64,000 bases of DNA from Streptomyces sp. HUAS MG91. Its GTDB lineage: Bacteria > Actinomycetota > Actinomycetes > Streptomycetales > Streptomycetaceae. Below the pieces are notes generated by a model. The model saw only the letters and a list, made by a program, of their open reading frames with translations, made no database searches and was not told where the DNA came from. The position numbers were made by a program, and so were the translations under genes. Positions 1 to 64,000 of this stretch are shown here, in pieces. The stretch is from positions 124,001 to 188,000 of the forward strand of contig NZ_CP159534.1 in the NCBI RefSeq assembly GCF_040529335.1. The letters run 5' to 3'. How positions within the stretch are numbered: the stretch's first letter is position 1; every line of letters starts with the position of its first letter.

Positions 1-50
1 ACCCGCCAGCAGCGCATCTTGATCGTCTCCGCACGGGCGCCTAGGCTCTC

Positions 51-1220
51 GTGCCCATGGGGATGGGGGAACCGAACCACGGTCGGCGGTCGTGGCTTGC
101 GCGGCTGGCCCTGCGTCGTGGAATCGCTGCGCTGCTGGCTGGAGCGGTGGGACTGGCCGTTCTGGGAACCGTGTTCGCCGTTCTGCCAGGCATGGTGGTC
201 GACCACGATCTCGCCGGGGCCGCCGTCGCCTCGCAAGATCGGCTGAAGGCCGTGAACGATGTCCGGACGACTCTTCTACAGGTGGTCGGTGGCTCGGTCG
301 TGCTCTTCGGCGCGTACGCCACCTGGCGGCAAGTGCGGGTCAGCCAGGATGGCTTGCGCGCCACCCAGGAGGGCTATGTCACGGACCGGTTCAGCCGAGC
401 GGTCGATCAGCTTGGCAGCGACAAGCTGGAAACACGTATCGGCGGGCTGCACGCGCTCTGGCGAGTCGCGGAGCAATCGGCCCGTGACCGTGAGGCCGTC
501 ATCTCCATCCAGGCCGCGTATCTGCGCACGCACCTGCCCTGGCCGCCCACCGGGGCGGAGACGCCGGCTGCGGACGTGCACATCAACGATGTCGCCCCGC
601 TGGAGGCCCGTGTCGCCGACGCCCAGGTGGCGCTGACCGGCCTCGGCGTGCTGTGCCAGCGTCGGGAGCAGTCCTGGGTCAATCTCAGCGCCACCGACTT
701 GCGCCGGGCCGACTGCGACGGGCTGTGGCTGCCCGAGGTCAACCTCGACCGCTCCTGCATGGAGGCGGCGGGTCTCTACCACGCCAACCTGACCCAGGCC
801 TCCCTCGTCTCGGTCAACCTGCGGCACGCCGATCTCAAGACAGCGATCCTGCACCGGACCCGGTGTGCCCTGGCCGATCTGCGCGGCGCACGGCTTGTCG
901 AAACAGACCTGCGCGAAGCGGACTTCACCGAGGCCGACCTTCGCGAGGCGAACCTGCGCAAGGCCGACGCGGGCGGCGCTGTCTTCCGCGCTGCCGACCT
1001 ACGCCTGGCCGACTTGCGCGGCACAGACCTCAGAACGGCCGACCTGGCCCAGGCGCGTCTGACCGGCGCCCTCGTCAGCGAGCGCACCCGCTGGCCCGTC
1101 GGCTTCGACCTGTCGGCCGCCGAAGTCGTCGTCACCGAGGAACCCGGCCCCGAACCCCCGCCTCTGCTCCAGCCGCCGGGGATAACGACGCAGCACCCGC
1201 CGCTGCAATCCATGCCCTGA
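51..1220 (+). CDS. Membrane-anchored pentapeptide-repeat protein
   Basis: The 389-residue protein begins with a basic stretch and two hydrophobic segments (about residues 24-48 and 74-93). A conserved linker (about 110-165) follows, then a long run of A(D/N)LxxA-type pentapeptide repeats from about 210 to 345, and a proline-rich tail. Pentapeptide repeats fold as a right-handed beta helix; proteins with this membrane-plus-repeat layout are common in Streptomyces and have no settled function. The start is uncertain: GTG at 51 and ATGs at 57 and 63 are all in frame and the upstream edge of the window is close. The repeat part is visible in the sequence; membrane topology is inferred from hydrophobicity. 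Confidence 0.85.
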   Translation: MPMGMGEPNHGRRSWLARLALRRGIAALLAGAVGLAVLGTVFAVLPGMVVDHDLAGAAVASQDRLKAVNDVRTTLLQVVGGSVVLFGAYATWRQVRVSQDGLRATQEGYVTDRFSRAVDQLGSDKLETRIGGLHALWRVAEQSARDREAVISIQAAYLRTHLPWPPTGAETPAADVHINDVAPLEARVADAQVALTGLGVLCQRREQSWVNLSATDLRRADCDGLWLPEVNLDRSCMEAAGLYHANLTQASLVSVNLRHADLKTAILHRTRCALADLRGARLVETDLREADFTEADLREANLRKADAGGAVFRAADLRLADLRGTDLRTADLAQARLTGALVSERTRWPVGFDLSAAEVVVTEEPGPEPPPLLQPPGITTQHPPLQSMP

Positions 1221-1643
1221 CCGAACGGCCCAGTGATGACCAACGGGGAGCCTGGCCGAGCGACTGGAACCGTTCAAGTCGGAGTTTCTCGCCGCTGCAC
1301 GCGGCAGCCTGACCTGACATCGGAGGTCACAGCGGCGCGCTGATCGCGGCGTCAAGGCCGAAGCCATCACTGAAGCACGGGTCTGATGCACGGTTACGTT
1401 CGTGTCCGGGGTTGCGGTGTGTTGCTGTGGGCCCGACTCGAGCTTCTGACCATAGCGGCGGCATTCTGGCGAGCCCTCGCTGGTGCGCGCGGCCCCCGTC
1501 TTGGCTTGGTACAGCGGCGTGTTGCTGCGTTGTTGAGGGCTGCTGCTCGGGCCTCGACGTGGGCAGGGGCCGAACAAGCCTCGGCCGGTCCACAGGTGGC
1601 GCCGCCTCGCCTGAAGCTGAGGAGGCCATGTGACCATGACCGC
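1221..1643. other. Gap without a recognisable gene
   Basis: The 423 bases between the pentapeptide gene and the kinase contain open frames on both strands but none with a family signature. A frame open from 1386 runs into the downstream kinase, but the kinase family begins at its own ATG, so this upstream part is not treated as coding. AGGAGG at about 1620-1625 is a little too far from the chosen ATG to be an ideal ribosome site. Confidence 0.5.
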
Positions 1644-2195
1644 ATGACGGCTGGTCGGATCATCTTCCTCAACGGAACGTCCAGTTCGGGAAAGTCGAGC
1701 ATCGCCAGGGAGTTGCTCGACATCCTGGACCACGGCGTCTTCTTCCATTTGGCGGTCGACAGCTTCAACGCCATGCGTACGAAGCGGGACCTCGCGCAGG
1801 ACGACCTCGACCACGCTCTGCGCCGGACGAGGTTGGGCTTCCACCGCTCGATCGCGGCCATGGCCGCGGTGGGCAACGATGTCATCGTCGATCATGTACT
1901 CAGCGAGCCGTGGCGGCTGATCGACTGCCTGACCGTGCTGCCCCCGGAGAATGTGTTGTTCGTCGGTGTCCGTTGCTCACTGGACGAACTGGTCCGTAGA
2001 GAAGCGGCGCGTGGCGATCGTCCGTCGGGTCTGGCGGCGCTGCAGTACGACCTGGTCCATGCGCATGGTGATTACGACGTCGAATGCGACACCAGCACGG
2101 CCGACCCGCGTGAATGCGCCGAGTTGATCAAGAGGTTCCTGCCAGACCGGCCAACGCCCACCGCCTTCACCCGTCTTCGCGCACGGTACCTCTGA
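1644..2195 (+). CDS. Chloramphenicol phosphotransferase-like P-loop kinase
   Basis: The 183-residue protein opens with a Walker A loop (GTSSSGKSS, about residues 9-17) right after a hydrophobic strand, followed by HLAVDSF. This is the layout of the chloramphenicol phosphotransferase-like family. Known members of the family phosphorylate small molecules such as chloramphenicol, but most homologues are uncharacterised kinases, so the substrate is not assigned. The ATG at 1644 is chosen because the family starts within a few residues of the first beta strand; the frame is open further upstream without similarity. The gene stands alone between two decayed stretches. Confidence 0.75.
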   Translation: MTAGRIIFLNGTSSSGKSSIARELLDILDHGVFFHLAVDSFNAMRTKRDLAQDDLDHALRRTRLGFHRSIAAMAAVGNDVIVDHVLSEPWRLIDCLTVLPPENVLFVGVRCSLDELVRREAARGDRPSGLAALQYDLVHAHGDYDVECDTSTADPRECAELIKRFLPDRPTPTAFTRLRARYL

Positions 2196-2431
2196 ATGTC
2201 GTTCAGGCCGTAAGCGGGCAACCAGCCTGGTCGGGGCGGAGACAGAGACTCCAGCTGGACCAAGGGAGCAAGTATCTGCATACCGAGTCCGTCCTCGACC
2301 AGGTTCGGATGGTCAGCCCAGTCGGCCGGAAGGTCTCGCGGATCCGCTCGGCATGAGGGAGATCCGCCAGCGCGACAGGACCAGTCTCGCCGCCCCGACC
2401 GGCCTGGACAACTGGCCTGGGCCTGCGCGGG

Positions 2432-2845
2432 TCACTTGGACTCCAGCCGTCCCAGGGGATGGCCGTCGGCGAGGACGCTGCGGGCCGTCTCCCAGTCGGC
2501 ACCGTCGACGCCGGTGACGTGCCGCAGATAGGCGAGGATGACCTGCTGGACGAGAGCGACCCGCTCCGGGTTTTCTTCGGTGGTCTCTGTCACCTGGTAG
2601 CCGGAGATGCCACCGAGGAATTGCTCACCACCGAAGATGGTGAGCAGACTCTTGTTGCCGCCACTGAGGGTGTAGGGATCGCTCATCCAGGCCGGGCCGC
2701 GGGTGGAGAGCGGGAGGTCGTCCTTGTCTCCGGCCACGACCAGTCCGGGGGCGGTGATGTGAGAGAAGTCCTGGTCCCGCAGCCACGGCCGGGAGCGAGC
2801 ATCGGCCAGCCACGTGGTCAGCCCCGAGAGCCTTGATACGGTCAT
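2432..2845 (-). pseudogene. C-terminal relic of an alpha/beta hydrolase
   Basis: The frame encodes 137 residues that match only the C-terminal third of a chlorophyllase/PAF-acetylhydrolase-like alpha/beta hydrolase. The segment with the acid residue (VVAGDKDD) and the distal FGGE block are present, but the nucleophile elbow and N-terminal half are absent. At the place where this family usually has the catalytic histidine (FGGEH) the fragment reads FGGEQ. The protein tail (HPLGRLESK) looks intact. A short direct repeat (CCCTCGGTAG twice) at about 2849-2868 lies just beyond the broken 5' edge and may mark the deletion point. The family call is from recognition of the C-terminal blocks; loss of activity is inferred. 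Confidence 0.7.
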
Positions 2846-2912
2846 CTGCCCTCGGTAGCCCTCGGTAGCCCTCGACCCGAAGTAGGCCCCGAACTATCTG
2901 GAGGCCACTTTC

Positions 2913-3347
2913 ATGCGGCTCGTCTTTCGCAACATCGGTGCCCAGGACCTGCCCAAGCGCGGCTACACGCCGAGCAACGCCCCGGTCGAAGCCCTGCTAC
3001 TGGACATCGAGGCGGACCTCTCCATCGAGGAGGACGGCCGGACACTGTGGTCGGAGGAGCTCTTCCAGGTTGCCGAGCTGGCTTATGAGCTGGCGCATTG
3101 GCTACAAATCCCGGAGGAGCACCGGGGCAACTTCGAGCTCGACTCGATGGACTGGGCAGAGCGTGGGGTCATCCGCATCGTCCGCTCCGATGACGGCTGG
3201 AGGGTCGGGACGGTCCTCGAACAGGACCTCTGGACCGCCCCGGTGCCCTGGGACGACCTGGTGGCGGAGATCCGCCGCTTCGACCGTGCGGTACGCGAAG
3301 CGACCGCCTCTCTCGGCATCAACCCGGACTTCATCCCCAGGGCGTGA
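2913..3347 (+). CDS. Conserved hypothetical protein, 144 aa
   Basis: This soluble acidic protein has a good ribosome site (GGAGG about 8 bases before the ATG). It starts with a beta-strand-like MRLVFRNIGAQDLP and contains two helical blocks (about residues 48-70 and 110-135). It resembles a small actinobacterial family that pairs an N-terminal strand-rich half with a WxxxPVPWDDL motif near residue 108. I do not recognise a function. No signal peptide or membrane segment is seen. Confidence 0.7.
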   Translation: MRLVFRNIGAQDLPKRGYTPSNAPVEALLLDIEADLSIEEDGRTLWSEELFQVAELAYELAHWLQIPEEHRGNFELDSMDWAERGVIRIVRSDDGWRVGTVLEQDLWTAPVPWDDLVAEIRRFDRAVREATASLGINPDFIPRA

Positions 3348-3390
3348 GCGAGCCCTCCAGAGGCCACCAGTCCTCGTGCGCAGTCGTACG

Positions 3391-4323
3391 TCAGCCCGCC
3401 CGCTCATAGGTAAGGACGGTCTTCGGGTGGTTGCCGATCTTGCGTAGGCGCAGCGGGCCGTCCGAGGACTTCACGTCGAAGGAGTACTTGAGTTCCTCCG
3501 GCGGGCAGTTGACGGTCCTGGTGCCCTGATCGAGCTTGAAGTTGCTCATGGACAGGTCGTACTGGTCGATGCCGGTGACAATGGCGCTGCCCTTGCATCG
3601 CGGGCCGGTGAGGGACTCGATGACCACGCGTGCGAATCTGCCCGGCTCGACCTGGTGGAAGGTCAGCTGCTGGCTGCCGTCCGTGGCTCGCCACCGGCCC
3701 ACGAACCAGGGGTGGATGGGCTTGTACTCCGTGGCCACTCCGGCGAATCCGGAGCCTTTGCGCCAGGTCAGCGTGGTGGTCATCAGCCAGCTGCGACGGA
3801 CGAAGTCCACTCGGGCGCCACCGTCGCGGATGCGAGCCTTCGGCCAGACGAGGGAGTGTTTGGTCGTGCTGGTGGTCCAGGAGGAGAGGTCCCCGGTGGC
3901 GACGGCCGCGATCACCTCCTGCGGTTCTTCGCCGTCCCTGCAGTACGTGCCGAAGCCGGCCGTGAGCCACACGGTGTCCCGGTACGCCTTTGCCCTGATG
4001 CCGTGGCACGGTTTGGTGCCGGTCTCATAGACCTCCTTCCGGGCGGACCAGGCGTCGTCAGAGGCGTCGCGATGCCGTGCCTCCAGGCCGCGGCGGGTGA
4101 AGCGGAGGGACACCTGCCGGCCGTCGGACAGTTCGAGGACGGTGTGGTCGTCGTCGTCCTCGACGACCCGTGAATCAGGCTTGTCCTCGGCTTCGCGGTG
4201 GGACTTCGTGTGCTTCGCGCTGCTGCCGGACGGTCCTTTGTCCGATTGCTCGGCGCAGCCGCCGACGGCTGCGCCGAGCATCAGCACCGCTACCGCCAAC
4301 GCCGCCGCGCTCTTCGTTCTCAT
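3391..4323 (-). CDS. Probable secreted lipoprotein
   Basis: The 310-residue protein has a lipoprotein signal: basic start MRTKS, a hydrophobic stretch, then the lipobox-like AAVGGC with Cys at about residue 23. A charged, low-complexity linker rich in Asp, Glu and Lys follows (about 25-60). The mature part is strand-rich and has several Cys residues (for example in KPCHG and TYCRDGEE) that could form disulfides outside the cell. The repeated strand pattern suggests one or two beta domains, but no named family was recognised. It is convergent with the preceding gene. Confidence 0.75.
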   Translation of the reverse strand: MRTKSAAALAVAVLMLGAAVGGCAEQSDKGPSGSSAKHTKSHREAEDKPDSRVVEDDDDHTVLELSDGRQVSLRFTRRGLEARHRDASDDAWSARKEVYETGTKPCHGIRAKAYRDTVWLTAGFGTYCRDGEEPQEVIAAVATGDLSSWTTSTTKHSLVWPKARIRDGGARVDFVRRSWLMTTTLTWRKGSGFAGVATEYKPIHPWFVGRWRATDGSQQLTFHQVEPGRFARVVIESLTGPRCKGSAIVTGIDQYDLSMSNFKLDQGTRTVNCPPEELKYSFDVKSSDGPLRLRKIGNHPKTVLTYERAG

Positions 4324-4480
4324 GCCGTGTCAGCTCCCCTGTACGTCGCGCCGCGATGCCCTGGCCGTCGCCTCCCGCGCCTCCAACTCCCCGATCAACG
4401 ACCGCATCAGCGTCGCCTCGTCCACACACACGCTAGAGACCCGACCACGCCGCCATCACCCACAACCACGATCTCCCAGC

Positions 4481-4749
4481 TCAAACCATCCGGGCCGTCC
4501 CCGGAAGAGAGCTACACCCTTCGTAGATGGTTGCTGCCGTAAAAGCTCGGGCAAAGAAGGTCCAGTCGCCTGCGGCCGGCAGTTCTTTGCCGACGTGCCG
4601 GTACCAGCTCTCTGATCCCTCAATCCACGCGGCCAGGGCTTCCAGGAAGTGGTCGAGTGTCGGATTCTCTCCCTCGTGACCTCGCTGTTGGAAGTCTCGA
4701 TGGAGATCACGCGGAAAGGCGACCAGGTCATTTCGGTCTCAAAGTTCAT
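4481..4749 (-). pseudogene. DUF7660-family relic with a one-base shift
   Basis: Reading the minus strand from the ATG at 4749 gives MNFETE. After a one-base shift in an AAA run, the protein continues as NDLVAFPRDLHRDF and then the blocks NPTLDHFLEALAAW, SWYRHVGKELP and GDWTFFARAF. These are the signature blocks of the small DUF7660 family, whose function is unknown. The frame ends at a TGA at 4481. Apart from the shift near 4728 the gene looks nearly full length, so a sequencing or assembly indel is a real alternative to true decay. The family name is from memory of the conserved blocks. Confidence 0.55.
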
Positions 4750-4989
4750 CGTCAGGTGACAGCAGCATGGCAGCACCGTATCCCCATTCCCTGCAGCCAC
4801 TTGGGCACGATCACCACCCCAACCTCGGCGCACCACCCCCGCGTACAGCGACGATGCGCCCTCGTCGCCCACTGCCGAAGTGGGCCCATCCGAGCACATT
4901 GAGATCAGCACCGAGCTACCGGCTGCCTCCCTGAAGAGGAACCGCACCCTTTCCCAACTGACCAGCCGGCTCCGTGGAGCGCGGACCAT

Positions 4990-5205
4990 GTGCCCTTCGG
5001 CTTCGCCGCCACCCGCACCCACAAGCTCACCCCGGGCCAGAAGGAAGCCAACCGTGTCCTCGCCGTCGGGCGCGCACCGGTCGAGCACGGCTTCGCCCAC
5101 CTCAAGAACTGGCGGATCCTGACCAAGCTCCGTACCAATCCCGCCCGCGCCACCCACCTCCGGCGTGCACTGCTCGTTCTGACGAACCTGGAAGTCAACC
5201 GCTGA
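4990..5205 (+). pseudogene. C-terminal relic of an IS5-type DDE transposase
   Basis: The last 71 codons read as the C-terminal catalytic helix of a DDE_Tnp_4/IS5-like transposase: VEHGFAHLKNWRILTKLRTN, with the catalytic Glu in VEHGF, ending in ALLVLTNLEVNR and a stop. The N-terminal DNA-binding part and the first two catalytic Asp residues are missing. No inverted repeats were found. It lies next to the DUF7660 relic, so the 4.4-5.2 kb stretch is an insertion and decay spot. Confidence 0.7.
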
Positions 5206-5322
5206 GGCAACACCTCATGGGGTTCCCGGCGACATCACCTTTGGTAGCCGGCCCCTGGCCAAGAACCCCGAGCACGGCTTTGACTTGCTCGAACACGGTA
5301 ACGGCAGTGAAGGGACACGGAC

Positions 5323-6263
5323 GTGCGTGCACGGGACATCAACTACGACACAGGGTTCCTCCCAGGGGAAGAACTCTCCCGCAAGAGCTTCACCCCTGAG
5401 ACGGTCCGGCACGACATGGCGGTGATCTCCGGAGATCTCCACTGTGACGCCGTTCGTATCTCGGGACGAGAGCCTGAACGGTTGAGCATCGCCGCAAGAC
5501 ACGCTGTGGAAGCCGGCCTTGAGGTCTGGTTCGCCCCCTTTCCCGTGGACCTTCCCCGCGACCAGTTGCTCCCGTACTTCGCCGACTGCGCCGCTCGGGC
5601 CGAAGCCGTACGGGAGGCTGACGCCGACGTGGTGTTCGTCGCTGGCTGCGAGATCAGCGCGTTCTGCGGCGGCTTCCTCCCTGGCGACACCTACGGCGAC
5701 CGTATGCGGGCCATGGCTGCCGCCGACATGGAGTGGTGGTCCTCCCTCGGACCGGTGCAAGAACGCCTCAACGACCTCCTCTCCCAGATCGCCGCGACCG
5801 TCCGTACGTACTTCGGCGGGCAGGTCACTACGCATCGGCTCCCTGGGAGTTCGTCGACTGGGGTGCGTTCGACCTCATCGGCATTGATGCCTACCGAGCC
5901 GCCTACAACACCGCCAGCTTCCGTGACGAGTTGCGTGGACACCTCGCCCACGGCAAGCCCGTCGCGGTGACCGAGTACGGAACCTGCGCGTACCAGGGCG
6001 CGGGAGAACGTGGTGGCATGGCCTGGCAGGTGCCGCACGGCGCGGTCCCGGACGAAGACGAGCAGGCGCGCTACCTGACCGAATTGCTGGACATCTTCGA
6101 GGACGAAGGCGTGGACACCGCGCTCTGGTTCACCTTCGCCGGTTACAGCAGACCCGGAGAGCAGGACCTCGGCTCCTACGGCGTCGTCAGGATGCTCGAC
6201 GAGAAGCGATGGGAGCCCAAGAAGGTATTCCACACCATGGCAGCCAGATACCAACGCGGCTGA
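5323..6263 (+). pseudogene. Frameshifted TIM-barrel glycosidase-like gene
   Basis: Two overlapping frames together encode one protein of about 313 residues. The first frame (5323 to about 5832) carries the start MRARDINYDTGFLPG and the block VFVAGCEISAFC. The second (about 5832 to 6263) carries WEFVDWGAFDLIGIDAYR, VTEYGTCAY and DTALWFTFA. The joint is at GGQVT | YASAPW near 5830, where a single T missing from a TT pair explains the shift. The two conserved Glu residues (CEIS and TEYG) sit as acid/base and nucleophile would in a clan-A glycoside hydrolase. Homologues in Streptomyces are often labelled abortive infection protein or hypothetical; I regard that name as unproven. As written the gene is broken. 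Confidence 0.7.
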
Positions 6264-6309
6264 CGCACCAAGACCTCCAGCCCTTGACTGCACCCGCTCT
6301 ATAGCACCC

Positions 6310-6348
6310 GATCATCCGTCACGCTGGGGTGCAGGGTGACGGATGATC
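6310..6348. terminator. Perfect 13-bp inverted repeat, probable terminator
   Basis: GATCATCCGTCAC (6310-6322) is repeated in perfect inverse as GTGACGGATGATC (6336-6348) around a 13-base loop. It sits 47 bases after the glycosidase-like gene and about 230 before the next start. There is no T-tract, as is common for Streptomyces terminators. The AT-rich ends of the arms would also suit a protein-binding site. Confidence 0.55.
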
Positions 6349-6580
6349 TACTGCACAGACTGCCGCCCCTGACCAGCAGGAGCACCCCCAACGACCGTCA
6401 CACCAGCTCCTTGACCTGCGCCTTCAAGTTGGAGGTGGCGCCCGTGATTGTGGTTCTGATGTTCGGCCGCACCAAACGGCAGCGTCCGTAGGCCGCAGCG
6501 GTCCTGCTTGGTCGACGGCAAGATGACAACTCCGTCAACCCTTGCGTGAGCAGGGAATCCCTTGGGAAAGGGTCAGGATC

Positions 6581-7855
6581 ATGACACAGACGATCACGGC
6601 CTCCACCCGCCCTGCTCACCCGCTACGTCAGCTGCTCGCCGCCTCCGTCGGCAACGCCGTCGAGTGGTACGACTGGTACGCGTACACCTTCCTTGCGACC
6701 TACATCGCCGACCAGGTGTTTCCAAAGAGCGCCGACAACTCGCTCGTCCCGCTTCTGTCGACGTTCGCCGTCTTCGCCGTCGGGTTCTTCATGCGGCCCG
6801 TCGGCGGGCTGCTGATGGGCGCGGTAGCGGACCGGCGCGGGCGGCGGGCCGCCCTCACGGTGACCATCCTGCTCATGGGCGGCAGCAGTCTGCTGGTCGG
6901 CATCACCCCGACGTACGCGGCCGCAGGCGTCCTCGCGCCGGTCGTTCTGGTGCTGGCCCGGCTGCTCCAAGGCCTCTCCGTGGGCGGGGAGTTCGCCGCG
7001 TCGACGACCTTCCTCGTGGAATCGGCGGGCCCCGGCCGGCGCGGGCTGTTCTCGTCCTTCCAGTACGTGTCCACATCGATCGGCCAGTTGATCGCGTCGG
7101 GCATCGCCGCGCTGCTGGTGAGCGTTCTCGCAGAGGGGCAGATGGACGGCTGGGGCTGGCGGGTGCCGTTCCTGGCGGGGGCGCTGCTCAGCCTCGTCGG
7201 GTTCTGGATCCGGCAGGGCGCGCAGGAGACCCGCACCGAGCGCCACGAGCGGCCCGGCCTGTTCGACGCGCTGCGCCACCACCCGCGCGAGTCGCTCCTG
7301 ATCTGCGGCATCACGGCGGGCGGCACGCTCGCGTACTACACGTGGACGTCGTACCTGCCGACGTACGCGGAGCTGAACACGGACATCGACAAGTCGCAGG
7401 CGCTGCTCGCCGGCACGATCTCGCTGGCGTTCTTCGCGCTGCTGCAGCCGGTGGGCGGGCTGCTCTCCGACCGCTTCGGCCGCAAGCCGCTGCTGCTGTT
7501 CTTCGGGCTCGGGTTCGCGCTGCTGAGCGTGCCGTTGCTGCACACGCTGACGGGGTCGTTCGGTTCGCTGCTGCTGACGCAGTGCGCGGGCATGGTGCTG
7601 CTCACCGGCTTCACGTCGATCTCGGCGGCGGTGAACGCGGAGGTGTTCCCGGCCCGGGTACGAGCGGCCGGGATCGGGTTCCCCTACTCGCTGACGGTGG
7701 CGCTGTTCGGCGGCACGGCACCGTACATGGGCACCTGGTTCAAGGAGATCGGCCACAGCGGCCTGTTCCCCTGGTACGTCGCCGTGCTGTGCCTCGTGTC
7801 GTCCGCGGTCTACCTGCGGCTGCCGGAGAGCGCGCACCGGGAACTCGACCGCTAG
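6581..7855 (+). CDS. MHS-family MFS transporter
   Basis: The 424-residue protein has 12 predicted membrane segments. The opening AASVGNAVEWYDWYAY is the signature of the metabolite:H+ symporter branch (alpha-ketoglutarate, citrate and osmolyte carriers). The loop 2-3 motif reads ADRRGRRAA and the equivalent loop 8-9 motif SDRFGRKPL. Substrate specificity cannot be read from sequence; a carboxylate or betaine-like solute is usual. The ATG at 6581 is preferred to an in-frame ATG 39 bases upstream because homologues start close to the VEWYD helix and AAGGGTCAGG lies before it. Confidence 0.88.
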   Translation: MTQTITASTRPAHPLRQLLAASVGNAVEWYDWYAYTFLATYIADQVFPKSADNSLVPLLSTFAVFAVGFFMRPVGGLLMGAVADRRGRRAALTVTILLMGGSSLLVGITPTYAAAGVLAPVVLVLARLLQGLSVGGEFAASTTFLVESAGPGRRGLFSSFQYVSTSIGQLIASGIAALLVSVLAEGQMDGWGWRVPFLAGALLSLVGFWIRQGAQETRTERHERPGLFDALRHHPRESLLICGITAGGTLAYYTWTSYLPTYAELNTDIDKSQALLAGTISLAFFALLQPVGGLLSDRFGRKPLLLFFGLGFALLSVPLLHTLTGSFGSLLLTQCAGMVLLTGFTSISAAVNAEVFPARVRAAGIGFPYSLTVALFGGTAPYMGTWFKEIGHSGLFPWYVAVLCLVSSAVYLRLPESAHRELDR

Positions 7856-7942
7856 ACCGTGTAGCGACAGTGGATCGTGTGTGGTGTGTGATCCCGGCTC
7901 ATGTGCCGGGGAGCCGTCACGGACGAGCTCACACTTGTCCGC

Positions 7943-9063
7943 TCAGGCGAGGTGCTTGCTGAAGAACTCGGTCAGCTTGGCGGCGGCAGGAGTCACGTAC
8001 TGGTCGCGGTCGTACAGATCGACGTGGGTGGCGCCCTCGACGAGGAACAGCTCGGCGTTGCCGGGGCTGTCGGCGACGGCCTTCTCGGAGAATCCGCGGG
8101 TCACCGCCTCGGTTCCGGCGATCATCAGCAGCGGGCGAGGCGCGATCTTGGCGACGCCGGCGAAGGAGTCGAACTGGTCGAGGAGGTCCGCGCTGCGCAC
8201 GACCAGGTCCCCCGTGGAGCGCGGGTACCTGCCACGGGCGTCTTGTAGTAGTCGACGAACTCGGCCGTCGGGGCGGGGGTGTCGGCATCGGCCTTCTCCG
8301 GCAGCACGGCGAACGTCGCCGCGGGCTCGCCGACGGCTTCGGCGCTGCGGAGGTTCCCGGAGTTCGCCACCATCTGCTGCCAGCCCTCGAGGTCGGCGCC
8401 GCGGAAGAAGCTGGGCACGTCGGTCCCGGAGACGCCTGCCACGCCGCTCGGCGCGGTCAGCTTCTGCCGGTCCTCGGGCGTCGGTACCTCGACGAAGGCC
8501 GTGCCGGTGGTGTCCGCGGGCAGCGAGGCCAGCACTCCGGCGAGGGCGGGCAGCCCCGATTCGTCGGCGGCGAGCACCACTTGGCGCACTCCGTCCGGCG
8601 CGTGGAAGCCGATGCCTTCGTCGACCAGGACGACGGTGTCCCCGGCGGAGCAGTGCTCGGCCCACGTCGCGGCGGGTCCGGGGGCCGCGCCCTCCTTGTG
8701 TCCGTGCAGCACGAAGTCGACGTCCAGCTCCGGGCCTTCGGGCCCGTGCGGGCGGTGGGCGCGCACCGTGTAGTTGCGCAGGACGGGCCGGGCCCCCTTG
8801 GGCGCGGCGAGGAGTTTGAGGTAGCTGACGGCGGTCAGTCGCTGGGGCACCCGGTCGAGCGAGGTCTCCGTGCCCTCGGGGGCCGGGAGGAAAGGGCGGA
8901 ACCACTGGTCGTAGCCCATCGGCCGGAAGCGTTCGATGTCGCCTCCGCCCAGGGTGACTCGCATGAAGTGGGGCGAGATCCGCTCGCGTCGCGGGACGTG
9001 GAGCCGCAGCGGGCCCTGTGTCTCGGGCTTGGTCCGGGTGGTCGTGAGGTTTCCCCGTGGCAT
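7943..9063 (-). pseudogene. Siderophore-interacting protein fused to hydrolase tail
   Basis: From the ATG at 9063 the first about 208 residues are a siderophore-interacting (ferric-siderophore reductase) protein: FAD-binding RNYTVR at 96-101, the LDVDFVLHG strand, and the start of the NAD-binding half (AADESGLPALAG). Near 8440 the match changes abruptly. The rest (SFFRGADLEGWQQM, then DYYKTP) is from an alpha/beta hydrolase. That part itself shifts frame near 8238, within a CCC run. It continues as STGDLVVRSADLLDQFDSF, the acid block PRPLLMIAGTEA and the catalytic-His block GATHVDLYD, to the stop at 7943. So a deletion joined two genes and a second one-base lesion broke the hydrolase part. 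Both parent families are clear; the junction is placed by eye. Confidence 0.75.
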
Positions 9064-9076
9064 GGCCGGTTCCTCT

Positions 9077-9775
9077 TCAGTGGCGGGCGGTGGCGGGGTC
9101 GAGCAGCTCCTGGATGCGCAGGCCCACGTCGTGGGGGCCCTGCGCCTCCGTCAGGAAGCCGAGGCGTACGTCGTCGAACGCCCCGCCGGCCGCTTCCAGG
9201 CGCAGCACGAGCCCCTTGCGGTCGAGGCGGACGGCGCGGATCCGGTCGATGCCGGTCAGGTCGCCCTTCCGTACCAGGTCGACGAGTTGGACGAGGATGT
9301 CGGCGTGGCCCGTGTCGAGGTGGCCGAGGAGTTCCGCCTCGCGTGCCGCCAGCGGGTCGGGAGTCGCCGCGCCGAGCGTCGCGGCGTCCAGGGTACGCAC
9401 GGTGTCGTCCACGGAGACGGCGGCCCGCGCGGGCCGGAGGACGAGGGTGTCGGGCCCGGCCGGGGTGAGGCGGCCGCTGAGCGCGAGGCGGGCGCGGACC
9501 CGGTCCCGTACGACGACCGGCGCGATGTCGGTGAACTCCGCGTAGGCCGCGAGCCCGGAGCCGGGAGCGCCGGCGAGTTCGGCGGTGAGGCCGGGGTCCG
9601 CGGGGTCGAGCAACAGGAGGCGGGACGCCGCGTCGACGGTGTGCAGCGCCACGCACTCGTACCGGAGGCCGCTGCCGGGCACGCTCAGCGTCAGGGAATC
9701 GGCGGCGGCCAGGATCGTCCGGGCGATTTCGGCGGTGGTGGGCTCCGGAGGCGTCACTGGGTAGACCATCTCCAC
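9077..9775 (-). CDS. DUF2470-domain protein of the iron operon
   Basis: The 232-residue protein ends in a DUF2470 domain: the helix LLGHLDTGHADILVQLVD and the strand-rich tail with DRKGLVLRLE. It starts with a split-barrel-like half of the HugZ/pyridoxamine-oxidase type. Such proteins are linked to haem or siderophore iron handling. The stop is 13 bases before the siderophore-interacting start, and an iron box lies just upstream, so the two were one iron-repressed operon. The downstream partner is now broken, leaving this gene as the only intact member. Reaction not known. Confidence 0.8.
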   Translation of the reverse strand: MEMVYPVTPPEPTTAEIARTILAAADSLTLSVPGSGLRYECVALHTVDAASRLLLLDPADPGLTAELAGAPGSGLAAYAEFTDIAPVVVRDRVRARLALSGRLTPAGPDTLVLRPARAAVSVDDTVRTLDAATLGAATPDPLAAREAELLGHLDTGHADILVQLVDLVRKGDLTGIDRIRAVRLDRKGLVLRLEAAGGAFDDVRLGFLTEAQGPHDVGLRIQELLDPATARH

Positions 9776-9783
9776 TCCTCAGA

Positions 9784-9802
9784 TTAGGTAAGGCTCACCT
9801 TA
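9784..9802 (-). promoter_or_regulatory. DmdR/IdeR-type iron box
   Basis: TTAGGTAAGGCTCACCTTA differs at only a few positions from the actinobacterial iron-box consensus TTAGGTTAGGCTAACCTAA bound by iron-loaded DmdR1/IdeR. It lies 8 bases upstream of the DUF2470 start, so bound repressor would block transcription when iron is plentiful. The match is seen in the sequence; the regulator gene is not in this window. Confidence 0.85.
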
Positions 9803-10116
9803 CTTACTCGTATGCGACGTGGACACCCCGGGGCGCGCCGATCAGCTTCCCCGCATCGAAGGGCGACCACGGGACAAGCGCACGGTTCCGGCCGGAATGC
9901 GCGCTGGCACACAGCCCCACCGACCCCCGGGACCACCGGGGCCGCACGATACGGCTCTGCCTGGCGCAGTCCTCACTGTGGCCTCCCTGCCGGATGGCCA
10001 AGGAGCGCGAAACGCGAAAGGGGGTACGCGCCGGCGCGTTCCGACGTCCCGGCCTCGGGTACGCGCCCGCCCACAGAGATGTCGTCAGGCATCTCGATCC
10101 AGGAAGAAGACACACG
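9803..10116. other. Intergenic stretch between divergent genes
   Basis: These 314 bases separate the iron operon from the next plus-strand gene. No family-like frame was seen on either strand. The region must carry the promoter of the small membrane gene, whose ribosome site AGGAAGAAG is at about 10101. Confidence 0.5.
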
Positions 10117-10419
10117 ATGACCGCAGCTTCGTCCCCCGGGTACTCGGAATCCGGCCCGATCCGGGACACGCACACGGCACCTCGTATTTCGTCGGAGACG
10201 AAACCCTCGTTCAGGACCTCCGAGTTCTTCGCCTACGTCGCGTCGGTGGTCGCCGTGCTCATCGCCTCCTGGGCCGTCGGCAACGGCGCGAACGGAGTGG
10301 ACCGTTTCCCCGCCGACCGGGCATGGCTGTACGTCACCCTGCTCACCATCGGCTATGTGATCAGCCGCGGACTGGCCAAGAGCGGCAGCCGCGAAGACAC
10401 GGACACCATGCGCCGGTGA
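10117..10419 (+). CDS. Small two-helix membrane protein
   Basis: The 100-residue protein has a soluble N-terminal third rich in Ser and Thr and two hydrophobic segments (about residues 37-54 and 70-86). The linking block GVDRFPADRAWLY and the end RGLAKSGSRE are typical of a small Streptomyces membrane family of unknown function. The ATG at 10117 follows AGGAAGAAG at a good distance; an in-frame ATG 123 bases upstream adds only a low-complexity arginine-rich stretch and is rejected. Two strong hairpins close the unit. Confidence 0.75.
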   Translation: MTAASSPGYSESGPIRDTHTAPRISSETKPSFRTSEFFAYVASVVAVLIASWAVGNGANGVDRFPADRAWLYVTLLTIGYVISRGLAKSGSREDTDTMRR

Positions 10420-10441
10420 CTCGGCGCCGACCGAACTGAGC

Positions 10442-10474
10442 GGTCCGGCCTCCCCGACCCGGAGAGGCCGGACC
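10442..10474 (+). terminator. 11-bp GC-rich hairpin
   Basis: GGTCCGGCCTC at 10442-10452 pairs perfectly with GAGGCCGGACC at 10464-10474 around an 11-base loop, 22 bases after the small membrane gene. Confidence 0.75.
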
Positions 10475-10486
10475 TGAGGATCTCAG

Positions 10487-10512
10487 CCTTCCTGTGCCAC
10501 AGCACAGGAAGG
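10487..10512 (+). terminator. Second hairpin of a tandem terminator
   Basis: CCTTCCTGTGC at 10487-10497 pairs perfectly with GCACAGGAAGG at 10502-10512 around a 4-base loop. With the preceding hairpin it makes a tandem terminator that insulates the downstream symporter gene. Confidence 0.7.
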
Positions 10513-10717
10513 GTTCGGCCTGCCTGTGCGGGCTCCCCCGGAACGCCTCCACTCCTGTACGCGCCGCCGTGACGGCTGATGCCATCCCCGGCATGCCTTC
10601 TCCCGCATCTCGTCCGACTCGGACCCCGGCTCCGACTCCGGGTCCACCTCTGCCTTCGTCCTTCGCCCAAATCGCCCTCACCCGGCGTCTGGGACCGGTC
10701 GCACGGGAGCGCCGACC

Positions 10718-12313
10718 GTGACCGGCGGCGACGGACAGTCGTTCGCCGTCGTGGTCTTCCTCGGCTTCGTCGCCGTGTCGCTGCTGCTGTGCGGGCTCGC
10801 GGCGGCCGACCTGGACGACCCCGAGCACTTCTACGCGGGAGGCAGCGCGGCCTTCGGCCCGGTCGGCGGAGGACTGGCCATCGCAGGTGACTACATCTCC
10901 GCGGCCACCCTGCTCAGCACCACGGGGGCGGTCGCCCTCGACGGCGCCGACGGCATGCTCTTCGCCGGTGCCACGGTTCTGTCGCTGTTCCTGGTCATGC
11001 GGATCCTGGGCGAACCCCTGCGCCGCGCCGGTGTGTTCACCCTGGGCGACTTCCTCGCCGACCGGCTCGACGATCCGTCGTTGCGCAGGGCGCTGGGCGT
11101 CGCGAGCCTCCTCGTCCTCGCCCCGCTCCTCCTGGTGCAGCTCACCACCGCCGGACGCATCCTGGCCGCCATGTTCGGGCTCCCCGACGGCGCGCTGACC
11201 GGATGCACGGTGGCGGGCGGCGCCCTCATGATCGCCTACGCCGCGTTCGGCGGCATGCGCGGCGTCGGCTACGTACAGATCCTCAAGGTCGGCGTGGTGC
11301 TCACCGCGCTGTCGCTCCTCGCGGGAATCGTCCTCGCCCGGTACGGCTGGTCGCTCCCGGCCCTCTTCGACGCCGCCCGCGACCGCTCAGGAGCAGGCGC
11401 CGGTTACCTGCGGCCGGGCCTGCACTTCGGCTCCTCCGCCGCCGGCCGCCTCGACCTGATCAGTTTCCAGACCACCCTGGTGATCGGCGCCGCCTGCCTG
11501 CCGCACCTCACCATGCGGCTGCACCCGCTCAGGGACGCCCGTACCGCGCGGCGCGCCGTGGGCTGGGCCGTCGGCCCCGTCGCGGTCGTGTGTGCCGGGG
11601 TGGTCGTGGCCGGACTCGGGGCCTGCGCGCTGATCGGCCGGGACGCGGTTCGGGCCGCCGACCCCGGAGGAGCGACCGCCCTCCTCATGGTGACGGGCGC
11701 TCTCGACCCCGTCGCCGGGGGTGCGCGGCACAGCATGCTCTTCGCCGTCGTCGCGTGCGCCGTGTTCGCCACCACCCTCGCGGCGGTCGCGGGCATCACG
11801 CTCGCCGCCGCCTCCAGCCTCACTCGCGACCTCGGAGAACGATCCGCCCACGGCGCCAAGACCTCATCGGCCGCCAGGGAGATCAGGCGGGCACGCCTGG
11901 CCATCGTTGTCGTGGGCGCCGTCGCCGTCGTCCTCTCGGCCGTCCTCGCCGACCGCGGCAGGCTGACCTTGATCTCGCTGTCGTTCACGGTCGCGGCCTC
12001 GGTGCTCGCCCCGGTCCTGCTGTACGCGCTCTTCCTGCCGGGGTACTCCGCCACCGGTGTGCGCCGGACCGTCTACGGGACCGTCCCCCTCATCGTGCTG
12101 CTGCTGGCCGGTTCCCCGGCCGCCACGGGCACGCCGATCGCGGTCTTCCCCGACCACGACCTCCACTGGTTCCCGCTCCAGACCCCCGGGCTGATCACCA
12201 TTCCCGTCGGCTTCCTGCTCGGACTCGGGGGCCGCACCCGCTCCGGCGCGGCGCGTCAGCACGTCTGGCCGGACCGGATGACAGTGAGCCACGGCAGGGG
12301 CGCACGGCCGTAG
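10718..12313 (+). CDS. Sodium:solute symporter (SSS family, ActP-like)
   Basis: The 531-residue integral membrane protein has about 13 hydrophobic segments. The early block FYAGGSAAFGPVGGGLAIAG, then DYISAATLLSTTG, is the SSS-family core seen in acetate/monocarboxylate permeases such as ActP, where Na+ or H+ drives uptake. LPHLTMRL near residue 265 is another family block. The start is GTG at 10718 with a weak GGGAG. ActP genes often follow a DUF485 gene, but the small gene upstream here is not DUF485 and is separated by terminators. Substrate inferred only to class level. Confidence 0.85.
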   Translation: MTGGDGQSFAVVVFLGFVAVSLLLCGLAAADLDDPEHFYAGGSAAFGPVGGGLAIAGDYISAATLLSTTGAVALDGADGMLFAGATVLSLFLVMRILGEPLRRAGVFTLGDFLADRLDDPSLRRALGVASLLVLAPLLLVQLTTAGRILAAMFGLPDGALTGCTVAGGALMIAYAAFGGMRGVGYVQILKVGVVLTALSLLAGIVLARYGWSLPALFDAARDRSGAGAGYLRPGLHFGSSAAGRLDLISFQTTLVIGAACLPHLTMRLHPLRDARTARRAVGWAVGPVAVVCAGVVVAGLGACALIGRDAVRAADPGGATALLMVTGALDPVAGGARHSMLFAVVACAVFATTLAAVAGITLAAASSLTRDLGERSAHGAKTSSAAREIRRARLAIVVVGAVAVVLSAVLADRGRLTLISLSFTVAASVLAPVLLYALFLPGYSATGVRRTVYGTVPLIVLLLAGSPAATGTPIAVFPDHDLHWFPLQTPGLITIPVGFLLGLGGRTRSGAARQHVWPDRMTVSHGRGARP

Positions 12314-12382
12314 TTGTGGTCGTCGGCCTGCCGGACCGCTGGATTCGCCGTGGCTCCGGAAGGCCGTCGCGCATCGGGCCGT

Positions 12383-12853
12383 CTACGCCTTGGTCGCCCG
12401 GTCGTACGCGGCCACCGCCCGTTCGAGGAACGCCGCCACCGTGGCCTGCTCCTGGGCCGTCAGGGACTCGGCGATCTCGCCGATACCCACGACGAGGGGC
12501 TCGACGTGTTCGAACGCGGCCTCCTCCCAGTGCTCCGCCGGTGTCACGAGCACCTTGCGCCGGTCGCTGGGGTGCGGCTGCCGGCTCACGTGTCCGCCGT
12601 CCGCCAGACGGTCGATGACCAGCGTCATCGCCGCCGTCGACGTACTGAGTTCGCGTGCCAGTTCGCTCGGAGTCGCCGGTCCGGCGCTGACGAGGCGGTC
12701 CATCACCGCGAGCCCGGCGGGATCGACGTGCATCTGCCGGCCCAGGTAGCGCTCGAACCGCTGCTGACGGCGCGTGAGGTTCCGCAGCCGGTCGCGGATG
12801 GCACCCTCCGCCGGGGCCGCGGGCTGGGAGTCGGTGGGCTGGTTGGCAGTCAT
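12383..12853 (-). CDS. MarR-family transcription regulator
   Basis: The 156-residue protein carries a winged helix-turn-helix: recognition block TPSELARELSTSTAAMTLVI and the wing GHVSRQPHPSDRRKVLV, whose DRR is the MarR hallmark. It lies downstream of and in the same direction as the DHA2 exporter gene, so it probably controls that gene and itself. A dyad upstream of the exporter is the best operator candidate. The ligand is unknown. Confidence 0.88.
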   Translation of the reverse strand: MTANQPTDSQPAAPAEGAIRDRLRNLTRRQQRFERYLGRQMHVDPAGLAVMDRLVSAGPATPSELARELSTSTAAMTLVIDRLADGGHVSRQPHPSDRRKVLVTPAEHWEEAAFEHVEPLVVGIGEIAESLTAQEQATVAAFLERAVAAYDRATKA

Positions 12854-12968
12854 GGCGTGGAAGCTGCTCCTGGATCACTGAAGGCGTCGGCAACCCATGA
12901 TGCGTGACATCTCCAGGATGGAGGAGAGCAGGGCGGAGGTGTCGGCGGGTGGGACGAGGGAGCGGTAC

Positions 12969-12998
12969 GGCTGCCCGGCCACTCGGAGCCGGGCAGCC
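12969..12998 (-). terminator. Hairpin between exporter and marR
   Basis: GGCTGCCCGGC (12969-12979) pairs perfectly with GCCGGGCAGCC (12988-12998) around an 8-base loop. It lies 120 bases downstream of the exporter stop and 116 upstream of the regulator start. It may attenuate read-through, so marR may also have its own promoter. Confidence 0.6.
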
Positions 12999-13118
12999 CT
13001 CGCAGGCGCAGGCGGAGAGTACGGACATCAGCCCGGCTGCTCCGGGCCGTCACAACGCCCCCTCTGGTCCCTCCCTCACCTGAGCCGCACGCACGCTGGT
13101 CCGGTACCGGACCAGAGG

Positions 13119-14615
13119 TCAGGCAGTGACGTTCTCCTTCGCACCGGATCCGGCTGAACCGCCGTCCGTAGCCGAGGGGGTGATGCCGTGCTGTTCCTCC
13201 TCGGGGCGGGCCTTCTTCGGCAGCAGGAGGGTGATGGCCAGGAACGCCACCAGCAGGCACGACTGGACGATCAGCGCACGGTGGAAGCCGGAGGTGAAGT
13301 CGCCGGTCTTGGCCTGCGCGAAGAACACCGAGCCGAAGATCGCCACACCGATGGAGCCGCCGATGGCCTGCACCGCGGACAGGACGCCGGAGGCGGAGCC
13401 GATCTCGTCGTCGTCGACCGCGGCGAGGATGAAGCTGAACAGGGCCGCGATCACCATCCCCGCTCCGACACCGGCCACCGCCACCCCCGGGGCGATGTCC
13501 CAGATGGAGAACGATCCGGCGCTCAGGCCGTCGAGTTCGAGCCAGAGCAGCGCCGCACCGGCGAGCTGGATCACCGGTCCGACCTGGAGGACCTTGCGGC
13601 CGATCCTGTCGGCGAGGAACGCGCCACTGACCGCGCCGCCGATCGCCGTGCCCACCGCGAGCGGCAGGTTGCCCAGGCCCGCGTCCCCGGCGCTGAAGTG
13701 CTGGCCGATCTGCAGGAACAGCGTGAGCACGAGCTGCGTACCGACCAGCCCGCCGAAGAACAGGGCGATCCCGCCGAGCCCGACGGTGAAGGCGGGCTTG
13801 CGCAGCAGACCCGGGGTCACCAGCGGATCGCGACCCGCCACGGCGGCACGGCGCTGCTGCCAGGCGAACAGGCCGAACCCGATGATGGACGCGGCGAAGC
13901 ACAGCCAGGTCCACAGCGGCCAGCCGTCCTCCTGGCCCTGGTTCAGCGGCAGCACCAGCAGCGCGCAGGACGCCACGACCAAGGCCGCGCCGACGACGTC
14001 GACCCGCACGGTGCGGTCGCCCGGCTTCTTCGGGACGAACTTCGCCGCGACGGCCAGGGCCGCGAGCCCGATGGGCAGGTTGACCAGGAACACCGAGCGC
14101 CACCCGAGGCCGAGGATGTCGCCCTCGATGAGGAAGCCGCCCAGAACCGGGCCGACGATGCCGCCCAGGCCGAGCACGGGACCGAAGACCGCGAAGACCT
14201 TGGTGAGTTCGGGCCCGGAGAAGTTCTCGCGCAGCAGGCCCAGTCCCTGTGGCAGCAGCATCGCCCCCGCGGCGCCCTGGAGGAGCCGGAAGACGATCAG
14301 CGACTCGATGTCGGGCGCCAGCGCGCACAGCAACGAGCTCAGTGTGAAGGCCGCCAGACCGGTCAGGAACATCCGGCGCCGCCCGTAGCGGTCACCGAGC
14401 CGGCCGCCCAGGACCAGGCCGGCCCCCAGCGTGAGCGCGTAGCCACCGATGACCCACTGCAGGCCGGCGGAACTGGCGCCGAGGGATTTCTCCAGCGCGG
14501 GACCCGCGACGTTCACGATCGACGCGTCCAGGAGATCCATGACCTCCGCGACGATCATCACCACCAGGATCAGCCATCGCCATCGGTACGGCACGGGGGC
14601 CGGATCGGCACTCAT
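13119..14615 (-). CDS. DHA2-type MFS drug exporter
   Basis: The 498-residue protein has 14 predicted membrane segments. Motif A reads GGRLGDRYGRRR, the first helix ends in MDLLDASIVNVAGPAL, and the motif-C-like GPVLGGFLI follows in helix 5. This is the layout of EmrB/QacA-like proton-coupled exporters. Together with the following MarR gene it forms a classic inducible efflux unit. The exported compound cannot be told from sequence. It is divergent from an acetyl-hydrolase gene that could act on the same chemical. Confidence 0.88.
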   Translation of the reverse strand: MSADPAPVPYRWRWLILVVMIVAEVMDLLDASIVNVAGPALEKSLGASSAGLQWVIGGYALTLGAGLVLGGRLGDRYGRRRMFLTGLAAFTLSSLLCALAPDIESLIVFRLLQGAAGAMLLPQGLGLLRENFSGPELTKVFAVFGPVLGLGGIVGPVLGGFLIEGDILGLGWRSVFLVNLPIGLAALAVAAKFVPKKPGDRTVRVDVVGAALVVASCALLVLPLNQGQEDGWPLWTWLCFAASIIGFGLFAWQQRRAAVAGRDPLVTPGLLRKPAFTVGLGGIALFFGGLVGTQLVLTLFLQIGQHFSAGDAGLGNLPLAVGTAIGGAVSGAFLADRIGRKVLQVGPVIQLAGAALLWLELDGLSAGSFSIWDIAPGVAVAGVGAGMVIAALFSFILAAVDDDEIGSASGVLSAVQAIGGSIGVAIFGSVFFAQAKTGDFTSGFHRALIVQSCLLVAFLAITLLLPKKARPEEEQHGITPSATDGGSAGSGAKENVTA

Positions 14616-14638
14616 CTTACCTCAGTTCATTGATTACC

Positions 14639-14655
14639 AATATTCTTAGCAATAT
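14639..14655. promoter_or_regulatory. Candidate MarR operator dyad
   Basis: AATATTCTTAGCAATAT is an AT-rich dyad (arms ATATT and AATAT) in an otherwise GC-rich stretch, 24 bases upstream of the exporter start. MarR proteins bind such 16-20 bp AT-rich palindromes. Assignment to the nearby MarR is inference. Confidence 0.5.
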
Positions 14656-14903
14656 CGAGAGTAACCGGCGCTCCGCACATGTCAACCACACCCCGCTCGA
14701 TGCGCGGGGACCGGACGCGCAGCCGCCCTCCGTCCCCGTACAAGGACACGGAACGTAGCGACGAGTTGCGACGGGAAGCGGTTCGGAAAAGCATGGTGAG
14801 AGGGCTTCGCATTCGGCCGTACGAGGATCCGCGGCGCAAGCGGTCCATCGGCCGGGCCCCTCCCCACTTCCCCTCCCTCTCGCAACTCTGGAGGCGTGTG
14901 CGC

Positions 14904-15881
14904 ATGTCGAATCTTCCTGACCCCATCACCCCGTACCTGGAGCCCGCGGCCCGTGAGCTCGCCGAGGCGACCGACCCCCACCCGCGGATCTACGAGGTTC
15001 CGCCGGAGCAGGGCCGTGACATCCTCGCGGGCCTGCAGAGCGGCGAGGGCGTGGCTCGGCCCGAGGTCGACGAGGAGTGGGTGGACGTCGACGCGGGCGA
15101 GTGGGGCACGGTCCGCACGCGCATCATCAAGCCCAAGGGAGCCACCGGCCCGCTGCCCGTCGTCGTGTACATCCACGGTGCGGGGTGGGTGTTCGGTGAC
15201 GACAAGACCCACGACCGTCTCTTCAGGGAACTGGTCGTCGGGGCGAACGCGGCCGGGGTGTTCCCCGTCTACGACCGGGCGCCCGAGGCGAAGTACCCGA
15301 CGCAGGTGGAGCAGAACTACGCCGTGGGCCAGTGGGTCCTGAAGAACGGCGCCGACCACGGTCTGGACACCTCCCGCGTGGCGGTGACCGGCGAGTCCGT
15401 CGGCGGCTGCATGTCGGCGGTGTTCGCGCTGATGAACAAGGAGCGCGACAACGGCATCGACCTGAAGGCGCAGGTGCTGCTGTACCCGGTGACGAACGCG
15501 GACTTCGACACCCCCTCGTATCTGCAGTTCGCCGAGGGCTACTACCTCACGCGCGACGGCATGAAGTGGTTCTGGGACGCCTACACCACCGATCCCAAGG
15601 AGCGGGAGCAGCACTACGCGTCGCCGCTCCGGTCGAGCCTCGACCAGCTCAAGGGGCTGCCGACCACGCTGGTGATCACCGACGAGGCGGACGTACTGCG
15701 CGACGAGGGCGAGCAGTACGCCAACAAGCTCCGCGAGGCCGGTGTCGACGTCACGTCCGTGCGGGTCGCCGGCATGGTCCACGACTTCCTGCTCCTGGAC
15801 AGCCTGCGCGACACCCGCGCCGCCAACGTCGCCCGCCACCTCGCGATCGACGCGCTGAAGACCGCGCTCCACGACAGCTGA
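14904..15881 (+). CDS. Alpha/beta hydrolase of the HSL/acetyl-hydrolase type
   Basis: The 325-residue protein shows the hormone-sensitive-lipase layout. The oxyanion block is HGAGWVFGD (usually HGGG), the nucleophile elbow GESVGG, the acid block DEADVLRDEG, and the catalytic His in MVHDFLLL. It probably hydrolyses a short-chain ester or acetyl group in the cytoplasm; no signal peptide is present. The ATG at 14904 gives the family start MSNLPDPITPYLEPAARE; the frame is open 225 bases further up without similarity. It is divergent from the DHA2 exporter and may share its control region. Confidence 0.85.
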   Translation: MSNLPDPITPYLEPAARELAEATDPHPRIYEVPPEQGRDILAGLQSGEGVARPEVDEEWVDVDAGEWGTVRTRIIKPKGATGPLPVVVYIHGAGWVFGDDKTHDRLFRELVVGANAAGVFPVYDRAPEAKYPTQVEQNYAVGQWVLKNGADHGLDTSRVAVTGESVGGCMSAVFALMNKERDNGIDLKAQVLLYPVTNADFDTPSYLQFAEGYYLTRDGMKWFWDAYTTDPKEREQHYASPLRSSLDQLKGLPTTLVITDEADVLRDEGEQYANKLREAGVDVTSVRVAGMVHDFLLLDSLRDTRAANVARHLAIDALKTALHDS

Positions 15882-15893
15882 GCGGCGCCCTTC

Positions 15894-15933
15894 GCAGGCC
15901 GGCCGGTGCCGTACGCGGTTCCGGCCGGCCTGC
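15894..15933 (+). terminator. 13-bp perfect hairpin terminator
   Basis: GCAGGCCGGCCGG at 15894-15906 pairs with CCGGCCGGCCTGC at 15921-15933 around a 14-base loop, 12 bases after the acetyl-hydrolase stop. Confidence 0.8.
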
Positions 15934-16017
15934 TCCGGCACTCCCGGCGGTCTCTCCCACCGGATCTCCTTCCCCCCCACTCGTACACCCCGTACACCTC
16001 GTCACGAGGGAGCCACC

Positions 16018-16182
16018 ATGACCGACGACGACCCGCACGGCGCGTGGACGAAGCGCCTGATCTCGCTCGGCCCCGACATCTCCGCGGACAAGGCCCGGGA
16101 GTTCGTCCACGACCTGTACGACCACGCGCAGTCCGACCTCGACGACGAGCGGACCGAGGCCGAGTTCGAACGAGAGGAGTGA
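16018..16182 (+). CDS. Small acidic protein, first gene of oxidoreductase operon
   Basis: This 54-residue protein runs from the ATG at 16018 (preceded by GAGGGAGCC) to a TGA 5 bases before the next start. It is helical and very acidic in its last third (DDERTEAEFEREE). No family was recognised. The tight spacing and good ribosome site argue that it is a real gene translated with the molybdenum-enzyme-like gene that follows. Confidence 0.65.
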   Translation: MTDDDPHGAWTKRLISLGPDISADKAREFVHDLYDHAQSDLDDERTEAEFEREE

Positions 16183-16187
16183 GGACC

Positions 16188-16790
16188 GTGAGCGGACTGT
16201 CTCCGGGTTTCCACGGTCGCGGTCGCGCCCTCGTCGACCGGCTGCCTCCGGGCCAGTACCCCACGGAGTCCTTCCCGGTCCTGTCGATCGGCCCCACCCC
16301 GCGCGTCACGACCGACCACTGGGCCTTCACGCTGACGACCGAGACGGGCTCACGGCGTTCCTGGACGTGGGAGGAGATGATGGCACTCCCCCAGGAACGC
16401 CCGGTCGCCGACATCCATTGCGTCACCCGGTGGTCGAAGTTCGACACGCGCTGGCAGGGTGTCTCCCTCGACGTCCTCCTGGAGGAGGCCGAGACGGCCG
16501 CGGACTTCGTGGTCGCCGAGTCGTTCGACGGTTACACGACGAACCTGCCGCTGGAGGACGTCACGGACGGCAAGGCGTGGCTGGCCCACTCCTTCGACGG
16601 CTATCCGCTCGCCCCCGACCACGGCGGACCGGCGAGGCTGGTCGTCCCGCACCTGTACTTCTGGAAATCGGCGAAGTGGATCAAAGGTCTTCGCCTGACG
16701 GTGCAGGACGAACCGGGGTTCTGGGAGACGGCCGGCTACCACAACTACGGCGACCCGTGGCGCGAACAGCGCCACTGGAACGACGCCTGA
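16188..16790 (+). CDS. Sulfite-oxidase-like molybdopterin oxidoreductase
   Basis: The 200-residue protein matches the catalytic domain of the sulfite-oxidase/YuiH family. The molybdenum-ligand cysteine is in HCVTRWSKFD (Cys78), followed by the GVSLDVLLEEA and GYTTNLPLEDV blocks and the conserved WKSAKWIKGL and YHNYGDPW ends. It lacks the dimerisation domain and any signal peptide, so it is a minimal cytoplasmic form; its substrate is unknown. The GTG at 16188 is 5 bases after the small gene, and its stop overlaps the flavin reductase ATG in ATGA. The reductase is its likely electron partner. Confidence 0.87.
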   Translation: MSGLSPGFHGRGRALVDRLPPGQYPTESFPVLSIGPTPRVTTDHWAFTLTTETGSRRSWTWEEMMALPQERPVADIHCVTRWSKFDTRWQGVSLDVLLEEAETAADFVVAESFDGYTTNLPLEDVTDGKAWLAHSFDGYPLAPDHGGPARLVVPHLYFWKSAKWIKGLRLTVQDEPGFWETAGYHNYGDPWREQRHWNDA

Positions 16791-17512
16791 TGCCGTCCCC
16801 GCCGAGCGGAGCGTCCGCATGGCGGACCGCCAGACTCCTGTCCCGCGAACCGCAGATCTCCACCGGACGTACCCTGCGCTTCACCGTCCCGGACTGGCCC
16901 GGGCACCTGGCCGGGCAGCATGTCGACGTGCGGCTCACGGCCGACGACGGCTATCAGGCGGTACGCAGCTACTCGCTCGCCGCGCCCGCCGAGGGCGACA
17001 CCGTCGAACTGGGGGTGCAGGCGGCACCGGACGGCGAAGTGTCCCCTTATCTGGCCGACGTACTGCCCATCGGTGCCGAGGTCGAGATCCAGGGTCCTCT
17101 GGGCGGCTGGTTCATCTGGACACCTCGGGACGCGGGCCCGCTGCTGCTTTTCGCGGGAGGCTGCGGCATCGTTCCCCTCATGGCGATGCTGCGGGCCCGC
17201 CGCGCCGCCGGCAGCGCCGAGCCGTGCACCCTTCTCTACTCCGCGCGCAGTCCCGATGAGGTCTGGTACGCGCGGGAGCTCGCCGACCCGGGCCCCGCCG
17301 AAGAGATCCGTCTCATCTACACCCGTCAGGCACCGCCCGGCGATCCCCGGACAACCGGGCGGGTCGGGGCACAGGACCTGGCGGGGCTGCCGGAGCCCGG
17401 CTCGGCGCGCTGCTACGTGTGCGGTCCCACGGGCTTCGTCGAGCACGTCGCCGATCTGCTCCAGACCGCCGGGCATCCACGGGAGCTGATCCGCACCGAA
17501 CGCTTCGGCTGA
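16790..17512 (+). CDS. FAD/NAD(P)-binding ferredoxin-reductase-type protein
   Basis: The 240-residue protein has the FNR fold. The FAD-binding block RSYSLAAP is at 59-66, GPLGGWFIW follows, the nucleotide block GGCGIVPLMA is at 123-132, and the C-terminal CYVCGPTGFVEHV binds the nicotinamide side. No plant-type 2Fe-2S domain is attached. Translation is coupled to the sulfite-oxidase-like gene by an ATGA overlap, so it probably passes electrons from NAD(P)H to or from that enzyme. Confidence 0.87.
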   Translation: MPSPPSGASAWRTARLLSREPQISTGRTLRFTVPDWPGHLAGQHVDVRLTADDGYQAVRSYSLAAPAEGDTVELGVQAAPDGEVSPYLADVLPIGAEVEIQGPLGGWFIWTPRDAGPLLLFAGGCGIVPLMAMLRARRAAGSAEPCTLLYSARSPDEVWYARELADPGPAEEIRLIYTRQAPPGDPRTTGRVGAQDLAGLPEPGSARCYVCGPTGFVEHVADLLQTAGHPRELIRTERFG

Positions 17513-17563
17513 CCTTCCCTGCCACCGTCCACCATCCATTCCTCGGAGAATGTGGAGAACGCC

Positions 17564-17854
17564 GTGCCTCACGACCCCGCTGCCTTCCGCCTCGACGGCA
17601 ACGCCCTCGCCGGGCCGCTCGCGCCGGTCTTCGCCCTCGACCCCACCACCGCGTTGCGCGTCTGCCCCGCCTGCCGGATGCAGGCGACGGTGGGCGAACT
17701 GCACGTCTACGGACCCGAACCGGGCCTGACCGCACGCTGTCCCGGATGCTCACAACTCGCCCTGCGAGCGGTCCAGCAGCCCGGCCACCTGTGGCTCCAA
17801 CTCGGCACGGGTCAGGGGGCGTTCCGTTTCACGCTTCCGGCGGCCGGGGGCTGA
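17564..17854 (+). CDS. DUF6510 zinc-ribbon-like protein
   Basis: The roughly 96-residue protein has the DUF6510 start LDGNALAGPLAPVFALD and two Cys pairs (CPAC and CPGC, about 27 residues apart) that would hold one zinc. The GTG at 17564 sits 6 bases after a GGAG; a GTG at 17552 is also in frame but too close to its ribosome site. Families of this kind are often found with sulfite-oxidase-like and flavin-reductase genes, as here, and may act in the same redox unit. Function unknown. Confidence 0.75.
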   Translation: MPHDPAAFRLDGNALAGPLAPVFALDPTTALRVCPACRMQATVGELHVYGPEPGLTARCPGCSQLALRAVQQPGHLWLQLGTGQGAFRFTLPAAGG

Positions 17855-17968
17855 GGGTACGGACTGTGGCCTGACAGACTCTCCGGGGCCGCCGGATCCC
17901 AGACACGAAGAGATCACAAGAGCGGCAAAACGTCCGTCCGTCGCCCCGGGTGTCGTCACGATCCAAGA

Positions 17969-19984
17969 ATGCTCGAACTCGGGGGGCGTCGGCAGCGGCG
18001 CAGATGGGTCATCATCGCTGTCCTATGCGGCACGATCGTCGCGGCGAGCGCTGCCTATGCGGTGCGACAGATCGCGCACGGCGGTCTGGAACCCGGGGAC
18101 ACCGCCGGTCTGCTCAGCCTGCCTCTCGGCGCGGCCGGTCTGGTGGCCGCGGTGGTGGCGCTGCGCAAACCCGTTGCGGGCAACGACGGCGAACAGGCCC
18201 GCGGTTGGGCGATCACGCTGGCGCGGCAGGTGCAGGACGGCGAGAGCCGGGTGTGGCGGCAACTGCTCGGCGACGACACACGACGCATCAATCTCCGCTA
18301 CGTCCTGGAACCGGACGGCAGCCGAGTCGCCGAAGCGCCCGTCACCGGGCAGGTGTTCGCCGAGGCCCAGGGGCCGACGGCCGTTCCGGACGTCCTGGAG
18401 TACTACCGCACCACCCGCCCCAAGCGACTGGCGATCACCGGCGAGGCCGGAGCCGGCAAGACCGTCCTGGCTCTGGAACTGCTGCTCGCGCTCCTCGAGG
18501 ACCGCAAGGACGATGACCCGGTTCCCGTACGTGTTCCGCTGACTCTGTGGGACACCGACCGGCAATCGCTGTCAGACCTGATGGCGCAGCGTCTCGTCGA
18601 TGCCTATGACTGGCCGCCGCGCATGGCGGCCTCACTCGTCGAGCACGGGCGGGTCATCCCCGTACTCGACGGCTTGGACGAAATGGACCCGCTGCTTCCC
18701 ACGGGCGCTCCGGATCCGCACGCGCCACGCGCCGGCGCGGTCCTGGAAGCGCTCAACGCCTACCAGCAGGGGCGTCACGGCGGCCCGTTCATCCTGACCA
18801 GCCGTCTCGACCACTACAACGCTCTCACCGCCGGTACCCGTCTCCTGGACGCCGCTCGGGTCACCATCGCGCCCGTCGGCATCACCCACGCCCGGACATA
18901 TCTCGCCGATCGCGCCCTCGACCTGCCGCGTTGGCAGCCCCTGCTCGACCACCTGGCCACCCGTCCCACCAGCGCGCTGACCACCATGCTGTCCACGCCA
19001 TGGCGGCTCTGTCTCGTCGCCACCGTGTACCACCGGGCCGGCGGCCCCGACGAACTCCTGGCCTTCACCGACGCGTCCGCTCTGGAAGAGCATCTCCTCG
19101 CCCGCTATCTCCCTGCCACCACGGCGGTCGCCCGCGGTGCCCAGCGCTATTCCCCCCGAGACGTCCATCTCTGGTTGCACCACCTGGCCGTCCACCTGTC
19201 GACGGAAGGCCCGTCCGGACAAGCAGGAGACGAAGCCACCGATATCAGCCTGCTCCGACTCTGGCCGTTCGTCGGGCGGACCCGGGTACTGAGGGCAGAG
19301 GCGCTCCTGAACGCCACCATCACGCTCTTGCCGCTTCCTCTTGCCTGGACAACACCCCGGCCGGGACTCCTCGCGCTGATCATCGGCATATTCTCACTGG
19401 TAACGAGTCTCGGGACCTTGTTCACACACGCTCAACCCGCGGCGCAGCACCTGGACTGGCACCTGACGGTCATGAAGCTCCTGTACATCACAACAGCGCC
19501 GTGCATCGGTCTTCTTGTCGGGCTGTTGTTCGGCGGACCCATCGCGCTGGGGCTCGGTGTGACCTTCGGCCTGTTCCTCGGAGTCATCGCTGCCATCACC
19601 GGCGAACCGTCCCGAGCCGCGACTCCTCGCGGGGTCCTGCGTGGCGAGATCCTGTACGCCGTTGCCTACGCGACAGTCACCGGGGTCACCTTCGGAAGTG
19701 CGATCGGCTTGGCCTACGGGACGTCCTATGGAGTCGCCATCGGCATCTGGATCGCCTTCAGCACCTTCTGGACCAATGGGACGCCCGCGACCCGCAGATA
19801 TCTCGTCTTCCTTCTCTGCTCCTTCCGACGGCTTCCCTTTCGGCTGGCGCGCTTTCTCGACTGGGCCGCTTCCGCCGGCCTGCTCCGGTACAGCGGCCCC
19901 GCGTACCAATACCGCCACCGTGAACTCCAGCGATGGCTTGCGGCCCACTCCGCCCCGCCCCCTTCCGTCCCGACGCATCTTTGA
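17969..19984 (+). CDS. Membrane-bound NACHT NTPase
   Basis: The 671-residue protein starts with two hydrophobic segments (about 13-32 and 46-66). A linker follows, then a NACHT-type STAND NTPase: Walker A GEAGAGKT at 158-165 and Walker B VIPVLDGLDEMD at 229-240, with the extra acidic residues typical of NACHT. The arginine-rich TSRLDHY block follows. From about residue 440 to 620 there are several further hydrophobic segments, then a basic C-terminal tail (YQYRHRELQRWLAAH). STAND ATPases are signal-triggered switches, and bacterial NACHT proteins include anti-phage and developmental sensors; here the membrane part could be sensor or effector. No protease, nuclease or repeat sensor domain was seen. 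The gene stands alone. Confidence 0.85.
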   Translation: MLELGGRRQRRRWVIIAVLCGTIVAASAAYAVRQIAHGGLEPGDTAGLLSLPLGAAGLVAAVVALRKPVAGNDGEQARGWAITLARQVQDGESRVWRQLLGDDTRRINLRYVLEPDGSRVAEAPVTGQVFAEAQGPTAVPDVLEYYRTTRPKRLAITGEAGAGKTVLALELLLALLEDRKDDDPVPVRVPLTLWDTDRQSLSDLMAQRLVDAYDWPPRMAASLVEHGRVIPVLDGLDEMDPLLPTGAPDPHAPRAGAVLEALNAYQQGRHGGPFILTSRLDHYNALTAGTRLLDAARVTIAPVGITHARTYLADRALDLPRWQPLLDHLATRPTSALTTMLSTPWRLCLVATVYHRAGGPDELLAFTDASALEEHLLARYLPATTAVARGAQRYSPRDVHLWLHHLAVHLSTEGPSGQAGDEATDISLLRLWPFVGRTRVLRAEALLNATITLLPLPLAWTTPRPGLLALIIGIFSLVTSLGTLFTHAQPAAQHLDWHLTVMKLLYITTAPCIGLLVGLLFGGPIALGLGVTFGLFLGVIAAITGEPSRAATPRGVLRGEILYAVAYATVTGVTFGSAIGLAYGTSYGVAIGIWIAFSTFWTNGTPATRRYLVFLLCSFRRLPFRLARFLDWAASAGLLRYSGPAYQYRHRELQRWLAAHSAPPPSVPTHL

Positions 19985-20114
19985 ACCGACCTCAGATCCA
20001 GAACTGCACCGGCCGGCATGTGAGCACGAAGGCTGTCGGCATCGACCGGGGTGGGGGCACGTCGGGCCGCCTACGCGCCCTTGATCCGTCATCATCGTCA
20101 CTGGGCCTTGACGG

Positions 20115-20440
20115 GTGAGGGTGTGTACTCGGAGCCTTGGGGCCTCTGGTGACGGGGGGCCTGTGAGCGGACCGGGTGACATGAACGGTGCTGGTGGTTG
20201 TGGGGACGACGTCGGCGCGGTGGTACGTCTTCTGGACAACCCCGAGGTGCGGCTGCTGACGCTCGTCGGAATCGGCGGAGTCGGCAAGAGCCGTCTGGCG
20301 CGGCAGGTGCGCGAGGCGCTGGAGCGGGTCGGTACCTATGTCCGTGTCGTGGAACTCGCCGGGGCGCCGCGCCCGAGGCGGCGCTCGCCCTCCTCACGGA
20401 GGCGCTCCCCACGGACCCGGGTACGCCGTGGAAGGCCGGT
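20115..20440 (+). pseudogene. N-terminal fragment of a LuxR/AfsR-type STAND ATPase
   Basis: From GTG 20115 the frame gives DVGAVVRLLDNPEVRLLTLV and the P-loop GIGGVGKSRLA, then VRVVELAGAP. This is the start of the ATPase module of large LuxR or SARP-type regulators. A one-base loss in a C-run near 20372 moves the match (PEAALALLTEALP) into the frame of the GntR-type gene downstream. The remaining several hundred residues of a STAND regulator are absent. The fragment therefore ends where FadR-like sequence begins, probably at a deletion joint near 20440. Confidence 0.65.
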
Positions 20441-20491
20441 GGCGTCGCCCGGACCGCTTCGGCGGGCCGGGCCGAGGGCGCGGCCGAGCAG

Positions 20492-21154
20492 GTGGCGGAG
20501 CTGGTCGCCGCGGTGGAGCCCGGGGCGCGGCTGGGGACCAAGGAGGAGTTGCGGGCCCGGTGCGGGGTCTCGGTGGGGACCTTCAACGAGGCGCTGCGCC
20601 TGCTGCAGTCCCGGGGGCTGGTCACCGTCAAGCCGGGGCCGGGCGGCGGCCTGTTCAGCGCCGAGCAGTCACCGATGGTCCGGCTCGGGAACTCCGTCCT
20701 CGCCCTGGACGCTCAGCAGAGCGACGTCGCCGACGCCGTACGGATCCGTGACGCCCTGGACCCTCTGCTGATCGAGGACGCACTGTGGCACGCCTCGCCC
20801 GCCGACATCTCCGGCCTCAAGGACCACATCGCGGCCATGGAGGCGGCCGTGGGCACGGCGGATCCCGTGGCGTTCATCCACGCGAACTGGCGGCTGCACG
20901 CGGCCATCGCCGCGATCAGCCCGAACGCGCTGCTCAGCTCCCTGTACTCGAGCCTGCTGGATCTGGTGGAGTCGCACACGCTGGCGGTGCTGCCGGCCAG
21001 CGAGGAACCGCTTGACCACTACATCGCGCACCGGCACGAGCTCCACCGCGATCTGGTCGACGCGCTCGAACGCCGCGACCGCGAGGCGGCACTGCGCCTG
21101 ATCCGCGAACACAACACCAGTCTCCAGTCGGAGGAACCCATCGCGGAGCTCTGA
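20492..21154 (+). CDS. FadR/GntR-family regulator with disturbed start
   Basis: The protein has a short winged helix (KEELRARCGVSVGTFNEAL, then LLQSRGLVTVKPGPGGGLF) and a C-terminal all-helical FCD ligand domain with the metal-site histidines spread over NWRLHAAIAA, HRHELHRDLVDAL and IREHN. Such regulators sense small carboxylates. Similar proteins begin at about VARTASAGRAEG, but at that point (about 20444) the codon is GTC, not a start. The first usable in-frame start is GTG 20492, which would shorten the first helix; translation from TTG 20198 would add relic sequence. The 5' end was altered by the joint with the ATPase fragment, so expression is uncertain. Confidence 0.65.
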   Translation: MAELVAAVEPGARLGTKEELRARCGVSVGTFNEALRLLQSRGLVTVKPGPGGGLFSAEQSPMVRLGNSVLALDAQQSDVADAVRIRDALDPLLIEDALWHASPADISGLKDHIAAMEAAVGTADPVAFIHANWRLHAAIAAISPNALLSSLYSSLLDLVESHTLAVLPASEEPLDHYIAHRHELHRDLVDALERRDREAALRLIREHNTSLQSEEPIAEL

Positions 21155-21294
21155 ACAAAAGCGCCGCCACCGGACGCCTCCACATCACCGGTTCACCGGC
21201 CAGGGCGGGCGGGGATCCTGCCGCACGGCCAGTAACCGGACACCGCCGGGTCGTCGCTGATCCCCGTTCAGAGGGTGACACGGCTCAGGTGGCT

Positions 21295-21945
21295 CTACGG
21301 GCTTTCGACGGCGAGCCTGCCGGCGAAGGCGATCATGGCCACTCCGCCGCCGGCCTTCATCAGCTGAATACGGCGTGTTCTCCCCAGGAACCAGGTCCGC
21401 ATGGATCCGGCGGCACAGACCCATACGGTTTCGATGAGTGCTTGGACCACTCCCCCGGCGAGGCCGATGACCAGCATCTGAAGAACGAGGCCTCCGCGCG
21501 AGTGGTCGACGAACTGGGGCAGGACCGCCATGAGCGACACGATGCTCTTCGGGTTGGCGACACCGACGAGAAAGCCCTGCCGTACCGATCGCGCCCGCGA
21601 CGTTTTCCCCGGGACACCGGCTGCGGACGACTCATTCAAGGAGAAGGGGTTGGACCGGGCCGAGCGCAGCGCGCTGACGCCCAGCCAGAACAGGTAGCAC
21701 GCACCAACGACCTTGACGGCCATGAAGAGTTTGGCCGATGCCGCGACGATCGCTCCGAGGCCGGCGAGCACGAGCGCCAGGAGGACGAGACCGCCCAGGG
21801 CGTTCCCCAGCACGATCCACATCGCAGACCGACGTCCCACGGTGATGGCACGGCTGGTTTCGAGCAGCACGGACGGCCCTGGAATCATCGACAGCACTGC
21901 CGACAGAGTCAGGAAACCGGCGACCAGGCTCAGGTTCACGGGCAC
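21295..21945 (-). CDS. LysE/RhtB-family exporter
   Basis: The 216-residue membrane protein has about six hydrophobic segments. The family-defining N-terminal block LSMIPGPSVLLETSRAI and the loop QGFLVGVANPKSI are clear. Members export amino acids or related solutes. GTG at 21945 or 21939 may be the start; no strong ribosome site is visible. It lies downstream of, and in the same direction as, the MHS transporter. Confidence 0.85.
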   Translation of the reverse strand: MPVNLSLVAGFLTLSAVLSMIPGPSVLLETSRAITVGRRSAMWIVLGNALGGLVLLALVLAGLGAIVAASAKLFMAVKVVGACYLFWLGVSALRSARSNPFSLNESSAAGVPGKTSRARSVRQGFLVGVANPKSIVSLMAVLPQFVDHSRGGLVLQMLVIGLAGGVVQALIETVWVCAAGSMRTWFLGRTRRIQLMKAGGGVAMIAFAGRLAVESP

Positions 21946-22106
21946 AGGGCGGACGATAACCGACGGTGGATTCGTCAGGGAAGAACACTGCCCGGTCCGC
22001 ACGCTGCTGTGCCCGGCGAGGTCTGCGACCGTCTGCTCAGGACCGTCACGAACCCGTCTCCCCCGGGCACCAAGCAACGGACTACGACTACGTGTCGTCG
22101 CAGGGG

Positions 22107-23639
22107 TCAGCTCGGAGAGTGTTCCTTGGCGTACCGGTACAGGTCCTGGGAGGTGTCGATGAGTTCTTTCTGTTCCTCCGTCGAGCCGACCATGGGCTGG
22201 GAGCCGTTGAGGGGCAGTTGCGCGCTCTCGGGGAGGAACTTGACGGTGATCAGGCCGATGACGCCGGCTGCCATGAGGTAGTAGGCGGGCACCAGCTTGT
22301 CGCCGGTGGCGTTCACCAGGGCCTCTGTCACCAGCGGGGTGGTGCCTCCGAACGCGGCCACGGCGAAGTTGAAGCCGATGCCCATGGCCGCGTAACGGAC
22401 CGCGGTGGGGAAGAGGGCGGGCAGGGTGGCGGCGCTGGGGGCGGCGAAGCACGCGAGCAGCGTGGACAGGATCAGCACACCGACGATGGGTCGCCAGTTG
22501 CCTTCGGCCTTGATGAGGAGGAACGCCGGGACGGCCAGGACGATCATGGCGGCGGCCGCGCCCGCGTACAGCGGGCGGCGGCCGATGTGGTCGCTGAGAC
22601 GGCCGAGGAAGGTGATGAGGATGACGATCCACACCATCCCGATCAGGACCAGGATGTCCGCCGACGTACTGGACCGGTCCAGGGTCTCCGTCTGATAGGT
22701 CGGCAGATAGCCGGTCACCATGTAGTTCGTGACGTTGTAGAGCAGGACCAGACCCATGCAGATCAGCAGCGGACGCCAGTGGTCGCGGACGATCGTCTTG
22801 AACTCGCTGCCGACCGAGTCCTGGGCCAGGTTCTTCTCGTGCTCGTCGAGCTGCTGCTGGAAAGCGGGCGACTCCTCCAGCTTCAGCCGCATGTACAGGC
22901 CGATGACACCCAGAGGTCCCGCGATCAGGAACGGCAGACGCCAGCCCCAGGACAGCATCTGATCGTCCGTGAGGATCACGTTCAACATGGTGACCAGGGC
23001 GGAGCCGAGGGCGTAGCCGACGAACGTGCCGAAGTCGAGCCAGCTCGAAAGGAACCCGCGACGGCGGTCCGGCGAGTACTCCGCCACGAAGGTCGTCGCG
23101 CCGCCGTACTCGCCACCGGTCGAGAAGCCCTGGACCATACGAGCGAGGAGCAGCAGGATGGGGGCGGCGATGCCGATCGTCGCGTAGCTCGGGATGAGGC
23201 CGATCGAGAACGTGCCCGCCGCCATCATGATCATGGTGGTCGCCAGCACCTTCTGCCGACCGACCCGGTCGCCGAGCGGGCCGAACACCAGACCGCCCAG
23301 CGGGCGCACCACGAACGCGGCTGCAAACGTCGCGAAGGACGAGATCAGCTGGGCTCCCGGAGAAGCGCCCGGGAAGAACACCTTGCCGATCGTCGCGGCG
23401 AGATAACTGTAAACACCGAAATCGAACCACTCCATGCAATTGCCGAGCGCCGACGCGCCCACGGCCCGCTTCAGCAACGGCTTCTCGACGACCTGCACAT
23501 CCTGGGCGCGGTAGGCCCGCCTGGTGCGCCGCAGCCTGCGGGCCAGCTCCTCCCGCACATGCTGGGGCATCCCCGCGATCGACTGCGGCATACGTTTGCG
23601 GCCTGTATTGGTCGGACCGTCAGAAGGTGTGTGAGCCAC
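22107..23639 (-). CDS. MHS-family transporter, proline/betaine-type
   Basis: The 510-residue protein has 12 predicted membrane segments. The block ASALGNCMEWFDFGVYSYLA and the loop GPLGDRVGRQKVL place it in the metabolite:H+ symporter branch. SIGLIPSYATIGIAAPILL and QGFSTGGEYGGATTFVAE are close to ProP-like osmolyte carriers. Unlike shorter MHS proteins it has a basic cytoplasmic N-terminus of about 45 residues and a longer C-terminal tail. The GTG start at 23639 is tentative; an in-frame ATG 48 bases on (MPQSIAGMP) is possible. Substrate assigned only to class. Confidence 0.87.
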   Translation of the reverse strand: MAHTPSDGPTNTGRKRMPQSIAGMPQHVREELARRLRRTRRAYRAQDVQVVEKPLLKRAVGASALGNCMEWFDFGVYSYLAATIGKVFFPGASPGAQLISSFATFAAAFVVRPLGGLVFGPLGDRVGRQKVLATTMIMMAAGTFSIGLIPSYATIGIAAPILLLLARMVQGFSTGGEYGGATTFVAEYSPDRRRGFLSSWLDFGTFVGYALGSALVTMLNVILTDDQMLSWGWRLPFLIAGPLGVIGLYMRLKLEESPAFQQQLDEHEKNLAQDSVGSEFKTIVRDHWRPLLICMGLVLLYNVTNYMVTGYLPTYQTETLDRSSTSADILVLIGMVWIVILITFLGRLSDHIGRRPLYAGAAAAMIVLAVPAFLLIKAEGNWRPIVGVLILSTLLACFAAPSAATLPALFPTAVRYAAMGIGFNFAVAAFGGTTPLVTEALVNATGDKLVPAYYLMAAGVIGLITVKFLPESAQLPLNGSQPMVGSTEEQKELIDTSQDLYRYAKEHSPS

Positions 23640-23913
23640 GCGCCGATGCCGCCTCTCCCAGTTTTTCCACTCTGTGCTCGCCAGGGCAAAGTCTCAGCCG
23701 AACTGATCACCCGGCGCATCCTGAGAACGGCTGCCCGACAGTTGCTCCAGCACACCACACCCCCGTGTTCCCCACCGCCCAACACACTCGAATGCCACGC
23801 CCCGGAACCCGCCAGGAGTACGGATCGGCGTACCTCGAATGCCCTCGGCGCCCGCGGCTCGGCGGTCGAATCGGGTTGCCGATCTCGAGCCCGCCTGACT
23901 AGCGTCGCCGTCC

Positions 23914-24429
23914 GTGACCCCGACACTGCGCACCGAGCGGCTCCTGCTGGAGCCGTACACGCCCGAGGACGAGGAAGACTTCGTCGCCCTGTTCCAGGAC
24001 ACCAGGGTGTCGCGGTGGATGGGTGACGGCCCCGCGTCCGAAGCCGCGGACCGGGCTCTGTTCGGACGGATCTTCACGAAGGTCTACGCCCAGGACCTGT
24101 TCGACGTCTGGGCTGTCCGTCGGGACGGGCTTCTGGTCGGCCATGCCGAGATCAAGCCGACCGACGTCGTCGGTGGCCACGAGATCATCTACGCGCTGGC
24201 CCCGGCCGCATGGGGGTCGGGCCTGGGGACTGAGGTGGCGGAGAGAATCGTCGCTCACGGCTTCGACACCCTCGGGCTGACCACGGTCCACGCCACCGTG
24301 GCCGCACCGAACGAAGCGTCACTGGCCCTGCTGGAACGGATCGGTTTCGACCCGGTCCGGAGCATCACGGAGGACGACGGCAGCATCACGCGCGTGCTGG
24401 CCCGTCAGCGGGCCGTGAGCCAGGGCTGA
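23914..24429 (+). CDS. GNAT acetyltransferase (RimJ/RimL type)
   Basis: The 171-residue protein opens with LRTERLLLEPYTPEDEEDF and carries the acetyl-CoA loop as AWGSGLGTEVAERI, with the final NEASLALLERIGF block. This is the RimJ/RimL-like N-acetyltransferase layout. The acceptor is unknown. Its last 44 bases overlap the end of the convergent TetR gene. Confidence 0.82.
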   Translation: MTPTLRTERLLLEPYTPEDEEDFVALFQDTRVSRWMGDGPASEAADRALFGRIFTKVYAQDLFDVWAVRRDGLLVGHAEIKPTDVVGGHEIIYALAPAAWGSGLGTEVAERIVAHGFDTLGLTTVHATVAAPNEASLALLERIGFDPVRSITEDDGSITRVLARQRAVSQG

Positions 24430-24973
24430 TCCCTTCGACGGCGAGACGGAAGAGCCGGTCGGCCTGCACCGCCGGTTCGCTGTGGTGCTCGGTGGCCAGT
24501 GCAATGCCGACGCTCAGGGTGAGCAGGTCGTGGAAGGTCACCTCACCCTTGACCGCCCCGTCCCGGATGGCGTGCCGGAGCAGGGGCGTACCGGCTTCTT
24601 CGAGCGCGTTGCCGCAGGAGTTCGTGGCGGGCTGGTCGGTGGGCGGCTCGTAGGTGAGGGCATCGGCGAGTCCGCGGGCGGAGACGGCGTAGTCGAGCAG
24701 ACCCTGGAGCCACTCCAGGAGCGCGGCCCGGCTGTCGTCGGTGTCGTTCAGGCGGCGGGCGCTGTCGCAGAGATGCCCGATGCGCTCGTGGAAGACAGCT
24801 TCGAGCAGCGCCTGCCGGGTGGGGAAATGGCGGCGCACGGTGGCCGATCCGACGCCGGCGGTGCGGGCGATCCGCTCGAGCGAGGCGTCGGCGCCATGGG
24901 CGGCCACCTCGGTCTCGGCGACGGAGAGGATGCGCTGGTAGTTGCGCCGGGCGTCCGAACGCTGACCGGTCAT
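24386..24973 (-). CDS. TetR-family repressor
   Basis: The 195-residue protein has an N-terminal helix-turn-helix (SLERIARTAGVGSATVRRHF) followed by a helical ligand domain with the C-terminal block common to small-molecule-sensing TetR proteins. The ATG at 24973 follows GAGGAAG at the right distance and is preferred to an ATG 12 bases upstream. It is divergent from an NmrA-like gene and two palindromes fill the space between, so it most likely represses both itself and that gene. Confidence 0.87.
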   Translation of the reverse strand: MTGQRSDARRNYQRILSVAETEVAAHGADASLERIARTAGVGSATVRRHFPTRQALLEAVFHERIGHLCDSARRLNDTDDSRAALLEWLQGLLDYAVSARGLADALTYEPPTDQPATNSCGNALEEAGTPLLRHAIRDGAVKGEVTFHDLLTLSVGIALATEHHSEPAVQADRLFRLAVEGISPGSRPADGPARA

Positions 24974-24990
24974 GTTCTTCCTCATTTGCT

Positions 24991-25045
24991 AAACGGCGGG
25001 CCCCGCCATATCTTAGCCGAGGCAAAACGGCGGGGCCCGCCGTTT
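24991..25045. promoter_or_regulatory. Tandem TetR-type operators
   Basis: Two copies of the same palindrome lie between the divergent genes. The copy at 25025-25045 has perfect 10-bp arms, AAACGGCGGG and CCCGCCGTTT, around one base. The copy at 24991-25010 keeps the left arm exactly and has CCCGCCATA on the right. Centres are 34 bp apart, near three helical turns, so two repressor dimers could bind the same face. Neighbouring TetR is the expected ligand protein; that link is inference. Confidence 0.8.
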
Positions 25046-25075
25046 ACGTTCTTCGGACTCCAAGGAGCGAGAACC

Positions 25076-25990
25076 ATGACCACTGACACCGCACCCGTCC
25101 TCGTCACCGGCGCCACCGGCCGCCAGGGCGGGGCCACCGCCCGGGCCCTCCTTGCGGCCGGGACTCCGGTACGCGCGCTCGTCCGCACCCCGGGCTCGGA
25201 GGCCGCCCGCGCCGTCGAGGAGCTGGGCGCCGAGCTGGTGAAGGCCGATCTTTCCGACCGGGACTCCCTGGACGCGGCCCTGGACGGGGTCCGTGCCGTG
25301 TTCTCGGTGCAGATGCCTCCCATGACCGAGACCAGCGTCGACTTCGCCGGGGAGCTGGCGCAGGCCACCCATCTGATCGACGCGGCCAGGGCAGCGGGCG
25401 TACGGCAGTTCGTGCAGTCCTCCACCAGCGGGGTCGGCGAGCACACCCGTACTCCCGGCTGGGCCGAAGGTCGCTGGGACGCGCTGGAGGGCTACTTCGC
25501 CACCAAGCAGGCGATCCTGGAGGCGGTGCGCGGTGCGGGCTTCGAGCGCTGGGCCGTGGTCAAGCCCGCCTTCTTCATGGAGAACATACCGGCGCTGCTG
25601 CCTCACGGCCCCGGCGGCGGCCTGGCCACGGTGCTGCACCCGGACACGGAGCTGGCGCTCGTGGCGTGCGCGGACATCGGCGCGGCGGCCGCTCACGCCT
25701 TCGCCGATCCCGACCGGTTCCAGGGGGTGGAGCTGGAGCTGGCCGGCGACCGGCTCACCATGACGCAGGTCGCGCGGGTCCTGTCCGAGGTCGCGGGAGT
25801 TCCCGTCGTCGCGCCGTCCATGTCCCTGGAGGAGGCGCTCGCCGCGGGCATGCCGACCTGGGGCGCCGGCCACGAGTGGAACAACACGGTCACCCAGCCC
25901 GCCCGGCCCGAGTTCGCCCGGGCACTGGGGATCCCGCCGACCGCGTTCGCCGACTGGGCGCGTGAGTACCTGACGCCCGCGGCCGACTAG
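25076..25990 (+). CDS. NmrA-like NAD(P)-binding protein
   Basis: The 304-residue protein is an atypical short-chain dehydrogenase. The nucleotide loop is VTGATGRQGGATARALL, a clear GxxGxxG form, followed by the NmrA blocks FSVQMPPMTE and VKPAFFMENIP. The usual catalytic Tyr-x3-Lys is not obvious, so it may act as an NAD(P)-sensing or quinone/aldehyde-type reductase. The ATG at 25076 follows CAAGGAGCGAGAACC. Divergent from a TetR gene with tandem operators, it is likely induced by a small molecule. Confidence 0.85.
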   Translation: MTTDTAPVLVTGATGRQGGATARALLAAGTPVRALVRTPGSEAARAVEELGAELVKADLSDRDSLDAALDGVRAVFSVQMPPMTETSVDFAGELAQATHLIDAARAAGVRQFVQSSTSGVGEHTRTPGWAEGRWDALEGYFATKQAILEAVRGAGFERWAVVKPAFFMENIPALLPHGPGGGLATVLHPDTELALVACADIGAAAAHAFADPDRFQGVELELAGDRLTMTQVARVLSEVAGVPVVAPSMSLEEALAAGMPTWGAGHEWNNTVTQPARPEFARALGIPPTAFADWAREYLTPAAD

Positions 25991-26030
25991 CCCGCGTCCG
26001 CGGGGTGCGGCACAGCGTTCAGGCACCCGG

Positions 26031-27128
26031 TCAGGAGCGGTCCGCTCCCCCGATGTGGTCGTCGTCCCGCAGCAGAGGCAGCAGCTGGTCTCCGATCCGG
26101 CGGGTTTCCTCCTTGTACGGGGTGTCGGACAGGACGAAGTGGGTGACGCCGAGCGCTCGGTAGGCGTCGAGTGCCGCGGCCACGTCGTCGGGCGAGCCGA
26201 CGAGCCAGGTGGTGGCCGCTCCCCCGCCGCCGAACCTGCCCGGCGTGGTGTAGAGGCAGGTGTCGAGGACCTCGCCCCGCTCGGCGAGGTCGAGGAGCCG
26301 GCGCTGGCCGACCGCTGTCCTGCGGTTGCCCATCCAGGTGCCGATCTCGCCCGCGTCGGCCGCCATCTTCGCGACCTTCTCCTCCGCCGCGCGCCAGGCC
26401 TCCTCGGTGGTGTCGCGGACGACGGTGGTGATCCGCAGGCCGTACTCCAGCGGGGCATGGCGACGTTCCACCCGGTCGGTGAGCTCCTTCAGTCTGGCGA
26501 CGCGTTCGGCGATTCCCTCCAGCGGTTCGCCCCAGAACAGCTGGACGTCGGCCTCGGCCGCCGAGACGCGTTCGGCGGCCTCGGACGCGCCTCCGAAGTA
26601 GAGGGGCGGATGGGCCCGTCCCTCGGTGGCGTACGGGGGCGGGCTCACCGTCGAGTCGGTGACGTGGAAGTACTCGCCACTGAAGGTGACGTTCTCCTCG
26701 GTCCACAGGCGTCGTACGAGATGCAGGAATTCCTGGGTGCGGGCGTAGCGCGCGGCAGGCTCGACGATGGTGTCGCCGTAGGCGGCCGGGCTGTCCACGC
26801 CGCTGACGACGTTCACCAGGAGGCGGCCGCGGCTGAGCTGGTCGAGGGTGGCGGCGGCGCCGGCGAAGTTCGCGGGCTGCCAGTAGCCGGGGCGGACGGC
26901 GACCAGGGGTTTGAACGTGGTGGTGCGCGCGGCCAGGGCGGTGGCGACGGTGAACGTGTCCGGGCGTCCCCATCCGGTGCCGAGGAGGGCGCCGCTCCAC
27001 CCGTGGTCCTCCGCGGTGCGGGCGAGTTCCGTCGAGTGCTCGATGGATCCCCAGCCGGAGGTCGTGTCGTCCCCGCGGTGCCCGGGCTGGACGGTGTTGG
27101 GGATGTACCAGAGGAATTGCGGGGTCAT
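26031..27128 (-). CDS. SsuD-like FMN-dependent monooxygenase (LLM class)
   Basis: The 365-residue protein is a luciferase-like monooxygenase of the alkanesulfonate type. The start FLWYIPNTVQPG, VAVRPGYWQPANFAGAAATL, LLVNVVSGVDSPAAYGD and PPLYFGGASEAA blocks follow SsuD order. SsuD uses FMNH2 and O2 to release sulfite from sulfonates; a partner flavin reductase is not in this cluster. It is translated right after the DHA2 exporter gene (ATGA overlap), third in an operon headed by a sulfur-type leader peptide. C-terminus slightly shorter than E. coli SsuD. Confidence 0.85.
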   Translation of the reverse strand: MTPQFLWYIPNTVQPGHRGDDTTSGWGSIEHSTELARTAEDHGWSGALLGTGWGRPDTFTVATALAARTTTFKPLVAVRPGYWQPANFAGAAATLDQLSRGRLLVNVVSGVDSPAAYGDTIVEPAARYARTQEFLHLVRRLWTEENVTFSGEYFHVTDSTVSPPPYATEGRAHPPLYFGGASEAAERVSAAEADVQLFWGEPLEGIAERVARLKELTDRVERRHAPLEYGLRITTVVRDTTEEAWRAAEEKVAKMAADAGEIGTWMGNRRTAVGQRRLLDLAERGEVLDTCLYTTPGRFGGGGAATTWLVGSPDDVAAALDAYRALGVTHFVLSDTPYKEETRRIGDQLLPLLRDDDHIGGADRS

Positions 27129-28681
27129 GACGGTTCCGTTCGTCGGTCGGGCAGGAGCGGCGGAGCGGGAATTCGGCCTCGGCCGTGCGAGGTGCCCGGC
27201 GGTACGCAGCGTTGAGGCACGGCGAGTTCGCGCCCGGCGGTGTCGTCCTTCGCCTCGGCAGGCGGGCCGCTCGGGGGTCGTCCGAGCCCGGACGTGCGCA
27301 GTCGTGAGAGCAGCAGGGCCACCGCGAGCAGGCCGGCGCAGGCGCAGGAGGCGAGGGCGTACGCGGATCGGGGGCCGCTGCCTCCCGGTGGCGTCGGGGC
27401 GGAGTGCAGATACACCGCCGAGACCGCGCTCAGGCAGACCGCCGCGGCGATGCGCTGTGCCATCTGCAGAATGCCGCCGGCCACTCCTGCCGCCTCGGCC
27501 GGAGCGTGGTGCAGGACCTGGGTCTGGTTGGGCGAGACCGTGAGGCCCGCGGCGGCGCCGGTCAGCAGCTGCACGCCGGCGCAGGCCAGGGGAAGCGCGG
27601 AGGTGGGCGCCGTGAGCGCGACAGCGCTCCCGGCCAGGGCGGCTCCGATGCCCAGGAGGAGCCCGAGGGACACCGTGCGCGGTCCGATGCGGCGCACCAC
27701 GCGCCAGGCGAGCGCGGAGGCGACCCCCATCGCGAGCGCCGAGGGAAGCGTGACGGCCGCGGTGCCCAGAGCCGTCAGGCCGAGCCCTTCCTGGAGGAAC
27801 ACGGTGAGCACCAGGGAGGAGGCGAGCGTGGCGCCGAACTGGGCCATCGCGACCGCCGTGCCCAGCAGGTACGGCTTCGACGTCCTGAGGGCGGGATGCA
27901 GCAGGGCCCGGCGTCCGCGGCGTACGCGCAGTCGTTGATGCCCGCTGAGCGCGGCCGCCAGGACGACCAGTCCGGTCGCCCACGCGAGCGCCTCTCCCCT
28001 GCTGCCCGGAGTACGGATGAACGGGACCATCAAGGTCAGCGTGCAGGCGCACGCCAGGGTCAGGCCGAGGATGTCGAGCCGGGCATCGCGGGCGGTGCGC
28101 CGGGGTGGCGGCAGCCACCGCGCCGCCAGTACCAGGGTGAGGATCGCGCACGGCGCGCTGAGCAGGAGGCAGCAGCGCCAGCCCCGTTCGGGACCGAGGG
28201 CGGCGACGAGTGCGCCGCCGAGCGGCGGGCCCAGAGCCGTGGCCACGCCGGACGTCACCGCGTACAGGCCCAGGGCGCGGCCTCGGGCCTGGCCCCGGAA
28301 GAGGTCCTGGAGGGTTCCGATCACCTGGGAGTTCACGAGCCCCGCCGCGGCCCCCTGCACCAGGCGCGCGGTGATCAGTGTGCCCGGCCCGCGGCCGGTC
28401 GCGGCCGCCGTCCCCGCGATGAGGAAGGCGGCCACGCCCAGCAGGAAGAACCGCTTGCGCCCGTGCGCGTCACCGAGGCTGCCGCCCGGGACGAGTGCCA
28501 GCCCGAAGGCCAGCGAGTATCCGGCGACGATCCATTGCACGTCCCCGGCACCGGCCCCGAGCGAGTGCCGCATGCTCGGCACGGCGATGTTCAGCACGGC
28601 CTGGTCCAGCAGGGTCGTCGCCCCCGCGGCCAGGCAGACGAGCAGGGCGCGCCGGGCGGCGCGGTCTTCTCCGGGGAGCAT
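27125..28681 (-). CDS. DHA2-type MFS transporter in sulfur operon
   Basis: The 518-residue protein has about 14 membrane segments, TTLLDQAVLNIAVPSM in helix 1 and motif A as GGSLGDAHGRKR. The C-terminal 60 residues are hydrophilic and proline-rich, longer than usual. Its ATG directly abuts the TauD-family stop and its own stop overlaps the monooxygenase ATG, so all three are translated together. An exporter within a sulfonate-type operon is unexpected and suggests removal of a product rather than uptake. Confidence 0.85.
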   Translation of the reverse strand: MLPGEDRAARRALLVCLAAGATTLLDQAVLNIAVPSMRHSLGAGAGDVQWIVAGYSLAFGLALVPGGSLGDAHGRKRFFLLGVAAFLIAGTAAATGRGPGTLITARLVQGAAAGLVNSQVIGTLQDLFRGQARGRALGLYAVTSGVATALGPPLGGALVAALGPERGWRCCLLLSAPCAILTLVLAARWLPPPRRTARDARLDILGLTLACACTLTLMVPFIRTPGSRGEALAWATGLVVLAAALSGHQRLRVRRGRRALLHPALRTSKPYLLGTAVAMAQFGATLASSLVLTVFLQEGLGLTALGTAAVTLPSALAMGVASALAWRVVRRIGPRTVSLGLLLGIGAALAGSAVALTAPTSALPLACAGVQLLTGAAAGLTVSPNQTQVLHHAPAEAAGVAGGILQMAQRIAAAVCLSAVSAVYLHSAPTPPGGSGPRSAYALASCACAGLLAVALLLSRLRTSGLGRPPSGPPAEAKDDTAGRELAVPQRCVPPGTSHGRGRIPAPPLLPDRRTEPS

Positions 28682-29506
28682 TCAGGAACGCGCCTCCGGC
28701 ACGGGGCCCGCTTCCGGCTCGACGCCGATGACCTTGCGGTAGACGCGTGCCCCGTCGCCGTAGTCGTCGACGGCGTAGTGCCAGGTGGCGCGGTTGTCCC
28801 AGAGGACGAAGTCGCCGGGCTGCCAGCCGAAGCGGATCGTGTAGTCGGGCGAGGAGGCGTGCCGCAGGAGGTGGTCGAGCAGGACCTTGCTCTCCGCGGG
28901 TGTCACCCCGGTGAGGCCGGTCGCCGAGGTGCTGATGAAGAGGCCCTTGCGGCCGGTGGTCGGGTGCGTCAGGACGACGGGGTGTTCGATCGTCGGTCCG
29001 CTCGTGGTCTTCTTGCTGCCCTGCGCGTAGTTCTCCGCGTTGCCGTCGTACACGGCGCTCACGGACGCCAGGAGCTCCTTGAACGGCTCCGACAGATCGT
29101 CGTACGCGGCCTGCAGATCCGCCCACAGGGTGTGACCGCCCAGCTCGGGCACCACCTCGTAGGTCAGCGACTCGATCGCGAAGACGGGGGCGCGCCACAG
29201 GCCGCCGATGTGCCAGGTGCTGGCCTTGCCGGTCTTCCGCACGTTGTACGGGTAGACGAGCGGGTTGGCCGGGTCCTTCGCGGCGGTCGGGTGGTCGAAG
29301 GGCTCGGCGAAGACCCGTACGGCGGCGACGTGCTGATCGGGGGTCAGGTGCTGGCCGCGGAACACCAGGACCTTGTGGTCCCGGAACGCCTGCCGCAGTG
29401 CGTCGGTGGTGGTGGCGTCGAGTGGGCCCGTCAGGTCGATGCCCGTGATCTCGGCGCCGAAGCGCGGTCCTGTCCTGACGATGTCGAACGGGGCGACGGT
29501 GGTCAT
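28682..29506 (-). CDS. TauD-family Fe/2-oxoglutarate enzyme with HxG site
   Basis: The 274-residue protein aligns with taurine dioxygenase over its full length: FGAEITGIDLTGPLD, LVFRGQHLTPDQHV, HPVVLTHPTTGRKGLF and WDNRATWHYA. In TauD iron is bound by His99, Asp101 and His255, and 2-oxoglutarate by an Arg after the second His. Here His99 (TWHIGG), His243 (TWHYA) and Arg254/257 are kept, but residue 101 is Gly, codon GGC at 29204-29206. The spacing from WH to GGHTLW is the same 31 residues as from WH to GGDTLW in TauD, so the Gly truly replaces Asp. In characterised Fe/2OG halogenases (SyrB2, WelO5, BesD) Asp is replaced by Ala or Gly, which opens a site for chloride. Function could be halogenation or another radical transfer, or the enzyme may be dead: GAC to GGC is one base. 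Confidence 0.85.
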   Translation of the reverse strand: MTTVAPFDIVRTGPRFGAEITGIDLTGPLDATTTDALRQAFRDHKVLVFRGQHLTPDQHVAAVRVFAEPFDHPTAAKDPANPLVYPYNVRKTGKASTWHIGGLWRAPVFAIESLTYEVVPELGGHTLWADLQAAYDDLSEPFKELLASVSAVYDGNAENYAQGSKKTTSGPTIEHPVVLTHPTTGRKGLFISTSATGLTGVTPAESKVLLDHLLRHASSPDYTIRFGWQPGDFVLWDNRATWHYAVDDYGDGARVYRKVIGVEPEAGPVPEARS

Positions 29507-29520
29507 GGCGTCTTCTCCTC

Positions 29521-29795
29521 CTTGTACGGTGCGGGGTCGCGCAGAGCGGCGTACTGGGGTGTGCCGTGGCGGCGTGGAGCGGGCGGGTCACGGGGATGTC
29601 GACGGCGATGCGGGCCTCGTCGGCGTTGTGGGTCACCAGGAGCGCGGCGGGGCGGTGTCGTTCACGCAGTTGCCGCAGCGGCTCGTGCACCCGGATGCGG
29701 GTGAGGCTGTCGAGGGCTCCGAACGGCTTTTCCGCGAGCGGGAGTTGTGGTTGGCGGGCGAGGGACACCCGCTGCTGTTCGCCGCCGGCGGTGGG
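29521..29795 (-). pseudogene. ssuB: Relic of a sulfonate ABC-transporter ATPase
   Basis: The frame continues without a break from the stop of the leader peptide: GGEQQRVSLARQPQL (ABC signature), then LPLAEKPFGALDSLTRI where LLLLDEPFGALD is expected, then LLVTHNADEA (H-loop). The Walker B Asp-Glu is now Glu-Lys, and Walker A and the N-terminal half are missing. A further shift near the end puts the last codons in another frame. It is the kind of ATPase (SsuB/TauB) that normally precedes sulfonate enzymes, so the operon once included an importer. The deletion left leader, promoter and enzymes in place. Confidence 0.75.
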
Positions 29796-29870
29796 TCAGC
29801 TACACACCGCGGTGGCGACACGCATCAGATCGATGGCCCGCCGCTTCCGGAGCCGCTGGTTGATCCACAT
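29796..29870 (-). CDS. Sulfur-operon leader peptide
   Basis: A 24-codon ORF runs from ATG 29870 to TGA 29796. Its basic N-terminal part (MWINQRLRKRR) is followed by AIDLMRVATAVCS. The pattern (R/H)-x-x-(I/V)DLxRVxxAxC is that of the short putative leader peptides found upstream of cysteine, sulfate and sulfonate genes in Streptomyces. The conserved terminal Cys suggests that ribosome stalling at Cys codons when cysteine is scarce controls the downstream genes. Too small for ordinary gene calling. The pattern match is strong; the mechanism is inferred from the family context. Confidence 0.8.
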   Translation of the reverse strand: MWINQRLRKRRAIDLMRVATAVCS

Positions 29871-30251
29871 GCCGCCGAAGCTACCGACACGCCAAGTGCA
29901 TTTCAAGGAAAGGGAGTTGGCTGACATCGGGCTGCAACGGCCGTTTCATGGAAGCGCCATGCTGGTGTTACATGCCGGGCAGGCGGCCCGGATTCGGGGG
30001 CGTTCGACCACCGTCAGGGTTAAGACTTCTGGTGTCCTGTCCCCCGTCCAGCACCGCCGTGACCTGCGACGCGCCGCCGAGGGGCCCTGTCACACCCCTG
30101 ATCGTCAGACCCCGGTACAGCGCGGCCTGCCTGCGCGGCTTCCAGCGGGGCAGCATGGACGATGGCAGCTTCCGCCGATCACCGGCCGGTGAGCGGCCGG
30201 ATGCCCGTATCTTCGGCAGCACCCTGTGAAAACGTTCAAGGAGCGCAACTG
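29871..30251. other. Divergent promoter region
   Basis: These 381 bases separate the leader peptide (minus) from the aldo/keto reductase (plus). No family-like frame was seen. The region is less GC-rich near 29885-29945, and should hold the promoter of the sulfur operon and that of the reductase gene. Confidence 0.5.
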
Positions 30252-31226
<975 letters not shown>

Positions 31227-31240
31227 CCAGCGGCGCCCGG

Positions 31241-31279
31241 AAGGCCCCGGCCCGGCGTGCCCGCCCGGACCGGGGCCTT
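31241..31279 (+). terminator. 10-bp hairpin terminator
   Basis: AAGGCCCCGG (31241-31250) pairs perfectly with CCGGGGCCTT (31270-31279), 14 bases after the reductase stop and shortly before the end of the convergent response-regulator gene. It probably stops transcription from both sides. Confidence 0.78.
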
Positions 31280-31316
31280 CTCCTCGACAGCCTCCTCGGC
31301 AGCCATTCAAGAGAAT

Positions 31317-32012
31317 TCATAGGGCATTGAGCCGATTTTCGTGCTCTCGGTCGGCGCCGCCACCCGCCCGCACCAGACCCCACTCGTAGGCCGCGATGAC
31401 GGCTTGTGCGCGGTCCCGCAGCTCCAGTTTCGCGAACAGCCGGTTGATATGGGTCTTCACGGTGTGATCCGTGATCGTGAGTCGGCCCGCGATCTCCGCG
31501 TTGGACAGCCCCCGGGCGATCAAGGTGAGCACCTCGGTCTCACGTGCCGTGAGGTCGGCCGCGGAATGGACCGGCAGCCGTGAGGCCCGCGCGTGCACGA
31601 ACTCGCCGATCACCCGCTTGGTGATCTCGGGCGAGAGCAGCGCGTTCCCGGCGGCCACCACCCGCACCGCGTGCAGCAGTTCGGGGAAGGTGGCGTCCTT
31701 GAGGAGAAAGCCGCCCGCCCCGGCCGCGAGGGCGTCGTACACGTACTCGTCGAGCCCGAAGGTCGTGAGCATCAGGACTTTCGTCGCGCCGTCGGAGGCG
31801 GCCAGGATCTCGCGGGCGGCCTCGATGCCGTTCTTGTGCGGCATCCGAATGTCGAGGAGGGCGAGATCGGGCCGCGTCCTGGCGGCGATGTGCACGGCCT
31901 GTTCACCGTCCTCGGCTTCGCCGACGACCTCGATGTCCTCCTGGGTGTTGAGGAGGTTGACGAACCCGGTGCGGACGATCGCCTGATCGTCGGCGACCAG
32001 TGCCCTGATCAC
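31317..32012 (-). CDS. NarL/LuxR-type response regulator
   Basis: The 231-residue protein has a receiver domain (acidic pair Asp8-Asp9, phospho-acceptor Asp54 in LALLDIRMP, Lys in FLLKDAT) and a C-terminal LuxR helix-turn-helix (LTARETEVLTLIARGLSNAEI, split here by the usual spacing, then TVKTHINRLFAKL). It follows the sensor kinase by 23 bases. GTG 32012 is chosen because AAGGAG lies 6 bases before it; an in-frame ATG at 32039 overlaps the kinase end. Targets unknown. Confidence 0.88.
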   Translation of the reverse strand: MIRALVADDQAIVRTGFVNLLNTQEDIEVVGEAEDGEQAVHIAARTRPDLALLDIRMPHKNGIEAAREILAASDGATKVLMLTTFGLDEYVYDALAAGAGGFLLKDATFPELLHAVRVVAAGNALLSPEITKRVIGEFVHARASRLPVHSAADLTARETEVLTLIARGLSNAEIAGRLTITDHTVKTHINRLFAKLELRDRAQAVIAAYEWGLVRAGGGADREHENRLNAL

Positions 32013-32035
32013 ACACGACTCCTTCTTCGCGCTGT

Positions 32036-33238
32036 TCACCCGACGCCCCAGGGGAGCTCCGCCTCCACCAGGAAACCCCCGCCCGGACCTGTGCCCGCAC
32101 TGAGCCGGCCGCCGACCAGCGCCGCCCGCTCGCGCATCCCGCTCAGGCCGTGGCCCGCACCGGAGCCCGCCCCGGGCTCAGGGCCCGGACCATTGTCGTG
32201 GACGCGCAGGGTGAGCAGCTGTTCGGTGCCGTAGTCGATCTCCACCACGGTACGGGCACCGGGCGCGTGCCTGCGTGCGTTGGTCAGCGCCTCCTGGGTG
32301 ATCCGGTAGGCGGACAACTCCCATGCGGCGGGCAGCGGCACCCGTTCCCCGGTGACTCTCAGCTCGGCTTCGCCACCCACCGCCCGGTGCTGCTCGATCA
32401 GTTCGGCGAGATGGTCGAGGGTCGGCTGCGGGGCGGTGAGAGTCACGTCCCCCTGGGCCTGGGGAGTGCGCAGAACTCCGAGGAGGCGGCGGAGTTCGGC
32501 CATCGAGGAGCGGGCGGTGCCGGCGATCTGCTGGAAGCCGTCGCGGGCCTCGGGAGTGAGTCCGGGGGTGGTGTAGGTGGCGCTCTCGGCCTGGACGGCG
32601 ATCATCGACACCGCATGCGAGACGATGTCGTGCAGCTCGCGGGCGATGGCGGCCCGCTCGGCCTCGGCGGCCTGCTGCCGTTCCATCGCGATCAACCGGG
32701 CCTGGGCCAGGTCTCGTTCATGACGGCTCTGCTCGCGGGAGCGGACCGCGTCGCCCATCATCACGGCGGCGAAGATGACCACGGTCAGCACGAAGGACTC
32801 GGCGAACAGGCCGAGTGAGTCCTTCTGCCACAGCGGCGGCACCGGCAGGTTCATCCGCGACCAGGTACGTATGTGCACCAGGTTGACGCACACAGCCCCC
32901 AGTGCCCCGCCCACGACGGTCACCGCCGGGTGGCACACCCGGTAGCGGCCCAGGGTGTAGAAGCCGATCAGCCCGCTGGCCATGATCGAGAGGTACAGAC
33001 TGACGTCGCCGGCGAACCCGAGCAGTCCGGCGGCCACCGTCACCACCGCCACGGGCGGGAAGGAGCGCCGCCACATCAGCGAGGCGGAGGAGACGAGCAC
33101 GCCGGTCACGGTGGTCAGGGATCCGGGATAGGCGATCAGCTCGGCCACGGCACCGACGGTCAGGGCACCGCCGGTGACCCAGGGGTGGGCGGGTGAGGCT
33201 GTCCAGGCGCGGAACCGCTGGTGAAGGGACGGACGCAT
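32036..33238 (-). CDS. Sensor histidine kinase, NarX/DesK-type
   Basis: The 400-residue protein has about five N-terminal membrane segments (residues 20-165) and a short coiled linker. The HisKA_3 dimerisation box follows as ARELHDIVSHAVSMI with His203, then the ATPase domain (N box ITQEALTNARRHAPG, G1 DNGPGP, G2 GHGLSGM). It phosphorylates the response regulator encoded next. No periplasmic sensor domain of size is visible, so the signal is probably sensed in the membrane. ATG 33238 is the family-like start; the open frame extends further up. Confidence 0.88.
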   Translation of the reverse strand: MRPSLHQRFRAWTASPAHPWVTGGALTVGAVAELIAYPGSLTTVTGVLVSSASLMWRRSFPPVAVVTVAAGLLGFAGDVSLYLSIMASGLIGFYTLGRYRVCHPAVTVVGGALGAVCVNLVHIRTWSRMNLPVPPLWQKDSLGLFAESFVLTVVIFAAVMMGDAVRSREQSRHERDLAQARLIAMERQQAAEAERAAIARELHDIVSHAVSMIAVQAESATYTTPGLTPEARDGFQQIAGTARSSMAELRRLLGVLRTPQAQGDVTLTAPQPTLDHLAELIEQHRAVGGEAELRVTGERVPLPAAWELSAYRITQEALTNARRHAPGARTVVEIDYGTEQLLTLRVHDNGPGPEPGAGSGAGHGLSGMRERAALVGGRLSAGTGPGGGFLVEAELPWGVG

Positions 33239-33571
33239 ACCTCCATGATCCGTGCCGACGCGGCCGCGCGCGTCACCGCACGGGTTGAGCCTGAGGCCGG
33301 ATGTCATGCCACGGGTTGAGTTCCAGGTGCGGAGCCTCGGTTGACGCCCCCCGGCCTGCGGGTTCGTAGCGTCGACGAGCATGACGAGGCGTCTTGAACA
33401 GTGCGGGTGGCACATCCGGTACGTACGCGACGAGCGATGGCAGCCGGGCCGTGCGGGCCTGGTGCTCGATGTCGCGGCCGCGCTCAAGTGGACGGCGCCG
33501 TCCGCGGCGCCGGCACTGATCGCGGTAGGTCGGGGCCACAGGTACGCGCCCTCCCGGAAGAAGGCCCTCGT
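33239..33571. other. Gap between divergent kinase and glycosyltransferase
   Basis: The 333 bases contain a 64-codon plus-strand frame (33381-33575) that overlaps the glycosyltransferase start and shows no family pattern. I treat the region as promoter DNA for the two flanking genes. Confidence 0.5.
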
Positions 33572-34735
33572 ATGACGGAACACTCCAGCCCGCGCACGCT
33601 GATCGTCACCAATGACTTCCCGCCCCGGCAGGGCGGCATCGAGACGTTCGTCCGTGAACTGGCCGACCGGTTCCCGCCCGACCGGGTGGTCGTCTTCACC
33701 TCATCGCCGCGGACGGCCACGGCACAACCGGCATCCGACGAGTCCTTCCCGTACCCGGTGATCCGTCACCGGGTACACACCCTCCTGCCCACGCCACGGG
33801 CCACCGCGCACGCCGCGTCCGTGGCCCGCCAATACGGCTGCGAGCGGGTGTGGTTCGGCGCGGCGGCGCCGCTCGGTCTGATGGCGGACCGGCTGCGGCG
33901 GACCACGGACATCCGCGCCGCCGTCGCCACCACGCACGGCCACGAAGTCTGGTGGGCCCGCACCCCTGGGACCAGGACGCTGCTGCGCCGCATCGGCACG
34001 CAGGCCGACGCGCTCACCTGGCTGGGTACGAGCACCCGCCGCCCGATCGAGGCGGCCCTGGCTCCCGGCACCCGCACCGCACGCCTGGTCCCCGGCGTGG
34101 ACACCACAGCGTTCCGCCCCGGCCTGGACGGCGGCCCGGTGCGGGCCCGCTACGGCCTGGGGCGCCGCCCCGTGATCCTTTGCGCGGCCCGGCTGGTTCC
34201 ACGCAAGGGCCAGGACACTCTGGTCCGGGCGCTGCCCTGGATCCGCAGGGCGGTCCCGGACGCCATGCTGCTCCTGGTCGGCGACGGTCCGTACGCCCGC
34301 GAACTGCGGCAAGCAGCCCTGGATGAAGGGGTCTTGGACTCGGTCGTCTTCGCCGGAGGCCATCCGCACCAGGCTCTCCCCTCCTTCTACGCCGCCGCTG
34401 ACGTCTTCGCCATGCCCTGCCGCACCCGTAGACGCGGCCTGGAAGTGGAGGGCCTGGGCATCGTCTACCTGGAAGCCGCCGCGTCAGGACTGCCCGTCCT
34501 GGCGGGTGACTCGGGCGGCGCCCCCGACGCGGTACGCGAGGGCGAGACGGGCCATGTCGTCGACGGACATTCGGTGGCGGCAACCGCGGACCGTCTGATC
34601 AGGCTCTTGCGCAACCCCGAACTCGCCCACGCAATGGGCGCCAAGGGCCGCCACTGGGTCCAGACGGAATGGACGTGGGACCACTCCTACGCAACGCTGG
34701 CAGGGCTGCTCCAGTCAGCGGGAGCCGCCGGATGA
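33572..34735 (+). CDS. GT4-family glycosyltransferase, PimB-like
   Basis: The 387-residue protein has the GT-B fold. The N-terminal glycine-rich acceptor loop is TNDFPPRQGGIETFVRELAD, the central block HGHEVWWARTPG, and the second-domain start AARLVPRKGQDTLVRAL. The donor-site motif runs from LEVEGLGIVYLEA, a clear E-x7-E. It closely follows the order of the phosphatidylinositol mannosyltransferase PimB and related GDP-mannose enzymes of actinomycetes, so lipid-linked mannose transfer at the inner membrane face is likely. Its stop overlaps the start of a transposase relic in ATGA. Confidence 0.85.
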   Translation: MTEHSSPRTLIVTNDFPPRQGGIETFVRELADRFPPDRVVVFTSSPRTATAQPASDESFPYPVIRHRVHTLLPTPRATAHAASVARQYGCERVWFGAAAPLGLMADRLRRTTDIRAAVATTHGHEVWWARTPGTRTLLRRIGTQADALTWLGTSTRRPIEAALAPGTRTARLVPGVDTTAFRPGLDGGPVRARYGLGRRPVILCAARLVPRKGQDTLVRALPWIRRAVPDAMLLLVGDGPYARELRQAALDEGVLDSVVFAGGHPHQALPSFYAAADVFAMPCRTRRRGLEVEGLGIVYLEAAASGLPVLAGDSGGAPDAVREGETGHVVDGHSVAATADRLIRLLRNPELAHAMGAKGRHWVQTEWTWDHSYATLAGLLQSAGAAG

Positions 34736-34827
34736 ACGAGCGCAAGCCGAAGCCGAGCGACTTGTCCGACGATCGCTGGGCACTGACCGAGCCGGTCATC
34801 ACAGCGCGGAAGAAGGACCAGTCGAGC
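34732..34827 (+). pseudogene. N-terminal relic of an IS5-family transposase
   Basis: From ATG 34732 the frame reads MNERKPKPSDLSDDRWALTE then PVITARK, which is the start of the DUF4096 domain of many Streptomyces IS5-type transposases (usual form PSDLSDEQWALIEPVI). The match stops at about codon 28 and the rest of the element is missing. The ATG overlaps the glycosyltransferase stop, so an IS once sat directly against that gene. Confidence 0.7.
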
Positions 34828-34857
34828 CGGTCGACGATCGGCGCCTCCGGCTCGCCG

Positions 34858-35214
34858 CTACCCCTTCCGGGTCCGCATCATCACCAAGGCGCCTCCTGCC
34901 GCTGCCGCCCCCACCGCTCCCATGGCCAGGAAACCCTGGGAGGAGCGCCAGGACAGCACCGACCAGCGGGACTGCGCCGAGAGCAAGGATCCCGTACTCA
35001 GCCACGACCCCGTCGAGATCAACGACAGGGACGAGCCGATCGAGCCGACCGAAAGGGCGCTGCCGATCGAGCCGACGGACAGGGCCGATCCGACGGACCC
35101 GATGGACAGCACCGAACCCACTGACCCGATCGACAACACAGAGTCCTGCGACCACAAGGACAGCACTGAATCCGAGGAGGAACAACGACCCGACCGTACC
35201 GGCGGCTTTGACAT
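34858..35214 (-). CDS. Nonapeptide-repeat protein with C-terminal membrane helix
   Basis: The 118-residue protein consists of six to seven copies of a nine-residue unit of the form S-V/I-G-S-x-L-S-x-G (about residues 15-80). A short basic and Trp-containing link (SRWSVLSWR) follows, then one hydrophobic helix (95-112) and a basic tail (RTRKG). Similar Ser-Gly-Leu repeat proteins occur widely in actinomycetes without known role. The even spacing suggests a small solenoid or amphipathic sheet presented at the membrane. Start is uncertain: ATG 35214 is preferred, GTG 35310 is in frame. On DNA it is a 27-bp tandem repeat, prone to length change. Confidence 0.7.
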   Translation of the reverse strand: MSKPPVRSGRCSSSDSVLSLWSQDSVLSIGSVGSVLSIGSVGSALSVGSIGSALSVGSIGSSLSLISTGSWLSTGSLLSAQSRWSVLSWRSSQGFLAMGAVGAAAAGGALVMMRTRKG

Positions 35215-35335
35215 GAGGTCATTCTGCGCGCAGGACGCACGGTCCGGCAGTCCGAGCGGGGGCATCTTTCCCGAGCCCACTGTGCACGGCCAGGTGTTGC
35301 CGGAGAGCACGTTGGCGGCTGGCCAGTGAGACTGC

Positions 35336-35355
35336 TGTACCTACTAGTATGTACA
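35336..35355. promoter_or_regulatory. Near-perfect 20-bp palindrome
   Basis: TGTACCTACTAGTATGTACA is a 20-bp palindrome with one mismatched pair, AT-rich against its background, 80 bases upstream of the tautomerase start. Its form fits a TetR, PadR or GntR-type operator. No regulator gene adjoins it, so the protein that binds it would be encoded elsewhere or is lost. Confidence 0.65.
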
Positions 35356-35434
35356 GTAATCTCGCCATGGCCCAACAAGATCGATCCAACGACGGGGCCA
35401 CCTCTTCCCTGCCCCTCCAGAACGGGTGATCGTT

Positions 35435-35815
35435 TTGCCATTCGTCCGCATCGACGTCCTGCGCATGCCGGCGGCCGAACTGGAAGCCGTCGGAAACGCC
35501 GTACAGCAGGCCCTCACCGAATCCATCGGCATCCCGCTCGACGACCGGTTCCAGGTCCTGACCAACCACGACGGCGTGACCGGAACGCTCCGCCACGGCA
35601 CCTATCTTGACGTCCCGCGCGACGACGGCATCGTCTACATCGACATCACACTGCGGCGCGGCAGGACCGCCGGACAAAAGCAGCGGATGTACGCGCTGGT
35701 GTGCCAGCGCCTCACGGAACAGACGCGGGTCGCACCCCACAACGTGTTCATCGCGGTCCACGAGAACGGCGAGGCCGACTGGTCGCTCGGCCATGGCAGA
35801 GCGCAGTACCTGTAG
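35435..35815 (+). CDS. Tautomerase-superfamily protein
   Basis: The 126-residue protein starts MPFVRIDVLRMPAAELEAVG when read from TTG 35435. Tautomerases need Pro directly after the cleaved Met as general base, so this TTG is preferred to the upstream GTG at 35426. Blocks HGTYLDVPRDDGIVYIDITL and APHNVFIAVHENGEADWSLG match the MIF/4-OT-like group with a C-terminal extension. Substrate unknown. A palindrome upstream suggests specific control. Confidence 0.82.
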   Translation: MPFVRIDVLRMPAAELEAVGNAVQQALTESIGIPLDDRFQVLTNHDGVTGTLRHGTYLDVPRDDGIVYIDITLRRGRTAGQKQRMYALVCQRLTEQTRVAPHNVFIAVHENGEADWSLGHGRAQYL

Positions 35816-35927
35816 ACGCCTGGACGCCCTCCGGAGGAGACCGGTTTCCCTTTCCGAGCGGTCTGCATGGATCCTCGCGCCAGCGGGTCCGGACTCCAGT
35901 TGTGACCATGAGCCCTAAAGTCTCACC

Positions 35928-37253
35928 ATGAGCGACTGGATGATTACCCTAGGTCGAGGAAAGGCGCGGCGTCCTCGGGCGTTGTCCCCGCTCCGGGAGC
36001 ATCTCCGCGACACGTTCTGGTTCGCCCCCACGGCGGCGATGATCGTGGTGTGCCTGGTGTGGTGGGTTGCTTCCTGGGCTGACGAGGCAATCGTGTCGGC
36101 GCTCCAGGACGACGGGGAGTTCGACGCGGTCAAGGATCTGATGGGGATCGCCGACGATGTGAAGACCGTCGTCACCACCATCAGTTCGGCGATGATGACC
36201 TTCATCGGTGTCGTGTTCAGTATTTCGCTGGTGGCCGTGCAGATGGCGGGCGGACAGCTCACCCCGCGCGTGGTGCGCCTTTTTGTGCGGAGCCGGATCA
36301 CCAAGCTCACGTTCGCCGTCTTTCTCGCCACGTTTCTGCTGTCGCTGCTGGTACTGACCTCGTACGACGGGGAGCAGGACCCGAAACTCGTCAGCACGGT
36401 GCCCTTTCTCCAGGCGTTCCTCACCCTGGCCTTGGTCGCGTTGAGTCTGCTCTTGTTCGTCATGTACGTGAATTCGACGCTGCGGATGATGCGGGTGGGC
36501 CATGTCGTCGACCGGGTCGCCCGGGAGGCGTTCCGGGTCGTGGCGCGGATTCCGTACGGGGACGCGGCCGACGGCGACCTCGGGCCGGAGAGCGGGCTCG
36601 TGGCCTACGAGGGCCGGGCGGGGGTGCTGCGGGACGTGAACATCGCACGGCTCGTGTGGATCGCCCGCCGCCGCGGTGTGGTGCTCCGGATGATCCCCCG
36701 GATCGGGGATTTCGTGGTGCCCGGGACGATGATGTTCTCGGTGCACGGAGGACCGGCCCCGTCCCGGCGCCAGTTGCAGTCCTGCGTTTTCGTGGGGGTC
36801 GAGCGCGCGTTCCATCAGGACCTCGGGTTCGGCCTGCGGGTGCTCGCCGATGTCGCGCTGCGAGCCCTGTCCGCGGCCGTGAACGACCCGACGACCGCGG
36901 TGCAGGCGATCGACCGGATCGTGCAGTTCCTCGCGGTCGTGGGGCGCGGCCCGCTGGACACGCTGCGGTACAGGGATCGCGGCGGCGCCGTCCGTCTGGT
37001 GCAGCCGGTGCCGAGCTGGGGCGAACTGGTCGACCTGGCGTTCACCGAGGTCCGGGGCTGCGCCGCGGACACCCCGCAAGTCACGCGGCGGCTGCTCGCC
37101 GGGTTCGACGATCTCCTGTCGCTCGTGCCCGAGGAACGGCGGGAGCCGTTGCTGCGGCACCGGGAGCTGCTGACGCGGAACGTGGAGCGGTCGGTGCCGG
37201 ATGCCGCCGACCGGAACTTCGCGCTGCGTCCCGACCGGCAGGGCATCGGCTGA
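35928..37253 (+). CDS. DUF2254 membrane protein
   Basis: The 441-residue protein has four membrane segments (about residues 30-50, 85-105, 125-143 and 160-182), with TFIGVVFSISLVAVQMAGGQ and SPRVVRLF-like blocks (here TPRVVRLFVRS) that define DUF2254. The second half is soluble and ends in a basic, Asp-containing tail; ALRALSAAVNDPTTAVQAID is highly conserved in the family. Function unknown; members have been suggested to be channels or transport helpers. Single gene. Confidence 0.87.
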   Translation: MSDWMITLGRGKARRPRALSPLREHLRDTFWFAPTAAMIVVCLVWWVASWADEAIVSALQDDGEFDAVKDLMGIADDVKTVVTTISSAMMTFIGVVFSISLVAVQMAGGQLTPRVVRLFVRSRITKLTFAVFLATFLLSLLVLTSYDGEQDPKLVSTVPFLQAFLTLALVALSLLLFVMYVNSTLRMMRVGHVVDRVAREAFRVVARIPYGDAADGDLGPESGLVAYEGRAGVLRDVNIARLVWIARRRGVVLRMIPRIGDFVVPGTMMFSVHGGPAPSRRQLQSCVFVGVERAFHQDLGFGLRVLADVALRALSAAVNDPTTAVQAIDRIVQFLAVVGRGPLDTLRYRDRGGAVRLVQPVPSWGELVDLAFTEVRGCAADTPQVTRRLLAGFDDLLSLVPEERREPLLRHRELLTRNVERSVPDAADRNFALRPDRQGIG

Positions 37254-37376
37254 CGCCCGTACGTCCGGTCGGCGGGTCTCCGGCTTCGGCCGTACGGGGC
37301 GTCTCCGCTGAAGCGGCGGCCGGTCGCAGGTCGTGCGGTTGGTGTTCCGCGCGCTGCCGTCGGCCCTCGCCCGAGG

Positions 37377-38057
37377 TCAGGCCTGTGCGCGCCGGGCCAG
37401 CAGGACCGAGTCCTCGGCCTCCACCGGACCACTGTCCCGGTGGAGCACGCGGGAGCGCTGCTCCACGACGACGGGCTCGAAGTCGTCCGGCAGGCCGGGC
37501 AGGAGCTCGGCGGCCAGGAACATCGCCTTCCGGTGGCTCTCGGAGAGCTGCGTGAACTCGTGGGACGGCGCGTGACCGACGACCAGCAGCAGTCCGCCGG
37601 GGGCCACGGCCCCGGCGAGGCGGCGGGTCACCTCGACCATGCCGCCGTCGGGGGCGTGCAGATAGTGGCTCGTGACCAGGTCGTACGCCCGCTCGCCCGC
37701 GTCGAAGGTGCGGGCGTCGACCTGCCACCAGTCGACGCGCTCGGCGAATCCGGCCTGCTCGGTGTGGCGGGCGGCGCGCGCGAGCCCCTCGGCCGAGAAG
37801 TCGGCGCCGGTCACGCGCCAGCCCTGCCCGGCCAGCCAGACGACGTCGCCGCCCTCGCCGCACCCGACGTCGAGCGCGGTTCCGGGCGTGAGGCGGCCGG
37901 CGGCGGCGACGAGTTGCGGGTTGGGCTCGCCGCTCCAGAAGCGCTCCTGCCCCGCGTACCGCTCGTCCCAGCCGGCCGGTTCGAACATCGCGGCGGCCGC
38001 CTGCTCGTCGTGGTTCTCGTGCCGGCCGTCTCCGCCGTGCTCGTGGTGTCCGGACAC
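37377..38057 (-). CDS. Class I SAM-dependent methyltransferase
   Basis: The 226-residue protein has a His-rich start (HHEHGGDGRHENHDE), then the methyltransferase fold: motif I ALDVGCGEGGDVVWLA, acidic loop GADFSAEGL, and motif post-I YDLVTSHYLH. It is of the Tellurite-resistance/TehB-like or UbiE-like class; substrate unknown. The GTG at 38057 follows GGGAGG at good distance, so it is preferred to upstream starts. The His run could bind metal. Confidence 0.82.
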   Translation of the reverse strand: MSGHHEHGGDGRHENHDEQAAAAMFEPAGWDERYAGQERFWSGEPNPQLVAAAGRLTPGTALDVGCGEGGDVVWLAGQGWRVTGADFSAEGLARAARHTEQAGFAERVDWWQVDARTFDAGERAYDLVTSHYLHAPDGGMVEVTRRLAGAVAPGGLLLVVGHAPSHEFTQLSESHRKAMFLAAELLPGLPDDFEPVVVEQRSRVLHRDSGPVEAEDSVLLARRAQA

Positions 38058-38310
38058 TGGATGCCTCCCGTTGTTCGTGCTGCCGCGTCGCCACCAGGCC
38101 TTCCGCGCGGGGCGCCCTGTCGATCCTGCTCGGATCCGTGCTGCCGCGCACACAATGTTGCCGGATCAGCAATTCGGTCCGGGCCGTCGCATGTGGCCGC
38201 AGGGTGTGGACGGATCACCTCCGGTCACTCAAATACATCTCAGGGGGATAAGAAGCCAAGAGGGACCGCGAGTCTTGATCACCACTGACGCCGCTGATTG
38301 GCTGGCCAAC

Positions 38311-38850
38311 ATGAATGATCTCGGACCCGTTGCGTGGCCGCCTGCACCGATCAAGACCGAGAGGCTCGTGCTACGTGAGCCCGAGGCCCGGGACCGTGCG
38401 GCGTTCATAGAGCTGCACGCCTCGTCGGAGGTGCACACCTACCTCGGCGGCCCCCGCCCGCGTGACGAGCTCGAGCGCGAGATGCCCGAGGTGCCCGGGC
38501 GGCGGCCCGGGAGTTTCGTCGTCGACCTTGACGGGGCGATGATCGGCCAGATCCTGCTCAGGAGGGTGACGGAGCACCTTTGTCCCACTGCCGTGGGGAA
38601 GGTCGATCTCGGCTATCTGTTCCTGCCGCGGGCGTGGGGATTCGGGTATGCCGGCGAGGCGTGCGCGGCGGCGCTGGGCTGGCTCGAAGACGTCCTTCCG
38701 GGTGAGCCGGTGGTGCTCGCCACCCAGACCGCCAACGTCCGTTCGATGCGCCTCGCGGCAAAGCTGGGATTCACCGAAGCGGAGCGGTTCCGGGCCTGGG
38801 ACGCCGATCAGTGGCTCGGCCTGCGGGCCCCGGTCATGCCCTCTGATTGA
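38311..38850 (+). CDS. GNAT acetyltransferase
   Basis: The 179-residue protein begins with IKTERLVLREPEARDRAAF, has LGYLFLPRAWGFGYAGEACA as the acetyl-CoA loop and NVRSMRLAAKLGF near the end: the RimJ/RimL-like N-acetyltransferase order. The ATG at 38311 is preferred; a TTG at 38275 in the same frame is possible. The acceptor is unknown. Confidence 0.8.
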   Translation: MNDLGPVAWPPAPIKTERLVLREPEARDRAAFIELHASSEVHTYLGGPRPRDELEREMPEVPGRRPGSFVVDLDGAMIGQILLRRVTEHLCPTAVGKVDLGYLFLPRAWGFGYAGEACAAALGWLEDVLPGEPVVLATQTANVRSMRLAAKLGFTEAERFRAWDADQWLGLRAPVMPSD

Positions 38851-38934
38851 GTTCGCGCTCGGCAGCGTGGCTCTGGCGGAGTGCCGTTGTACTCGTCGAC
38901 GAAGTCGGTCGGGGTGACGAAGCATGCAGGCACG

Positions 38935-39039
38935 AGAGATGCCCATTTCTGCGGCGACATGAGCGATCGGCCGTGTCCGACACCGCATGATCAGCCGGCG
39001 TCCGCCCTCTGTGGGCAGCGGTGCGTTCGCATGGGTCAT
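38935..39039 (-). pseudogene. N-terminal relic of an IS481-type transposase
   Basis: From the ATG at 39039 the minus strand reads MTHANAPLPTEGGRRLIMRC then RTRPIAHVAAEMGISRA, the helix-turn-helix start of Streptomyces IS481-family transposases. After ISRAC the match is lost. The catalytic DDE domain is absent. It sits in the 241-base gap between the acetyltransferase and the MFS gene. Confidence 0.72.
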
Positions 39040-39091
39040 GTACTGATTCGCCTTCCGCGAAGGTCGGGCCGCACGGGACAGGAGGAGGCAG

Positions 39092-40273
39092 TCACACGAG
39101 CACGTCGCGTCGGGCGTCGGCGGCCGTGTGCCGGTTGACGGCCCAGACAAGGAGTGCGCAGAGCGCGAAGGCGGCGCCGAGAAGGCTGGATCCGGCCCAC
39201 CCTGCGGCCGAGTACACCGCGGTGGTGCCGGTCGCCCCGAGGGCGGAACCGAGGGAGTAGAAGAGCATGTAGCCGCCGATGACGCTGCTCGTCCGGTGTG
39301 GGTACGCGGCCGTGAGCAGGTGTTGATTGCTGACGTGTACCGCCTGCACCGCGAAGTCGAGAACGATCACGCCGACGATGACCGGCCAGAGCGACCAGGA
39401 CGCTTGTCCGGTCGCCAACCATGAAGCGGCCAGCAGGAGAAGTGCGCTGCCGGTGATGACGTTGGCGCGGCCGGCATCGGCCCCCTCCCCGGCTCGGGAC
39501 GCGCCCAACGCCCCGGCGAGCCCGGCGATCCCGAAGAGACCGATCTGGGCCGTGCTCAGATGCCATGGCGCGGCTGCGAGCGGCAGAGCCAGGCCGCTCC
39601 AGAGCGTGCCGAAGGAAGCGAACAGGAAGAACGCGATCAGTCCACGCGAGACGAACAGCCGCTCACGGAACAGGCGGCCCAGCGAGATCAGCACCGCGCC
39701 GTACGTGGCCCGAACGTCGCGCGGGTCGGACGGCAGGAGCCTCAGCACAAAGCAGGCGAGCGCGATGAGGAGCACGGCGAGCACCACGTAGATGCTTCGC
39801 CAGCCCCAGAGCGCGGCCAGACTTCCCGCGAGCACACGAGCTCCGAGAATGCCGATGATGACACCGGAGGTCACGGCTCCGAGTGTGCGGCCGCGTTCCG
39901 CCCCCGTGGACAGGTCGGCGGCGAAGGCGACCGTGGTCTGAACGACGACCGCGAACAATCCGGCGAGGGCCAGCCCGACAAGGAGGAGCCACAGCTGGGC
40001 AGCGACTGCGGCCAGAGCCATACCGACCGCAGCGAGGAGAAGATGCACGGCAATGAGCTTGCGCCGGTCGAACATGTCCCCCAGCGGGACGAGAAGGGCC
40101 AAGCCGATCAGGTAGCCGAGCTGTCCCGTGGTGACGATCCATCCCAAGTCGGCTTCCGGAAGGTCCAGATCGCCGCCGATCTGGGCCAGTACGGGCTGCG
40201 CCACATAGACCGTCGCGACCGCGACCGCGCAGATCACGGCGAACAGCATCCTCCGGCCAGACGTAAGACTCAC
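39092..40273 (-). CDS. MFS transporter paired with HxlR regulator
   Basis: The 393-residue protein has 12 membrane segments. Helix 1 includes VAVATVYVAQPVLAQIGGDL and the loop 2-3 motif is PLGDMFDRRKLI, as in the YajR/AraJ-like exporters. GTG 40273 follows GGAGG at good distance. It is divergent from an HxlR gene, a frequent pairing in which the regulator senses the exported compound. Substrate unknown. Confidence 0.87.
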   Translation of the reverse strand: MSLTSGRRMLFAVICAVAVATVYVAQPVLAQIGGDLDLPEADLGWIVTTGQLGYLIGLALLVPLGDMFDRRKLIAVHLLLAAVGMALAAVAAQLWLLLVGLALAGLFAVVVQTTVAFAADLSTGAERGRTLGAVTSGVIIGILGARVLAGSLAALWGWRSIYVVLAVLLIALACFVLRLLPSDPRDVRATYGAVLISLGRLFRERLFVSRGLIAFFLFASFGTLWSGLALPLAAAPWHLSTAQIGLFGIAGLAGALGASRAGEGADAGRANVITGSALLLLAASWLATGQASWSLWPVIVGVIVLDFAVQAVHVSNQHLLTAAYPHRTSSVIGGYMLFYSLGSALGATGTTAVYSAAGWAGSSLLGAAFALCALLVWAVNRHTAADARRDVLV

Positions 40274-40290
40274 TGACGCACCTCCAATGA

Positions 40291-40305
40291 GTAGCAAAAT
40301 GCAAC
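40291..40305. promoter_or_regulatory. Candidate HxlR operator
   Basis: GTAGCAAAATGCAAC is an imperfect 15-bp dyad (GT-GCA and TGC-AC arms) in the short space between the divergent MFS and HxlR genes. HxlR proteins bind such sites at their own promoters; the assignment is inference. Confidence 0.45.
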
Positions 40306-40358
40306 CGACGTGAAGGTACGGCAGAATGGTTTCGATCCGCAACTCTTCAGGAGGAGTC

Positions 40359-40817
40359 ATGGCTCGCACAGCGCCCCATGCCGAGGGGATGTCCTGGACC
40401 GACCCCGACTGCCCCGTCGCACGCACACTCGACCTGGTCGGAGATCGATGGAGCCTGCTGATCATTCGCGACGCGATGGACGGCGCACGAGCGTTCACCG
40501 ACTTCCAGCACCGCACCGGAATCGCGCGGAACATCCTCACCGACCGCCTGCGACGTCTGGTCGAACGAAATGTCTTCGAGCGGCAAACCGCTTCAACAGG
40601 GCGGCGACAGAACTACGTCCTCACAGAGGCGGGCCGCGACCTCTTCGCCGTCATCGTCGCTGCGCGGCAGTGGGGCGAACGGCACGCCTTCGCACCCGCT
40701 GAAACCCACTCGGTCCTCGTTGACGAAAGCGGTCTCCCGCTCCCAGAGTTGCGTCCCGTCGATGCGAACGGCAGGCCCGTGGACGTCGATACGACGTTTG
40801 TGCTGCACGAGCACTGA
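40359..40817 (+). CDS. HxlR-family regulator
   Basis: The 152-residue protein shows the HxlR winged helix: CPVARTLDLVGDRWSLLIIR, FTDFQHRTGIARNILTDRL and the wing after FERQTASTGRRQNYVLTEAG. The single Cys at the start of the domain is the redox-sensitive position in some members. ATG 40359 follows a perfect AGGAGG. It most likely controls the divergent MFS gene. Confidence 0.88.
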   Translation: MARTAPHAEGMSWTDPDCPVARTLDLVGDRWSLLIIRDAMDGARAFTDFQHRTGIARNILTDRLRRLVERNVFERQTASTGRRQNYVLTEAGRDLFAVIVAARQWGERHAFAPAETHSVLVDESGLPLPELRPVDANGRPVDVDTTFVLHEH

Positions 40818-40904
40818 CGTCGAGGGAAGCCACCTGCCACTCCCAGTGGCAGGTGACATGGTGGGCCGTCAGTGCCGGGGCAACCCCAACCGGCCAGATG
40901 TGGC

Positions 40905-41483
40905 CTAGGGAGTCAGACCGAGCGGCTGCGGCGGGTAGCTCACTCCGTAGATGCGGGCGAACCTGTTCGCCGGCGCCGCCGAACCACCGTGCCGTTCGAG
41001 GAAATAGGCGCGAGCCATGGACTTCATCTGCGCCCCGTCCACGTACACGATCCACCGGCTGGACGATTGATCGAACTGCGCCGCCTCGACAGCCGCGGCC
41101 AGTCCCTGGTCAGGTCCGTACCGAAGGCGCTCCCCCAGTGCGATGAATCGCTTCAGGACGTCGAGCTCGGAGCGGTGCAGGGCCACTTTCTGCAATCCGG
41201 CCTCGGGCACCGCGACGCCGGCCGGCGCTGCGCGCTTGTGCGCGTACAGCAGGACATCCCAGCCGTCCGCCGTGAGCTGCACCGCCCAGCGCACGGGCCT
41301 GCCCGCGCCCACCGACAGCTCCGCCCGGTCTTCAGCGGCTGCCTCGCGAACCAGCCCGAGCCTGACCAGAGGACTCGCGGTACGAGCGTCGAGGCCCGAC
41401 CCCGCGGTCACCCAGCCGTCCTGCTCGCCTTGCATGTCCGCGACACGCCGCAACAGCGTGATGTGCCCACCCGACCGCCCCAC
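40905..41483 (-). CDS. DUF6417 family protein
   Basis: The 192-residue protein begins with a winged-helix-like half (ASPLVRLGLVREAAAEDRAE, RPVRWAVQLTADGWDVLLYA). It ends in a helical block with DQSSSRWIVYVDGAQMKSMA and NRFARIYGVSY. The order matches DUF6417, a Streptomyces family of unknown function. The first half resembles small DNA-binding proteins, so regulation is possible, but this is inference. Confidence 0.72.
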   Translation of the reverse strand: MGRSGGHITLLRRVADMQGEQDGWVTAGSGLDARTASPLVRLGLVREAAAEDRAELSVGAGRPVRWAVQLTADGWDVLLYAHKRAAPAGVAVPEAGLQKVALHRSELDVLKRFIALGERLRYGPDQGLAAAVEAAQFDQSSSRWIVYVDGAQMKSMARAYFLERHGGSAAPANRFARIYGVSYPPQPLGLTP

Positions 41484-41799
41484 CCGTGACCTCCCCAGTC
41501 CGCGATGGCGAGACGCTAGCGCGCGGCAGCGACTCTTGGGGTCGGTTTTACCCGGCGCCCCTCGAAAGGGAGGGACGCCGAACGCGATGCACGCGCGTTC
41601 GAGGCGGAGTCAAGCGTGGCCCCTGTCGCGGCTCCTCGCCGCGACATTCCCGGTCGATCGCGGCCTCTCGGTCCGAGCGACGAGGAGATGCCGCGCCCGA
41701 CCGTCGGCATCGCCTCGAACTGGACCGCGACGATGCCCCGCAACCGACACACCGTGACCTGGCACGCCGCGTCGCCACGAGAGTGCGCCGGGCCGGGAA
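41484..41799. other. Gap without a recognisable gene
   Basis: These 316 bases are between two minus-strand genes. Several overlapping frames are open on both strands, all arginine-rich and without family pattern. I see no hairpin of note. Confidence 0.5.
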
Positions 41800-42672
41800 T
41801 CAGCCCGAGGTGCCGTCGAGGACCTCCCGCAGCCGGTGCGCGAACTCGTCCGGCTTCCCGGGATATCCGAACTCTCCGTCGCTGAAACCGCCGTGGTGGC
41901 TCGGGAACACGGTCGCCCGTCGACCGAGGAGCTCGGCGGTCGCGGCCGACGTGCGTCCGGTCAGTACGTCGGCGGACTCCTCGCCCACGGCGATCACGAC
42001 GCGTGTCGGCGCGGCGGCGATCGCCTCCGCGTCGGGCCGGTAGCCGCTGACCGCCGACGACCGGTCGGACAGCAGCGGATCGTCACGCGATCCGTCGTCG
42101 TCCGTGGGCATCCCGAACGCGGCAGGGTCCGCCTCCGGCTGTGCGAAGTACGCGTCGGTGAACTCCCCCTTCCAGGACGTCAGGGCCACGAACGCGGCCA
42201 TCCCGGCCCCCCACCCGCGCTTCTCGTACGCCTCCCGGACACCGGCGAACGCGCGCTCGGCCGCCGGGCCGTCCGGCGTGAGCGTGATGAGCGGCGGCTC
42301 GTGCGCGACCAGGGTGGTCACGTCTCCCGGGTACTTCGCCACGAGCGCGAGCGCGGTGACCGCGCCGCCGCTGCTGCCGAACATCTCCACGGGCCCGGCT
42401 CCGAGCGCCTCGATGACGGCGTGCACGTCGTCGGCCTGGGTCTCGGGCGTGTGATCGGTCCGCCCGTCCTTGCGCGTGCTGCGGCCGATCCCGCGCGGGT
42501 CGTAGGTGACGACCGTCCGTTCGGGAAAGCGTGCCGCGAGCGCGGCGAATCCTGTGGCGTCCATGGGCTGTCCGATCATGAACAGCGGAGGGCGCCCGTC
42601 CGCGGTCGGCAGCGGCCCGCGGATGTCATGGACGAGGTCCGCGCCGGCTGTCTCAAGTGTGCGAGTCTCCAT
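41800..42672 (-). CDS. Alpha/beta-fold hydrolase
   Basis: The 290-residue protein has the canonical order: oxyanion region FMIGQPMDATGF, YDPRGIGRSTR, nucleophile elbow FGSSGGAVTALA, acid after VVIAVGEESADV, and the catalytic His in FPSHHGGF. Cytoplasmic, no signal. Such proteins include epoxide hydrolase-like and esterase-like enzymes; substrate is unknown. It is divergent from the truncated hydroxylase. Confidence 0.85.
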   Translation of the reverse strand: METRTLETAGADLVHDIRGPLPTADGRPPLFMIGQPMDATGFAALAARFPERTVVTYDPRGIGRSTRKDGRTDHTPETQADDVHAVIEALGAGPVEMFGSSGGAVTALALVAKYPGDVTTLVAHEPPLITLTPDGPAAERAFAGVREAYEKRGWGAGMAAFVALTSWKGEFTDAYFAQPEADPAAFGMPTDDDGSRDDPLLSDRSSAVSGYRPDAEAIAAAPTRVVIAVGEESADVLTGRTSAATAELLGRRATVFPSHHGGFSDGEFGYPGKPDEFAHRLREVLDGTSG

Positions 42673-42728
42673 GCCCGTACAGACCGGCCCTGCCCCGGAA
42701 GCTCATCGGAGTCGTAGGCCCCGAGATC

Positions 42729-43566
42729 ATTCGACCGCTCCCGGCCGCTGACCCGCGACCACCTTCAGGAGGTCCTGCGCCGCGTCACCGGTACGGACGT
42801 GACGCTGACCGACGTGCACCGGGCGTCGAGCTTCACCGATCGCGCGATGCAGACCACCACCTACCGTCAAGGGCGCGTGCTGCTCGCCGGCGATGCCGCG
42901 CACATCCACTCACCGCTCGGCGGCCAGGGACTCAACCTCGGCATCGGGGACGCCGTCAACCTCGGCTGGAAGCTGGCCGCGACCGTCCGCGGCACCGCAC
43001 CCGAGGGCCTGCTGGACACCTACACCAGCGAGCGCCATCCCGTGGGCGCCGCGATCCTCGACTGGTCGCGCGCCCAGGTGGCGACCATGAAGCCGGGCCC
43101 CAACACCCCCGCGCTGCGCCGGCTGGTCCACGACCTGCTGAGCACCACGGACGGCACGACCCTCGCCAACCGCCGGACCACGGGCCTGTTCAACCGCTAC
43201 GACCTGGGCAGCAGCCACCCCCTCGTCGGCGCCACCGCCCCCGACTTCCGTCTCCAGGACGGCGCTCGCCTCGGTGAACTGCTGCGCCGGGGCCAGGGCG
43301 TCCTGCTCGACTTCCGCGCGAGCGAGGCACTGCGGAGCGCGGCCACGCGCTGGAAGGGGCAGATCCGTCATGCCGCCGGACCGGCACGCGACGACCTCGG
43401 CTGCACCGCGGTCCTCGTGCGCCCCGACGGCGTCGTCGCCTGGGCCGCCGGGGACGACCTGGACGTCGACGCCTTCGCGCAGGCCGCCCACCGCTGGTTC
43501 GGTGCGGTGACGGCCGCGCCCGAGCCGTCCCGGACTGCTCGCCGTCACGACGACCTGATTTGCTAA
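42729..43566 (+). pseudogene. 5'-truncated aromatic-ring hydroxylase (FAD monooxygenase)
   Basis: The frame encodes only the C-terminal half of a PHBH-type monooxygenase. SSFTDRAMQTTTYRQGRVLL, then GDAAHIHSPLGGQGLNLGIG (the second FAD motif), HPVGAAILDWSRAQ and the thioredoxin-like tail domain are present. The N-terminal FAD-binding GxGxxG and the substrate domain are missing. The similarity can be followed upstream to about 42729 (RPLTRDHLQEVL) with no start codon there; GTG 42799 is the first start. A deletion therefore removed about half the gene next to the divergent hydrolase. Directly followed by arr. Confidence 0.78.
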
Positions 43567-43575
43567 TCTGCGCGG

Positions 43576-43986
43576 ATGGACGAGGTGCTTGACGAGGGGC
43601 CGTTCTTTCACGGCACAAAGGCTGATCTGCGGGTCGGAGAGCATCTCACCGCCGGTTTCCGTTCCAACTACCGGCCCGAAGTGGTGATGAACCACATCTA
43701 CTTCACCGCGTTGCGCGACGGCGCGGGACTCGCGGCGGAACTCGCCGTCGGAGACGGCGCCCCTCGGGTGTATCTCGTCGAACCGACCGGGGAGTTCGAG
43801 AACGACCCCAACGTCACTGACAAGAAGTTCCCCGGGAATCCCACCCGCTCCTACCGCAGCAGGGAACCTCTCCGGATCGTCGGCGAGGTCACCGACTGGA
43901 CGCGACTGACGCCCGAAGCCCTCCAGGGGTGGCGGGACCGGCTTGCCGCCCTGCGCGCGGATTCCCGCGCCGAAATCATCAACTGA
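43576..43986 (+). CDS. arr: Rifampin ADP-ribosyltransferase
   Basis: The 136-residue protein has the full Arr pattern: PFFHGTKADLRVGEHLTAGF, MNHIYFTA, RVYLVEPTGEFENDPNVTDK, KFPGNPTRSYRSREPLRIVG. The residues equivalent to the Arr-ms set His19, Tyr49, Asp84 are His12, Tyr42, Asp77, with identical spacing. Arr transfers ADP-ribose from NAD+ to the C23 hydroxyl of rifamycins and gives resistance. The gene starts 10 bases after the truncated hydroxylase. Family recognition is strong; activity in this strain is inferred. Confidence 0.92.
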   Translation: MDEVLDEGPFFHGTKADLRVGEHLTAGFRSNYRPEVVMNHIYFTALRDGAGLAAELAVGDGAPRVYLVEPTGEFENDPNVTDKKFPGNPTRSYRSREPLRIVGEVTDWTRLTPEALQGWRDRLAALRADSRAEIIN

Positions 43987-44044
43987 ACGCAGCCCGGCCA
44001 CCGCGGTCGCCGTGGCCCCGACGAGCCCTGCTCGTTGGACAGCC

Positions 44045-44428
44045 ATGAGCGAACACGATGACGCACGAGACGCCGGCCGCACCCTCCGCACCTCCCGAAC
44101 GTCCGGGCCCACCTTCACCTCCGCCCTCGACCAGCTGCGCGCCCCTGTCCCCCGGCAGCCCGCGCAGGATCGTTCCGCTGCGATCAGGCAGCGGCGCCGC
44201 AACGAGGCGGTCGCGGCCCGGCTGCGGGCCGCCGTTCATCTGGGCCGGCTGCTCGCCGCACACACCACGGCCGAGCTGGAGGAAGCGATCGGGGCGTGCG
44301 CCCGGCACCGGCTCACCGACGCCTACGAACAGCTGCGCCTGGGCACCGGATCGCTCCGTGGACTGCCCGAACCCGTACGCCAGCTGCGCGCGGCTCGTCC
44401 CCACTGGTGGGGCCTGCGCGCGAACTGA
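44045..44428 (+). CDS. Hypothetical protein, 127 aa
   Basis: The protein is helical and basic, with an Arg-rich middle (AAIRQRRRNEAVAARLRAAV) and a conserved-looking end LRAARPHWWGLRAN. No family was recognised. The ATG at 44045 is preferred to upstream in-frame starts. It ends 9 bases before a very strong hairpin. Confidence 0.55.
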   Translation: MSEHDDARDAGRTLRTSRTSGPTFTSALDQLRAPVPRQPAQDRSAAIRQRRRNEAVAARLRAAVHLGRLLAAHTTAELEEAIGACARHRLTDAYEQLRLGTGSLRGLPEPVRQLRAARPHWWGLRAN

Positions 44429-44436
44429 CCGCGGAC

Positions 44437-44478
44437 GCGGCGGTGCCGGCCGGGGATTTTCCCGGCCGGCACCGCCGC
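44437..44478. terminator. 18-bp perfect hairpin, bidirectional terminator
   Basis: GCGGCGGTGCCGGCCGGG (44437-44454) pairs perfectly over 18 bp with 44461-44478 around the loop GATTTT. It separates two convergent genes and is the longest perfect stem noted in the window. Confidence 0.9.
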
Positions 44479-44517
44479 GGTGACCTGCCCCGGCCTGCGC
44501 CCGCCGAGGTGAGTGGC

Positions 44518-45270
44518 TCAGTAACGGCGGTTGGGGAAATGCGGGTCCGACCAGCGCGCGGGGCCGGTGAGTCCGATCAGGCGGATGCGGTGGAGCAGTT
44601 CGTCGGGGGCGTGCTGGGCCCGTAGCCGTGGTGGGGCGTGGCGGACGAGCCAGGTGGCGAGCTCCGCGCGCAGGTCATCCTCGTTCTCCCAGGTGTCCCA
44701 GGGCAGTTCGTCACCGAGAAGGTGGTACTCCCAGCGGTCTGCCGCCACGACCAGGTGCCGGTCGGCGACGCGGTGATCGGCCTCCTCCCAGACCCTGAGC
44801 CACGGCCCCAGCGTGGCGGATGCCTCGGCGCACAGGGCGAGGATCTGGTGCGCGGGAACGGCGGGAGACGGATCGCGCAGCGTCCACGCCCACCAGGCGT
44901 GCAGGAACTCCCACACCGCCGCGCGCTGCGGCTCGGGCCATTCCTGCCAGCCGCCGCGGCTGAACGAGCGCCCGACCTCGTCGATGCGGGACATCGGCTG
45001 CCCACCGGCCAAGGCCCTGGAGAACTCGGGAAGGATGCGGCGCAGCACCGCACCGTGATCTTTCCAGTCCGAGGCATTCCACGTGCGGTACAGAAGGTCC
45101 GGGCCCAGCTCGACGTCCGGGATCTTCAGCAGGGCGAGCTCTTCTTCACCGCCCCAGTGGCAGTCGCACTGCGCCTCGTCCTCGCGTGCGGTCGCCCCGC
45201 GGAACGTGGAGGCCACGCGCTCCAGTGCGCGGTCGAGCCTCAGTCGTGCGGAGTTGTCGTCCATGTCCAT
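44518..45270 (-). CDS. Hypothetical protein, 250 aa
   Basis: The protein is rich in Trp and acidic residues. It has a CDCHWGGEEELALL block near residue 35 (two Cys and a His, possible metal site), then DLLYRTWNASDWKDH and a helical domain ending in RWSDPHFPNRRY. I do not recognise a family. ATG 45270 or 45264 may be the start. No membrane segment. Confidence 0.6.
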   Translation of the reverse strand: MDMDDNSARLRLDRALERVASTFRGATAREDEAQCDCHWGGEEELALLKIPDVELGPDLLYRTWNASDWKDHGAVLRRILPEFSRALAGGQPMSRIDEVGRSFSRGGWQEWPEPQRAAVWEFLHAWWAWTLRDPSPAVPAHQILALCAEASATLGPWLRVWEEADHRVADRHLVVAADRWEYHLLGDELPWDTWENEDDLRAELATWLVRHAPPRLRAQHAPDELLHRIRLIGLTGPARWSDPHFPNRRY

Positions 45271-45686
45271 GGTGTTCGGCACAACCTCAGGGACTCCGGG
45301 TGGTGGCGCCACCCGAAGATCGCGACAGTACCCGGCCACATCCGTCCATGTCAGCGGTGTTGTCGCTGTCTAACGGCCAGCTGTTGTTCGTATTCGGACA
45401 ACAGTGAAGATTTGACCACTCGGTTGTGGAGAGGGCGGGATGATTCCGTGACGTCGCCGAGGTGACGGTTCTGCCGGGTGTTCCGACCGGGCAGGGCTGT
45501 CGCGGTCCCGGCCGACGCAGTGTTGACGCGCGTTCGGTGTCTCGTGGGATGCGCGGTACGGGGGCTCTGTCGTCGGCCGGTGGGTGAGCCGTCGGCCGGT
45601 GGAGGCCCGCACGACCGCACGGCTGCCGGTCCTCGGGGGCTCCCGGCCCCGCTGTCAGGGTGCGGACATGATGAAGGGGAACTTCT
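45271..45686. other. Intergenic region with a small palindrome
   Basis: These 416 bases hold no recognisable gene. CTGTTGT (45381-45387) and ACAACAG (45398-45404) form a perfect 7-bp inverted repeat with a 10-base spacer, about 110 bases upstream of the minus-strand gene. It could be an operator; a link to either neighbour is unproven. Confidence 0.45.
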
Positions 45687-47138
45687 TTGATCCGTGCACT
45701 CTCCAGACCGTCCGGGTTCTCCGGAGGCGTCGGACGTTTCGCAGCGGGCAGGTCGCCGTGGGCCGGCTGGCGGCGCATGACCGCTCTCGCCGTCGGCGGG
45801 ACGCTGACGCTCGCGGGCATGGCGGCCCTCCCCGGGGCCGCGCAGGCCGCCACCGGTCCGACGGCGTACGTGGCGAACTTCTACGGGGACACCCTCTCGG
45901 TGGTCGACACGAGCACGAACACGGTCACCGACAGCATCACGGTCGGGAACAGTCCCGTCGGGGTCGCGGTCGACCCGGCCGGCGGGCGCGCCTATGTGAC
46001 CAACTTCGACGAGGCCACCGTCTCGGTCGTCGACACGGACACCGACACGGTCAGCGCGACCATTCCCGTCGGCAGCAATCCCCTCAACGTCGCCGTCGCC
46101 CCGTCCGGAGCCTTCGCCTACGTCGCGAACAGCGGCGGGACGACGGTCTCGGTCATCGACACCGCGACCAACGCGGTGAGCGCCACCATTCAGGTGGGGA
46201 ACTCCCCCAACGGCGTGGCGATCTCCCCGTCGGGCTCCACCGCGTACGTGACCAACAACAACGAGGGCACGGTCTCGGTCATCGACACCTCGACCGGCAC
46301 GGTCACCGACACCGTCACGGTCGGGGCGTCGCCCTCCGGTGTGGCGGTCAGCCCCTCGGGGAGCGTCGCCTACGTCACCAACAGCGGCGGGACCACCACC
46401 TCGGTCATCGACACCGCGACCAAGACGGTCAGCGGCACCATCACGGTCGGGACCGCCCCGAACAGCGTCGCGTTCGACGCGTCGGGCACGCGGGCCTACA
46501 TCGCCGACCGGGGCAGCGACGACGTGAAGGTGATCGACACGGCGACCTCGGCCGTGACAGCGACCGTCGCCGTCGGCGACGGCCCGGCCAGGGTCGCGGT
46601 GGCCCCGTCCGGCACGGCCGTCTACGTCACCGACGTGGACGACGGCGCCGTCTCCGTGATCGACACCGGGACCCTTGACGTCACGGCCACCGTCGGCGGG
46701 TTCACCGGCCCGTACGGTCTGGCCTTCACGGCCCCGCCGTCTCCCGCACGGGCCGACGTCGACGTCCGGCTCGCCGCCCAGCCGCACCTGAGCATCCTGG
46801 TGCCGTACCTCTCCTACACCCTCACCGCTCGCAACACCGGCCCCAAGGCCGTCACGTCCGCGACCCTCACCGCGAAGCTCCCCGCGGGCGCCAGGGCGAC
46901 CAACCTCGCCGCGGGTTGCACCGCCGCCGGGACCACGGTCACCTGCACCTACGGAACGATCGCCGACAACACGAGCGTGAACAAGACGTTCCGTGTCCCG
47001 CTGAACCTGCTGACGCTCGGGCCGGTCAAGGTGTCCGGTCAGCGCACCGCTTCCGCCCCGTCCGATCCCAACCCCGCCAACGACACGGCATCCGTCACCT
47101 GCAACGCCGTCTCGGTGGTCCTGGTCACCTGCCCCTGA
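45687..47138 (+). CDS. Secreted YVTN beta-propeller protein
   Basis: The 483-residue protein has a signal peptide (RRMTALAVGGTLTLAGMAAL, cleavage near AAQAA), then seven repeats of about 42 residues of the form AYVTN...VSVIDT...TITVG..P.GVAV.PSG. These are YVTN/surface-layer-type blades making one complete seven-bladed propeller. A C-terminal DUF11-like domain (YTLTARNTGPKAVTSATLTA, then ending in a Cys-containing strand) follows. It is probably extracellular and may bind a ligand or other surface protein. TTG 45687 has AAGGGGA before it; ATG 45777 is an alternative start. Confidence 0.85.
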   Translation: MIRALSRPSGFSGGVGRFAAGRSPWAGWRRMTALAVGGTLTLAGMAALPGAAQAATGPTAYVANFYGDTLSVVDTSTNTVTDSITVGNSPVGVAVDPAGGRAYVTNFDEATVSVVDTDTDTVSATIPVGSNPLNVAVAPSGAFAYVANSGGTTVSVIDTATNAVSATIQVGNSPNGVAISPSGSTAYVTNNNEGTVSVIDTSTGTVTDTVTVGASPSGVAVSPSGSVAYVTNSGGTTTSVIDTATKTVSGTITVGTAPNSVAFDASGTRAYIADRGSDDVKVIDTATSAVTATVAVGDGPARVAVAPSGTAVYVTDVDDGAVSVIDTGTLDVTATVGGFTGPYGLAFTAPPSPARADVDVRLAAQPHLSILVPYLSYTLTARNTGPKAVTSATLTAKLPAGARATNLAAGCTAAGTTVTCTYGTIADNTSVNKTFRVPLNLLTLGPVKVSGQRTASAPSDPNPANDTASVTCNAVSVVLVTCP

Positions 47139-47145
47139 TCCGGGC

Positions 47146-47193
47146 CCTGCGGCGTCTCCGACCGGGCCGGCGGCCCGCCGGGGGCGCCGCAGG
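47146..47193 (+). terminator. Hairpin after propeller gene
   Basis: CCTGCGGCG (47146-47154) and CGCCGCAGG (47185-47193) pair perfectly, enclosing a second small GC hairpin (CGGGCC with GGCCCG). It begins 8 bases after the stop. Confidence 0.7.
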
Positions 47194-47307
47194 TACACCC
47201 CGCCGGGGTGGTCCCGGTGACACCACGGTCCGGGGCCGAGCCCTCCTGCCGAACTCCCGCGCGCCGAGCAGCATTTCGTCCAGGACACATCGGCGGACGA
47301 GGGAGAC

Positions 47308-48807
47308 ATGATGGCCGGTCACACGCGGCGACGGGTTCTGCGGGGCACGGCGCTCGCGGCGGCGGGAAGTGTGGTGGGCGGGTTCGGGCCCGGCCGCCTC
47401 GCGCCCTCCGCCCGGGCGGAGGGTTCGGGCGGCGCGGCGTCGTCGCCGTTCCTGGAGGGGGCTTTCGCTCCCGTCAGCGAGGAGCTGACGGAGTTCGACC
47501 TGCCGGTGAGCGGCCGCGTGCCGCGCGAGCTGAACGGCCGCTATCTGCGCACCGGTCCGAACGCGCTGGGCCTCGAAGATCCTCGGGCCCACCACTGGAT
47601 GCTCGGCGACGGCATGGTGCACGGCGTGCGCCTGCGCGACGGCCGTGCCGAGTGGTACCGCAACCGGTGGGTGCGCTCCGCGCAGGTGGCGCGGAAACTG
47701 GGCGAGCCGTACCCGGGGGAGGCGCCGCCCGACGACTTCGCGTGCAACACCAATGTGATCCCGTACAAGGGGCGGATCCTGGCGCTTCAGGAGAGCGGGC
47801 CGCTGCCCTATGAACTGGACGGCGACCTTCGCACGGTGCGCCCGTACGACTTCCGCTCCACGCTCGATGGCGCCTTCACCGCACACACCAAGTACGACGC
47901 GGCGGCCGACGAGCTGCACGCCGTGGCGTACTACCCGACCTGGGACCACGTGCGGCACCTCGTGATCGACGGGTCGGGCCGGGTGGCGCGCACCCACCGG
48001 ATTCCGCTGGCGGGCGCGCCGATGATGCACGACTTCGCGCTCACGGAAAAGTACGTCGTGCTCGTGGACGTGCCGGTCACGTTCGACGCGGCGGCGGCCG
48101 GGGCGGGCGCCCCGGTGCCGTACGTGTGGAACGAGCGGCATCCGATGCGGCTGGGGGTCATGGCGCGCTCGGGCGGCGCCACCCGCTGGTTCGAGATCGA
48201 CCCGGTCTTCTACTCGCACACCCTCAACGCCTACGACGAGGGAGACACCGTCGTCGTCGAGTACACCTCGATGCCCGCCCCCTTCTCTGTGGCGGGCCGG
48301 GGCAGCGGCGGTCCCTCGACGACCGGCGCCCCGACACTCGACCGCTGGGTCGTCGATCTGCGCGCCGGGCACGTGCGCACGGCCCGCCTCGACGACTTGC
48401 CGCAGGAGTTCCCGCGCGTCAACGAGGCTCTCGTCTCCCGCCGGCACCGCTACGGTTACGCGGCGAGCGCGGCCGAGATGTGGCGCGCGTACGAGACGGT
48501 CGACGGAGTACCGCCGGACGAGAGGTTCAGCAACTGCCTGGTGAAGCACGACATGCTGCGCGGCACCAGGCAGGTGCACCGTTTCCCGCGCGGCGCGGCC
48601 GCCTCCGAGCCGGTGTTCGTGCCGCGCCTCGGGGCGCGCGACGAGGACGACGGCTATGTCCTCGCCTACGTGCACGATCCGGATCGCGGCGCGTCCGACC
48701 TGGTGATCCTCTCCGCACAGGACTTCACCGGTCGTCCGCTGGCCCGGGTCCGGCTGCCGGGCCGGGTGCCGCTCGGCTTCCACGGCAGCTGGGTCGCGGA
48801 CGCGTAG
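47308..48807 (+). CDS. Carotenoid-cleavage oxygenase with Tat-type leader
   Basis: The 499-residue protein begins with a twin-arginine-like leader (HTRRRVLRGTALAAAGSVVG). The seven-bladed carotenoid oxygenase fold follows, with its four iron ligands His193 (TAHTKYD), His241 (MMHDFALTE), His304 (FYSHTLNAYD) and His492 (GFHGSWVADA). NGRYLRTGPN and HHWMLGDGMVHG are family blocks. These enzymes cleave polyene or stilbene double bonds with O2; here export in folded form is likely. ATG 47308 follows GAGGGAGAC. Confidence 0.9.
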   Translation: MMAGHTRRRVLRGTALAAAGSVVGGFGPGRLAPSARAEGSGGAASSPFLEGAFAPVSEELTEFDLPVSGRVPRELNGRYLRTGPNALGLEDPRAHHWMLGDGMVHGVRLRDGRAEWYRNRWVRSAQVARKLGEPYPGEAPPDDFACNTNVIPYKGRILALQESGPLPYELDGDLRTVRPYDFRSTLDGAFTAHTKYDAAADELHAVAYYPTWDHVRHLVIDGSGRVARTHRIPLAGAPMMHDFALTEKYVVLVDVPVTFDAAAAGAGAPVPYVWNERHPMRLGVMARSGGATRWFEIDPVFYSHTLNAYDEGDTVVVEYTSMPAPFSVAGRGSGGPSTTGAPTLDRWVVDLRAGHVRTARLDDLPQEFPRVNEALVSRRHRYGYAASAAEMWRAYETVDGVPPDERFSNCLVKHDMLRGTRQVHRFPRGAAASEPVFVPRLGARDEDDGYVLAYVHDPDRGASDLVILSAQDFTGRPLARVRLPGRVPLGFHGSWVADA

Positions 48808-48923
48808 CGGCAGCTGGTTCACCGACGGGCGCTGTGTCCGGTCGTCCCTGCCGGGCGGCAGCCCGTTGTCAGTGGCGGGGTGCATGATCGACGCGTCGGT
48901 TCCTCTACGGGTTTGGGAGCACC

Positions 48924-49265
48924 ATGCCGATCACCAACGAGCGGGCAGCGGGGCACGCGTTCCTGCGGCCGCTGTACGCGGACACGTACTTCCCCGATCA
49001 CGTCGTCGACAAGGGCCGGGAGATCCTGGTTCGGCTGTGCGAGCGGATCGAGGCCGAGCAGCCGTCGGACCTCGCGGCCCTGTATGTGCTCACTCACGCG
49101 GCGACGGAGGAGTTCAACCTGCTGGAGGCGGAGTTCGAGGCGTCGGGCAGCGAGATAGAGACGGTGGCGCGGGAGGAGATCGCCGAGGACTTCTGGTTCG
49201 TCGCGTCGGCCTACGGGTTCACGGAGGCCGACGCCGAGGAACTGATCGCCACCCGGGACTGGTGA
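48924..49265 (+). CDS. DUF5713 family protein
   Basis: The 113-residue protein matches DUF5713 along its length: MPITNERAAGHAFLRPLYAD, YFPDHVVDKG, LYVLTHAATEEFN, IETVAREEIAEDFWFVA and the final TRDW. All-helical, soluble, function unknown. It is a single gene. Confidence 0.82.
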   Translation: MPITNERAAGHAFLRPLYADTYFPDHVVDKGREILVRLCERIEAEQPSDLAALYVLTHAATEEFNLLEAEFEASGSEIETVAREEIAEDFWFVASAYGFTEADAEELIATRDW

Positions 49266-49319
49266 GCGTCCGAGCGCGCGCCGCTGGTCGATGTCGGTCG
49301 CGGCTCGGAGACTCCCGGT

Positions 49320-49805
49320 TCAGCGGCCGGAGATGTCCGGCCGGAAGCAGGCCGTGACGTCCTTGCCGCGGGGGCACTCGTGGGCCTGCCAGGTGTCCGC
49401 GAGCGCGTCGATGAGCAGCAGGCCGCGCCCGCCGGTCGCCTCCTCGTCGCTTTCCCGCGGTCTGGGCATCTGAGGGCTGTTGTCGTGCACCGTCACATGG
49501 AGGCACTCGCCGTCCCAGGCCAGGACCAGCTGAGCGGTGCTTCGAGCGTGGATGTGCGTGTTCGTGACGAGCTCGGAGACCGTCAGGAGCACCGAGTCGA
49601 CGGTGTCGGGCGCGCTTCGGGACCACTCCAGGTCCTCGATGTGCGAGCGCGTCCAGTCACGGGCCGCCTTGACGCCGCTGCTGATCGGCAAGGAGCGCGC
49701 CCACCCCACAGCCCTGAGCGAGGAATCCGCCACGATGGTCCACCTTTCTGTGTCCACTCTCGCGTGCCCCGAATCGGCCGATGCACGTACGGACGTGCAC
49801 ATCAT
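49320..49805 (-). CDS. RsbW-like ATP-binding regulatory protein
   Basis: The 161-residue protein is a stand-alone HATPase_c_2 domain: N box LLTVSELVTNTHIHA, G1 VTVHDNSP, G2 GGRGLLLIDALADTW. Such anti-sigma or switch kinases are numerous in Streptomyces and act on anti-anti-sigma partners, none of which is adjacent. The start may be later than 49805, for example at the GTG before DTERWTIVA. Confidence 0.82.
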   Translation of the reverse strand: MMCTSVRASADSGHARVDTERWTIVADSSLRAVGWARSLPISSGVKAARDWTRSHIEDLEWSRSAPDTVDSVLLTVSELVTNTHIHARSTAQLVLAWDGECLHVTVHDNSPQMPRPRESDEEATGGRGLLLIDALADTWQAHECPRGKDVTACFRPDISGR

Positions 49806-49860
49806 TCACTTGTCCGATGTGAACGTGGCCTCTTCGTCGAAGAGCCGCGGGCGACCGTCG

Positions 49861-51138
49861 TCACATGTCGAACGCCGCGACGTCCGGTGTCCGTTCGTGG
49901 AAGTGGCGCCGCAGATGCCGTGCGATGAAGCGCTCCCCGCGGCGCTGGAGGCGGGCGCGCCCCGCCTCGGTGCGGCCGAGTATCCGGTAGCGCAGGACGT
50001 TGGCGGCCACGATGGGCGGCACGGCCCAGGGCAGCGCGTGCGGCAGGCCAAGGTCGCGCATGCCCCGGCGGCCGAGGAAGAAGCGCAGCATGCTCAGCAA
50101 TCGGGCCCGCGCATAGGCGCGGCGCACCCGGGCGAAGTGCCGGAAGTGCAGGTGCCGTTGGGCCTCCACGAGCGCGCCGGCCAGCGGCGGACCGGCCGAG
50201 CCGCCGTAGCTCTGGGTGAGCAGCAGATGGTAGTTCAGGCGGTGTTGCTGCGCCTCGTGGTCGAAGAGCCAGTCCTCGTCCACGCCCAGCAGATGGCCCA
50301 CGTACTTCCACAGGTGCATGACGGCGCGGGACTCGGCGCGGGTCACCCGCACGCCGAGGAGGCGGACGCCGAGCAGTTGGACGGCGTTGAACAGGCCCAG
50401 GGTGGCCGCGAGGTCGGACTGGTTGACGGGCAGGCCCCAGCGTCCGGCGTCCCATCCCCCGCCGTGTTCGAACCGGTGGTTGACCAGGGCGTGCATGAGG
50501 CGGACGTGCACCGTCAGGCGGAAGCCCTCCCCCTCGCGGCGCAGGGCGCCGGGGGCGGTGACGGCGGTCGCCCAGTGCTGTGTCTCGGCGATCCGGCGCA
50601 GCGCGGAGCCGCCGACCAGCCCTCCGGTCTCGACCAGCAGCCGGGGCGGTCCGTCGAACCGGTACGAGCCGATCAGCGCGAGCTGGAGCATCACGTCGGC
50701 GGTGTTGCGGCCGAACCTGCGGGCCACCCGGCCGCCTTCCTCGACCAGGTCGAAGTCCACCCAGTCCGGGACCGGTTCGACCGCGGCGAAGAAGTCGCGC
50801 AGCGCCCGGGGCGCGTCCGGCACCGCGTCGACGCCGTCCTGGAGGGCGCGCCGGAACTGTTTCATCGTGACCTTGCCGGGCTGCCCGGCGTCGGTGGCGC
50901 GCAGGGCGTCCGCCAGGGCCGCGCCCAGCTCGTCGCGTGCGGTGAGCCGTTCGCCGATGGTGGCGAGCAGGCGCTCGTCGACGCGGCCGCGGCTCACGCG
51001 CAGCAGGCGCAGGGGTCTTCCCAGGCGGCGGTTGAGGCGTTCCGTCTCACGGAAGCGCCGGGGGTACGGGGGCGGAGGCGTGCTCGTCCGATGCGGCTCG
51101 ACCGAGACATCTCGCGTTGCGGGCTCGTGTGCGACCAT
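49861..51138 (-). CDS. DUF2236 / MpaB-type oxygenase
   Basis: The protein of about 425 residues has the DUF2236 order: PRRFRETERLNRRLGRPLRL, RRFGRNTADVMLQLALIGSY, LTVHVRLMHALVNHRF, WGLPVNQSDLAATLGLFNAV, MHLWKYVGHLLGV, and HRLNYHLLLTQ. His in the latter blocks are haem-ligand candidates, as in latex-clearing (Lcp) and MpaB-like proteins. ATG 51138 is preferred; frames open to 51225 overlap the divergent TetR gene. That TetR gene probably controls it. Confidence 0.83.
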   Translation of the reverse strand: MVAHEPATRDVSVEPHRTSTPPPPYPRRFRETERLNRRLGRPLRLLRVSRGRVDERLLATIGERLTARDELGAALADALRATDAGQPGKVTMKQFRRALQDGVDAVPDAPRALRDFFAAVEPVPDWVDFDLVEEGGRVARRFGRNTADVMLQLALIGSYRFDGPPRLLVETGGLVGGSALRRIAETQHWATAVTAPGALRREGEGFRLTVHVRLMHALVNHRFEHGGGWDAGRWGLPVNQSDLAATLGLFNAVQLLGVRLLGVRVTRAESRAVMHLWKYVGHLLGVDEDWLFDHEAQQHRLNYHLLLTQSYGGSAGPPLAGALVEAQRHLHFRHFARVRRAYARARLLSMLRFFLGRRGMRDLGLPHALPWAVPPIVAANVLRYRILGRTEAGRARLQRRGERFIARHLRRHFHERTPDVAAFDM

Positions 51139-51185
51139 GAGTCGATGCTGACGGTCTCTCATATTCGCGTTCAACTCGTCTTCTG

Positions 51186-51845
51186 ATGCCCAGGTCATCG
51201 CCCGGCCGCGACGACCGGCACGCACCGGCCGCTCGCCTCAGCGCGCGCCGGGTTCCGCGTCAGGAGCGGTCCCGGGCAATGGTGGAGCGCATCCTGGAAG
51301 CGGGTGCGCGGGTACTGGCCGAGCACGGTTACGATGGTGCGTCGACCAGCCGCATCGCGACGGCGGCGGGGATCAGCCCGGGCTCGCTGTACCAGTACTT
51401 CCCGCACAAGGACGCGATCGTCCTGGCCGTGCTCGAGCGGTACAGCGACCAGCTGGTGGCGGGGATCACCGCCCGGATGACGGGCCAGTTCGAGCAGCCC
51501 GCGCCGGTGATCGTCCGCGCGACGCTGGCCGCGCTGCTCGACGGCCTGGACGTGGAGCAGCCGTTCCTGCGCGCGGCCGTCGTCCACGGTCCGCAGCTGG
51601 ACGACGGGCGCGCCCTGCGGATCTTCGAGGACCGCATCGGCGAGCTGGTCCTCGCCTATCTGACCACCCGACGGGACGAGCTCCGCCCCGGTCTTTCGCT
51701 GCCCACGGCCGCGTGGATGCTGGTCCGCACCGTCGAGCACCTGACGGTCCGCTACCTGCTGGACCGTCCCCCCGTCCAGCGCGACCACTTCCTTCAGGAG
51801 CTGAGCCAGCTCACCCTCAACTACCTCCGCCCGACGTCCACTTGA
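51186..51845 (+). CDS. TetR-family regulator
   Basis: The 219-residue protein has an arginine-rich start, then the TetR helix-turn-helix: GASTSRIATAAGISPGSLYQ and YFPHKDAIVLAVL. The C-terminal domain has the form seen in regulators of DUF2236 and fatty-acid genes. It is divergent from the DUF2236 gene with 47 bases between starts, so binding there would control both. Confidence 0.87.
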   Translation: MPRSSPGRDDRHAPAARLSARRVPRQERSRAMVERILEAGARVLAEHGYDGASTSRIATAAGISPGSLYQYFPHKDAIVLAVLERYSDQLVAGITARMTGQFEQPAPVIVRATLAALLDGLDVEQPFLRAAVVHGPQLDDGRALRIFEDRIGELVLAYLTTRRDELRPGLSLPTAAWMLVRTVEHLTVRYLLDRPPVQRDHFLQELSQLTLNYLRPTST

Positions 51846-51952
51846 CCTGACTGCGCCCTGAGCGGCGCCGCCGGTTCCGACACCGCGGGACGCGCGGTCC
51901 CCGGTGTCCGGCAGGATGTCCGGACACACCGGTACCCGAGGAGACGTCAGCA

Positions 51953-52885
51953 GTGAGCCACAACCAGCCGGGCCCGTACGCCGGACAGCCGCCGCAGCCC
52001 GGGCCCTACGTCGTGCGGCAGCCGGGTCCGTACGGGCCGCCGGGACAGCCGGGCCCCTACGGGCCGCCGCAGCAGGGGCCGTACGGACAGCCGGCGCAAC
52101 CCGGTCCGTACGGGCAGCCGCAGCAGGCCGGTTGGGGATGGCCGCCGCAGCCGGGCGGCACTCCGCCGCACCGAGGCGGTGCGGGGAAGACCTGGGGCAT
52201 CATCGCCGGTGTGGCGGTGGCGCTGGCCGCGATCGGCGGCACGGTGTTCTGGTACATCGGCTCGAAGGGCCTCAAGGACGACGGCCCGCACAGGCTGACC
52301 GCGCCGTCGACGACGACGTTCGCCACGTACTTCCGGTACGGCGACGCGTCCGACACCCGTGGCACCCTCGGGACGGCGGACACCCAGGAACTGGAGGAGA
52401 TCGGCGTCAAGAACCCCGAGCCGATCGCCGCGAGCTACTACGAGGAGTACCTCGGCAACCTCGACGCCTCCGACCCGGACGAGCTCCAGGACAAGCTGCG
52501 GAGCGCGAAGAACCACGCGCGCTTCACCGTCACGGGTGCGTACGGAGACATCGCCGACCCCAAGTCGGCCCTGGTCTCCTACTTCGCCAAGACGTCGGAC
52601 CGGCTCGCCGTCGCCTCGCAGAAGGGCACCAGCCACATCGTCACCCTGCTGGGCGTGGCCGAGGACGCGGAGGCCGACTCGCTCGACGGCGCGGTGATGA
52701 TGTGCGCCGAACTGGACGTCGACAACTACGAGACCAGCGAGGACATCAAAACGACGGTGTGCGGCTGGGCCGACTACTCGACCATCGCGCTGGTCACTCC
52801 GTACAACGGGATCCTCGGCCTGTCGACCGGTGAGGCGGCGGAGCTGACGGGCAAGGTCCGCGGCGACCTGCGCGTCGCACGCTGA
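51953..52885 (+). CDS. Pro/Gly-rich single-pass membrane protein
   Basis: The 310-residue protein has a cytoplasmic N-terminal region of about 75 residues built from GPYGQPQQ-like repeats, one membrane helix (about 80-100) and an extracellular domain of about 200 residues with two Cys in the last third (MMCAELD and TVCGWAD). This layout is common in Streptomyces and no function is known. GTG 51953 follows GAGGAG. An inverted repeat GTGTCCGG / CCGGACAC (51904-51927) lies just upstream. Confidence 0.78.
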   Translation: MSHNQPGPYAGQPPQPGPYVVRQPGPYGPPGQPGPYGPPQQGPYGQPAQPGPYGQPQQAGWGWPPQPGGTPPHRGGAGKTWGIIAGVAVALAAIGGTVFWYIGSKGLKDDGPHRLTAPSTTTFATYFRYGDASDTRGTLGTADTQELEEIGVKNPEPIAASYYEEYLGNLDASDPDELQDKLRSAKNHARFTVTGAYGDIADPKSALVSYFAKTSDRLAVASQKGTSHIVTLLGVAEDAEADSLDGAVMMCAELDVDNYETSEDIKTTVCGWADYSTIALVTPYNGILGLSTGEAAELTGKVRGDLRVAR

Positions 52886-52923
52886 ACCCCGTGCCGGGCT
52901 CCGCCGGGAAGCCGCCCTGACGG

Positions 52924-53904
52924 TCAGCGCAGCCCGAACCGGTCGGCCAGGGCGGTCACATCGGCGGTCGTCGCGTTGCCGCCGCAGACCACCAGGCCCA
53001 GCCTGGCGCCGTCACCGACACGCTCCAGCACGCGGCGTGCCGCCGGCAGCAGGCATCCGGCGGCGGGCTCGGCCCAGACCTTGGCGTGGTCGGCCAGGTC
53101 GAGGGTGCCCTGGACGGCCTCGGCGTCGGTCACCGTGAGGACTTCGGTGACCAGGGCCGAGACATGCTCGTAGGTGAGCCGCGAGACGCTGGGAGCGCTC
53201 AAGGTCGAGACGACCGAGGAGAGTTCGACGGGCACGGGCCCGCCGGCGGCCAGGGCCGCCGACATGGCCCGAGCGCCTTCGGTCTCCACTCCCCAGACGC
53301 GCACACCGGGGCGGCGGGCGTGCAGCGCGGCGGCGACTCCGGAGATCAGTCCGCCGCCGCCGATGCTGACGAGTACGTCGGTGAGCTCCCCGGCATCCTC
53401 CGCGAGTTCCAGGCCGACCGTGCCCTGGGCGGCGATGACGACAGGATCGTCGAAGGGATGGACCAGGGTGAGCCCCTGGGCGCGGAGTTCGTCCATGAGC
53501 GCGAAGGCGCCGTCCATGGTGTCGGCCAGCACGACGCTCGCCCCGGAGGCCTTGGCGATGTCCACGGCACGGCCGGGGGCGGACCGCGGCATGACGACGG
53601 TCGCCTCGACGTCCAGCGCCCCGGCCATGACCGCGACCCCGATGCCGTGGTTGCCGCCGCTCACCGCCACGACTCCGGCGGCCCGTTCGGCCTCGGTGAG
53701 GGTGAGCAGCTTCGCCACGGCGCCGCGCGCCTTGAACGAGCCGGTGCGCTGGAGCAGTTCCAGTTTCGTGGTGACGGGCACGCCCAGGAGTCCGGACAGC
53801 CCGGGGCTCGACAGCGTCGGGGTCCGTACGACGTGTCCCGCGATCCGCTCGGCCTCGGCCTCCACGTCCGCGACAGTGATCAGCACCCTTGCCTCCATCC
53901 CCAC
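52924..53904 (-). CDS. Serine/threonine dehydratase-type PLP enzyme
   Basis: The 326-residue protein is a fold-type II PLP enzyme. The PLP lysine is in TGSFKARGA, the phosphate loop is SIGGGGLISG, and VSGGNHGIGVAVMAG and VCGGNAT are family blocks. It matches catabolic threonine/serine ammonia-lyase or serine-racemase-like enzymes without the regulatory ACT domain. Probable reaction: threonine to 2-oxobutyrate. Substrate not proven. Confidence 0.87.
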   Translation of the reverse strand: MGMEARVLITVADVEAEAERIAGHVVRTPTLSSPGLSGLLGVPVTTKLELLQRTGSFKARGAVAKLLTLTEAERAAGVVAVSGGNHGIGVAVMAGALDVEATVVMPRSAPGRAVDIAKASGASVVLADTMDGAFALMDELRAQGLTLVHPFDDPVVIAAQGTVGLELAEDAGELTDVLVSIGGGGLISGVAAALHARRPGVRVWGVETEGARAMSAALAAGGPVPVELSSVVSTLSAPSVSRLTYEHVSALVTEVLTVTDAEAVQGTLDLADHAKVWAEPAAGCLLPAARRVLERVGDGARLGLVVCGGNATTADVTALADRFGLR

Positions 53905-54076
53905 GACGCGAGCCGCAATGATCGAATCGGCAGCAGATCGATCATCCTACGCCGCCCGCGCCCCGGGGAAGGATCCTCGGGAACGGGCGGCGGGAAAGCG
54001 GTCGTTGAGGGGAGAAATCCCGCCGCCGATTTGGGACCATGGCTCGCACGACGTCACCGACCACAGGGAGGACGCC

Positions 54077-54385
54077 ATGGTGCTCGCGGCCGAGAAGGGC
54101 GACATCACCACGATCATCGGAGGGATCGCGCCCGACTGGGGCCCTTTCGGCTCCTTGGGCACCGAGGCCAAGACCATGGTCCAGGTCGTGATGGCGGTCG
54201 CGATCCTGCTCTGTCTGGCCATCGCGATCTGGGGCGCCGCCAAGCAGCGCGTCGGCGCGACCGCGTTGCGCGACACGTTCAGCGCGGAGCAGGGCAAGGG
54301 CCTCATCATCGCGGGGCTGACCGGGGTGTTCATCATCGGCTCACTCGGCACGCTGTTCACCATCGTGTACGGAATGGCCCTCTGA
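54077..54385 (+). CDS. Small two-helix membrane protein
   Basis: The 102-residue protein has two hydrophobic segments (about residues 34-54 and 75-98) with a short basic loop between. Size and topology resemble VirB2/TrbC-like pilin-type or conjugation-associated membrane proteins, but no transfer genes are nearby, so this is only a similarity of form. ATG 54077 follows GGGAGG. Its last 45 bases overlap the convergent folD gene. Confidence 0.72.
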   Translation: MVLAAEKGDITTIIGGIAPDWGPFGSLGTEAKTMVQVVMAVAILLCLAIAIWGAAKQRVGATALRDTFSAEQGKGLIIAGLTGVFIIGSLGTLFTIVYGMAL

Positions 54386-55252
54386 CACCGGCGTCGACCG
54401 GCCGAGCTGGTTCGCGGCGGCGTCGACGGTCTGCGCCAACAGGACGGCGATGGTCATCGGCCCCACGCCGCCCGGCACCGGAGTGATCAACCGGGCGCGG
54501 GTGGAGGCGGTGTCGAAGTCCACGTCGCCGACGTTTCCCGGGTTGTAGCCGGCGTCGATCACCACCGCGCCGGGCTTGATGTCCTCACCCCGAATCAGCC
54601 GGGGCCGCCCCACGGCCGCCACCACGACGTCCGCTTCCCTGACGAAGGCCGACAGGTCCGCCGTGCGGGAGTGGCAGTACGTCACCGTCGCGTTCTCGGC
54701 CAACAGGAGCATCCCGGCCGGCTTGCCGAGAATCGCGCTGCGCCCCACCACGACGGCGTGCTTGCCGGCGAGGTCGACGTCGTACGCCTTCAGGAGACGC
54801 ATGATTCCGCCCGGGGTGCAGGACACGAAGCCCTGCAGCGCGAAGCTCATCGCGGCGAACGAATGCATGGTGACCCCGTCGACATCCTTCTCCGGGGCGA
54901 TGGCCTCGAACGCCGCTCGCTCGTCGATGTGCGGGCCGCAAGGATGCTGGAGCAGAATGCCGTGAACGTCCGGATCCGCGGACAGGCCGGCCAGGGTGTC
55001 GATCAGTTCGGCGGTCGTGGTGGTGGCGGGCAGACCGATGTGCCGGGACCGGATGCCCGCCTTCGCGCACCGCGCCTGCTTCATGCGCACGTACGTGACC
55101 GACGCGGGGTCCTCCCCCACGAGCACCGTCGCCAGACAGGGACTGCTTCCGGTACTCCGTGCGATCTCCGCCGCCTTGGCGGCAGCCTCTTCGATGATGC
55201 GTCCGGCGAGGCCGGTGCCGTCCATGAGCCGGGCCGTCTGAACCGCGGACAT
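54341..55252 (-). CDS. folD: Bifunctional methylene-THF dehydrogenase/cyclohydrolase
   Basis: The 303-residue protein is FolD. The catalytic Tyr54/Lys58 are in TYVRMKQA, GILLQHPCGPHID matches the usual GI(L/I)VQLPLP block, the nucleotide block is VVVGRSAILGKPAGMLL, and the end is TPVPGGVGPMTIAVLL. It interconverts methylene-, methenyl- and formyl-tetrahydrofolate with NADP+. The QHPCGPH form departs from the common QLPLP, and the C-terminus is longer by about 20 residues, so this may be a second, divergent folD paralogue. ATG 55252 follows GGAGGCG. A ZTP riboswitch precedes it. Confidence 0.9.
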   Translation of the reverse strand: MSAVQTARLMDGTGLAGRIIEEAAAKAAEIARSTGSSPCLATVLVGEDPASVTYVRMKQARCAKAGIRSRHIGLPATTTTAELIDTLAGLSADPDVHGILLQHPCGPHIDERAAFEAIAPEKDVDGVTMHSFAAMSFALQGFVSCTPGGIMRLLKAYDVDLAGKHAVVVGRSAILGKPAGMLLLAENATVTYCHSRTADLSAFVREADVVVAAVGRPRLIRGEDIKPGAVVIDAGYNPGNVGDVDFDTASTRARLITPVPGGVGPMTIAVLLAQTVDAAANQLGRSTPVSEGHSVHDGEQRAE

Positions 55253-55277
55253 CGTCGCCTCCAGGCGTTGCTGACCA

Positions 55278-55372
55278 CTCGCCCAGGCGCACGGCAACGA
55301 ACGACGTCTCGTCAGACCGCTCCCCGGTGGTGCTCCACCTCAGCGCCAGTCACGGTCCACCCCGGACTGTAG
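55278..55372 (-). promoter_or_regulatory. ZTP (pfl) riboswitch upstream of folD
   Basis: On the minus strand the leader contains CCGTGACTGGCG, then a GGTGG/CCACC hairpin, then ACCGGGGAGCG and, 28 bases further, CGCCTGGGC. These are the conserved blocks of the pfl/ZTP RNA in the right order; the last block forms the pseudoknot. ZTP and ZMP build up when 10-formyl-THF is scarce, and ZTP riboswitches commonly switch on folD and glyA. Downstream, CGCC-TGGA-GGCG encloses the folD ribosome site, so control may be at translation. Ends are approximate. Confidence 0.88.
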
Positions 55373-55536
55373 TGGACGCCGCATGCTCAGGCCCACGGTC
55401 TCCCCAGAGTCCGACATAAATCGTCAACAAAAATGTCCGCACGATCGCTGTGCAGATTGTTGCCATGCTCGTAACGTGTGCGAGGCCTCGATCCCGAGGC
55501 AACGGCGAAGTACTCGGCACGCGATGAGGAGACTCC

Positions 55537-57309
55537 ATGCAGCGGCTCTCGGCGTCCACGGGACGCACCGCGCTCCACCCCACCGGACGTCACGCCCTCG
55601 GACGGCTGCTGCGCGGTGTGGCGCTCGTCGGCACGCTCGCGCTGACGGCGGCCGCGACGCCCGCCTCCTTCGCGGTCGCGTCCACCTCGTTCGAGCGAGA
55701 CCGGGGCGCGGACCCGCAGGACGCGGCGCTCGCGTTCGACAGGAGCGCGTACACGTCGATCACCGTCACGGTCGACGGCCGGCCCGTGAACGTCCGCTGG
55801 TACAGGGAACTCTGCTACGTCGCCGACCCGGTCGCCGCCGCGGCGCAGCAGTCCGGGATCGGCGGGAGCACCACCATCGACGACACGCGTTGCGGCTACC
55901 AGAGCATGAACGTGTTCGTGCCCGAGAGCGCCTTCGGCGACCAGCGGGCGCCGATCTACTTCGCGGTGAACAACGCCGGCTGGATGGCCAGTTACCTCAA
56001 GGCGAGCGTCACCGCCGGAGCCGCCTACTCCAGCACCACGAGCAATGTGGGCGCGGCCCTCAAGGCCGGTTACGTCTTCGTCGACGTCGCGAACCGCAGC
56101 CGCGGGCTGGTCGGGGCGGACGGTTCGTCGCCGGGGAAGGCACCGGCCGCGGCGGTCGACGCGAAGGCGGCGGTGCGCTATCTGCGGCTCAACGACAGCG
56201 CGATGCCGGGCAGCGCCGAGCGGATCGTCGTCAACGGCACCAGCGGTGGCGGCGCGCTCTCGTCCATCCTGGGCGCGTCCGGCAACGACAGCGCGTACGA
56301 CCCGTACCTCGCGGCGATCGGCGCCGCCGGGATCGACGCCAAGGGACGCAGCACCCTGCGCGACGACGTGTTCGCGGTGAACGCGTACTGCCCGATCACC
56401 GATCTCGGCAACGCGGACGTCGCCTACGAGTGGCTGTACAACGCGCTCGGCACCCGGGACGCGACCGGCTCGAACCCGCGGGCGGCGGACGCGGCGACGA
56501 TCGCGGCCAAGTTCCCCGCGTACGAGAGGAGCCTGGGCCTGCGCGACCCGGACGGCTCGCGGCTCACGGCCGGCACCATGCTCGCCACCATCAAGAAGGA
56601 GGTCGTGCGCTCGGCGGAGACGTATCTCGCGGCCGACCCGGCACACACGATCCCGGCCCTCGGCGATAACTTCGTCATCACCTCCGGCGGTCCCGGCGGG
56701 ACCACCACGAAGTCGTACGTCAACGACTGGCTGGACGTCGACGACGCCACGAACAAGGTGCGTTCGCTCGACATGACGAAGTACCTGAGGTTCGTCGCCA
56801 CCCAGGCCACGCTGAAGACGACGCCCGCGTTCGACGCGGTCGGGGTGTACGGCAACACCACGAGCGGCACCGAGACGAACCTGTTCGGTCCGTACACCCG
56901 GAAGTACCTGAACTACACCGAGTTCGGCTGGGACCACAACGATGTCGCGGGCGACGGCAGCGGCCTGGACGACACCGGCCTGACCTGGAAGCAGTACACA
57001 GCGAGGAAGAGCACCACCGTCGACGACCAGCTCCACCTCATCGACCCGATGGACTTCATCGGCACCAGGAGCGCCGACACGGCGCCGAACTGGTACGTCC
57101 GCAACGGCACCAGGGACCGCGACACCTCGTTCGTCATCGGCATCAACCTGGACCGGGCGCTGGAGGCCGATCCGCAGGTCCGTGACGTGGACTTCCGACT
57201 GGCCTGGAACCAGCCGCACGCGGGCAACTACGACGTGCCGGAGGCCATGGCCTGGATCGCCGGGGCCGTCGAGCGGGCCGGTGACCCGCTCCGCTCAGCG
57301 CACCGGTGA
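55537..57309 (+). CDS. Secreted subtype-B-tannase-like esterase
   Basis: The 590-residue protein has a long signal peptide (hydrophobic from about 24 to 50, cleavage near AVAS). The alpha/beta fold follows: SITVTVDGRPVNVRWYREL, YQSMNVFVPES, nucleophile elbow NGTSGGGALSSILGASGN and the C-terminal His block AWNQPHAGNYD. This is the order of subtype B tannases and related feruloyl-type esterases, with a large insert between elbow and His forming a lid. It probably cleaves gallate or other phenolic esters outside the cell; substrate inferred. Confidence 0.8.
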   Translation: MQRLSASTGRTALHPTGRHALGRLLRGVALVGTLALTAAATPASFAVASTSFERDRGADPQDAALAFDRSAYTSITVTVDGRPVNVRWYRELCYVADPVAAAAQQSGIGGSTTIDDTRCGYQSMNVFVPESAFGDQRAPIYFAVNNAGWMASYLKASVTAGAAYSSTTSNVGAALKAGYVFVDVANRSRGLVGADGSSPGKAPAAAVDAKAAVRYLRLNDSAMPGSAERIVVNGTSGGGALSSILGASGNDSAYDPYLAAIGAAGIDAKGRSTLRDDVFAVNAYCPITDLGNADVAYEWLYNALGTRDATGSNPRAADAATIAAKFPAYERSLGLRDPDGSRLTAGTMLATIKKEVVRSAETYLAADPAHTIPALGDNFVITSGGPGGTTTKSYVNDWLDVDDATNKVRSLDMTKYLRFVATQATLKTTPAFDAVGVYGNTTSGTETNLFGPYTRKYLNYTEFGWDHNDVAGDGSGLDDTGLTWKQYTARKSTTVDDQLHLIDPMDFIGTRSADTAPNWYVRNGTRDRDTSFVIGINLDRALEADPQVRDVDFRLAWNQPHAGNYDVPEAMAWIAGAVERAGDPLRSAHR

Positions 57310-57406
57310 GGCGCACGCGACGGTACGGGTACGGGCGCTCGGGCACGTCGGCCGGCAGGTGCTTCCCCAGCCGGGTGCGCCGTGCTGCCCGCCTGCGGCG
57401 CGGGTC

Positions 57407-59125
57407 TCACTGCGGGGCGGCGCGCTCGTAGCGGCTCGGGAAGGGGAAGTAGGTCTCCAGGAACGTCGCGACCTTCCGGTGGATCTCTTCCTGCTGCTCG
57501 GCGGGGGTGTTGACGTCGTTGAGGCAGAAGAAGTCGAAGCGGCGGTTCAGCAGGAGTTCCGCGAGCCGAACGTCCGCGTCGTCCCTGGCCACGTCCACGT
57601 AGCGCGTCTTGTACGTGCCGGGCACCGCGCGCCCGGTGAGGAATGCCTGGTGGTGATGGAACGACGCGCCCATGGCGATGTCGGTGGGGGCGCGGAAGCG
57701 GGACCTGCTGGTGCGGTCGACGTCCTCCGGGAAGCGCTCCTCGATCGCGCGCATCACGGAGCGGATCTGCGGGTGCGGGGCGTGCGCGAACTTGTTCACG
57801 GTCATCCGGCCGTGCTCGCCGTGCAGCAGGCGCCGCACGTTCTTGCCCGCCGAGTTGGGGGCCGCCTCGTCGGCGTGCGGCGCTCCGAGGCCGAGCTGGG
57901 ACGGCGAGAAGGGCACCTTGGCGATGCCGTTGCCGTGGAAGAAGTGTCCCGGCGTGACCGGGCGGCCCAGGAAGACGTCGTCGTTGAAGTACAGATAGTG
58001 CTCCGACAGGCCGTCGATGTGGTGCAACTGCGTTCCGATGGCGTGGGAGTTGAAGACGGGTAGCGCGTCGGGGTCGCTGAAGATCTCCTTGTGGTCGACG
58101 ACCCGGATGCCGGCCGCCGAGGTGTCCAGCCACGACGGGGTCTGGCCGTCGGTGACGATGTAGACGTTGCGCAGGAACGGCGCGTACATCTCCAGGGAGC
58201 GCAGCGAGTACTTGAGTTCGTCGTGGCTGGTGTAGCGGGAGGCGCCCGCCTCGCGGGACTGCGCGTCCGGGGCGCGGCCGGTCCGGTGGGCCTCGCGCTT
58301 CGCGGCCAGGGCGGGGTCGTCGCCGTCCACCCAGGTGTAGACGACGTCCAGGGGGAAGGTGACCGTGTCGATGCCGGGTTCGACGAAGTCGGCGAAGGTG
58401 GGATGGCCGGTGCCGTGGATCGTCCGGGTGGCGGGCCGCTGGGCCTCGGCCGGTACGACGTCGGAGACCGCGTTGGGGCGGGGGCCGACCAGCGCGCCGT
58501 CGAGGAGGGCGGGCGGCGCCTGGAAGCGCAGGCCGCGCAGCAGTTCGGTGGCCCGGGCGTCACCCTGGTCGCGCTGCTCGCGCAGCGCCCCGCCGTCGCG
58601 CCAGAACTCCACGTCGCAGCCTCGGACGAGCCCGGCCAGCACCTGTCCCGCGGGGCCGAGGAGGATCTCGCCGAACCGGATGACCGGGCGCCGCTTGAGC
58701 TCCGTGGGCAGCGCGCCCTCGGCGTAGAGCGCCGCGTTTCCGGGCCAGATGTCCGAGCCGGGCTCCGCCGCGTACAGGGCCGTGCCCGCGTACAGCTCCC
58801 GCAGGGAGCTCAGCAGGGCCTTGCGATCGGTGAGCCGGACCCCGACGACGTACCGCTGGACCGAACGGCCCGGCACCATGAAGTAGTCCACGCCCGCGTG
58901 GTCGAGAGCGCTCGTGACGAGCCGCAGATTGCGCTCGGCCGCCCGTCCCTCCTCCAGGCTCGTCACACGCCGCCCCACCCAGCTGCGCCCGTCGGCCGTC
59001 ACCTCGGCCAGCGCCGGGTCCGCCGCCAGGAGCGCACCGCGCCGGTCCACCGGGGTGACCTCGGGTGCGGGCTCCTGCCGGGCGTCTCGGCGGAAGCGGG
59101 ACAAGCGGGGTCTGGGCGTCGCCAT
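57407..59125 (-). CDS. Stealth-family hexose-1-phosphate transferase
   Basis: The 572-residue protein carries the four Stealth regions. CR1 is DVVYTWVDGDDP at about 260-271. CR2 includes SRYTSHDELKYSLRSLEMYA and NVYIVTDGQTPSWL. CR3 has SHAIGTQLHHIDGLSEHYLY and FNDDVFLG. CR4 lies near the end. An N-terminal extra region of about 250 residues is present. Stealth enzymes move sugar-1-phosphate onto glycans to make phosphodiester-linked capsules or wall polymers. ATG 59125 is the family-like start. It is a single gene without a capsule cluster. Confidence 0.88.
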   Translation of the reverse strand: MATPRPRLSRFRRDARQEPAPEVTPVDRRGALLAADPALAEVTADGRSWVGRRVTSLEEGRAAERNLRLVTSALDHAGVDYFMVPGRSVQRYVVGVRLTDRKALLSSLRELYAGTALYAAEPGSDIWPGNAALYAEGALPTELKRRPVIRFGEILLGPAGQVLAGLVRGCDVEFWRDGGALREQRDQGDARATELLRGLRFQAPPALLDGALVGPRPNAVSDVVPAEAQRPATRTIHGTGHPTFADFVEPGIDTVTFPLDVVYTWVDGDDPALAAKREAHRTGRAPDAQSREAGASRYTSHDELKYSLRSLEMYAPFLRNVYIVTDGQTPSWLDTSAAGIRVVDHKEIFSDPDALPVFNSHAIGTQLHHIDGLSEHYLYFNDDVFLGRPVTPGHFFHGNGIAKVPFSPSQLGLGAPHADEAAPNSAGKNVRRLLHGEHGRMTVNKFAHAPHPQIRSVMRAIEERFPEDVDRTSRSRFRAPTDIAMGASFHHHQAFLTGRAVPGTYKTRYVDVARDDADVRLAELLLNRRFDFFCLNDVNTPAEQQEEIHRKVATFLETYFPFPSRYERAAPQ

Positions 59126-59379
59126 GGCGTGGTCCGATCTGTCAAGCGGGGCGGGCCTCGTCGTCCTTTCGGGCCGCGGCCTCAGGCTATGTCGATCAGA
59201 CGGCCGTTCGAGCGGGGCGAGGCTCTGAGCTGCAAGAGAAAGGGATGCGTGACGAATTCTCTGCCAAACAGACGCCGAATTCGGCACAACCATTGCGTGA
59301 ACGCGCAATCCATCGTGCCGCCGCCCCGAGCTCACCCCCGGCGAGCGGTGTGCCGCGTGTCACTCCGCATACTGCTCGG

Positions 59380-60015
59380 ATGGACGCATCCCACACCCCG
59401 CGAGCCACCTGGCGCAACACGACGCACGACTGGGCGGGCACCGTCGATGTCGGCCACCTGACACGCATCCGCCGGGACCCGGCCGCCTTCGCGCCGAGCG
59501 GCACCCTGCATCTGGTCCTGGAGGTCGTCGCCTACGCGGCGGACGAGGCGGAGAGCCGCGGCGGTGGGCACTGCCGCGTCACCGTCCGTCCGGACGGATC
59601 CGTCGCCGTCGTGGACGACGGGCGGGGTACCGACACCCGTCTCGACGAACGGGGCGAGACCGTGAAGAAGCCGGTCATGGCCACCAAGGACCTGCGCTTC
59701 TTCGACCGCGCCGATGCCCCGCTGCTGCCCGACGGGCACCCCAGGCGAGGGATGTCCACCGTCGCGGCCCTCAGCACCTGGCTCGTCCACACCAACCGCC
59801 GCCGGAACGGTTCGTGGACCCAGCGCTACGAACACGGCAGCCCCGCCACCGGACTGCAATCGGTGCCCGACGACGGCACGACCGGCACCAGCGTCCACTT
59901 CCTGCCCGCGGAGCCGCTGCTCCCGGCGGACAGCGGGACAGTTCGTGACCTGACGCGGCTGGCCGGGTCATGGCCGCATCTCGATGTCACGGTTCTCGGC
60001 CGTGACCGCCGGTGA
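59380..60015 (+). CDS. Stand-alone GyrB-like ATPase-domain protein
   Basis: The 211-residue protein matches only the N-terminal ATPase domain of GyrB: LHLVLEVVAYAADEAESRG, VTVRPDGSVAVVDDGRGTDT, then DGHPRRGMSTVAALSTWLVH and TNRRRNGSWTQRYEHG. The transducer, TOPRIM and the rest are missing by design, not by truncation. The catalytic Glu48 is kept, but the Mg-binding Asn (Glu+4 in GyrB, EVVDN) is Tyr52 here. It may bind nucleotide without normal hydrolysis. Function unknown. The last 48 bases overlap the convergent NIPSNAP gene. Confidence 0.8.
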   Translation: MDASHTPRATWRNTTHDWAGTVDVGHLTRIRRDPAAFAPSGTLHLVLEVVAYAADEAESRGGGHCRVTVRPDGSVAVVDDGRGTDTRLDERGETVKKPVMATKDLRFFDRADAPLLPDGHPRRGMSTVAALSTWLVHTNRRRNGSWTQRYEHGSPATGLQSVPDDGTTGTSVHFLPAEPLLPADSGTVRDLTRLAGSWPHLDVTVLGRDRR

Positions 60016-60330
60016 GCCGTCGGGCGAAGGCAGTACCGGCCGCATGAAACTGCGCTCGTAGCGGAGCACGCACCCGCTCTCGTCCCTGATCCGGTCCGCC
60101 TCGACGAAGTCCGGGTCCCGGCCGAACAGAGACCGGTACTCCTCGTAGGCGGCGAGGCTCGGGAAGCTGAACAGGGCCAGGGCCTTGTCGCTGGCGCCCT
60201 CCGCCGGGAGGAAGTAACCGTGGTGCGTGCCGCCGTGCCGGTCGACCAGTTCCATCCAGCGCCGTCCGAACCGCTCGAACGCCTCGGTCTGGGCTGGATC
60301 GATCACGTACTCCACCACACAGGTAATCAT
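59968..60330 (-). CDS. NIPSNAP-family protein
   Basis: The 120-residue protein has the NIPSNAP dimeric alpha-beta fold: ITCVVEYVIDPAQTEAFERF, HGGTHHGYFLPAEG, LALFSFPSLAAYEEYRSLFG, then VLRYERSFMRP. Function unknown; small members are often accessory to metabolic operons. It overlaps the end of the GyrB-like gene. Confidence 0.85.
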   Translation of the reverse strand: MITCVVEYVIDPAQTEAFERFGRRWMELVDRHGGTHHGYFLPAEGASDKALALFSFPSLAAYEEYRSLFGRDPDFVEADRIRDESGCVLRYERSFMRPVLPSPDGSPAVTAENRDIEMRP

Positions 60331-60438
60331 CGCGACAGGCTAGTGCGCATCGGGCGGGCCGCCCGGCAACCGCCCAAAACCCTTCCCCCGCAAGGCCCTA
60401 GGCGATCGAGGCGCGCAAGACAAGGAGAACAAGGTCAC

Positions 60439-60489
60439 ATGTGTGTCGTCTGCTGCTCTTCTGCACGCTGCCTTAGCATCCGAACATGA
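60439..60489 (+). CDS. Cysteine-rich upstream ORF of mutA
   Basis: A 16-codon ORF ([16 protein letters not shown]) has AAGG 4 bases before its ATG, with a second AAGGAG further up. Its TGA overlaps the mutA ATG as ATGA. Four of sixteen residues are Cys. Translational coupling would make mutA output depend on reading these Cys codons, as in the polycysteine leader ORFs described in mycobacteria. Coding status is inferred from position, ribosome site and Cys content. Confidence 0.5.
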   Translation: MCVVCCSSARCLSIRT

Positions 60490-62300
60490 CGGTCCTGCCT
60501 GACGACGGGCTCTCCCTGGCAGCCGAATTCCCTGACGCGACGCATGATCAGTGGCAGCAACTTGTCGCCGGTGTCCTGCGCAAGTCGGGCAGGGAAGTCT
60601 CGGCCGGCGAGGCGGAGGACGCCCTGTCCACCACGCTCGAGGACGGGTTGCGCGCCCGCCCGCTCTACACCTCGCACGACGCGGCTCCCCCGGCCGGTCT
60701 GCCCGGCTTCCCGCCGTTCGTCCGCGGCGGCCGGGCCGAGGGGAACACGGTCGGCGGCTGGGACGTGCGCCAGCGCCACGGGCTCCCCGAGTCCGCGGCG
60801 GTGCTCGCCGATCTGGAGAACGGCGTGACGTCGCTGTGGCTGACGGTCGGCGACGCCGGCGGTTTCCCCGTGTCGGCGCTGCCCGCCGTGCTCGACGGTG
60901 TGTACCTGGAGCTGGCCCCCGTGGTGCTCGACGCGGGCGCCGACTCCGAGAGCGCCGCCCGCGAACTGCTGCGCGTGTACGAGGACCGGGGCATCGCCGC
61001 CGACGCGGCGCGCGGCAACCTCGGCGCCGACCCGCTGGGGCTCGAGGCCCGCACGGGGCGGTCGTACGACACCGGGCCGATGGCCGAACTGGCCCGGCTC
61101 TGCGCCCAGCGGTACCCCGGGCTGCGCGCCCTGACCGTGGACGCCCTCCCCTATCACGAGGCCGGTGGCTCGGCCGCCCAGGAGCTGGGCGCGTCGCTCG
61201 CCACGGGCGTCGCCTATCTGCGGCGCCTCACCGAGGCGGGCCTGGACGTCCAGCAGGCCCTCGCGCAGGTCGAGTTCCGCTACGCCGCCACCGCGGACCA
61301 GTTCCTCACCATCGCCAAGTTCCGTGCCGCGCGCAGGCTCTGGGCGCGGGTGGCCGAGGCGTGCGGCGCGCCGAAGAGCGGGGCGCAGCTCCAGCATGCG
61401 GTGACCTCCCCGGTGATGATGACGCGCCGCGACCCGTGGGTGAACATGCTGCGCTCCACGATCGCGACGCTGGCGGCCGGGGTGGGCGGCGCCGACGCCG
61501 TGACCGTGCTGCCGTTCGACGACGCGCTCGGCGTGCCGGACGCGTTCGCCCGCCGTATCGCCCGCAACACCTCCACCATTCTGATCGAGGAGTCGCACCT
61601 GGCCCGGGTGATCGACCCGGCGGGCGGCTCCTGGTACGTGGAGCGGCTGACCGACGAACTCGCGCACGCCGCCTGGGAGTTCTTCCGGACCATCGAGCGG
61701 GAGGGCGGTCAGGCGGCCGCGCTGCGCTCCGGCCTGATCGGCGACCGGCTGGCCGAGACCTGGTCGGTGCGCGCCCGGCGGCTGGCCGAGCGCCGCGAAC
61801 CGGTCACCGGCGTCAGCGAGTTCCCGCATCTGGCCGAGAAGCCCGTGGTCCGCGCCGCCGCGCCGGCGCGACCGTCCGGCGGGCTGCCGCGCGTACGCCG
61901 GGACGAGGCGTTCGAGGACCTGCGGGCGCGCTCCGACGCGCACCTCGCGGCCACCGGTCAGCGGCCGCGGGTCTATCTGGCGGCGCTGGGTCCCGCCGCC
62001 GCGCACACGGCCCGTACGACGTTCGCCGCCAACCTGTTCCAGGCGGGCGGCATCGAGCCCGTGACCGACGGCACCTTCGAGGAGAGCGGGGCGCGGGAAG
62101 CGTGCCTGTGCTCCAGCGACGCCGTCTACGCCGAGCAGGCCGAGGACGCCGCACGGTCCCTGCGGGACGCGGGCGCCCGGCACGTGTTCCTCGCGGGCCG
62201 CCCGGGCACCTCCGCCGCCCCCGACAGCTTCGTCTTCGCCGGCTGCGACGCCGTCGACGTACTCAGCGCCACGCTCGACCGCATGGGAGTGTCCCGATGA
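60486..62300 (+). CDS. mutA: Methylmalonyl-CoA mutase small subunit
   Basis: The 604-residue protein is the non-catalytic subunit of heterodimeric methylmalonyl-CoA mutase. It shows a degenerate mutase barrel ([64 protein letters not shown]) and a C-terminal cobalamin-domain-like half that lacks the DxHxxG B12-binding motif, as expected for this subunit. It supports the mutB chain in the reversible conversion of succinyl-CoA and (R)-methylmalonyl-CoA, which feeds propionate use and polyketide precursors. ATGA overlap with mutB. Confidence 0.93.
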
Positions 62301-64000
62301 CCGCCCCTGGCACGTCCGGTGTCCCCGACTTCTCCACGCTCGGTCTCGACAGCCCCGCGCCGGGCGTCACGGCGCAGGAGTGGCGCAGCGCCCTCAAGCG
62401 CGCGGGCGACGGCGCCGACCCGCTGTGGGAGACGCCCGAGGGCATCTCCGTCAAGCCGCTGTACACCGGTGAGGACCTGGAGGGGCTGGACTTCCTCGGC
62501 ACCTACCCGGGTGTCGCCCCGTACCTGCGCGGCCCCTATCCGACGATGTACGTCAATCAGCCCTGGACGATCCGCCAGTACGCGGGTTTCTCCACGGCCG
62601 AGGAGTCCAACGCCTTCTACCGGCGCAATCTCGCCGCCGGCCAGAAGGGCCTGTCGGTCGCCTTCGACCTGCCGACGCACCGCGGCTACGACAGCGACCA
62701 CCCGCGGGTGACCGGTGACGTCGGCATGGCGGGTGTCGCGATCGACTCGATCTACGACATGCGGCAGCTCTTCGACGGCATCCCGCTGGACCGGATGACC
62801 GTGTCGATGACGATGAACGGCGCGGTGCTGCCCGTGCTCGCGCTGTACATCGTGGCGGCCGAGGAGCAGGGTGTGCCGCCGGAGAAGCTGGCCGGGACCA
62901 TCCAGAACGACATCCTCAAGGAGTTCATGGTCCGCAACACCTACATCTATCCGCCGAAACCGTCGATGCGGATCATCTCCGACATCTTCGCGTACACGTC
63001 GCAGCGGATGCCGCGCTACAACTCGATCTCCATCTCCGGCTATCACATCCAGGAGGCGGGTGCGACGGCCGATCTGGAGCTGGCGTACACGCTCGCGGAC
63101 GGCGTCGAGTACATCCGGGCGGGCCGGGAGGCCGGGCTCGACGTCGACGCGTTCGCGCCGCGCCTGAGCTTCTTCTGGGCGATCGGCATGAACTTCTTCA
63201 TGGAGGTCGCCAAGCTGCGCGCGGCGCGCCTGCTGTGGGCGAAGCTGGTGAAGCAGTTCGACCCGAAGAACACCAAGTCCCTCTCGCTGCGCACCCATTC
63301 GCAGACGTCGGGCTGGTCGCTGACGGCGCAGGACGTGTTCAACAACGTCACACGTACGTGCGTGGAGGCGATGGCCGCGACGCAGGGCCACACCCAGTCG
63401 CTGCACACGAACGCGCTCGACGAGGCGCTCGCGCTGCCCACCGACTTCTCGGCGCGCATCGCCCGCAACACCCAGCTGCTCATCCAGCAGGAGTCGGGCA
63501 CGACGCGGGCGATCGACCCGTGGGGCGGCAGCGCGTACGTGGAGAAGCTGACGTACGACCTGGCGCGCCGGGCCTGGCAGCACATCCAGGAGGTCGAGCA
63601 GGCGGGCGGCATGGCCAAGGCCATCGACGCGGGCATCCCGAAGCTGCGCATCGAGGAGGCGGCCGCCCGCACCCAGGCGCGGATCGACTCCGGGCGGCAG
63701 CCCGTCATCGGCGTCAACAAGTACCGCGTCGACAGCGACGAGGAGATCGAGGTCCTCAAGGTCGACAACTCCTCGGTGCGGGCCCAGCAGATCGCCAAGC
63801 TGCGCCGGCTGCGCGAGGAGCGGGACGAGACGGCCTGCCGGGACGCGCTCGACGCGCTGACCCGGGCGGCGGGCGGTGACGGCAATCTGCTGGAACTCGC
63901 GGTCGACGCGGCGCGGGCCATGGCCACGGTCGGCGAGATCTCGGACGCGCTGGAGAAGGTCTACGGCCGGCACGCGGGCCAGATCCGTACGATCTCCGGT
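62297..64000 (+). CDS. mutB: Methylmalonyl-CoA mutase large subunit (3' end cut)
   Basis: The 568 codons in the window cover the catalytic barrel: [71 protein letters not shown] and [16 protein letters not shown]. Tyr, His and Arg residues of the active site are in these blocks. The C-terminal B12-binding domain (DxHxxG) lies beyond the window. ATG 62297 overlaps the mutA stop. A GTPase chaperone (MeaB) often follows in this operon. Confidence 0.95.

Follow-up and report, generated by a model that had tools for sequence, protein, structure and literature searches.

Genes at the HxGG locus

The window, the whole 64,000-nucleotide stretch of Streptomyces sp. HUAS MG91 DNA that was analyzed, contains a gene for a TauD-family protein with the motif His-x-Gly-Gly (HxGG) at the first iron-ligand site. 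The gene and the features around it are listed below. L001 is a locus of Streptomyces sp. CB01635, and the coordinates of the two features within the HxGG gene were computed from the start of its open reading frame.

26031..27128, minus strand: SsuD/MsuD-like flavin (luciferase-like) monooxygenase; its start overlaps the stop of the MFS gene (ATGA)
27125..28681, minus strand: MFS transporter, the DHA2 exporter of the preliminary description (PF07690, 158 bits); its start adjoins the HxGG stop
28682..29506, minus strand: HxGG TauD-family gene, ATG start, 274 amino acids
29171..29173, minus strand: codon GAG of Glu112, an invariant carboxylate specific to the clade
29189..29212, minus strand: altered first iron-ligand motif, residues 99-106 (H-I-G-G-L-W-R-A)
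29604..29788, minus strand: ssuB remnant (ATPase of a sulfonate ABC transporter), shorter than the gene in the relative L001
29794..29951, no strand assigned: matches the segment that precedes ssuA in L001 (4860-5017), 82.3% DNA identity

A Shine-Dalgarno-like sequence, AAGGAGGAG, lies directly 5' of the HxGG open reading frame, and the HxGG stop and MFS start form the junction TGAATG. The flavin monooxygenase had its nearest relatives among the alkanesulfonate monooxygenases (7jv3, E 7.4e-58); against the NCBIfam alkanesulfonate monooxygenase model it scored 245.7 bits, below the cut-off of 510. The ssuB remnant shared 78.7% DNA identity with L001 7534-7727, and its product was 57% identical over 63 amino acids to the SsuB-like protein of a Streptomyces cellulosae locus (L008); the remnant alone had no Pfam match. 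The gene order in L001 is ssuA, ssuC, ssuB, HxGG, an MFS gene without its middle part and an SsuD-like monooxygenase. Compared with that order, the DNA between 29794..29951 and the remnant lacks ssuA, ssuC and the greater part of ssuB. The two matches to L001 thus suggest that these genes were lost in the lineage of the window.

The HxGG protein and its clade

The 274-residue protein belongs to PF02668 (TauD/TfdA; 191.5 bits, cut-off 27) and scored below the cut-off of the NCBIfam taurine dioxygenase equivalog NF007104 (175.5 bits, cut-off 313). Its key residues are H99, G101, G102, W104, R105, E112, T126, H243, R254 and K258. T97-W98-H99-I100-G101-G102, encoded by ACC TGG CAC ATC GGC GGC, replaces the WHxD of TauD, as the preliminary description had read it, and both histidines, T126 and R254 are retained. 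We take T126, H243 and R254 to be the counterparts of TauD T126, H255 and R266. The R266 and R270 numbering of TauD is also used in excerpts of PMC7949033. The preliminary description had further stated that the distal His and the 2-oxoglutarate (2OG)-binding Arg were kept, which agrees with the presence of H243 in 131/131 and R254 in 132/132 clade members that extend far enough, and that a loop of 31 residues was kept. The stretch from W98 to W128 is indeed free of gaps in three PDB alignments, but 31 residues is the length of that whole block, with 23 residues separating H99 from the GG of GG-x-TLW.

The Gly at position 101 is a fixed feature of the clade, which comprised the window protein and P0001-P0133 (n = 134). 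The first protein search gave HxGG in 121/121 sequences (the query and the best 120 of 916 matches); a second, with the divergent member P0109 as query, contributed 13 further proteins among the best 120 of 434 matches, all of them HxGG. Gly101 was present in 134/134 clade members among the matches listed. The preliminary description had made its reading depend on close homologues sharing Gly101, orthologues with Asp being evidence against it, and Gly was what was found throughout. HxGG in 134/134 clade members rules out a mutation of this strain or a sequencing error. A codon scan of 34 loci gave 31 motif matches, in which the Gly codon was GGC 29 times, GGT once and GGG once; since the search pattern itself demanded Gly, the count shows only that the codon varies. 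The three loci without a match were two HxD loci (L029, L030) and a fragment that begins at residue 184 (L031).

Comparison proteins came from a third search that started from an HxD relative (about 41% identity); the best 120 of 7976 matches had Asp101 in 119 cases and Ala in one (P0182). With four more HxD proteins, one from L008 and three from the strain's own genome, this gave a set of 124, drawn mostly from a single search, in which position 101 was Asp in 123 and Ala in one, vs. Gly in 134/134 clade members. The clade proteins also shared G102, W104, R105, F109, E112, S113 and T126 (each 134/134) and P107 (133/134). K258 occurred in 130/132 proteins with a residue at that position; the two exceptions, P0103 and P0112, have Arg there, within C-terminal parts unlike the family. 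Over the stretch inspected, the lone HxA protein, P0182, showed no further change of the HxGG type, and its sequence looks like sporadic loss or an error.

Position 112 separated the two sets as completely: Glu in 134/134 HxGG proteins vs. Ser (115), Thr (7) or Ala (2) in the 124 comparison proteins, with Ser retained in P0182. An AlphaFold2 model built from a 102-sequence alignment (mean pLDDT 92, pTM 0.89) had its strongest structural matches, among the best 50 folds listed, in TauD, AAD-1, PlaO1 and AtsK. Residues 111-118 form a strand in the model, and the alternation of polar and non-polar residues along it would place 112, 114 and 116 on the inner face and 115 and 117 on the outer. Lys258 aligns with TauD Arg270, the residue that holds the sulfonate of taurine in TauD according to excerpts of PMC7949033, and position 112 should lie near Lys258. 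Glu112 may stand in for the lost Asp or may bind substrate.

A maximum-likelihood tree (midpoint root) was built from 70 sequences, 40 HxG and 30 HxD, of which ten were HxD paralogues and 60 were drawn from the 254 proteins made up of the window protein and the P series. It covers part of the TauD family and placed the HxG set on one side of a branch of length 1.67 with 100/100 support. Compared pairwise with eight orthologues, the HxGG gene of the window gave dN/dS values of 0.17-0.27, and it is under purifying selection. Since both histidines, T126 and R254 are also kept, the caution in the preliminary description that the enzyme might be dead describes an unlikely case, and a dead gene was set aside on the same dN/dS values. 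Interrupted copies do occur. The HxGG gene is split over two frames in Pseudonocardia alaniniphila (L028, 8001-8791), and short fragments are present at a second locus of Streptomyces sp. CB01635 (L031) and in S. iranensis (L032); all three could be decay or assembly error. In L012 (8001-8831) and in L024 (8001-8804), the part that aligns with the window protein contains one stop codon each, the frame of L024 being open when its own genome was searched with its own clade protein.

The HxGG gene is rare. Own genome included, it was present in 9/295 Streptomyces genomes, 3/200 genomes of the source family and 2/396 genomes of the phylum sample, and in 2/249 genomes of the family to which the Pseudonocardia genome with locus L024 belongs, with that genome counted. 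The 436 records found in a plasmid collection all had less than 60% identity, so this collection contained no close clade member, and PADLOC returned 0 families. The strain's own genome has six further PF02668 matches, three of the HxD type (L033, L034, L035), one of the HxE type (L037) and two with no readable motif (L038, L039). The HxE gene (G000:C1:6648942-6649820) adjoins an open reading frame that by eye resembles an NRPS adenylation segment.

Gene neighborhoods in relatives

Neighboring genes were compared between 30 HxGG loci and 40 control stretches spaced evenly over three HxGG-carrying Streptomyces genomes (469,276 vs. 672,000 bases). The loci were 28 of 32, leaving aside the HxD loci L029 and L030 and the fragments L031 and L032, together with the loci L110 and L111, and contig ends truncate some of the 30. 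They come from 30 records and are not independent, because many belong to closely related Streptomyces. A flavin monooxygenase of the SsuD or NtaA/YtnJ type (at least 30% identity to the queries) was encoded nearby at 18/30 loci and in 0/40 controls, and any flavin monooxygenase at 21/30 vs. 0/40. The three additional loci had two F420-family proteins (L009, L014), of which that of L009 scored above the cut-off of the F420-dependent family TIGR03620, and one protein of no assigned type (L022). Sulfonate ABC genes that met the thresholds were found at 7/30 loci, all within the 18, and an amino-acid-type ABC binding protein at 11/30, each vs. 0/40 controls; the "cystine" label of the latter transporter rests on a match of 78.4 bits, below the cut-off of 312. 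Any of the three kinds of gene was present at 24/30 loci vs. 0/40 controls, a count that includes the F420-type and unassigned monooxygenases.

The queries had been taken from the test loci and the window, and in a repeat run without self-derived queries a flavin monooxygenase was still found at 19/30 loci (never more than 4 kb away, and on the same strand in 17 cases) vs. 0/40 controls. At E 1e-10 the control database gave 18 matches to other queries (SsuB-type ATPase 12, MFS 5, amino-acid permease 1) and none to a flavin monooxygenase, which appeared in one control stretch at 1e-5. Co-location with an organosulfur scavenging gene set was observed at 18/30 loci vs. 0/40 controls; it was not shown by the 12/30 loci that lack an SsuD- or NtaA-type neighbor. 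Among the sulfur-type genes sought, L012, L015 and L025 had the amino-acid-type ABC alone and L004, L007, L010, L011, L026 and L110 had none. No biosynthetic-cluster context was recognized among those neighbors that were identified.

The composition of the neighborhoods varied, so no single substrate is indicated. Eight loci (L016-L021, L023 and L024) have two NtaA-type monooxygenases followed by the HxGG gene; six of the eight have amino-acid-type ABC transporter genes, and six a CE1758-like monooxygenase, which in L018 scored 255.5 bits, below the cut-off of 479. The first NtaA-type monooxygenase of L018 fell just below the NtaA/DmoA cut-off, and the second was above it and had YtnJ/CmoJ as its closest solved structure. 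CmoJ, SsuD and MsuD cleave C-S bonds, according to excerpts of PMC10863075 and PMC8234197. The S. cellulosae locus (L008, 606-10008) combines a canonical HxD TauD gene with the HxGG gene in one cluster, which also contains two flavin monooxygenases and genes of the SsuB and SsuC type.

The preliminary description had envisaged a small product pathway of the HxGG enzyme, the DHA2 exporter and the flavin monooxygenase. The three genes are joined by the junctions TGAATG and ATGA. An MFS exporter occurs at 9/30 loci, and the monooxygenase of the window is SsuD/MsuD-like. The MFS gene lacks about 0.8 kb of its middle part in L001 and about 1.0 kb in L003, and with the 9/30 count these internal deletions rule out the exporter as an essential partner. 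Broken MFS matches were also found in L026, near a contig end. The accompanying remark that the substrate might be sulfonate-like fits the gene context.

Possible roles and relation to known systems

The most likely role of the HxGG protein, judged from its residues and neighbors, is that of an oxygenase in sulfur scavenging, and the lost iron ligand points more to unusual chemistry of that kind than to the chlorination proposed earlier. We tentatively favor, at somewhat under even odds, an active Fe(II)/2OG enzyme that takes part in organosulfur scavenging alongside flavin monooxygenases and represents a distinct TauD subfamily, one in which the Asp ligand has been lost naturally. Iron and 2OG would be bound through H99, H243, T126 and R254, and reaction with O2 would give a ferryl species, as in the family. 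By analogy with TauD, AtsK and the neighboring enzymes, the C-H bond next to sulfur in a sulfonate, sulfate ester or S-alkyl compound would be oxidized, leading to breakage of a C-S or O-S bond. The open iron site might be occupied by Glu112, a small anion or the substrate itself; alternatively, Glu112 and Lys258, the latter at the place of the sulfonate-binding Arg270 of TauD, might bind the substrate. Against a scavenging oxygenase stand the 12 loci without an SsuD- or NtaA-type neighbor, the restriction of sulfonate ABC genes to seven loci, the differences in neighbors, which indicate no single substrate, and the abolition of hydroxylation by engineered loss of the carboxylate in TauD and P4H (excerpts of PMC2767507). 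Because such variants also speak against easy hydroxylation without Asp, we propose that the third ligand is of a different nature. It is possible, if doubtful, that the clade is a natural TauD-type class with iron on two His and an unconventional third ligand (a transplanted Glu, an anionic organosulfur substrate or a sulfite product), capable of C-S cleavage or radical anion transfer beyond HxD enzymes.

An overlapping explanation, which we consider unlikely, is that Glu112 of the neighboring strand replaces Asp101 in a rearranged 2-His-1-carboxylate site with ordinary hydroxylase chemistry. The exchange of small residues for an invariant Glu at 112, the Ser kept there by the lone HxA protein and the inner-face position suggested by the strand all agree with a relocated ligand. 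However, the 70-sequence tree contains one evolutionary event, so the co-variation counts once, and with position 112 presumably near Lys258 a salt bridge or substrate contact is as likely. A quite unlikely alternative is the one raised in the preliminary description, a radical halogenase that would bind chloride where TauD has Asp101 and pass it on to an organosulfur or amino-acid substrate. Part of that proposal stood, as the clade-wide HxG is seen in known Fe/2OG halogenases (excerpts of PMC12346261 and PMC2767507), the second Gly, G102, would give extra room, and product export is conceivable at the nine loci with an MFS gene. However, the nameable neighbors are mostly sulfur-scavenging types, the exporter has internal deletions in L001 and L003, the invariant Glu112 that accompanies Gly101 has no obvious need at a halide site, and there was no halogenase among the 32 matched PDB sequences. 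Known halogenases were likewise not seen among the best 50 folds listed, although such a list excludes nothing. HxG is compatible with halogenation here and is no strong argument for it, because TauD D101A and P4H D414A/G did not gain halogenase activity (PMC2767507, in part) and in a homologue of BesD the D-to-G exchange by itself did not suffice for efficient halogenation (PMC13244439, in part); the gene context favors sulfur scavenging. A non-catalytic protein, either a sensor of 2OG/Fe or organosulfur compounds or the product of a decaying gene, is decidedly improbable. One iron ligand is lost, and the fragments in L031 and L032 and the two-frame gene in L028 would suit it, but the 2OG-binding residues and both histidines are invariant where sequenced, dN/dS is about 0.2, and sporadic loss looks like P0182, which lacks the other HxGG-type changes.

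Asp-to-Gly is usually taken as a halogenase signature, and a TauD subfamily with Gly in 134/134 members tests how far that signature can be trusted. The second invariant carboxylate provides a test case for metal-ligand relocation in Fe/2OG enzymes, and the protein is a candidate new step in microbial organosulfur use. Two His with an unconventional third ligand, if true, would show how evolution rebuilds a facial triad. No TauD-family HxG enzyme was found in the open-licence PMC literature searched, which is weak evidence of absence; we met no precedent there for a TauD subfamily with a natural HxG.

The window protein is 31-38% identical in structural alignments to TauD and the alkyl sulfatases AtsK and Rv3406. 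The clade differs from these enzymes in having Gly for their Asp101, Lys258 for TauD Arg270, and the new invariant residues G102, W104, R105, F109 and E112. Monooxygenases related to those of the SsuABC/SsuD and CmoJ/YtnJ organosulfur pathways adjoin the HxGG gene at 18/30 loci, with sulfonate ABC genes at 7/30; to our knowledge, no HxG TauD-like protein is known in either pathway. The Fe/2OG radical halogenases SyrB2, BesD and DAH, and likewise WelO5, have HxG or HxA for HxD and resemble the clade in this and in their superfamily fold, whereas the clade is set apart from them by its sulfur-type neighbors and the invariant extra Glu112.
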